The notes under the pieces: model-generated
The model's database searches: none
Told to the model about the DNA's origin: nothing
What the model saw: only the letters and a program-made list of their open reading frames with translations
Made by a program: the position numbers and the translations under genes
Origin: a virus
Reading direction: 5' to 3' (one strand)
Length of the DNA stretch: 25,498 bases
Virus record (IMG/VR): IMGVR_UViG_3300046811_000181
Location: 1-25,498 of that record
Part shown: positions 1 to 25,498 of the stretch, piece after piece
Layout of the letters: every line of letters begins with the position of its first letter
How positions within the stretch are numbered: position 1 is the stretch's first letter

Positions 1-212
1 TACGCCTTTCTGTACCGTTTACACCAATCTTCCGGCTGAATCCGCCCGCTCACGACCTCGCAAGAGCGCGGCGGCTGCCAATGGTCGCATATTCCACAAT
101 GGTTCGCCTTCGCCGCCGGATGCTCATAACCAACCGACGCCTTGGACACCTTCGCGTCCTCGGCATCAGCCGAGCGGTGCAGCGCATCACGAACGCTTGG
201 GTACTCGGCCAT
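1..212 (-). CDS. Cys-rich HiPIP-like phage protein (partial, C-terminus outside window)
   Basis: This reading frame starts at ATG 212 and runs off the left edge without a stop, giving at least 70 residues. The visible part has an acidic/Ala-rich N-terminus, then a CGIC pair, a third Cys in PRSCEVV and a fourth in EDWC. The spacing C-x2-C, C, (G/D)WC resembles small proteins annotated in phages as high-potential iron-sulfur-like, which carry C-x2-C...C...GWC; a structural zinc site is the other possibility. The frame overlaps the end of the staple-like gene by 26 nt. Which metal it binds cannot be decided from sequence, and the last residues are missing. Confidence 0.55.
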   Translation of the reverse strand, partial: MAEYPSVRDALHRSADAEDAKVSKASVGYEHPAAKANHCGICDHWQPPRSCEVVSGRIQPEDWCKRYRKA

Positions 213-576
213 TGCCCTTCGCCTCGACGGTCGCCGCCGCATCCTGAACATCGTCCTTGACGCTCTTGCCGTCGTCGGACTTGGCTTTCGGCTCCGCGCC
301 CAGACGATGGATCAGAATCTCGACCCGACGATCCGGCGATTTCTGGCCCTCCCGCGCGCTGTCCGAAGCGCTGACGACACGACCATGCGCCTCGATCCGG
401 TACTCGTCCCCCGGAGCCGGCGTCTCCTTCATCCCGATCTTGTTCATGCTGTCGTGGTCGAGGCTCATGCGGAGCCCGTGGTGGTAATCCTCGTCCGACC
501 CCATCAGAGGCCCGTCAACCCGCGAGGCGCGTGCTTTCTGCTCGGCCTTCGTGCGCTTCATGTCGTTTAGCTTCAT
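187..576 (-). CDS. Capsid staple-like protein
   Basis: A 129-residue protein. It begins MKLNDMKRTKAEQKA and contains the core YHHGLRMSLDHDSMNKIGM, a proline-rich turn, then YRIEAHGRVVSASDS and RRVEILIHRL. This layout (short basic N-terminus, GL-x-L..D..LGI segment, PAPGD turn, beta-rich RVV/VEI segments) matches the phage capsid staple family, small proteins thought to stabilise the head. I chose ATG 576 over an upstream start at 630 because an AGGGAG ribosome site lies just before it and because its ATGA overlaps the stop of the preceding gene. The C-terminal tail is Lys/Asp/Ala-rich and probably disordered. The gene lies downstream of the portal genes, as expected for head assembly. Confidence 0.65.
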   Translation of the reverse strand: MKLNDMKRTKAEQKARASRVDGPLMGSDEDYHHGLRMSLDHDSMNKIGMKETPAPGDEYRIEAHGRVVSASDSAREGQKSPDRRVEILIHRLGAEPKAKSDDGKSVKDDVQDAAATVEAKGNGRVPKRS

Positions 577-911
577 TGTACGGCACTCCCTGCACGATCC
601 GCCCTCGCTCGATTTACAATGATCGGCCAAATAACTCGCTTTAGCCGATCATCCGGCACATCAAGTACCTCTCTAAAATAGGCCATGGTCTCTCGGGCCT
701 CTTCTATCCATGATTTTCCTGTTTTTGACATCATATCATCGATAGTATGATTAAATGTCCTCAAAAGCCGCTCATCGGATATTTCTTTAAATTGCCGTTT
801 GAGAAAATTTGCATAATCAACTGGAGGAAGGCTGTCAATTATAAGTTCGGCGGCCTCACCCAAGGTTATATACTTCTTGCCTTCCGGCCATTTTATTCGA
901 CTCGCTTTCAT
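573..911 (-). CDS. Hypothetical protein, AT-richer than its neighbours
   Basis: A 112-residue predicted soluble, largely helical protein beginning MKASRIKWPEGKKYITLGEAA. No family is recognised. The segment ITLGEAAELIIDSLPPVDYANFL could be helix-turn-helix-like but is not diagnostic. It is joined to both neighbours by ATGA overlaps (908-911 upstream, 573-576 downstream), so it looks co-translated within the head-gene run. The DNA at about 630-905 is clearly richer in A and T than the surrounding GC-rich genes. That suggests recent acquisition, as for a moron-type gene, although no separate promoter or terminator is obvious. Confidence 0.6.
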   Translation of the reverse strand: MKASRIKWPEGKKYITLGEAAELIIDSLPPVDYANFLKRQFKEISDERLLRTFNHTIDDMMSKTGKSWIEEARETMAYFREVLDVPDDRLKRVIWPIIVNRARADRAGSAVQ

Positions 912-1255
912 GGCAAAACCCTTCCGATCGGCACCTTCGCCGCCCGTTCGCTCGCCGCACGAGCCTCCGCATGCGTCTCCGGCGACGCCTCAAGCGCCGC
1001 CTTGATGTCGTCACGCGCCGGAGGCAGCACCTCACGCTCAATCCCCTTCAGGTACTCGTTCCCCACCTCGAACGCTCCGTGCGCGCGCAGATGGTCGCGA
1101 TGCTGCGATCGCGAGGTGATCGGTTCCCGTGTGATCACGCTCCGATAGGGCGTGATGTCGCTCTGGATGTAAGGCCCGCGCCTCGAAGGCAGCGGCGCGT
1201 CGAGGTCCAGCTCGACCAACTCGCCGTTACGCATGACGTAGCGATGGCGGCTCAT
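908..1255 (-). CDS. Conserved phage hypothetical protein (head-region small protein)
   Basis: A 115-residue protein starting MSRHRYVMRNGELVELDLD. The middle contains GPYIQSDITPYRSVITREPI followed by TSRSQHRDHLRAHG and EVGNEYLKG. The pattern 'YI.SDI..Y.S.ITGE.I.SRS.HR.HLR.HG..EVGNE' is familiar from small proteins encoded next to portal and scaffold genes in phages of Proteobacteria. Their function is unknown to me. ATG 1255 was preferred to a start at 1312, which would add a low-quality N-terminus overlapping the preceding gene. The start has only a weak ribosome site. The stop overlaps the next start as ATGA. Confidence 0.65.
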   Translation of the reverse strand: MSRHRYVMRNGELVELDLDAPLPSRRGPYIQSDITPYRSVITREPITSRSQHRDHLRAHGAFEVGNEYLKGIEREVLPPARDDIKAALEASPETHAEARAASERAAKVPIGRVLP

Positions 1256-1280
1256 GCCGCCACATCTTTCAATGCCGACA

Positions 1281-2042
1281 TCATACCAACCCCTGCGTGT
1301 TCCGCGCCTCAATCCGCGCCAAGCGAGCCTGATCGAGCGCCTCCTTGCCCACCATCTCGCGACCCCGAAGCGCCAACTCGGTAATCCGCAGCTGATTCTC
1401 GGCCGCTGCTCGCTCCCGATCGGCCTGCGCCTCGATCTGCGCCGAGATTAGCTTCGTGGCGTTTGCCTGCTGGTCTGTTTGCGCCTTCGCCGCGGTCTGC
1501 TGCTGCTGCGCCTGGAGCTTGGCGCCCTCGACCGCCGTCTCTGCCTGTATCTCCTGCGGCGATTTCGTATTCCCCTTGCCCTGCTGCGGCGGAGGCTGAG
1601 GCGGCCCCTTCTTCATCCCGTCGACGAACTGCTCAAGCGCTTCCTCGATCTGGCGCGATGCCGGGAAGGCACGGAACCCGAACTTGAGCAACTCGCCGGC
1701 AAAGTCCGCGATCGGCCCCGATTGCGACATCTGCGGGATCAGGACTTCCGACAGAGGCAGGATCGCCCGCATGAACTCGGTAATCGCCGCCTGCTCGGCC
1801 TGCTCGTCCGCCGCAACCGTGCTGTCGGCCTCAATGTCGATCTTGTAGGAGGTCGCCACGTCCTCGCGGATCAGCGCGCATGCATCCTCGAACTCCTGCT
1901 GCCGGCGCTGCGTCTCCGCGTCCCACGCCTGCTTCATCTGCATCCATTGCGCGAATGCAGGGTTCAGCATCATCGGAGGCGCCTGCGGCGGCATTATCGG
2001 GCCACCGGGCGGGGCGAATGGAACGACGTTTGAGCCGATCAT
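1281..2042 (-). CDS. Portal C-terminal-region protein (split portal, second part)
   Basis: A 253-residue protein. The first 30 residues are Pro/Met-rich (PFAPPGG..IMPPQAPPMM). Next comes a segment with YKIDIEADSTVAADEQAEQ, then a helical part ending in ELLKFGFRAFPASRQIEEAL, then a Gln/Ala-rich coiled-coil tail. In full-length P22-like portals of many Proteobacterial phages the same order occurs at the C-terminus: (Y/F)-R-I-D-I-E-T-D-S-T-(I/V), then LL.FG.R.FKAGR.LE, then a Gln/Ala-rich helix. The portal ORF at 4293-6041 lacks these parts and ends in a Pro/Met-rich tract. I infer that this is the detached barrel/crown region of the portal. The start overlaps the upstream stop as ATGA (2039-2042). 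Confidence 0.7.
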   Translation of the reverse strand: MIGSNVVPFAPPGGPIMPPQAPPMMLNPAFAQWMQMKQAWDAETQRRQQEFEDACALIREDVATSYKIDIEADSTVAADEQAEQAAITEFMRAILPLSEVLIPQMSQSGPIADFAGELLKFGFRAFPASRQIEEALEQFVDGMKKGPPQPPPQQGKGNTKSPQEIQAETAVEGAKLQAQQQQTAAKAQTDQQANATKLISAQIEAQADRERAAAENQLRITELALRGREMVGKEALDQARLARIEARNTQGLV

Positions 2043-4081
2043 TGGGCCGCCTCCGCGAAAGGATCATGTTCCACCGGGATCAGCCGCAAGGGCTCCTGGT
2101 TTGTTCGACGAAGCCATGGCAACGTCGGGGTCGGGATTACGTCTTTGGCGTGCCGCGCGATGTCGGGTTGCTCCCAGACTCGGCTTTCCCGGTTTGGGGT
2201 CCATCCGAAGTGCCGGGCGAAGTCTTCTTCGACTTTACCAATGCGCGGCCCCAGTGTGGCGAGTAGCTCTGCGGCGGCTCGCTCCACATGGGGTCGTCCG
2301 GTCCCGGCGATCCCTTGAAGATAATCTTGGCCATTGGGGTTCTCCTGCCAATTATTCTCAGTGTAGAAACTGTCCGCCTTTGCCGGATACAAACTTGCCT
2401 CACCAGGCACCGCATCGCTGTCGACGACCTTCTCGGCCGCAGCCTGAAACGCCCTGTTGTTGACACCGCTATACTCCGGCACATTCAAAAACCGGAAGCC
2501 CTGCGGCGTTCCGATCGGGCTGTGAAAGTCCGTGCCCGTGGCGTCATGCATCGCATTCGTTACAGCGAGCGCCTCATTCTCCGTCAATGGCCGACCCATC
2601 CGCACATCGACCATATTAGCATCTTGAGGGCGTAACTGGGGCGAAAACGTCGGCTTATGCCACGCTACGGCATCCTGCCGCAGCAGCAATCCCCTCACCA
2701 TCTCCGCGGCGTTCAATAGCGATTGGCTCGCTGGATCGACGCCGGTCTTCCATCCTCCGGGGGCCGCGCCAACGGAAACCTGCGATTGCGACCCGGGATT
2801 GATGCGGCCTTGGAAGACGCCCGGTGCATCAATCGACGGCCCCGTCAGCATCCCCAAATGCTGCTGAATGATGTCCCGGCCATTCTCGTCGGTCAGAACG
2901 TTCCGCACCGCGTCGTGATAAGCCTGCCGTTGCTCGAGCGGCGCATCGTGGAACTCCGGGAAGTGCCCGGTCGTAAGCCCTGGTGCGCTTTCCCAAGATG
3001 CCTGTGCATAATTGCGCCTCAGCGCATCGGCAAAATCGAACGCAGCCGCTCGAGGGTCCGTCCCCTCCGTTTTCGACTTGATGCCAGTCCATACCGCCGC
3101 CTGCGTTTGCTCCGGCGACCAATCCATGCCCGTCCGTGCCTTCAATTCGTCCGCCGCCAGGTTCGCGATGACGCGCGTAAAGTTATGCTGCCCGAGTGAT
3201 ACCGATCCCTCATCTGTTCCGGCCCCGAACAGACGTCCATTCTTCCCCGGATACTCGTTCGCCCGCATGTTCCAGATGTCGTTGACGAAGGTGTGGCCCA
3301 AATCCGGGTTCCACGTCTGTGCGACGGCGCTATTGAAGGGGCCGATCTTTTCGCCGCTGATCGGCTGTCCCTCGTAATAGGTCTTCGTCAGCGCCCCACC
3401 CATCGCCTGCGGAAAACGACCCGCGGCAAGCGGGTCACCCGCCATCGCCTGATTGTGGATCGTCAACGCATGCGTGGCGTTCGCCGCCACATCGGTCTGC
3501 GGGCTTGTTCTTGCGAGACCAGCCACAAAAGCATTCGCCAAATCCTTATTACCGCCGAGCGACTCGAGGATCTCCTGTCCCGAGCGATTGTACCAATCCC
3601 GCCCCACCTCGCCGGCCTGCGCCAGATCGGCATAACGCCCCACCAAGCCCTGCAGGTCCTCGGGCGTCTTGATGTGCTCCGGAGGTGCAATCGGCATCTT
3701 CGCACCGGACAACGGTATGGCGTCGTCTCGAGCCAAATGCGCTGCACGCAGGCTATCGATGAAATCCTGTCCTTTGAGCGCCGCTGTTATCGGCTTGATC
3801 GCCCCCACGCCGACTCCAGGCTGAAACGAACCGGCCAACGGATCGTCCGGCCGCCCCGCAAGCACCTGCCCCGCCGTCATCCCCGGCTGCCACGGGTTCG
3901 CCGCCGTCGCCGTCGCGCTCTGCTCCAGCGCCGAGGGCATCCCCGTCAGCGCCGCGAGGTCCGGCAGGCGCCATTCCTGCGGCGGCACATGCACCTGATC
4001 GCTCGCAAACGGATCGTGGTCCACCGGGATCAGTGTCGGCGGAGCAAACGGATCGTGGTCGACGGGGATCAGGTCAGGCAT
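2039..4081 (-). CDS. Large probable virion/injected protein with terminal LIPVDHDPFA motifs
   Basis: A 680-residue protein. The motif LIPVDHDPFA occurs at residues 4-13 and 17-26, and the variant LIPVEHDPFA at 667-676, four residues from the C-terminus. The N-terminal 120 residues are Pro/Gly/Ala-rich. The middle has ARTSPQTDVAANATHAL (about 190), GPFNSAVAQTWNPDLGHTFV, DIWNMRANEY and HNFTRVIANLAADEL, then WSPEQTQAAVWTGIKSKTEG. This resembles the 'A.TSP.T.V..N..HA', 'D.W..R..G' and 'P.Q.QA..W' parts of phage polyvalent or internal virion proteins, but the assignment is tentative. No signal peptide or membrane segment is seen. The gene sits between the two portal parts, linked by TAATG upstream and ATGA downstream. 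An ejected or head-internal role is inference. Confidence 0.55.
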   Translation of the reverse strand: MPDLIPVDHDPFAPPTLIPVDHDPFASDQVHVPPQEWRLPDLAALTGMPSALEQSATATAANPWQPGMTAGQVLAGRPDDPLAGSFQPGVGVGAIKPITAALKGQDFIDSLRAAHLARDDAIPLSGAKMPIAPPEHIKTPEDLQGLVGRYADLAQAGEVGRDWYNRSGQEILESLGGNKDLANAFVAGLARTSPQTDVAANATHALTIHNQAMAGDPLAAGRFPQAMGGALTKTYYEGQPISGEKIGPFNSAVAQTWNPDLGHTFVNDIWNMRANEYPGKNGRLFGAGTDEGSVSLGQHNFTRVIANLAADELKARTGMDWSPEQTQAAVWTGIKSKTEGTDPRAAAFDFADALRRNYAQASWESAPGLTTGHFPEFHDAPLEQRQAYHDAVRNVLTDENGRDIIQQHLGMLTGPSIDAPGVFQGRINPGSQSQVSVGAAPGGWKTGVDPASQSLLNAAEMVRGLLLRQDAVAWHKPTFSPQLRPQDANMVDVRMGRPLTENEALAVTNAMHDATGTDFHSPIGTPQGFRFLNVPEYSGVNNRAFQAAAEKVVDSDAVPGEASLYPAKADSFYTENNWQENPNGQDYLQGIAGTGRPHVERAAAELLATLGPRIGKVEEDFARHFGWTPNRESRVWEQPDIARHAKDVIPTPTLPWLRRTNQEPLRLIPVEHDPFAEAAQ

Positions 4082-4293
4082 TATCGTGCCTTCAGCTTCA
4101 CGGGCTTCTTTGGCCCAAAATCCTTCGCCGTCGCTTTGCTTCCGCCAGCAATGTAGCTCTCAAAAAATACCGCCAGTGAGAACGCGAGCGGCGCGAGTGA
4201 GTCTTCATCCTTCCGCGTTGAGAGAACGATGGCCGCATACTTACATGCCTTCTGCCGGATGCGACGCGCTCGCTTGGCTGAACGATGCGCCAT
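4081..4293 (-). CDS. Small basic hypothetical protein between the portal parts
   Basis: A 70-residue protein starting MAHRSAKRARRIRQKACKYA. The first 20 residues are strongly basic. They are followed by a charged turn (TRKDEDSLAP), a hydrophobic helix LAFSLAVFFESYIAGG and a basic C-terminus (KKPVKLKAR). It overlaps the portal stop as TGATG and the 680-aa gene start as TAATG, so translation is probably coupled. A GTG lies directly before the ATG; I prefer the ATG. No family is recognised. A DNA-binding or membrane-touching role is possible but unsupported. Confidence 0.55.
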   Translation of the reverse strand: MAHRSAKRARRIRQKACKYAAIVLSTRKDEDSLAPLAFSLAVFFESYIAGGSKATAKDFGPKKPVKLKAR

Positions 4294-6041
4294 CACGCGA
4301 CCATCAGGAACTTGCCCGGGCGCCTCGGGTCAGGCACGTAATGCCGCCCGTCCGGAGCCAGCCTTGCCCCAGGCACAGGCGGCGGAGGCGCAGGGGACGG
4401 GGCAGCGCCTCCGCTACCTGGCGCAACCTGGGGAAATTGGGGGATCCCCGGCTGCATCGGCGGACCGCCGTTGTGCCCCATCATCGGCGGCATCCCAGGC
4501 GGTCCCTGTTGCGGCATCATTTGCGGCGGCGGAGCCGGGACCATCATCGGCGGCATCGGCGGCATCTTCGGAAGCGCCTCCGGCAACCCCACCATCTGGC
4601 TCAGCGTCTGCGCGCTGAAGTGCTTCGCCATTACATGCGCCCGCAACCGCATCAAATCCCGTGCGAACCTGGCTACCTGCTTCTGCGACCGCGTAATCCG
4701 CCGCGTTGCGAACTGCGCCTTTAGCTGCTGCGCCCCCAGCGTCTCGTTCGGGTTCGTCTCTCCCCGCAGGATATCCGCCATCCCCGTGATCTCGTAAAGC
4801 GTCCGCTTCACCCGCTCCCGCGCATCGTAAAGCTGGATCAGAACCTTCGCGATCTGCTCCATCGGAGCCCACACGATCGCGTTCTGCAATCCGCCCTTCT
4901 CCATGAAGAGCGCCCAGCCCTCGACCGGGATAAGCTGGTTCTCAACCCCATCCTCGCTAAACATCTGCGAAATGACCGCCTTGTCTTCCCCCGCATACAG
5001 CCCCACCACCTTCAGCGCCGTCGTCAGCTTGTCGATGCGCCCGGTCAGGATATCGAGCTCGATCGCCTGATCCTCGTACTCCGAATAGTCCGCCCGAGGC
5101 ACGAGCGTCTCGTTCGTCGTCGTCGCGCTCAGCGGCCTCGGGGCCGGGAAAAACCCCGGCAGCTCCAACGGGTCGTCTTTCGTGTCAAGCGGACCATCGG
5201 GATACGACGGCGCTACCCACACCGCCTTCTTCTTCTGCCTATCCCAAATCTCCCACACCATCGCCTTCTTGAACGCATCAGCCTGCGGACCCTTGAGCCC
5301 ATCCTCGTCCAGCCCCTTCGGCGTGTAGTCCAGCACCACGTCGTTGCCGATCTTCTTCCCGAAACGCTCGACCAACTCGTCCCGCGTCAGGTACGATCGG
5401 AACGCCTGCCACCAGACCTGATCCTGCGTCCGCGCCGGACTCTGCCGGAAATCCTCCCAGAACACATACTTTATCGGTGCCCGCTCTCCTGTGACCGGCC
5501 GGAACGTGAGTTTGCGTCCATCCTCATCCTCTTCCCCATCCGGATCGTCCTCGGGTTCCCCGAAACTTGGCTCATAAAAGACGCGGGCAACCCCACGCCC
5601 CGGCAGCAAGCGATCCTCGACCACCTGCTCCATGACCTCGTTGAACTCGTCAAGGTCATCCTCATACGCGAGCGCCCGTTCGAGGATATCCGCGCCCATA
5701 ACGGTGATCGGATCGTCGTCCGCGTTCTTGTGCCGCCGCTGCACGTCCGGCTTCGGCGTCCGCCCGTAAAGGATAGGCTTCAGCGTCTCGACATTGCTCC
5801 ACAGGATGTTGAACCGCGCCGGGCTACCGCTGCGCCGGCTACCCGCAAACCCCATCTGCTCGCGGCGCTCGTCCCGATACCGTTTCACAATCGCCCGGCC
5901 CGATTGCACGAAGCGCCGGTCCTCGCGCTCGGCCAGCTTCAACTGCTGCAGCCAGAACCGCGCAACCGCGCTTGCATCGGTGCCGAGATCGTCCCGGGTC
6001 TCGATCGGGTTGTTGTAGGTGGCGACATCGTTCTCAGCCAT
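4293..6041 (-). CDS. Portal protein, N-terminal and clip/wing region (split portal, first part)
   Basis: A 582-residue protein. It contains RYRDERREQMGFAGSRRSGS and FNILWSNVETLKPILYGRTP followed by KPDVQRRHKNADD, which is the portal signature of P22/T7-like podophages: N-terminal arginine-rich stretch, NILWSN.E.L.P.LY.R.P.P.V.RR. Further on are EFNEVMEQVVEDRLLPGRGV, APIKYVFWEDFRQSPAR, WEIWDR and the segment ITGMADILRGETNPNETLGA with LKAQFATRRITRSQKQVARF. The C-terminal 90 residues are Pro/Met/Gly-rich and no barrel-type C-terminus follows. ATG 6041 was chosen over TTG 6071 because a GGAAGAAG site precedes it and it overlaps the upstream stop by 8 nt. The missing C-terminal part appears to be encoded at 1281-2042. 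Confidence 0.85.
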   Translation of the reverse strand: MAENDVATYNNPIETRDDLGTDASAVARFWLQQLKLAEREDRRFVQSGRAIVKRYRDERREQMGFAGSRRSGSPARFNILWSNVETLKPILYGRTPKPDVQRRHKNADDDPITVMGADILERALAYEDDLDEFNEVMEQVVEDRLLPGRGVARVFYEPSFGEPEDDPDGEEDEDGRKLTFRPVTGERAPIKYVFWEDFRQSPARTQDQVWWQAFRSYLTRDELVERFGKKIGNDVVLDYTPKGLDEDGLKGPQADAFKKAMVWEIWDRQKKKAVWVAPSYPDGPLDTKDDPLELPGFFPAPRPLSATTTNETLVPRADYSEYEDQAIELDILTGRIDKLTTALKVVGLYAGEDKAVISQMFSEDGVENQLIPVEGWALFMEKGGLQNAIVWAPMEQIAKVLIQLYDARERVKRTLYEITGMADILRGETNPNETLGAQQLKAQFATRRITRSQKQVARFARDLMRLRAHVMAKHFSAQTLSQMVGLPEALPKMPPMPPMMVPAPPPQMMPQQGPPGMPPMMGHNGGPPMQPGIPQFPQVAPGSGGAAPSPAPPPPVPGARLAPDGRHYVPDPRRPGKFLMVA

Positions 6042-6240
6042 CGGTCTTCTTCCGCCGACCCATTTCCTCAACCCACCTCATATGGGCTATCCCCGAAAAT
6101 TTCTCATCCCACACACAAGAACATGACCCCTTGCCAAAATCCGCGATCTCCCGCCAACGGCTGACGGCGCCCGTTCCCTCTCCATGTACCGGACACCACA
6201 AATTTATCCTCCAGCCAGGGAATTGCCTACCGTTAGCCAT
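6034..6240 (-). CDS. Small Cys/His protein, possible zinc-binding
   Basis: A 68-residue protein starting MANGRQFPGWRINLWCPVHG. It has WCPVHGEG near residue 16 and GSCSCVWDEKF near residue 40, which could form a CxxH...CxC metal site. The end is basic (EEMGRRKKTDG). The start overlaps the stop of the 142-aa gene by 8 nt (ATGGCTAA), and its stop overlaps the portal start by 8 nt (ATGGCTGA). This symmetrical packing is the main reason to believe it is real. No family is recognised. Confidence 0.55.
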   Translation of the reverse strand: MANGRQFPGWRINLWCPVHGEGTGAVSRWREIADFGKGSCSCVWDEKFSGIAHMRWVEEMGRRKKTDG

Positions 6241-6661
6241 CGGCGCTCACCGGATACATATTGTCCAGCCGAGGATCGGCCGGAACTCCGAACTCGAGCC
6301 ACACGTCCCGCGGACCGCCCATGTCGATCGGGCGAGAATGCTTTACCACCCGATAAATCCGTTGCTGAGAAAGAATCGGAGAGGGATCGATAAACAGCTG
6401 TCCCTTGTCCGCCCATCTAATTGCCGCCTCCTCCACCAATTTGCGACGATCACCAAAACAAAATGGCACATAATAATCAGGAGAATAGCAGGACTGAACA
6501 AGCGGAAACTTCTCCGGCATCGTCTCCCGCAGGAAATTGTTGATTGCCACATTCACCATTGGGGTCGATACCCCATATTCCTTAGCCATAGCAGGCTGGG
6601 TTGTTCCAAACCGCCATCTCATTGCCATAAAGGCGCCATGCTCAAGCGTAAATCTAGCCAT
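6233..6661 (-). CDS. Hypothetical protein with HTH-like N-terminus
   Basis: A 142-residue protein starting MARFTLEHGAFMAMRWRFGT. Residues of about 20-42 (TTQPAMAKEYGVSTPMVNVA) look like a helix-turn-helix: a short helix with A..YGVS followed by a recognition helix. The rest is mixed and ends in DVWLEFGVPADPRLDNMYP. It may bind DNA, perhaps as a packaging or regulatory protein, but no family is recognised. ATG 6661 was preferred to ATG 6667 because AGAGG lies at a normal distance before it and it forms the 8-nt ATGGCTAG overlap with the small upstream gene. Base composition is more AT-rich than the adjoining methyltransferase and portal genes, suggesting recent acquisition. Confidence 0.6.
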   Translation of the reverse strand: MARFTLEHGAFMAMRWRFGTTQPAMAKEYGVSTPMVNVAINNFLRETMPEKFPLVQSCYSPDYYVPFCFGDRRKLVEEAAIRWADKGQLFIDPSPILSQQRIYRVVKHSRPIDMGGPRDVWLEFGVPADPRLDNMYPVSADG

Positions 6662-6791
6662 CCCCATCCCCTCTAGTAATCATATCGCCGTCCAAAGCCA
6701 ATGTACCACCGTCCACGCCAACAGCGCGCAGAGCACCAACAGCCGGCAACGAGCCGCCGAGAACGCCGGGATAGGGAGGCGGCGTGCTCAT
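6654..6791 (-). CDS. Very small Gly/Ala/Val-rich ORF
   Basis: A 45-residue ORF starting MSTPPPYPGVLGGSLPAVGA and ending DMITRGDGDG. It begins with an ATGA overlap on the methyltransferase stop (6788-6791) and ends with an 8-nt overlap on the next start (6654-6661). This exact fit at both ends supports translation. The composition (Pro-rich N-terminus, Gly/Val/Leu-rich middle) suggests a flexible peptide. Function unknown; it may mainly carry ribosomes from one gene to the next. Confidence 0.4.
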   Translation of the reverse strand: MSTPPPYPGVLGGSLPAVGALRAVGVDGGTLALDGDMITRGDGDG

Positions 6792-7555
6792 GGCCGATAG
6801 ACCGCCGCGATGTGGCGGCTGAGGGGGATGGGGATTTTGGCGATCATGGCGCTGGCGGCTTTGCGGGCGGACACGTTGCCGGAGGATGTCCGGGGAGACT
6901 TCCAGCCGAACGCTTCGGGATGGTTTCGCGGGTATCCGTCTGCATCCAGGTTCTTGACGCCCTCGACCGAGGCGGATTGGAACGAGCGCCTGCTGCCGTC
7001 GAAGCGGAAGCCGGGGAGTTTGCGGCCATCTGGGTTGTTCTTGGCCTCGCATTTCCGGCCTGGCGGCGGCACGAACCATGAGCCGCCGGTATTCTTGATG
7101 CTGAAGGTCATCGGCATCAGCGCCGGCACGTCGCCCCAGAGGTAGAACGAGCCGTAGTTCCAGCGCGCTCGCCCGACCCATTTCTGCGCCCCGCGCACGT
7201 TCTCGACGACCATCGGGATGGGCCGCCCGGCGGCAGCGGAGGCTTCCGCCTGGATGCGGAAGCACGCCTCGAAGAGGGTGTTGTCGGGCGGCGGCAGGGC
7301 TTTGGCCCGCGACCACGGCATCGCCCGGTAGCTGTAGGCCTGGCAGGGCGGTGAGGCGACGATCAGCGCCGCGTCCTTGAACTGCGAGCCGTGCAGCGTC
7401 AGCACGTCCTGCAGCACGAGCTGCGCCGGGTAGCGGTGCTCGCCGTACTCGTGCCGCTCGATGTCGAACCCCACCACCTCGTAGCCCTCGGCCAGCAGTC
7501 CCTCGGTCCAGCCGCCGAGGCCGCAGAACATGTCGATGGCGAGCGGTTGAGTCAT
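6788..7555 (-). CDS. DNA (cytosine-5) methyltransferase
   Basis: A 255-residue enzyme of the C5-MTase family, which transfers a methyl group from S-adenosylmethionine to C5 of cytosine in DNA. Motif I is DMFCGLGGWTEGL (residues 8-20). Motif IV is ASPPCQAYS with catalytic Cys at about 71. The ENV of motif VI is in VVENVRGAQ (about 116-123). The C-terminal helix KIPIPLSRHIAAVY (about 240-253) fits motif X. It is shorter than typical bacterial enzymes of 300 or more residues, with a small target-recognition part, as is usual for phage orphan enzymes. No restriction nuclease is adjacent. A role in hiding phage DNA from host restriction is likely but inferred. Confidence 0.9.
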   Translation of the reverse strand: MTQPLAIDMFCGLGGWTEGLLAEGYEVVGFDIERHEYGEHRYPAQLVLQDVLTLHGSQFKDAALIVASPPCQAYSYRAMPWSRAKALPPPDNTLFEACFRIQAEASAAAGRPIPMVVENVRGAQKWVGRARWNYGSFYLWGDVPALMPMTFSIKNTGGSWFVPPPGRKCEAKNNPDGRKLPGFRFDGSRRSFQSASVEGVKNLDADGYPRNHPEAFGWKSPRTSSGNVSARKAASAMIAKIPIPLSRHIAAVYRP

Positions 7556-7571
7556 GGCGATACCGTGTGTA

Positions 7572-7856
7572 TCACGCTTTGCCCGCTTCCCGCACGCAAT
7601 CCATAGGATCGAGCGCCGCGTCGATCATCGCGCGCCATCCGGCTTCTAGTAAGGTCCGCTGCGAATGCCCCGATGCCTCGATTTGGAACGCGGCCTCACT
7701 CATTTCTGATGTCGGCTCACGCATCGCTTCGATCGCCGCGCGGGCCACCTCGATTGCGCTCTTGCTCAACGCGGCATTCGTTGGCGCCGACATCCTGGTT
7801 TGTTGCGCCATTTCGGCAACAATCGCTTCTGCCACTCGCTCGACCATCTCGCTCAT
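7572..7856 (-). CDS. Conserved phage hypothetical protein (helical, SEMVERVA type)
   Basis: A 94-residue predicted helical protein starting MSEMVERVAEAIVAEMAQQT. It has ARAAIEAMREPTSEM in the middle and TLLEAGWRAMIDAALD near the end. The pattern 'VERVA.AI......A..AI.AMREPT.EM..A......WR.MIDAAL' is common in alphaproteobacterial phages and prophages; the function is unknown to me. ATG 7856 overlaps the preceding stop as ATGA. A longer form to 8054 would add a low-complexity N-terminus from another frame and is rejected. Confidence 0.7.
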   Translation of the reverse strand: MSEMVERVAEAIVAEMAQQTRMSAPTNAALSKSAIEVARAAIEAMREPTSEMSEAAFQIEASGHSQRTLLEAGWRAMIDAALDPMDCVREAGKA

Positions 7857-8071
7857 TCCCCCAACCCCTCCCAAAGCGCACCCTCCGGCCCGCAAGACCC
7901 TTCGATATGCAGCGTCCTCGCCAGATGACAGGTCGGATGATGCTCGCTCCTCTCCCCCGTCACGTAGTTCACGATCGTCGTCGCCATCGCCGGGTGCATG
8001 CAGAATCCCGCACCTACGATCTCGGCCCCATCGTCCCGCTCGATGTAGCGGCAATCCTGGCAGACCTTCAT
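7853..8071 (-). CDS. Small zinc-ribbon-like Cys-rich protein
   Basis: A 72-residue protein starting MKVCQDCRYIERDDG. Cysteines occur as CQDC (residues 4-7), C in GAGFCMHP, C in HPTCHLAR and C in GSCGPEG. The pattern with terminal 'GxCGPEG.LWE' is frequent in small phage proteins near terminase genes; structural zinc binding is likely. ATG 8071 lies 5 nt after the large terminase stop. The gene end overlaps the next start as ATGA, so terminase and its small partners appear to be one transcription unit. Confidence 0.65.
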   Translation of the reverse strand: MKVCQDCRYIERDDGAEIVGAGFCMHPAMATTIVNYVTGERSEHHPTCHLARTLHIEGSCGPEGALWEGLGE

Positions 8072-8075
8072 GCCT

Positions 8076-9578
8076 TCATCCAATCCGCTGCGGACGGGCG
8101 CCCCGCGCCCCATCCCGCTTCCGCTGCCATGCCTCCAACTCCCCGAACGTCATCTCCCCCAATCCCCTGATCGGCTCGACCCGCTCCGGCAGCTCGTCCC
8201 CGTGCACGAGCGACCCCAGCATACGCCCGAAGAGGCTCAGCACGTCGACCTGATCGTCGTGCTTCCCCGCAGGAAACCTCAGCATCTCCGACACAAGGTC
8301 CGTCGCCCATGCCGCCCGCTTAGGGAAATACACCTTCCCCATGCTGAGCCTCGCCCTGATACCTTGTGCACGGGCCTGCTTATCCTGCCCCGACACATAC
8401 TGCCGCCGATACCCGTAGATGCGCCGCTCCATCTGCCGCCTCACGATGAACGGCCCGAGGCTTCGGATGATCTGCCCCTGCTCCTCGCCCCACATCAGCG
8501 GCGACCATTGTTCCATCAGGTCCAGAAACGCCTCGACCCACGCCTCCGAGTCCGTCTGCCCGCGCCACCAATCCAGCAGGTATATGTTATCGCCGGGATC
8601 CACACCGATAACCCCGTGAACAGTATAATCCCCACCCGCCGACGTAACGGCGTAATCGGAAGCGCCATACGTGCGTAGGGTCCGAATATCCGGCTGATGA
8701 TCATACCATCTGATCCACTCGGCCTTGAAGTAGTCGCCCGTGTCGGGCACCGGCTGCTGCTGATAGAGCGCCGACCAGTTCCGCGTGTCGCGCTTTGCCT
8801 CGGCGAACATTGACGGCGTGAACCATTCCGGCCACAGCAGTTCACCCGGTGCGCGGCCCAGCGGGTCGTCCTCGCCAGCCTCGGCAGGCAGGCTCAGCAC
8901 TTCCCATTGCTCGCCCCCGACCTCCTGCTCGGCGAGAAGCCGCCCGGCGAGATCGTCCTCATGCCAGCGTGTCAGGATGATCACTATGCGCCCGCCGGGC
9001 TTCAGCCGGGGCCAGAAATCGGCTTTGTACCAGTCCCAGACTCTTTGTCGGATCGACGCACTATCAGCTTCCGCACGGCCTTTGACAGGGTCATCAATGA
9101 TTCCGAGATCCGCTCGGCGTCCGGTAACTGACGCGTCAACTCCAACAGCGTAATACTCTCCGCCACGCTCAGTTTCCCACCGTCCTGCAGCCGCATTGTC
9201 TCCTGACAGGCCAAACCCAAAGATGCGGCGGAACTCTCCAGACCCAACAAGATTACGTACGCGTCGACCAAATCGCTCGGCCAGCTCTCCGGCATGCGAT
9301 GCTCCTATGATGCTGCGTTTCGGGTTGCGCCCGAGGAACCAGGGCGGGAACAGGATCGAGGCGTACGTCGATTTGGCCGAGCCTGGCGGCATCATGATCA
9401 TCAGCCGGGAAATGTCGCCGCGCTCGACCGCTTCGAGCTTCTCGAGCAGCAGCCGGTGGTGCCGCGCCGGCACCGTGTCCGGGCTCAGGACAGCGATGCA
9501 CTTTGCCAGCGAGCGCTGCGCCTCGACGCGCATCACGACCTCCTGAGCCGCGAATCGCTGTGCTTGCTCCGGGGTCAA
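8076..9578 (-). CDS. terL: Terminase large subunit (packaging ATPase and nuclease)
   Basis: A 500-residue packaging motor that translocates DNA into the prohead and cuts it. The ATPase domain has Walker A PPGSAKST (residues 64-71) and Walker B LGIIDDP (158-164), followed by the coupling segment ILTRWHEDDLAGR (about 201-213). The RNase H-like nuclease domain starts at YGASDYAVTS, with the first metal-binding Asp at about 308, and ends with HDDQVDVLS (about 440-448). The start is TTG 9578, in a TTGA overlap with the preceding gene and preceded by AGGGG; an internal ATG at 9533 is the alternative. All catalytic motifs are intact. Confidence 0.93.
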   Translation of the reverse strand: MTPEQAQRFAAQEVVMRVEAQRSLAKCIAVLSPDTVPARHHRLLLEKLEAVERGDISRLMIMMPPGSAKSTYASILFPPWFLGRNPKRSIIGASHAGELAERFGRRVRNLVGSGEFRRIFGFGLSGDNAAAGRWETERGGEYYAVGVDASVTGRRADLGIIDDPVKGRAEADSASIRQRVWDWYKADFWPRLKPGGRIVIILTRWHEDDLAGRLLAEQEVGGEQWEVLSLPAEAGEDDPLGRAPGELLWPEWFTPSMFAEAKRDTRNWSALYQQQPVPDTGDYFKAEWIRWYDHQPDIRTLRTYGASDYAVTSAGGDYTVHGVIGVDPGDNIYLLDWWRGQTDSEAWVEAFLDLMEQWSPLMWGEEQGQIIRSLGPFIVRRQMERRIYGYRRQYVSGQDKQARAQGIRARLSMGKVYFPKRAAWATDLVSEMLRFPAGKHDDQVDVLSLFGRMLGSLVHGDELPERVEPIRGLGEMTFGELEAWQRKRDGARGARPQRIG

Positions 9579-9814
9579 TCGCCTATGCCCCTAAGGCTCT
9601 CCAAAGCACGCCGCGCGCGCTTGCCATCCGAACGAGCCACTTCCCGTAGTAAGGTAACGTGCTCTTCGTCGCTACACCGCTTGATCAACGTACAGTCCGA
9701 GACTTTAGCCTCGCCTTCGGGCCATCCACACCAAGCAAGATGTTCGCCGTCGACATAGGCGACGACCCAGGTTTCCCCGGTAGGAGCATGTCGGACATGA
9801 TCGCCGCACCTCAT
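9575..9814 (-). CDS. Conserved small phage protein (GDHVRHAPTGE type)
   Basis: A 79-residue protein starting MRCGDHVRHAPTGETWVVAY. It continues DGEHLAWCGWPEGEAKVSDC, then a Lys/Arg/Asp-rich helical tail. The first 50 residues form a probable small beta-barrel. The pattern 'VGD.V.H.P.GE.W.VAYVDG..LAWCGWPEGEA...DC.L' is common beside terminase genes in alphaproteobacterial phages; its function is not known to me. ATG 9814 is preferred over 9841. The end overlaps the terminase start (TTGA). Confidence 0.7.
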   Translation of the reverse strand: MRCGDHVRHAPTGETWVVAYVDGEHLAWCGWPEGEAKVSDCTLIKRCSDEEHVTLLREVARSDGKRARRALESLRGIGD

Positions 9815-9957
9815 CGCGCGCTTTCCTCCGCTCTCGCACACGGCTTCATCAAGGCATCAATCCGCCCCGGCATCGACGTGTCCTGCGACAATATGTCTCA
9901 GCAGAATACCGACGGGGGATAGAATGGGGGAACGGGCTCATGCTGGTGTGTCTGTTG
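9815..9957. other. Gap between small terminase and the 79-aa gene
   Basis: These 143 nt hold no ORF I can support. A leftward 30-codon frame from ATG 9941 to 9849 exists but has no ribosome site and an Arg/Cys-rich, non-protein-like composition. No clear promoter or terminator is seen. Confidence 0.4.
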
Positions 9958-10605
9958 CTAGGATTTCTGCGGGTCTTGGTCGTCGAGTTCGACGGAGGGC
10001 ACATCCGTCGTACTGTGCTCGATCTGCGGCGCCGGAGCCCGACCCTGGGCGATCGCGAGCAGCTGGTCGAAGTCCATCTCGGCGAAACTGGACGACCGCG
10101 TGATGTGCTTCCGGTCGATGAACATGCCGATTTCCTTACCAATGTCCACCAGCGCGCTACGTTTGTCGGCCAGCTTGAACTTGACCCGCCGCACATCGCG
10201 GGCATCGTCGCCGCGGCCATCCTTGAAATCCTCGACCGTGACCTCCACCAAGGCAGCGGCTTGGTCTCGCGTGAGCGCGGCGAAGTTCAGCACAGGATCG
10301 CCATCGGGGCCGACCTGCATGTAATCGAGCATGTTCGAGAACCCGATTTTGGCGAGTTCAGTGAGGACGCGCTCTTTGGAAATAGCGGTGCGCTCGATAG
10401 CACGTTCGAGCCCTTTAGTGCGAATTGTGGCCTCTCCGGCCATGATTTCAGCCACTCGTGCTAAAATGTGTTGCGTTCTCGCTAAGGCGGCGGCGTTGTG
10501 TCTGTTGTTCTTAAAACCGGCCGTAACATAAGATTCTGTGGCACTTTTTCCGATGGCCAACTCCTGGGCAAAGCGTTCGTAGCGAGGATTGGCGAGGCGC
10601 GGCAT
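9958..10605 (-). CDS. terS: Terminase small subunit
   Basis: A 215-residue protein that should recognise the packaging site and present DNA to the large subunit. It starts MPRLANPRYERFAQELAIGK and continues SATESYVTAGF, the N-terminal HTH typical of small terminases ('F..E...GKSATEAY..AGF'). Next come ERAIERTAISKERVLTELAK and LDYMQVGPDGD, then VEDFKDGRGDDARDVRRVKF and KLADKRSALVDIGKEIG, also usual for this family. Although the frame stays open to a GTG at 10809, I place the start at ATG 10605. Family similarity begins there, the upstream residues look non-coding, and a good promoter ends six bases before it. The tail is acidic and Pro-rich. Confidence 0.85.
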   Translation of the reverse strand: MPRLANPRYERFAQELAIGKSATESYVTAGFKNNRHNAAALARTQHILARVAEIMAGEATIRTKGLERAIERTAISKERVLTELAKIGFSNMLDYMQVGPDGDPVLNFAALTRDQAAALVEVTVEDFKDGRGDDARDVRRVKFKLADKRSALVDIGKEIGMFIDRKHITRSSSFAEMDFDQLLAIAQGRAPAPQIEHSTTDVPSVELDDQDPQKS

Positions 10606-10641
10606 TAGGTGTCTATACCCCATGGCTAACACATGTTGCAA
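10605..10641 (-). promoter_or_regulatory. Promoter before small terminase, apparently leaderless
   Basis: On the minus strand a -35 TTGCAA (10641-10636) and a -10 TATAGA (10617-10612) are separated by 18 bp. The -10 is followed by exactly six bases and then the ATG at 10605. The predicted transcription start is therefore at or next to the A of the start codon, giving an mRNA with no leader. No ribosome site precedes the ATG at normal distance, which agrees. Prediction from sequence only. Confidence 0.5.
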
Positions 10642-10805
10642 GCACAGGCCGCCCCGCCCCCCTTTGGGCCTGACCGTGTAGTTGGGCGTCATCCCCATAG
10701 GCGTATGCGATGGCGGTGGTCCGCTGTAGCGTCCGGGGGTCGTTGCGGGGGCGAGGCACGGCCGGGCGTGGTCGGGGCATTTCTTGGTGCGGCGGTGCGG
10801 GTTCC
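10642..10805. other. Non-coding stretch upstream of the small-terminase promoter
   Basis: About 160 nt of very GC-rich DNA with runs of G/C. The leftward frame is open and in phase with the terminase, but its translation is rich in Arg, Pro and His and lacks a ribosome site. I regard it as non-coding. It could contain the packaging recognition site, which often lies near the small terminase gene, but nothing in the sequence proves this. Confidence 0.35.
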
Positions 10806-11267
10806 TCACGTTCCGGCTTGCACCGTGCTGGAGGGACGGGTTCCCGCGGGGATAGAGCCGCTATGCATCACGGCTTTATACCACCTGTTCTCGTCCAGCA
10901 AGCGGACGATGATTGCCGTCTGTTTGCTGACAGGGACGCCTGAGGGCGCCTCGGTGATCTGCCGCACGAGGGTGGGGGGGCTGAGGCCGAGGAGCTGGGC
11001 GGCCTCTGCCTGCGTGATGGCGCGGGAGCGTATCCACGCGCGTAGCTCGGCTTTGGTCATGGCGCTTTGCTCTGGCCGCTTGCAAGATCCCCGTTCGATA
11101 AATTCAACGCCATGCTGGGCAATCAAACCCGCTATGTCGTTGGTCACATCGAACTGCTCCCCAGTTACCGTTACAAGACCATTCTCGTCGATCTTGTATG
11201 CGCGGGTCGCATAAAATCGCCTGCTCAACGGGCTGAAGAATACTCGTATGGGCCGAGATTGTTTCAT
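10806..11267 (-). CDS. Phage HTH protein with two domains
   Basis: A 153-residue protein. The N-terminal part (1-65) has RVFFSPLSRRFYATRAYKID, ENGLVTVTGEQFDVTNDIAG and LIAQHGVEFI, a compact mixed fold of unknown function. The C-terminal part (about 70-130) is MTKAELRAWIRSRAITQAEA, AQLLGLSPPTLVRQITE and VSKQTAIIVRLLDENR, a helix-turn-helix similar to the XRE class. It likely binds DNA. It lies upstream of the terminase genes and could regulate late genes; this is inference. The start at 11267 overlaps the upstream stop as ATGA. The last 20 residues look disordered. Confidence 0.65.
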   Translation of the reverse strand: MKQSRPIRVFFSPLSRRFYATRAYKIDENGLVTVTGEQFDVTNDIAGLIAQHGVEFIERGSCKRPEQSAMTKAELRAWIRSRAITQAEAAQLLGLSPPTLVRQITEAPSGVPVSKQTAIIVRLLDENRWYKAVMHSGSIPAGTRPSSTVQAGT

Positions 11268-11452
11268 GCCGCGCGCTCCGCTTGATCAGGGTCGCACCGC
11301 TTCGGAGCCCGAGCCAACTTCTCCCTCTCCGATAACGATGCGACCCCTCGCCCCGACACAGGGTTAGGCTGCGCCGGGGTTATTCTGTGGGCCATTGGGT
11401 TGATCGCTAAGCCCGGCTTGCGTCCAATGGCAGCTTTCCGGGAATTATGCAT
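11264..11452 (-). CDS. Small hypothetical protein
   Basis: A 62-residue ORF starting MHNSRKAAIGRKPGLAINPM, basic at the N-terminus and charged at the C-terminus (SLSEREKLARAPKRCDPDQA). It has no recognisable domain. It is held in place by an 8-nt overlap (ATGCATAA, 11445-11452) with the gene before and an ATGA overlap with the HTH gene after. That packing is the main evidence that it is translated. Confidence 0.4.
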   Translation of the reverse strand: MHNSRKAAIGRKPGLAINPMAHRITPAQPNPVSGRGVASLSEREKLARAPKRCDPDQAERAA

Positions 11453-11639
11453 CTAGCGACTCCACAGAATGCCGCAAATCACCATCGAAACGGACAGCTT
11501 CGCCGCGAGCAAGCCGCAGATAAACCTCATACCAACGCGATCCTTCCCAGCAAATCACCCGGCGCACCGTACCGGCATAGCCGTCGCCGTCAACAACATG
11601 ATCGCCAACTTTGAAAGGCGCATTCTCTACCGTCTTCAT
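11445..11639 (-). CDS. Small conserved-looking protein, first gene of the leftward late block
   Basis: A 64-residue predicted beta-rich protein starting MKTVENAPFKVGDHVVDGDG, continuing YAGTVRRVICWEGSRWYEVY and ending in GEAVRFDGDL. The form 'F.VGD.VVDGDG..G.V..V.....W.YEV.L..G....DG.L' resembles small SH3-like or KOW-like barrels often found in phages; no specific function can be named. ATG 11639 is preceded by AAGGGG at a good distance. It is the first gene leftward from the divergent control region. Confidence 0.6.
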   Translation of the reverse strand: MKTVENAPFKVGDHVVDGDGYAGTVRRVICWEGSRWYEVYLRLARGEAVRFDGDLRHSVESLDA

Positions 11640-11795
11640 CGCTCATCCCCTTGTCCAACACCCTCACCCTACCGCATATCGCATACGCACGGTGCGTTAT
11701 TCCTACATGGCTGGCATGTGAGATATGCGATTGCGCCGTACCGCACCATGCGTCATTGTCTGGGCACGGTAATGGTGCCGCAGGGGATTGGACAG
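11640..11795. promoter_or_regulatory. Divergent control region between the late leftward and the small rightward genes
   Basis: This region separates genes that read away from each other. It contains an interrupted palindrome ACGCAC-G-GTGCGT (11685-11697) and an inverted pair ATCGCATA (11678-11685) / TATGCGAT (11724-11731). TACCGCA is repeated at about 11670 and 11739. For the rightward direction a weak promoter is possible, with -35 TTGCGC (11731-11736), a 17-bp spacer and -10 CATTGT (11754-11759); transcription would then begin about where the first hairpin cassette starts. No convincing leftward promoter was found. The palindromes look like operator sites. Confidence 0.4.
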
Positions 11796-11798
11796 ATG
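11766..11798 (+). repeat. Start-associated hairpin cassette, copy 1
   Basis: The first of three near-identical cassettes placed directly before start codons. A hairpin (CGGTA-ATGG-TGCCG, one G-T wobble) is followed by CAGGGGATTGGACAG and the ATG of the 66-aa gene. From AATGG to ATG it is identical to copy 2 over 28 nt. The AGGGG serves as the ribosome site. Confidence 0.75.
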
Positions 11799-11996
11799 GT
11801 AACCGTTCGGCGCGATGGTCGCGGCCACTACTTCGCATATAGCGTTCATGCGACCCGCGAGGAAGCTGAAGATGCTCTCTCACAATACTATGCCGAGGGG
11901 CGCATAAGCGAAAGCGAGGCTCCGCGCATTGATGTCAATCGGTTGAGCCGCATCGGGCTAACCCGCCGACCGTTCCAGGTGATGTTTCCAATCTAG
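11796..11996 (+). CDS. Small hypothetical protein, first gene of rightward block
   Basis: A 66-residue protein starting MVTVRRDGRGHYFAYSVHAT, continuing REEAEDALSQYYAEGRISE. It looks like a short beta-hairpin followed by an acidic helix with a regular EEA.DAL.QY pattern. No family is recognised. ATG 11796 is chosen because it follows repeat cassette 1 with AGGGG at nine bases. The frame is open far upstream (from 11469), but that part crosses the divergent control region and the antisense of the 64-aa gene. Confidence 0.55.
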   Translation: MVTVRRDGRGHYFAYSVHATREEAEDALSQYYAEGRISESEAPRIDVNRLSRIGLTRRPFQVMFPI

Positions 11997-12015
11997 CCCT
12001 CCCGCGCTCCCCAAC

Positions 12016-12042
12016 GGCCCGCATGGATGACCCCAGCGGGCC
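12016..12042 (+). other. Strong hairpin between first and second rightward genes
   Basis: A perfect 7-bp stem GGCCCGC / GCGGGCC encloses a 13-nt loop, 20 nt after the stop of the 66-aa gene and 10 nt before cassette 2. No T-run follows, so it is not a simple intrinsic terminator. It may act in mRNA processing or stability. Confidence 0.45.
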
Positions 12043-12052
12043 TGAGGGCGTA

Positions 12053-12085
12053 GCGGCAATGGTGCCGCAGGGGATTGGACAGATG
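12053..12085 (+). repeat. Start-associated hairpin cassette, copy 2
   Basis: A perfect 6-bp stem GCGGCA / TGCCGC with loop ATGG is followed by AGGGG, nine bases and the ATG at 12083. It shares 28 identical bases with copy 1. The stem base pair that differs from copy 1 stays paired in both, suggesting that the RNA hairpin matters. Confidence 0.8.
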
Positions 12086-12232
12086 AAGACCACGGACATG
12101 ACGCCTCGCGAGTTTGCGGTTTGCAAGAAGGCCGCCGCTGAGACGCTGCGGATGGTCCGCGAGGGATACCGCTACGATGTCGTCGCCCGCGCATGGGTCA
12201 AGGGCGCGGTCACGACAGAACGCAACGCCTAG
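12083..12232 (+). CDS. Very small hypothetical protein
   Basis: A 49-residue protein starting MKTTDMTPREFAVCKKAAAE, then TLRMVREGYRYDVVARAWVK. A predicted helix is followed by a short beta part. The start at 12083 follows cassette 2. Its TAG stop directly abuts cassette 3, so the two genes form consecutive modules of cassette plus ORF. No family recognised. Confidence 0.55.
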   Translation: MKTTDMTPREFAVCKKAAAETLRMVREGYRYDVVARAWVKGAVTTERNA

Positions 12233-12233
12233 A

Positions 12234-12265
12234 GCGGCAATGGTGCCGCAGGGGATGAGACGATG
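12234..12265 (+). repeat. Start-associated hairpin cassette, copy 3
   Basis: The hairpin GCGGCA-ATGG-TGCCGC is identical to copy 2. It is followed by AGGGG and a slightly changed eight-base spacer (ATGAGACG) before ATG 12263. It lies immediately after the stop codon of the 49-aa gene. Confidence 0.8.
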
Positions 12266-12472
12266 AGAAAGCCGAGGGGATTTCGCGAAGGACATACGGG
12301 CAGTCTAGCTTGCCCGCATCGCGACGTGTCGTGCTGCCCCGTATGCGCGGCAAAGCACGAGGAGGTCATCGAGGTCTATGGTCAGCACTATTGGATGGAT
12401 GACGCTCAAGAGCGGGCACAATTGCTCGCCGACATGAAAGCGCACGAGGCATCCCGCGACACCGCGGCTTGA
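12263..12472 (+). CDS. Small Cys-rich protein, probable zinc finger
   Basis: A 69-residue protein starting MRKPRGFREGHTGSLACPHR. It has CPHRDVSCCPVCAAKH at about 17-32, a likely C-x2-H/C-x2-C zinc site, followed by HEEVIEVYGQHYWMDDAQER and an acidic helical tail. Phage zinc-finger proteins of this size often bind nucleic acid or modify host proteins, but no family is identified. The start is fixed by cassette 3. Its end is the first half of the repeated junction at 12467-12489. Confidence 0.6.
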   Translation: MRKPRGFREGHTGSLACPHRDVSCCPVCAAKHEEVIEVYGQHYWMDDAQERAQLLADMKAHEASRDTAA

Positions 12473-12489
12473 GGAGGACGGACGATGAC
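12467..12489 (+). repeat. Duplicated stop/ribosome-site/start junction, copy 1
   Basis: The sequence GCTTGAGGAGGACGGACGATGAC contains the TGA stop of the 69-aa gene, a full AGGAGG ribosome site and the ATG of the 79-aa gene. The same 23 bases recur at 12719-12741 between different genes. Confidence 0.8.
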
Positions 12490-12724
12490 GACATTAACCA
12501 ATCGCGACGTTGAGGTAACAGTGTTCGAGGCTCAGCCTTCAGCGATGCGATCGACGATCGTTATCCCGAAGGGAACCCGCTGCACGTTTGTCGATGATCC
12601 GATGGGCGGCGCATGGGCAGTCGCAGACGTAGCGCTTTTGCGGCGGCTGACCGGCAACGATCACGATCCGAAATACCGCTACGTGTTCCTACCGAACGAA
12701 GCGGTTGGCGACAGCGCAGCTTGA
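12485..12724 (+). CDS. Small hypothetical protein
   Basis: A 79-residue predicted beta-rich protein starting MTTLTNRDVEVTVFEAQPSA, with IVIPKGTRCTFVDDPMGGAW and YRYVFLPNEAV. The IPKGT.....D segment is like small barrel proteins of phage early regions. No function is recognised. The ATG is preceded by the strongest ribosome site in the window (AGGAGG). Both ends are embedded in the duplicated junction sequence. Confidence 0.6.
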   Translation: MTTLTNRDVEVTVFEAQPSAMRSTIVIPKGTRCTFVDDPMGGAWAVADVALLRRLTGNDHDPKYRYVFLPNEAVGDSAA

Positions 12725-12741
12725 GGAGGACGGACGATGAC
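12719..12741 (+). repeat. Duplicated stop/ribosome-site/start junction, copy 2
   Basis: This is identical over 23 bases to 12467-12489 and joins the 79-aa gene to the 84-aa gene. The downstream proteins share only the first two residues (MT), so the repeat is limited to the start region. Confidence 0.8.
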
Positions 12742-12991
12742 ACAAGACATTCGCCTGACGAGCAGGACATCCGGCTGGATCGCGATCGAGAACGCCGGCG
12801 GACTCAACAGCGTCAAGACCGCCGAGTTCCTCGCAAAAGCCAACGCGGCCGGCAGCTACACTCCGGTTTGCTTCGGCGACAAGGGATATGCGGGCGCCTC
12901 GACGCACGCCATAAAGCGCGAGCATATCGTCAGGTTTCAAGATTGGGCGTTCGAGCATGGTCTCAACGCCGCATTCGACAAAGCCGCATAA
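12737..12991 (+). CDS. Small hypothetical protein
   Basis: An 84-residue soluble protein starting MTQDIRLTSRTSGWIAIENA. The centre has KTAEFLAKANAAGSYTPVCF and GDKGYAGASTHAIKREHI, and the end is Ala-rich. No family is recognised. It is not followed by a coupled gene but by a strong hairpin at 13008-13049. Confidence 0.55.
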   Translation: MTQDIRLTSRTSGWIAIENAGGLNSVKTAEFLAKANAAGSYTPVCFGDKGYAGASTHAIKREHIVRFQDWAFEHGLNAAFDKAA

Positions 12992-13007
12992 ACGCCGCCA
13001 CACGCGC

Positions 13008-13049
13008 GGAAGGGTCCTGGGGGTCTCGACATGCTTCCCCGGACCTTCC
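13008..13049 (+). other. Large hairpin between rightward genes
   Basis: GGAAGG pairs with CCTTCC, then TCC with GGA and GGGG with CCCC, with single-base bulges and a 14-nt loop. There is no T-run, so termination is uncertain. It sits 29 nt before the 114-aa gene and could attenuate or stabilise the transcript. Confidence 0.5.
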
Positions 13050-13077
13050 CTGCACTCACGCCTCGTAGGAGAAACCG

Positions 13078-13422
13078 ATGACCGAACCGAAATGGACGCC
13101 CGGGCCTTGGACCGCAACTCATTCCGACCCTGCGCAGGGCGCGGATGTTTGGTGGATAACCGCCACGCCAGCAAGCAATCAGGAAACCGATATTGCGACA
13201 GTTTCGGGCGGCAAATGGCCTATCGGAAAGAGCGAAGCCAACGCCATGCTAATTTCCTCTGCTCCGGAACTTTACCGAGCCGTCAAACTGCTCCTAAGTT
13301 CCGTCGATCATCTCGTGGGGCATCTCGGCCAGGGATGGCAAACGCAGGACGCTTCACGTGAGGCGCAGGATGCGTGCGAATTTTCCGAAGCCGCCCTCGC
13401 CAAAGCCCGAGGCGAGTCATGA
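13078..13422 (+). CDS. Conserved phage hypothetical protein (TPGPW type)
   Basis: A 114-residue protein starting MTEPKWTPGPWTATHSDPAQ. It contains SEANAMLISSAPELYRAVKL near the middle and an Ala/Glu-rich helical end. The combination 'TPGPW....(N/D)A.LI..APELY.AL..L' is a widespread phage/prophage protein family of unknown function. ATG 13078 is preceded by AGGAG. The end overlaps the next start as ATGA. Confidence 0.75.
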   Translation: MTEPKWTPGPWTATHSDPAQGADVWWITATPASNQETDIATVSGGKWPIGKSEANAMLISSAPELYRAVKLLLSSVDHLVGHLGQGWQTQDASREAQDACEFSEAALAKARGES

Positions 13423-13604
13423 TCTCGCAAGCGCAGTTCGCCGCGATCCTCGAGGCCGCCAACGCCGCGGTCGACCGGCGCATGGCCGAGCGCGAGGCGA
13501 TCCGCCCGCTCATGCCGCTGTTCCCTGGATTCTCGTGGGCGCAGATCCATCGCGGGCTTACCGTGCCGGTCACACAAAACCCTCGCGAGCAAAGCGTTCT
13601 CTAA
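13419..13604 (+). CDS. Small hypothetical protein, last of rightward block
   Basis: A 61-residue protein starting MISQAQFAAILEAANAAVDR, then RMAEREAIRPLMPLFPGFSW. The first half is a predicted amphipathic helix and the second Pro-rich. It starts in an ATGA overlap with the 114-aa gene. Its last 35 nt overlap the convergent nuclease gene. No family recognised. Confidence 0.55.
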   Translation: MISQAQFAAILEAANAAVDRRMAEREAIRPLMPLFPGFSWAQIHRGLTVPVTQNPREQSVL

Positions 13605-14169
13605 ATTCCTCATCCTCGGCAGCCTGATCGTGATATGGCACACGCAAATCAGGTTTGCCCGGCGTGTTCATATCGACAAGCCAAGCTCCCTCAGCCTCGT
13701 GCGGTATAACGCCGCGCTCCCAAAGCCAGTCGCTAACCTCGCCAACCGCCCGTCGCATACCGTGCCGCAATTCGGCGCCAGTGTATCGGAACATCTGAAA
13801 ACCCTGGCCGATCGCCGGCATAATCCACCGTTCCCGCAAGCGGTCACGCTCTTGCTGCTCGGCCGATCCGTGATATGCCTTGCCGTCGCATTCGATACCT
13901 AGAAGCCGTGCCCTGCGTTTGATCGGATCAACAGCAGCCACGAGAAAATCGAGACGATATCTGCCGACAGGATGTTGAGAGAACAGGAACGCCCCCGGTG
14001 CACCATCGAGCCGCTCAGCCATCGAAACCAAGCGATCACCGCTGTAATCTCCCCAAATCGCCCCTATACCGAGTAATGAAAACAAGGCCGTGCACATCAA
14101 CTGCTCGATCGGGCTTTCGCACTTCTCCCAAACCATCCGCCTCGGATCGCCTTCATCAAGAAACCGCAT
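13570..14169 (-). CDS. PD-(D/E)XK nuclease-like protein (DUF559/Vsr-like fold)
   Basis: A 199-residue protein. An N-terminal helix has SPIEQLM (Glu about 22). There follows GRYRLDFLVA (Asp about 74) and the strand GIECDGKAYH (Glu 93, Asp 95, Lys 97), then a helix with RDRLRERW. The order E...D...ExDxK with 'GKAYH....R..RD..' is the arrangement of DUF559-type restriction-endonuclease-like proteins related to very-short-patch repair nucleases. A DNA-cleaving role in phage replication or recombination is likely; the substrate is unknown. ATG 14169 overlaps the end of the replication gene by 14 nt. The 3' end overlaps the convergent 61-aa gene. Confidence 0.7.
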   Translation of the reverse strand: MRFLDEGDPRRMVWEKCESPIEQLMCTALFSLLGIGAIWGDYSGDRLVSMAERLDGAPGAFLFSQHPVGRYRLDFLVAAVDPIKRRARLLGIECDGKAYHGSAEQQERDRLRERWIMPAIGQGFQMFRYTGAELRHGMRRAVGEVSDWLWERGVIPHEAEGAWLVDMNTPGKPDLRVPYHDQAAEDEEFRERFAREGFV

Positions 14170-15034
14170 GGTCGTCCACCTTCGCAAATCCAAACTCGAC
14201 GAGCAGCGCAGCCGGGGCATAGCAATCGGGATCGTCGGGCGGAAAGCCCCAATTCGATATCCAGAATTTGCTCTTGACGAAATCGCTCAAGCGCCGGCGC
14301 CAAGCCTCATCGCTCGTCGATGCCAACCCATTCGGCAATTCTACCTGTACTGGACGTTTGCCATTCGTCGATCGCTCGAACTCGGGCGCTTTCAACACCC
14401 AAGTCCGCCATGCGGCATGGAGATCCGCAAAAACGTGGCCGAGCGAATTATGGTGATCGCGGCAATGTTCTGCCGCCGCCGCTATCCACGCCATATCGCG
14501 ACCATGTTCCTTGGCATACGTCACATCGCGCTCATCCGGTTGCCAATCGGGCGGAAAGGCTTTTCGCTTTTTTGAAATCCGTGGTTTTGCCTCCAAACCG
14601 TTAGGTTTGGAGATAAGGTCTCCTCTTGGAGACCTGTCGTTGATGTTGGTGGTGATGGTGGAGGTAGGTTTGACGCTCTGATAACCGTCCGGTTCTGCTA
14701 ACCCATTGGGTCTGCCACCTTTAGACCCATTAAACCTTGCCTGTTCGAGACGGTTTTGTGCCAGTTTCATCTCGGTTTCGCATCGGTTTGACACGAGTTT
14801 TCCGCCGGTTTCGTGGAACTTTCCCATGAGTTTGAGACGATCAAGCAGCCTACGCATGACTTGCGGCCTTACCTGGCAGAGCTTCGCAAGGGCCGTGGGA
14901 TCGTTGTCGAGCGACTCCCCGAGGCTGTACGTTCGAGCGACGAGGCGGATGTATAAACCCTCCTCCTCAAGCGACATGCCTAGCGTGCCGCCGATCCAAT
15001 CGCCGGGCGAAAAGTCTATGCGCCGAATTTTCAC
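14156..15034 (-). CDS. DUF1376-family phage replication protein
   Basis: A 292-residue protein starting MKIRRIDFSPGDWIGGTLGM. The next part, SLEEEGLYIRLVARTYSLGE and LAKLCQVRPQVMRRLLDRL, is the DUF1376 domain: a winged-helix fold found in phage replication initiation proteins. A linker rich in Asn, Thr and Lys follows. The C-terminal part has KKRKAFPPDWQPDERDVTYA and FADLHAAWRTWVLKAPEF, usual for DnaT/replisome-organiser-like partners. GTG 15034 is chosen because similarity begins there; the frame is open to a TTG at 15085. The protein probably binds the phage origin or loads a host helicase. The origin itself was not located. Confidence 0.75.
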   Translation of the reverse strand: MKIRRIDFSPGDWIGGTLGMSLEEEGLYIRLVARTYSLGESLDNDPTALAKLCQVRPQVMRRLLDRLKLMGKFHETGGKLVSNRCETEMKLAQNRLEQARFNGSKGGRPNGLAEPDGYQSVKPTSTITTNINDRSPRGDLISKPNGLEAKPRISKKRKAFPPDWQPDERDVTYAKEHGRDMAWIAAAAEHCRDHHNSLGHVFADLHAAWRTWVLKAPEFERSTNGKRPVQVELPNGLASTSDEAWRRRLSDFVKSKFWISNWGFPPDDPDCYAPAALLVEFGFAKVDDHAVS

Positions 15035-15065
15035 GATTGCAGCAGCCTTGGCAGCCGGGAGAGAA

Positions 15066-15152
15066 ACGAGCGCGGACCGACCCAAAGGCCGGGCTGCTGG
15101 TCGGCTGGACGGGGAAAACCTGAGTAGCTAGCTCAGGCTGGCCCGCGCTCGT
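15066..15152. other. Structured non-coding region with nested inverted repeats
   Basis: An outer perfect 10-bp pair ACGAGCGCGG (15066-15075) / CCGCGCTCGT (15143-15152) encloses two smaller pairs. These are CCGACC (15077-15082) / GGTCGG (15099-15104) and CCTGAG (15119-15124) / CTCAGG (15132-15137). This makes a three-way-junction-like shape in either strand. It lies in the 148-nt gap between the methyltransferase and the DUF1376 gene. Confidence 0.55.
15115..15137 (-). terminator. Short intrinsic terminator or attenuator, leftward
   Basis: On the minus strand CCTGAG-CTAGCTA-CTCAGG forms a 6-bp stem with 7-nt loop, followed at once by TTTT. It lies 46 nt after the methyltransferase stop. The stem is short, so it may act as a weak terminator or as part of the larger structure around it. 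Confidence 0.5.
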
Positions 15153-15182
15153 CGGCGATTATATGGGATGCGGCCGGCGATC

Positions 15183-16142
15183 TCAACCGGCAACATCAGC
15201 GAACAACGGAGAGTCATCCTCGATGCGGCGCTTTGCCATCTCGGCATAGGCGGGGTTGAGTTCGATGCCGATGGCGCTACGGCCGAGGCGGTCAGCGACG
15301 AGGGCTGTGGTGCCGGCGCCGAGGAAGGGGTCGAGGACAATGCCGCCGGTGGGACAGCCGGCGAGGATGCACGGCTCGACCAGGGCGGGTGGGAAGGTGG
15401 CGAAATGCGCCTCGGGAAACGGCGCGGTCGCTATCGTCCAGACCGAGCGCTTGTTGCGGGAGCCATCCCCCGCCGATCGACTATCAATCCCCGCCGCTTG
15501 CCGTGTCGCAATACTCGGTGCGTGCCATGCAACCCCATCAACCTCATCCATCCCTGAGCGACCGCGCAATAGGCCTATATCTGCCTTCTCCGCAATCGCC
15601 GCCGCATCGAAATAGTACCGCTCGCTCTTGCTCAGCAGGAACAGGTACTCGTGCGCCTTGGTGCAGCGGTCGGTGACGCTCTCGGGCATCGGGTTCGGCT
15701 TCGCCCAGATGATGTCCTGGCGCAGCCACCAGCCGTCCGCCCGTAGCGCAAACGCCAGCATCCAAGGGATGCCGAGCAGGTCTTTCGGCTTTACCCCATC
15801 CGGGTCGGCGGGCCGCAACCCCTCACTGTAGGCATCGCCCTCAAATGCTGGATGGATCTTGCTCTGCCCTGGGTCGCGCGTCTTCCGCCCGCCGCTCGCA
15901 TAGCTGTCGCCGATATTGAGCCAGAGCGTCCCATCGCCCCGCAGCACGCGGCACACCTCACGGAACACCCCGACCATCGCCGCCACGTACTCGTCGGGCG
16001 TCGCCTCGAGGCCGAGCTGCCCGGCCACACCATAATCCCGCAGCCCATAGTACGGCGGCGAGGTCACGCAGCAATGCACACTCTCGGCTGGCAGCTTTGC
16101 TAGCTCGGTCAGCGCGTCACCGACGATGATGCGTGTCGTCAT
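15183..16142 (-). CDS. Beta-class DNA methyltransferase with TSPPY motif
   Basis: A 319-residue S-adenosylmethionine-dependent amino-methyltransferase (N4-cytosine or N6-adenine). The catalytic motif IV TSPPYYGLRDYG is at about 27-38. A middle target-recognition part contains GIPWMLAFALRADGWWLRQD and IIWAKPNPMPESVTDR. The SAM-binding motif I DPFLGAGTTALVADRLGR is at about 271-288. Catalytic before SAM motif defines the beta class. SPPY favours N4-cytosine but is not decisive; 'TSPPYYGLRDYG' is common in phage orphan enzymes. ATG 16142 overlaps the previous stop as ATGA. All key motifs are intact and no cognate restriction enzyme is adjacent. Confidence 0.88.
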   Translation of the reverse strand: MTTRIIVGDALTELAKLPAESVHCCVTSPPYYGLRDYGVAGQLGLEATPDEYVAAMVGVFREVCRVLRGDGTLWLNIGDSYASGGRKTRDPGQSKIHPAFEGDAYSEGLRPADPDGVKPKDLLGIPWMLAFALRADGWWLRQDIIWAKPNPMPESVTDRCTKAHEYLFLLSKSERYYFDAAAIAEKADIGLLRGRSGMDEVDGVAWHAPSIATRQAAGIDSRSAGDGSRNKRSVWTIATAPFPEAHFATFPPALVEPCILAGCPTGGIVLDPFLGAGTTALVADRLGRSAIGIELNPAYAEMAKRRIEDDSPLFADVAG

Positions 16143-16327
16143 CCGTGTTGCAGCCACCAGCGCACCAGCGCCTTGCGCACCCGCTCCCACCCCCGCCGAT
16201 GCGTCGTGTAGCCGAGCGCTTGTCCGGCGTCGCGGGCACTTACGTCCCAATACTTCCAATGCCGGATCATCTCATCGGCGACCTCGCGCGCCGCTTTAAC
16301 ATCTTCTCTGCCAGCCATTGTTCGCAT
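16139..16327 (-). CDS. Small helical protein with HTH-like segment
   Basis: A 62-residue protein starting MRTMAGREDVKAAREVADEM, continuing IRHWKYWDVSARDAGQALGY and ending with basic helix WERVRKALVRWWLQHG. The part DVSARDAGQALGY could be an HTH. ATG 16318 (MAGRED) is an alternative start; both ribosome sites are weak. The DVKAARE codons lie inside a 20-bp direct repeat. The stop overlaps the methyltransferase start as ATGA. Confidence 0.55.
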   Translation of the reverse strand: MRTMAGREDVKAAREVADEMIRHWKYWDVSARDAGQALGYTTHRRGWERVRKALVRWWLQHG

Positions 16328-16527
16328 ATCCCAATCATCTCTGTTTTGGTAAGAAAATACTCGTGGCCGCGGAGCTTGCCCTTCGCCAACGCGATAGCCT
16401 TGATAACAGTCTCTGCCGTCGGCAAATCTTCGCTTGGCTCGGAAGCTGACAGGCGTGCCACAAGAGCGCTCCATAAATCGCCGATAACACCAGTGCCGCC
16501 GTCATGGTTCGCGCGCCGCTTTAACAT
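16267..16527 (-). CDS. Small hypothetical protein lying between a 20-bp direct repeat
   Basis: An 86-residue ORF starting MLKRRANHDGGTGVIGDLWS. The middle has DLPTAETVIKAIALAKGKLR and GHEYFLTKTEMIGICEQWLA, which looks like a real helical protein. The N-terminal MLKRRA and C-terminal MLKRRA are both translations of the same 20-bp repeat. It overlaps the next gene by 61 nt in another frame, unusually much for this genome, so one boundary may be wrong. No family recognised. Confidence 0.5.
   Translation of the reverse strand: MLKRRANHDGGTGVIGDLWSALVARLSASEPSEDLPTAETVIKAIALAKGKLRGHEYFLTKTEMIGICEQWLAEKMLKRRARSPMR
16284..16303. repeat. 20-bp direct repeat, copy A
   Basis: TCGCGCGCCGCTTTAACATC, repeated perfectly at 16509-16528. 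In the 62-aa gene this copy encodes DVKAARE. Confidence 0.8.
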
Positions 16528-16528
16528 C
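16509..16528. repeat. 20-bp direct repeat, copy B
   Basis: Identical to 16284-16303 and 225 bp away. In the frame matching copy A it reads MMSGDVKAAREP and then stops, so it looks like a broken beginning of the same coding sequence. Confidence 0.8.
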
Positions 16529-16536
16529 GCCCGACA

Positions 16537-16713
16537 TCATGCTGCGCTCTTTGATTTATTGTAGCGGTCGATTGCCTCAAGTGCGGCTGGATTGTCTGAC
16601 GTTCGAGCCGCCGCCATCGCAGCAACGACCGCCCATCTAATCCCCTGGCTACGGATGATAGCAGCGGCGGCAGGAGCACCAAGAATTTCGACGCACGCCT
16701 CGGCGATGGTCAT
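16537..16713 (-). CDS. Small Ala-rich helical protein
   Basis: A 58-residue protein starting MTIAEACVEILGAPAAAAII, continuing RSQGIRWAVVAAMAAARTSD. It is strongly alanine-rich and helical with no clear membrane span. ATG 16713 has a good GGAGG site and overlaps the upstream stop as ATGA. Function unknown. Confidence 0.55.
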   Translation of the reverse strand: MTIAEACVEILGAPAAAAIIRSQGIRWAVVAAMAAARTSDNPAALEAIDRYNKSKSAA

Positions 16714-16898
16714 GCCACATCCTCCGGTATTTTCTCGTACAGCGGTCGCACCCGGCGCGCCAGCAGCTCGGCCAGACGCGCAGAGCGGCCCTGCCGGCCC
16801 CATACCGGCATCTCGCCCACGATCACCAGCGATAGCGCCTCGACCTCCGCGACCTCGGCGAGGGTGAGGTGGTTCCAGTCATTCATGTTCGGCTTCAT
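16710..16898 (-). CDS. Small hypothetical protein
   Basis: A 62-residue protein starting MKPNMNDWNHLTLAEVAEVE, continuing ALSLVIVGEMPVWGRQGRSA and ending in an Arg-rich helix. It overlaps the adenine-type methyltransferase stop as ATGA and the next gene as ATGA. It may accompany the methyltransferase; no family recognised. Confidence 0.55.
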   Translation of the reverse strand: MKPNMNDWNHLTLAEVAEVEALSLVIVGEMPVWGRQGRSARLAELLARRVRPLYEKIPEDVA

Positions 16899-18157
16899 GG
16901 TTTCCGCTCGCTCAGGAAGAAATCAGGGATCGGCTCTCCCGCCGCGACACGCTCACCTATCGCTTTAACAGCGTCGGCATAAGAGCCTATGGCGTCGGCG
17001 GTTTCGTCGTAAGGCTCGGCGAAAAGACCGCCAAGCGGCTTGTCCTGCGCACGCCGCGCTTTGCTCGCGAGCGAGTGCCGCCCCTCGCCTGAGTAATGCG
17101 CCATGCGCTCGCGGATGTCGGTGATGTAGGCCGCCTCGCGCTCGATCAGGATCGCGTTGCGCCCGGTCTTGAGCGCAGCAACACCAGCGGTGCCCGAGCC
17201 GGCGAAGGGATCTAAGAACGTGCCCCCTGGTGGCGTGACGAGCGCGACAAGCCATGCGATTAGGTCTACTGGCTTCACAGTCGGATGACGGCTGCCATAG
17301 CGATCTTGTGCGCCCGCCTTCGCTGAAAAAAAGAAGCGTGCTGCAGAGCCAGTGTCTCCACGCGGCACAAATTCCTCTTGTTTGCCAAAATTCCCATAGA
17401 TTCCGTTGTTGACCTTCGGAAGCTTTGGCCGCGTGAAAAGCTGTCCCGCGCTATCGGGGAACGCCGCCATCACCTCGTCGGAGCCGTCGTGGCAGATGTT
17501 GGCAGGCCAGCGGCCGAGCGTTGCGGCGGCTTCAAAGGCGCGATCTCCACGAGCCGCTATCGTCTCCGCCGTATGGCTTAGCCGGGACCATCCGGGATGC
17601 TCTTTCGACTTTGCAAACCGATGCGGATCACCCATATCGTCGCCGGTCGCAATCCGGCATTCGTCGATCTGCATCATCCGCTTGCCGTCCGGCTTGTAAG
17701 CCAGGACGATTGGTTCATGGGCAGGTTTCAAAGCGTCGCGGCGCTTCGGAAAGCCGGTCGCGAACATCCACATGATCGTGTCTTGGATGACGAACCCGGC
17801 ATCCTCGATCGCGCACCAGACGCGGTGGTGAGTCCGCGTGCCGCCGAACGCGACGAGGAACGCGCCGGGCCGCATGATGCTGGCAACCGTGGCCCACGTC
17901 TCGGGGCGAAAGGCAATGTCGCCGCCGTCCCATTGCTGATTCATAAATCCGTGAGCGAGCCGAGCGGCTCCATCTAGCTTCTGTCGGAGCCGTGTCGATG
18001 TCGCATCGTCGGCATTGATGTCGATCTTGCCGAACCTCGCGAGAGTCGCCGTTAGATGGTATGGCGGGTCTGTCACGATCGCATCGACCTGGACGCCCTC
18101 CCCGACGAGGCGCGGGATCGCTTCGAGCATGTCGGCGTGCTCGACCCGCACCGTCAT
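16895..18157 (-). CDS. Beta-class DNA methyltransferase with DPPY motif
   Basis: A 420-residue S-adenosylmethionine-dependent enzyme. Motif IV is VTDPPYHL (about 28-35), typical of N6-adenine methyltransferases. A long middle part includes WMFATGFPKRRDALKPAHEP and IVLAYKPDGKRMM, then RWPANICHDGSDEVMAAFPD. HPTVKPVDLIAWLVALVTPP is followed by motif I DPFAGSGTAGVAALKTGR at about 316-333. The order puts it in the beta class. A C-terminal extension of about 60 residues is specific to this protein. ATG 18157 overlaps the VRR-NUC stop as ATGA. It is probably an orphan enzyme that protects phage DNA or affects gene expression. Confidence 0.88.
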   Translation of the reverse strand: MTVRVEHADMLEAIPRLVGEGVQVDAIVTDPPYHLTATLARFGKIDINADDATSTRLRQKLDGAARLAHGFMNQQWDGGDIAFRPETWATVASIMRPGAFLVAFGGTRTHHRVWCAIEDAGFVIQDTIMWMFATGFPKRRDALKPAHEPIVLAYKPDGKRMMQIDECRIATGDDMGDPHRFAKSKEHPGWSRLSHTAETIAARGDRAFEAAATLGRWPANICHDGSDEVMAAFPDSAGQLFTRPKLPKVNNGIYGNFGKQEEFVPRGDTGSAARFFFSAKAGAQDRYGSRHPTVKPVDLIAWLVALVTPPGGTFLDPFAGSGTAGVAALKTGRNAILIEREAAYITDIRERMAHYSGEGRHSLASKARRAQDKPLGGLFAEPYDETADAIGSYADAVKAIGERVAAGEPIPDFFLSERKP

Positions 18158-18570
18158 CCCCCCGCCTCCGCTATGCGCATCGGTACGCCGCATTCCCGCA
18201 GCGCGATAATCGCCTCATCGAGCGAGCGGATCACGTAGACCGCGCACCCGGCACGACGCAGCATCTTGTGACACGCCTTCTGCTCATCCGAGGTGACGCC
18301 CTTTGGCGCTTTCAGCTCCAGCCATATCGCCCGGCCGGCGTCGATCACGACCATATCGGGCACACCGGCCTTGACCCCCATGCCACGCAGGATCGCCCCG
18401 CGCACCCTACCGCCGCCGCCGAGTGGGATCGTGCTGTACCAGGCGTTGCCGGCGAGCGCCGCATCGAGGAATTTCGCGATCTGCCGCTGAAGAGCCTGCT
18501 CGAGAGCGCGCCGCTTGGGTTTCGGATGCAGGTAGAGGCGGTCAAAATCCGCATTGCTGGCGTCAGCCAT
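18154..18570 (-). CDS. VRR-NUC domain nuclease
   Basis: A 138-residue PD-(D/E)XK nuclease. After a basic helical N-terminus comes GVPDMVVIDAGRAIWLELKA with catalytic Asp about 72, Glu 85 and Lys 87, then TSDEQKACHKMLRRAG and the strand CAVYVIRSLDEAI. This is the VRR-NUC order (G.PD....G...W.E.K...G..S..Q). VRR-NUC proteins in phages are thought to process branched or flap DNA during replication. ATG 18570 overlaps the upstream stop by 8 nt (ATGGCTGA), and the stop overlaps the methyltransferase start by 4 nt, so the two are translated together. Confidence 0.85.
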   Translation of the reverse strand: MADASNADFDRLYLHPKPKRRALEQALQRQIAKFLDAALAGNAWYSTIPLGGGGRVRGAILRGMGVKAGVPDMVVIDAGRAIWLELKAPKGVTSDEQKACHKMLRRAGCAVYVIRSLDEAIIALRECGVPMRIAEAGG

Positions 18571-18871
18571 CGGCGCGCTCTCGCAAGATGCCGCGTACCG
18601 CTTCCGCGGGCACGGCGGTCGCCAGAGGATCGTGAATGGGCTCGAAAAAATCCTCCGGTTCAATCGGCACCGCCGCTCTGGCCCCTGCTAGGATTACCGG
18701 ATGATGCCATTTGACCGGGATACCGGCGTTTTGCCATCGCCGCACGGTTGACGCCGGTACAGGTTTGCCATCTATTGAGAGATAGCGGGCAAGCGTGGCC
18801 GGACCACCAAATTTCTTAACAATGCGTCTCGCGGCGATGGCGATAGATGTAGCGGACGTTGGCGCGCTCAT
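18563..18871 (-). CDS. YdaS/Cro-like HTH protein
   Basis: A 102-residue protein. The segment IVKKFGGPATLARYLSIDGK followed by PVPASTVRRWQNAGIPVKWH is the pattern of YdaS/Cro-like DNA-binding proteins (A...GG...LA..L......STV..W...GIP..). The rest is a short acidic tail. It lies immediately downstream of the repressor, with an ATGA overlap, and probably takes part in phage gene control. ATG 18871 is preferred over 18886 because of that overlap. Confidence 0.7.
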   Translation of the reverse strand: MSAPTSATSIAIAARRIVKKFGGPATLARYLSIDGKPVPASTVRRWQNAGIPVKWHHPVILAGARAAVPIEPEDFFEPIHDPLATAVPAEAVRGILRERADG

Positions 18872-19116
18872 AGCCGCCCCTGCCAAATCTCATCACTGAT
18901 GCGCGATATAGCTGTCTCGTGCTCACTGACCATAGCCCTTGCCACGATTCTGCGCATATCGTCCGGCAACATGGAAAGATATTTCTCGCCGAGTGCTCGG
19001 CGACCCTGCTCGATGTCGCTCATAAACTGAGGCGTCACCCCAAGCATTTCGGCCACCTGCCGTTGTGTGAGGCCAGCGGAAATGCGGGAGTTTCGGAGAG
19101 CATCTGCTACCTTCAT
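18868..19116 (-). CDS. XRE-family repressor (CI/Cro-like)
   Basis: An 82-residue DNA-binding protein starting MKVADALRNSRISAGLTQRQ, continuing VAEMLGVTPQFMSDIEQGRR. This is a complete XRE helix-turn-helix (LR..R...GLTQ..VA..LGV....S.IE.G.R). There is no peptidase or dimerisation domain, so it is smaller than lambda CI. It sits at a divergent promoter region and is the best candidate for the lysogeny or early repressor. No ribosome site precedes ATG 19116; a promoter ends six bases before it. Confidence 0.75.
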   Translation of the reverse strand: MKVADALRNSRISAGLTQRQVAEMLGVTPQFMSDIEQGRRALGEKYLSMLPDDMRRIVARAMVSEHETAISRISDEIWQGRL

Positions 19117-19151
19117 GAGGATAACCTACCGAAGGAAAATCGCGCGGTCAA
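19116..19151 (-). promoter_or_regulatory. Repressor promoter, apparently leaderless
   Basis: On the minus strand, -35 TTGACC (19151-19146), a 17-bp spacer and -10 TAGGTT (19128-19123) are followed by ATCCTC and the ATG at 19116. Transcription should start at or beside the A of the start codon. The arrangement is like the maintenance promoter of lambda cI, whose mRNA is leaderless. Confidence 0.55.
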
Positions 19152-19162
19152 CAAAAAAGCGG

Positions 19163-19192
19163 TTGCGCGTTGTCCGCAGATGTGCGTATCCT
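19163..19192 (+). promoter_or_regulatory. Rightward early promoter and likely operator region
   Basis: -35 TTGCGC (19163-19168), an 18-bp spacer and -10 TATCCT (19187-19192) read toward the early operon. The spacer holds the short palindrome CGCA-GATG-TGCG, a possible repressor site. Its -35 matches the weak promoter proposed at 11731. Back-to-back placement with the repressor promoter fits a lysogeny switch. Confidence 0.45.
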
Positions 19193-19220
19193 CTGCTCGT
19201 TTTCGAGGGAGAAGAATGAC

Positions 19221-19457
19221 ATGCCTGATTTCAGCAAAGCGCGCGATCCGCTCGACGTGCTCGACATGATGACCTCTCCGGCACGCGCCTTTGCAGACGG
19301 CGTGCGGGCGGCGAACGACGAGGCCAACCTGTGCTCGCGCAAGCTGCGCATCGCAATCGTGGCGCTGGAGTTGCTTGCGGAGCGAAAGCCTCGGCTTCCG
19401 CATGATCTGCAAGCAGCGGCACAGCACGCGCTCGACCGGATAGCGGGGCTGAAATGA
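19221..19457 (+). CDS. First gene of rightward early operon, hypothetical
   Basis: A 78-residue helical protein starting MPDFSKARDPLDVLDMMTSP, continuing ARAFADGVRAANDEANLCSR and ending with a helix HDLQAAAQHALDRIAGL. No family is recognised. ATG 19221 follows GAGGGAGAAG and lies directly downstream of the early promoter, in the position of a cro-like gene, but no HTH is seen. The stop overlaps the next small gene as ATGA. Confidence 0.6.
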   Translation: MPDFSKARDPLDVLDMMTSPARAFADGVRAANDEANLCSRKLRIAIVALELLAERKPRLPHDLQAAAQHALDRIAGLK

Positions 19458-19552
19458 TCGACCGCCTCGGCTCGCTGTTCGCCGGCTTCACGATGGCTTG
19501 CGTGATGATCGTACTATTCTGGCCGTGGATTATGAGGATGATATCTCCATGA
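19454..19552 (+). CDS. 32-residue single-span membrane protein
   Basis: A very short ORF starting MIDRLGSLFAGFTMACVMIV and ending PWIMRMISP. A hydrophobic stretch of about 20 residues (LFAGFTMACVMIVLFWPWIM) makes one membrane span. ATGA overlaps at both ends (19454-19457 and 19549-19552) lock it between two genes, which strongly supports translation. Its role is unknown; small early phage membrane peptides can affect host metabolism, superinfection or lysis. Confidence 0.55.
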   Translation: MIDRLGSLFAGFTMACVMIVLFWPWIMRMISP

Positions 19553-19752
19553 TCGAAAAGATTTTATGCCCATTTTGTTCAATCCCTTGGTCAGAGGAGA
19601 ACATTCGGGTGTGGGATGTAGATGGTGCCGATCAGTGTGAAAGCGGACGGTTTGAGCCGCCGACCTATTCGATCAGCATTCGTTGTCACGTTTGCAAAAA
19701 AGAGATGTATCGGAAAGAAGGATCGTATGCCGAATATGGAGAGCCGACATGA
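19549..19752 (+). CDS. Small zinc-ribbon-like protein
   Basis: A 67-residue protein starting MIEKILCPFCSIPWSEENIR. It has CPFC near residue 7 and CHVCKKEMYRKEG near residue 47, two knuckles that make a typical zinc ribbon, plus one more Cys between them. AT content is higher than in neighbouring genes. The function is not known. Start and stop overlap the neighbours as ATGA. Confidence 0.65.
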   Translation: MIEKILCPFCSIPWSEENIRVWDVDGADQCESGRFEPPTYSISIRCHVCKKEMYRKEGSYAEYGEPT

Positions 19753-20252
19753 TCCACGACCTCCGCGCCCTCATCCCCGCCCACCGCGCCATCGTGGAGG
19801 CGATCCGCTCCGCTTTCCCCGATGAAACCGACGAAACCTTGGCCGACACCATTGAGGGTGAGAGCGACCTCCCCAGTGCTGTCGTAGCCGTGCTGCGCGC
19901 CGCGCTCGAACGCGAGGCGCAGGCGAAGGCGATCAAGGACGAGCTGATCGCCCGATTGACCGAGCGTGCGCGCCGTTTGGAGGATGGGGCGAAGTCGCTG
20001 CGGGCGGCAGCGCTGCAGGCGATGACCGAGGCGGGACTGCCGAGTATCAAGGCAATCGACATGAGCGTGTCGGTTGGGCGCGGCAAGCCTCGCGTCATCA
20101 TAACTGATCCCGCGCAAGTGCCCGATGCACTGTGCAAGATCGTGCGCGAGCCCTCGAAGACGCTGATCGCCAATGCCATCGCAAACACAGGAGACGTGCC
20201 CGGCGCGACGCTCGGCAATCCTCAGCCGTTTCTCACGATCCATAGGGGTTGA
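19749..20252 (+). CDS. Siphovirus Gp157-family protein
   Basis: A 167-residue protein. An N-terminal segment has DETLADTIEGESDLPSAVVA, then a long coiled coil (LIARLTERARRLEDGAKSLR and AAALQAMTEAGLPSI). Next comes KAIDMSVSVGRGKPRVIITD with DALCKIVREPSKTLI, and the end is NPQPFLTIHRG. This order (ETL.DTLE, coiled coil, G..K......S......PP.V.I.D.....P) is that of the phage Gp157 family. Members occur beside single-strand annealing and SSB genes, and one is linked to phage resistance. It lies upstream of the Rad52-like gene and probably acts with recombination; biochemistry is unknown. ATG 19749 overlaps the preceding stop as ATGA. Confidence 0.8.
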   Translation: MIHDLRALIPAHRAIVEAIRSAFPDETDETLADTIEGESDLPSAVVAVLRAALEREAQAKAIKDELIARLTERARRLEDGAKSLRAAALQAMTEAGLPSIKAIDMSVSVGRGKPRVIITDPAQVPDALCKIVREPSKTLIANAIANTGDVPGATLGNPQPFLTIHRG

Positions 20253-20254
20253 AC

Positions 20255-20506
20255 ATGAGCGACGGACTGAAACGGGCAAAAGCGGCAGCCGAAGCCACAC
20301 GGATGACACCGGACCAAATGGAATTTTTGCGTCTCATTGCTCCTTATAGGCACGGCGCTGATCGATTTCGATTGCCCGAGGCCACGCGCGAGAATGATCG
20401 CATTCGCCAATCTTGTCGACGGCAAGGATGGACGAAGTTTCAGTTGGGCAGATGGGTTCTAACTGATGTAGGGCGTGCAGCTCTTGAGAGATATTATGAT
20501 GCCTGA
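20255..20506 (+). CDS. Small winged-helix-like hypothetical protein
   Basis: An 83-residue basic protein starting MSDGLKRAKAAAEATRMTPD. The part QMEFLRLIAPYRHGADRFRL followed by RQGWTKFQLGRWVLTDVGRA resembles a small winged helix (helix, helix, beta wing with W.LTD.GR.AL). ATG 20255 is preceded by AGGGG; an in-frame TTG at 20249 is less likely. The stop overlaps the next gene by 8 nt. Confidence 0.6.
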   Translation: MSDGLKRAKAAAEATRMTPDQMEFLRLIAPYRHGADRFRLPEATRENDRIRQSCRRQGWTKFQLGRWVLTDVGRAALERYYDA

Positions 20507-20885
20507 CCCACAGACCGACGCGCAGCTCGTGGAAGACGACGCCGATGGAGGGGTGGCAGAGCGGACTATTGCAGAGGTCGCACCTCAGCCTCGGATTCTA
20601 GAAACTCCGGGGTTCGCGGGTTCGAATCCCGCCCCCTCCTTCACCACTTCCGATCCACAGACCGACGACGCGCAGCTCGCGGAAGACGACGCCGGCATCC
20701 TCGCCGCAGCGGTGGCGCTGTGCTGGCACGCGAGGCCGATGCTGAGCGTAGGAGAGGCATTTTATCACGCCACTCCGCAAGAGTGGTGGGCGCGGCAACC
20801 CGAGATGGAGCGCCGCCTGCACATCGGCCGAGCTCGTGTGGCCGTAGAGGCTTGGGAAGATTTCTGGAAGGAGCGCGGACGATGA
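20499..20885 (+). CDS. Acidic protein whose ORF contains an embedded tRNA-like gene
   Basis: A 128-residue ORF starting MPDPQTDAQLVEDDADGGVA. Residues of about 17-50 are a translation of the tRNA-like element (the AGSNPAPS sequence is typical of a tRNA T-arm read as protein). After it the N-terminal sequence recurs as SDPQTDDAQLAEDDAG, and a normal-looking domain follows: ILAAAVALCWHARPMLSVGE with WWARQPEMERRLHIGRA. The reading frame stays open through the insertion because the distance between repeats is 147 nt. Without the insertion the protein would be about 79 residues. ATG 20499 gives an 8-nt overlap (ATGCCTGA); 20496 is an alternative. Confidence 0.5.
   Translation: MPDPQTDAQLVEDDADGGVAERTIAEVAPQPRILETPGFAGSNPAPSFTTSDPQTDDAQLAEDDAGILAAAVALCWHARPMLSVGEAFYHATPQEWWARQPEMERRLHIGRARVAVEAWEDFWKERGR
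20508..20544 (+). repeat. Direct repeat flanking tRNA-like element, left copy
   Basis: A 37-nt copy beginning CCACAGACCGAC and ending GAAGACGACGCCG. It matches the right copy except for a GAC insertion and one T/C change. Confidence 0.8.
20547..20640 (+). tRNA. tRNA-like gene, class II size, amino acid undetermined
   Basis: The acceptor stem GGAGGGG (20547-20553) pairs perfectly with CCCCTCC (20633-20639). A D-arm GCA..TGC follows, with an 11-nt loop containing GG. The T-arm GCGGG-TTCGAAT-CCCGC (20616-20632) is perfect and canonical. A long variable arm pairs CCTCGGA with TCCGGGG (20589-20612) with one G-T. The anticodon arm is irregular: GAGG/CCTC closes only five bases. A looser fold with one A-A mismatch exposes loop GTCGCAC, giving anticodon CGC with the required T33. 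CCA is not encoded. This looks like a serine/leucine-shaped phage tRNA or a degenerate one. Charging identity cannot be assigned by eye. Confidence 0.6.
20655..20694 (+). repeat. Direct repeat flanking tRNA-like element, right copy
   Basis: A 40-nt copy of 20508-20544, beginning CCACAGACCGACGAC. Together they bracket the tRNA-like element within about 110 nt. Confidence 0.8.
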
Positions 20886-21121
20886 GCACACCACAATGGT
20901 TCGCCGAGTTTGAGCGGCAGGAAGCCATGCGCGAGGAGCGGCTTGAACAGACCCGTGCTCGGGTAGCTGAGTGGCGCAAAAGCATTGGCGTGCCTATCCG
21001 CACCTGCCCCGTTACCCATACCGTTGCCAGGACACTCGTTGCGCCCGCGATTGGTGCCGCCGAGAGGAGCATTACCCATGACCGACATTGCCGTTGCCGC
21101 CAAGCTCGCCGCCCCGTTTGA
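20882..21121 (+). CDS. Small helical hypothetical protein
   Basis: A 79-residue protein starting MSTPQWFAEFERQEAMREER, continuing LEQTRARVAEWRKSIGVPIR. The first half is a charged coiled coil. The last 15 residues are read over the start of the Rad52-like gene in another frame (44-nt overlap), so the true end is uncertain only in the sense of function, not frame. ATG 20882 overlaps the preceding stop as ATGA. Confidence 0.55.
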   Translation: MSTPQWFAEFERQEAMREERLEQTRARVAEWRKSIGVPIRTCPVTHTVARTLVAPAIGAAERSITHDRHCRCRQARRPV

Positions 21122-21872
21122 TCCTCAGATCGTGTCGTGGCGCGTTGGGCCAACAAACCAGGACAAGACGAAGGGCATGGCCCTCGCCTACATCGATGCC
21201 CGTGACGTGATGCGCCGGCTCGACGAAGTGTGCGGCCCCGAGAACTGGCAGGACAACTACCCGTGGTCAGATGGCAAGCGCGTCGTTTGCAGCATCGGCA
21301 TCAAGTGCGTTGGTGATGACGAGATGGGCAGCAGGTCGGAGTGGGTCTGGAAGACCGATGGCGCGGGCGACAGCGACATGGAGGGTGAGAAGGGCGCGCT
21401 CAGCGATGCATTCAAGCGCGCCGCCGTGAAGTGGGGCATCGGTCGCTATCTCTACGATACAGACAGTCCGTGGGTCCAGATCGAGCCGCGCGGCAAGAGC
21501 TTCTTTATCCCGGATTCGGAGAAGGCGAAACTCATCAACCTTCTCCGCCGACAGTTCCCGGCCGCGCCGCAGCAACAGGAAAGGAACGCCACGAATGGGG
21601 CGGGGGCCGGTGCGGCTGGGAACCCCTTGACGCCCGCTGCGGCGACGGCGCATCCGACCGAGCGCGAGCGGCAGGTGTTGGCGGCCCGTGAGGCACGGAA
21701 AAAGATTATCGAGGCCCTAGGTGCAGCGAGGACGCCCGCTATTATCGACGAGGTGATCGTCCGCAATACAGAGATGTTGGAACAGATCAAGGGCCTGCAT
21801 GCTCCAAGCTATGATGCCATCATGGCACTGTCCGTCAGGCTCAAAACCGAGATATTGGCGAGCACAGGCTGA
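21078..21872 (+). CDS. Rad52/Rad22-family single-strand annealing protein
   Basis: A 264-residue recombination protein that anneals complementary single strands. The N-terminal core has VSWRVGPTNQDKTKGMALAY, then DVMRRLDEVCGPENWQDNYP, CSIGIKCVGDDEMGSRSEWV and ALSDAFKRAAVKWGIGRYLY. This is the Rad52 fold signature (W.........YID.R.V...L....G...W.......A.S.A.KRAA..WGIGRYLY). The C-terminal third is a linker rich in Ala/Gly/Gln followed by a helical part, probably for partner contacts. ATG 21078 is preceded by GAGAGGAG. It works with the Gp157-family gene upstream, and perhaps with the nucleases of the leftward block. Confidence 0.88.
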   Translation: MTDIAVAAKLAAPFDPQIVSWRVGPTNQDKTKGMALAYIDARDVMRRLDEVCGPENWQDNYPWSDGKRVVCSIGIKCVGDDEMGSRSEWVWKTDGAGDSDMEGEKGALSDAFKRAAVKWGIGRYLYDTDSPWVQIEPRGKSFFIPDSEKAKLINLLRRQFPAAPQQQERNATNGAGAGAAGNPLTPAAATAHPTERERQVLAAREARKKIIEALGAARTPAIIDEVIVRNTEMLEQIKGLHAPSYDAIMALSVRLKTEILASTG

Positions 21873-22483
21873 TGACCGTCCCCTCATTCCACGTCGAGGC
21901 GAAGAAAATCGCTTACAGACAGAGCCGCGATGGCCTCGTGGTCTCGTTCGTCATTCATCCGAACGATATGCCCGACGCGCTCGCCGTTGCCCCGCTCGGG
22001 CAGCGGTACATGCTCGCGCTGGCGGCAATCGGAGACGATGAGAGACCTATCCCCGTGGTGGACCAGAGCCACCTATCCCGCGTCGACAACCCCGGAGTAG
22101 GAGCCACGCCGGCCGCTCCTTCGGCGGGTGATGCGGGGCTTGGCCGAACAGCTGGTTCGATTCCAGCGACGGGGGCCAATCATTTCCTCGCCTCCGAGCG
22201 CGGCAAGGCGCGCTACGCCTCCGCGAGCGACATGGAGCGGGCGCGCACGCGGGCGGCGCTGCTGCCCAAGGATGCACGATTTCAGAAATGGGTGATCGAC
22301 CGGAACTGGGTCGCCGATGACCTGCTATCGAACGAAGATGCCGCCGCCTTCTATATCCGCGAGTACGCCTGCGCGGGGGAGAGCCGCAAGCTGATCGCCG
22401 AGGACGAGGCGTGCTACCGGGCATTCGTCGCGATGGAAACGGATTATCTTCTTGCCATCGGGGCGTTACCAGAACCGAGATGA
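21872..22483 (+). CDS. Early-region two-part protein interrupted by a tRNA-like sequence
   Basis: A 203-residue ORF. The first part starts MTVPSFHVEAKKIAYRQSRD, continues VVSFVIHPNDMPDALAVAPL and GQRYMLALAAIGDDERP, and matches the common phage early protein 'FHFEAKK.A..Q...G.V....IHP.D.P......G.RY.V.L'. The last part (LLPKDARFQKWVIDRNWVAD and NEDAAAFYIREYACAGESRK) is the partner domain usually found in this protein ('C.D..F..WL....'). Residues of about 70-102 are Gly/Ala/Pro-rich and include AGSIPATGA, a translation of the tRNA-like T-arm and CCA end at 22151-22178. The start overlaps the Rad52-like stop as TGATG. Function is unknown, probably recombination-linked. Confidence 0.65.
   Translation: MTVPSFHVEAKKIAYRQSRDGLVVSFVIHPNDMPDALAVAPLGQRYMLALAAIGDDERPIPVVDQSHLSRVDNPGVGATPAAPSAGDAGLGRTAGSIPATGANHFLASERGKARYASASDMERARTRAALLPKDARFQKWVIDRNWVADDLLSNEDAAAFYIREYACAGESRKLIAEDEACYRAFVAMETDYLLAIGALPEPR
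22090..22178 (+). tRNA. tRNA-like sequence or pseudo-tRNA with encoded CCA
   Basis: The 3' part is convincing: T-arm GCTGG-TTCGATT-CCAGC (22151-22167), then GACGGGG, discriminator G and CCA (22176-22178). The 5' CCCCG (22090-22094) can pair with CGGGG, followed by two G-A mismatches. AGGAGC/GCTCCT (22099-22120) could be a D-like arm and TTCGGC/GCCGAA (22120-22148) an anticodon-like arm, but with a 17-nt loop. It is a cloverleaf-like shape, not a normal tRNA. It may instead be only the 3' end of a tRNA, as in a phage attachment site. Confidence 0.35.
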
Positions 22484-22758
22484 CAGAGATGATGAAAATA
22501 AGAACCATACCAGCCGGCATCACTTGGAAGCGTACCGGGCGACGATCATGGATCTGTACAATAAGGCGTGAACCAGAGGTCATCTATAACTTGTCCGATA
22601 TGACGGCTATGAGTCCGTATGCCGCTCTCGGTGGACCTGGGTTCTTGACGCAGCAATCGTTGGGAAGATGCCCTTTCTGCGGTCAGTCGCGGAACTTGGT
22701 GGGACATCAGGGGCCTCTGGGTGTCTTCGCCGGACTCTTCGGAGGATTCGGAGGATGA
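22480..22758 (+). CDS. Small protein with zinc knuckle and Gly/Phe tail
   Basis: A 92-residue protein starting MTEMMKIRTIPAGITWKRTG. It contains GRCPFCGQSRNLVGHQGPLG, a CPFCG knuckle, and ends VFAGLFGGFGG, an unusual Gly/Phe-rich tail. Only one Cys pair plus a His is present, so zinc binding may need a dimer or the first Cys (WICTI). No family is recognised. Start and stop overlap neighbours as ATGA. Confidence 0.55.
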   Translation: MTEMMKIRTIPAGITWKRTGRRSWICTIRREPEVIYNLSDMTAMSPYAALGGPGFLTQQSLGRCPFCGQSRNLVGHQGPLGVFAGLFGGFGG

Positions 22759-23279
22759 CCGGCACCCGACTGAACGACTGCACCCCCACGCCTGACGAAC
22801 AGGCGAAGTACGGGGCGGCCTCTGCCGCCGAGCGCGAGGCGCAGATACGCCAGCGAACTACAGAAGCATACGCCTTCACTTGTTCCGATAGTGGCATATC
22901 GAATGCGCGGCTCGACCGCGTTGAACTGCTCCGCCTCCTCGACGAGGCCCGCGCCGAGATCGCCCGGCTGCGCGCCCCGCCCGCGGTCGACGTGATGGAG
23001 TTGGCCCGACAGTTGTTACCGATGGGTGATGGTAGAGGTTGCTGGAATTTCGACGCAATACGAGAGCGCGTTGCACGCGCCCTCACCGTCTACGGCGACC
23101 AGCGCGCCCGCGAGGCCCGCGCGGCGGCGATCGAGGCAGTAAAAGAAGCATTGATTCCAACCCCAGACACGCTAACAAACGAATGGGCATTTGGCTGGGA
23201 TCATGCACGAGACAAGGCGTTGTTGGCTCTTCGCGCCCTCGCCGCCACCCCGCCGCAGTCCGAGGGAGGCGAGGGATGA
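22755..23279 (+). CDS. Coiled-coil hypothetical protein
   Basis: A 174-residue protein starting MTGTRLNDCTPTPDEQAKYG. A coiled coil lies at about 55-80 (DRVELLRLLDEARAEIARLR). Two helical parts follow, with REARAAAIEAVKEALIPTPD and WAFGWDHARDKALLALRALA. Similar mosaics of coiled coil plus 'AA.EA..A' repeats occur in phage early operons without known function. ATGA overlaps at both ends. Confidence 0.6.
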   Translation: MTGTRLNDCTPTPDEQAKYGAASAAEREAQIRQRTTEAYAFTCSDSGISNARLDRVELLRLLDEARAEIARLRAPPAVDVMELARQLLPMGDGRGCWNFDAIRERVARALTVYGDQRAREARAAAIEAVKEALIPTPDTLTNEWAFGWDHARDKALLALRALAATPPQSEGGEG

Positions 23280-23551
23280 CCATAGAATGGTTTGAGGTTT
23301 CATCAGGAGGTCGCCGCATTCCAGCATGGATGCGCCAGGCTGCGCGCGACTCAGATGGCACGATCTATCTCCCGCCCGCGATAGCTGGTGTAAGTGAAAT
23401 GGAAATGCTCCTTTGCGCGGGGTATGATGGCATCCAGGCTATTCTCGATGGAAAGCACGCCTATTATCCCGCAGATTGGATCGCGCGCGAGTTTCCGATT
23501 GCCGCGCCTACCGTGGCCCGTATCAAGGAGCGCTTGAAGGATCAAGCGTAG
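23276..23551 (+). CDS. Last gene of early operon, hypothetical
   Basis: A 91-residue mixed protein starting MTIEWFEVSSGGRRIPAWMR, then QAARDSDGTIYLPPAIAGVS and ending KERLKDQA. The motif G.IYLPP......EME.LL..G has no family I recognise. It lies at the end of the rightward operon, about 35 nt before a hairpin terminator that mainly serves the opposite strand. Confidence 0.55.
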   Translation: MTIEWFEVSSGGRRIPAWMRQAARDSDGTIYLPPAIAGVSEMEMLLCAGYDGIQAILDGKHAYYPADWIAREFPIAAPTVARIKERLKDQA

Positions 23552-23586
23552 GCCATCCCTTTCGCGAAGCTAGGGTGTGCGTGCAC

Positions 23587-23619
23587 AAAACGCCCGCTCT
23601 GGTTTTGCCAAAGCGGGCG
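23587..23619 (-). terminator. Leftward intrinsic terminator between convergent operons
   Basis: CGCCCGCT (23591-23598) pairs with AGCGGGCG (23612-23619), extended by TGG/CCA around a TTTTG loop. On the minus strand the stem is followed by TTTT (23590-23587). It ends the leftward 23684-25479 transcript and may also slow rightward transcription, which lacks a T-run. Confidence 0.75.
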
Positions 23620-23683
23620 CATATGCCACGACGTAGGGGCCTGCCTTGATCGGAGCGGCAGCCGTTACTGTCGCAGCGGATAA

Positions 23684-23914
23684 TTACGGGGTCTTGGGCA
23701 GCGAATCGACGATGGCCTGCCCTTCGGTAGCAAGCGCGGCAGCAGCATCGGCCGCAGCCTGCAGCGCCACCGGATCGGAATTAGTCTGAAGCGCGGCCAC
23801 CTGATCGGAAAGCGCCTTGATGCTGGCGTTCATGTTCGTGACACCGACCGTGATGGCGTCGAGTTCGGTCTTCACCTGTGCGTCAGAAGCAACGATGTCG
23901 GCGAGAGTGGCCAT
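23684..23914 (-). CDS. Coiled-coil phage protein
   Basis: A 76-residue helical protein starting MATLADIVASDAQVKTELDA, continuing ITVGVTNMNASIKALSDQVA and an Ala/Asp-rich end. Heptad-like spacing suggests a coiled coil that forms oligomers, as in small virion or tail-attached proteins. ATG 23914 has an AAGGAG site. A longer form from 24007 would add a plausible helix (FAPAWAKELRAELQQFKEN) and cannot be ruled out. Confidence 0.6.
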   Translation of the reverse strand: MATLADIVASDAQVKTELDAITVGVTNMNASIKALSDQVAALQTNSDPVALQAAADAAAALATEGQAIVDSLPKTP

Positions 23915-24055
23915 GGTGTTCTCCTTGAATTGCTGAAGCTCCGCACGGAGTTCTTTCGCCCAGGCCGGAGCAAAACGCCAGGGATCGAATGTCGGGAAAC
24001 ATCTCATGCCACACGGTACGCTTTCCCCTCGGGGCGGACAAGCGGCGGAAAGTAC

Positions 24056-24166
24056 CTACCACAAGAGAAACGGCAACGCGAATATGAGGATGATCGCGGC
24101 GACGATCAACGTGGCTTCCCATTTCTGCCCGAACGGGGTCAAACCACCATCGTCGTTCCCGCTCAC
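24056..24166 (-). CDS. 36-residue membrane protein
   Basis: A very short ORF starting with GTG: MSGNDDGGLTPFGQKWEATL, followed by a strongly hydrophobic end IVAAIILIFALPFLLW. It has one membrane span with an acidic N-terminus outside it. The GTGA overlap with the lipoprotein stop (24163-24166) supports translation. It could be a holin- or spanin-like lysis partner, but this is inference from its position beside two lipoproteins. Confidence 0.5.
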   Translation of the reverse strand: MSGNDDGGLTPFGQKWEATLIVAAIILIFALPFLLW

Positions 24167-24336
24167 GGCGGACACGGCCAGATGGGCACCCGGCCTCGTG
24201 CAATCATCTCCGCGCAGACGATACGCCCATTGGCCCACTCCTGCCGCAGATCCCCTGCGGACGCGCCGAGATATGCCACATCGAACGAGTGGCATCCGGA
24301 GAGAATAGCGAGGAGCGCCGCCGCGATGATCCTCAC
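24163..24336 (-). CDS. 57-residue lipoprotein
   Basis: A GTG-started ORF: MRIIAAALLAILSGCHSFDV. A signal peptide ends in lipobox ILSGC with the lipidated Cys at 15. The mature part has EWANGRIVCAEMIARGRVPI and ends WPCPP, with two more Cys. The GTGA overlap with the metallopeptidase-like gene supports the start. Small phage lipoproteins include outer-membrane spanin subunits (Rz1 type), which are Pro-rich; this one is only slightly so. Confidence 0.6.
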   Translation of the reverse strand: MRIIAAALLAILSGCHSFDVAYLGASAGDLRQEWANGRIVCAEMIARGRVPIWPCPP

Positions 24337-25028
24337 GGCGCGCTCGGCGGGATCGCTCTCGGCGTCCGGTGCGAGTTATGGTGTCGCAGCGAGCGATAGG
24401 ATGGAGCGCCCCCATAGAACATGGCCGTCACCTGCGTCCACTGTCCTCCCTCGAAGACGCCCATATAGCCCCCCGGAGTCAGCGCGGGGCAACACGCCTT
24501 TAGCTTGCGCTGGTAGTCGAACTGGACGCCGGTCTTGGTCGAGAAGTAGTCGGGCAGAACGAAGTCGGTCATCAGCACCCCGTCCACGGGAATGCCGTTC
24601 TCGTCCGCTTCCACGGCATCCCCGACTTCGCGCATCACGATCCGGCCGTCCGCCATCGTGAAGAAGTTGTCGATTGTCGGGTCTTCGCGCATCTCCCCAG
24701 CCTCGTGGCTGAGGTCGACCGTCCAGCTAATCCCATAGCGGAGACAGTCGCCGACGAACACGCGACCGAAGGGCTCCCCACCTGGGGTTTGATCGTGAAA
24801 ACCGAGGGCGCTGGGATCCCGGCTGTGGTTGTTGATGAAGATCGGCCACGCCCCTGTGGTCTTCCCCGCTTGGAAATCCGCCATCGTCGCGAAACCGTAC
24901 CTCGCCGCGTCGAGGCTCCATGCCGGGCGCAGATAGTCGTCGTCCCACTTCTGTAGGCTCGGCAGAACCGCGAGGACCTGGGCATCGGTCAGGATGCGAG
25001 AGGCCTGGACAAGAACGATATCAGTCAT
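24333..25028 (-). CDS. Phage protein with SHE..E..DP metallopeptidase-like motif
   Basis: A 231-residue protein starting MTDIVLVQASRILTDAQVLA. The centre has GRVFVGDCLRYGISWTVDLS followed by HEAGEMREDP (about 118-127), then MREVGDAVEADENGIPVDGV, FVLPDYFSTKTGVQFDYQRK and TPGGYMGVFE. This resembles proteins with 'VTLSHEVLEL..DP', 'E..DAVEGD', 'V..F..P.WF' and 'TPGGY', which I know from phages and actinobacteria. The His-Glu pair and later Glu/Asp could bind zinc. Peptidase activity is not established. ATG 25028 overlaps the lipoprotein stop as ATGA. Confidence 0.6.
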   Translation of the reverse strand: MTDIVLVQASRILTDAQVLAVLPSLQKWDDDYLRPAWSLDAARYGFATMADFQAGKTTGAWPIFINNHSRDPSALGFHDQTPGGEPFGRVFVGDCLRYGISWTVDLSHEAGEMREDPTIDNFFTMADGRIVMREVGDAVEADENGIPVDGVLMTDFVLPDYFSTKTGVQFDYQRKLKACCPALTPGGYMGVFEGGQWTQVTAMFYGGAPSYRSLRHHNSHRTPRAIPPSAP

Positions 25029-25363
25029 CGGCCCACCGCCCGACGTACTAGCGCCGCCTTGGTCACGCCCTCCTGGGCCAACATCGTCTCGAACGCCGAC
25101 GCGAGGTCGAGGATCGCAACGGTGGCATTGCCGGCCGCGCAGTCCTGCAAGGCGGTCTCGGCGGAGGTCAGCAGCGCCTGCTGGGCCGCGGTGAGCCGCC
25201 CACGGAACGCCTCGGCCACCGGCACGCCCAACGAGAGCAGCGTACACGCCTGCTGCACCTGGGGTGGAACGGCAATCGGCGGCAGGATGACCCCGCCATT
25301 CGGCAGGGCACAACCGGCGAGGGCGAGCGGGAGTGCGATGATGACGGCGCGGAGTCGGTTCAT
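25025..25363 (-). CDS. Lipoprotein of the right-end cluster
   Basis: A 112-residue protein starting MNRLRAVIIALPLALAGCAL. The signal peptide ends in lipobox LAGC, Cys 18. The mature part has Pro-rich NGGVILPPIAVPPQVQQACT followed by helices (GRLTAAQQALLTSAETALQD and AILDLASAFETMLAQ). A Pro-rich lipid-anchored protein followed by helices is compatible with a phage spanin or a surface-exclusion protein. ATG 25363 is preferred over 25387. Ends in an ATGA overlap. Confidence 0.7.
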   Translation of the reverse strand: MNRLRAVIIALPLALAGCALPNGGVILPPIAVPPQVQQACTLLSLGVPVAEAFRGRLTAAQQALLTSAETALQDCAAGNATVAILDLASAFETMLAQEGVTKAALVRRAVGR

Positions 25364-25377
25364 GGCTTTTTGTCCTC

Positions 25378-25479
25378 TCAATCCCATCCATACATAAACA
25401 GCGGACCGAATGCAGCGAACACGATCAGGATCACAACGAGGATCACAAACCCGAGCAAGAAGGCTCGGATGAAGGGCAT
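25378..25479 (-). CDS. 33-residue membrane protein, holin-like size
   Basis: A very short ORF starting MPFIRAFLLGFVILVVILIV and ending FAAFGPLFMYGWD. It is a single strong membrane span with an Arg near the N-terminus. Its TGA is part of the GAGAGG ribosome site of the next gene, 14 nt ahead, so the two are likely one unit. Function unknown; position and size fit a small lysis or envelope peptide. Confidence 0.5.
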   Translation of the reverse strand: MPFIRAFLLGFVILVVILIVFAAFGPLFMYGWD

Positions 25480-25498
25480 CACCGAAGTAAAATAACCA

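Follow-up and report, generated by a model that had tools for sequence, protein, structure and literature searches.

Phages commonly carry tRNA genes, and mosaicism of phage genomes through annealing proteins is well established. Phage annealing proteins work well on homologies that are short and diverged, and in recombining diverged sequences the Erf protein of phage D3 matches the efficiency of Red beta (PMC3945230). Rickettsia palindromic elements (RPEs) are small structured elements that are inserted in frame in protein genes (PMC2229807).

In this study, we characterized a tRNA-Ser-like element that lies in frame within a small protein gene of a virus. The window, that is, the whole stretch of DNA analysed, is the 25,498-base virus record IMGVR_UViG_3300046811_000181, and all coordinates refer to it. 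It codes for terminase, portal, primosomal, methyltransferase, Mu Gam-like, and Erf-like proteins, and because of this gene set we regard it as a tailed phage. Like other phage-carried tRNA genes, the element is a host-type tRNA on a phage genome, and a relative of the window has an intact tRNA-Asn; unlike them, it is broken and located inside a coding sequence. It has the acceptor, D arm, T arm, and long variable arm of a class II tRNA-Ser (RF00005), but differs from it in a 3-nt anticodon loop, a 29-nt variable region, the lack of a terminal CCA, and its location in an ORF. With the mosaicism attributed to Rad52-like/Erf proteins (PMC3945230), the phage group studied here shares the recombination of short or diverged homologies, the exchange of gene fragments, and the presence of erf, whereas many of its insertions leave a second copy of 14-40 nt and several are in frame within genes. 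RPEs (PMC2229807) are also small structured segments tolerated in frame within protein genes. However, they form repeated families with inverted ends, while for the element described here neither a repeated family nor terminal inverted repeats were found, and its cargo is a tRNA relic with a 40-nt flanking repeat.

Results

The gene that harbors the element (20499-20885, + strand; product MPDPQTDAQLVEDDAD...KERGR), supported by the ORF list and by homologues, is a small early phage gene of unassigned function. It is part of a rightward gene run composed of gam-like (19683-20252), a small gene ending at 20506, the gene itself, and erf (21078-21872, + strand), which codes for an Erf-like single-strand annealing protein (PHROG 1097, E 1.2e-46). 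The ATG at 20499 overlaps the stop of the preceding gene, the stop codon is at 20885, and the ORF list shows that the frame stays open right through the tRNA element. Codon usage in this gene is phage-like before and after the insert, and not within it.

ARAGORN called a single tRNA in the window, at 20547-20640 (+), within the gene in which the original prediction had placed one. Its label, Gly(acc), proved unreliable and was discarded, as U33 is missing and the loop is wrong. Since ARAGORN made 5 calls in 400 dinucleotide-shuffled windows, a lone call is about a 1% event and constitutes weak evidence. A fast Rfam scan of the whole window missed the element, presumably an effect of its speed filters. 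On the 110-nt stretch 20541-20650, RF00005 scored 33.4 bits against a gathering cut-off of 29 (21.1 bits at another placement), so that the covariance model did not reject a tRNA; for comparison, a real tRNA-Ser in L020 reached 59.3 bits with RF00005. We then used a tRNA-Ser covariance model (R1) made from seven tRNA-Ser genes, with the window left out. This model gave the element 69.1 bits (E 1.9e-16 over 150 kb), and only 37.5 bits to the true tRNA-Asn of the relative G003. Therefore, the element descends from a tRNA-Ser, with a class II body and a long variable arm. The tRNA-Ser(UGA) of Salicola phage SCTP-2 is 87.9% identical to it over 33 bases of the 5' part, and searches of GTDB contigs for a source tRNA sharing its 5' half came back empty. 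Reading the 3' half as a suppressor-type (CTA) tRNA, based on a short match to the tRNA-Sup of Xanthomonas phage XacN1, was no better than serine and was set aside.

The element reads GGAGGGG-TG-GCAGAGCGGACTATTGC-A-GAGGT-CGC-ACCTC-(29 nt)-GCGGG-TTCGAAT-CCCGC-CCCCTCC-T on the + strand, in the direction of the ORF. As initially described, the acceptor and T arms are perfect: GGAGGGG at 20547-20553 pairs 7/7 with CCCCTCC at 20633-20639, and the T arm GCGGG-TTCGAAT-CCCGC (20616-20632) has 5/5 pairs. The D arm GCAGAGCGGACTATTGC (20556-20572) is of the tRNA-Ser type, with a 3-bp stem, A14, and G18G19; T8 and the TTCGAA of the T loop are kept as well. The damage is confined to the anticodon loop and the variable arm. 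The anticodon arm GAGGT-CGC-ACCTC (20574-20586) has a 5-bp stem and a loop of just 3 nt (CGC), and the long variable region (20587-20615, 29 nt) folds into a hairpin of 7-9 bp. The element lacks the usual 7-nt anticodon loop with its U33 and has no readable anticodon, other registers giving poor stems, and no CCA directly follows the discriminator. Hence, the prediction of a tRNA-like gene in frame within a protein gene stands, with the correction that this is not a canonical tRNA. The element is tRNA-shaped, and with a 3-nt anticodon loop it cannot perform normal decoding. Judging from its sequence, it is probably not a working tRNA.

A second tRNA candidate was rejected. At 22044-22179, in the gene 21872-22483, there is a T-loop-like hairpin. 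Compared with L009/L011, its stem carries paired changes (GCTGG/CCAGC to GTGGG/CCCGC); the sequence at this position in G004 and G006 is unrelated. Rfam detected only a T-arm fragment (11.8 bits), L009 showed no tRNA family, and the 96-nt fold was no better than shuffles.

On both sides of the tRNA-Ser-like element lies a repeated coding stretch, GACCCACAGACCGACGCGCAGCTCG.GGAAGACGACGCCG, which is the gene's own N-terminal code. The left copy (20505-20544, +) is 40 nt long and codes for DPQTDAQLVEDDA. The right copy (20652-20694, +), separated from the tRNA end by the 11-nt spacer TCACCACTTCC (20641-20651, +), is 43 nt long and codes for DPQTDDAQLAEDDAG, with one extra GAC. The two copies are 88% identical, the differences being two substitutions and this GAC, which agrees with the flanking direct repeats noted earlier. 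The net extra length is 147 nt, and the frame is kept open, as anticipated.

The gene family comprises the window and seven IMG/VR contigs, some of them identical and all of them metagenomic. Five related contigs (G004, G005, G006, G007, and L004; four distinct sequences) lack the insert, and none of the homologous proteins carries the segment. In G004 to G007 the repeat is present as one copy, reading MPDPQTDAQLAEDDAG (in G007, MPDPQTVAQLAEDDAG), and L004 begins inside the repeat. The left copy of the window matches the single copy of G004 at 39/40 positions, and the extra GAC of the right copy is also present in L004. A 40/43-nt repeat that is single in relatives without the insert is what the suggested arrival of the element with a duplication of target DNA would give, a pattern that either gain in the window or loss in the relatives could produce. 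The 121-nt stretch containing the element was found in the window only, among ten family records, and its 26-nt middle matched no IMG/VR contig.

Two contigs that are identical here and come from two samples (G001 and G002) have a different, unrelated 73-nt insert at the same N-terminal site. It codes for ASPHSWYGPCDSLAPNGQCAECLKV, has a 20-nt stretch of repeated gene sequence (CGCGCAGCTCGCGGAGGACG) on each side, and is also in frame (net 93 nt).

AlphaFold2, run with six homologues, gave a pLDDT <50 for residues 1-58, which comprise the tail and the tRNA-coded part, and a helical body with pLDDT mostly 78-88; overall confidence in this model is modest (mean pLDDT 60.9) and the disorder of the tail is a prediction only.

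Comparison of the window with its relatives revealed 51 clean insertion loci. At 16 of them the flanks overlap by at least 14 nt in the relative, which amounts to about 13 distinct events, as some loci represent one event seen in two contigs. The direct repeats are 14-40 nt long and single elsewhere. Under a chance model with random junctions, 0.5% of insertions are expected to be repeat-flanked; the observed 16/51 is an enrichment. Six Rhizobium temperate phages with a similar summed aligned length, used as a control, had 4 insertions, 2 of them with repeats. Repeat flanks were consequently rejected as a hallmark of this family only; the family stands out by how many insertions it has (51 vs 4). 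Net lengths are divisible by 3 in about ten of the listed events, and the corresponding binomial P of about 0.016 for 10/16 is a guide only, as the list includes shared events. Several insertions are in frame within genes, for example in the erf of G007.

Two sites have been used twice with different cargo: the N-terminus of the gene 20499-20885 and the block TCGGCGATTATATGGGATGCGGTCGG (window 15149-15186). This block of about 35 nt is single in the window. In G003, two copies of it enclose a 238-nt insert containing an intact tRNA-Asn(GTT) with CCA (L041 6961-7037, - strand). G007 has at the same block a 93-nt insert (L043 10722-10814, - strand) that folds far beyond shuffles (z -4.3); Rfam had no match for it, and in IMG/VR its 28-nt core was found only in its own contig. 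Across the family, the cargos share no common sequence or ends.

Other repeats were observed along the window. A 205-nt insert at 16304-16508 lies between direct repeats TCGCGCGCCGCTTTAACATC and is missing from G003, G005, and G007. Gene-boundary sequences with start codons (e.g., GAGGAGGACGGACGATGAC) are repeated at 12456-12489/12708-12741 and at 12052-12086/12233-12266, and may represent recombination boundaries. The MTGTRLNDC gene (22668-23279 in the window) varies in length between relatives, by in-frame steps of 57, 90, and 354 nt that are bounded by repeats.

Discussion

We consider it fairly probable that the tRNA-Ser relic is the cargo of one of the many short insertions that these phages seem to have acquired, captured between short direct repeats and tolerated in frame. 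A copy of a tRNA-Ser gene may have been picked up as insertion cargo, its anticodon loop being cut to 3 nt before or after capture. The homology would be provided by the beginning of the gene itself, where a stretch of about 40 nt is strongly conserved among relatives. Annealing or template switching at this stretch would have brought in the foreign DNA and duplicated the stretch. The presence of erf just downstream suggests that the phage Erf annealing protein plausibly helped. We propose that the insert is tolerated because it is in frame, with no stop in the used frame, and falls in a predicted disordered N-terminal tail. In such a case, the element would be a molecular fossil devoid of tRNA function and probably read as a 35-residue linker, rather than a decoding tRNA. 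Translation through the element would be expected on this account, giving the peptide ILETPGFAGSNPAPS.

Several of our data weigh against this explanation. The family consists of seven contigs besides the window, with identical and exclusively metagenomic members, and GTDB contigs yielded no source tRNA matching the 5' half. The repeats of the Rhizobium control indicate that repeats alone show no unusual process. Moreover, the two repeat copies differ, and the GAC of the right one is common to L004, which would fit recombination between variants or loss in a relative. Along these lines, the arrangement of repeat, cargo, and repeat could be ancestral, or derive from recombination of two gene variants, the relatives having lost the cargo by annealing of the repeats. 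Deletion between direct repeats is commonplace, and the window shares its type of gene body (HARP) with G001 and L004. However, separate gains better explain why G001/G002 have another cargo at this site and the remaining relatives have no cargo, and the left repeat is nearly identical to the single copy of G004. We therefore infer a gain of the cassette in the window, and regard an old cassette with loss in the relatives as unlikely.

On the other hand, the element might be a functional tRNA-like processing signal in the mRNA. Recognition by RNase P and RNase Z, or by SerRS, would then lead to its cutting or binding and so control the gene 20499-20885, and perhaps downstream genes including erf. 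SerRS recognises the body and the long arm of tRNA-Ser, not the anticodon. The perfect acceptor, D, and T arms, the mRNA sense of the element, and damage found only in the anticodon loop and variable arm are in agreement with such a role. Against it, the element occurs in one phage only, while relatives keep the gene order without it, and about two damaging events would suffice, so that an intact body is not unlikely by chance. Besides, no CCA directly follows the discriminator, and cutting would part the start codon from the gene body. A processing signal is thus quite improbable. Should the element nonetheless be processed as RNA, phage mRNA would be split by a new mechanism.

The original prediction also considered a trapped mobile tRNA, a notion that has lost ground. 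A dedicated small mobile element duplicating its target, be it RPE- or MITE-like or a tRNA retroposon, would explain the apparent target duplication, the structured RNA, and the in-frame site, which recall RPEs (PMC2229807), as well as the structured 93-nt insert of G007 and the tRNA-Asn insert of G003 at one site. Nevertheless, an unrelated in-frame cargo occupies the same site in G001/G002, and the many repeat-bounded inserts carry unrelated cargos without common sequence or ends, between repeats that range from 14 to 40 nt. Multiple copies with inverted repeats at their ends, as in RPEs or MITEs, were found neither in the family records nor in IMG/VR. The 121-nt stretch had no further copies in the family, nor had the 26-nt middle or the 28-nt core of G007 in IMG/VR. 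The clean CCA junction of a retroposed mature tRNA is absent, and a dedicated mobile element is accordingly very unlikely. As to a prophage attachment site (attP) in a tRNA gene, which would have the 3' tRNA part beside an integrase gene and recur in related phages, the element sequence is in no family contig besides the window. An artefact of metagenome assembly, with two phage variants fused at the repeat, is hardly credible either: direct repeats are typical misassembly places and the element is in a single contig, but the frame is intact, the tRNA body is whole, and another in-frame insert occupies the same site in two contigs from two samples (G001 and G002).

A broader proposal is that an insertion process favouring certain sites operates in this phage lineage. 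It would bring short foreign segments, such as tRNA genes and structured RNAs, into early genes with target duplications of 14-40 nt, often in frame, and would frequently turn non-coding RNA genes into new parts of proteins. We regard this generalization as doubtful.

In the open-access literature searched, we found no description of a host gene that reads a tRNA-Ser relic in frame between repeats of its own sequence. Lying between such repeats, this relic offers a readable case in which a non-coding RNA sequence has apparently made protein sequence, with the uninterrupted site kept in relatives. A phage group with frequent small in-frame gains or losses between short repeats may also provide a model for phage gene growth.
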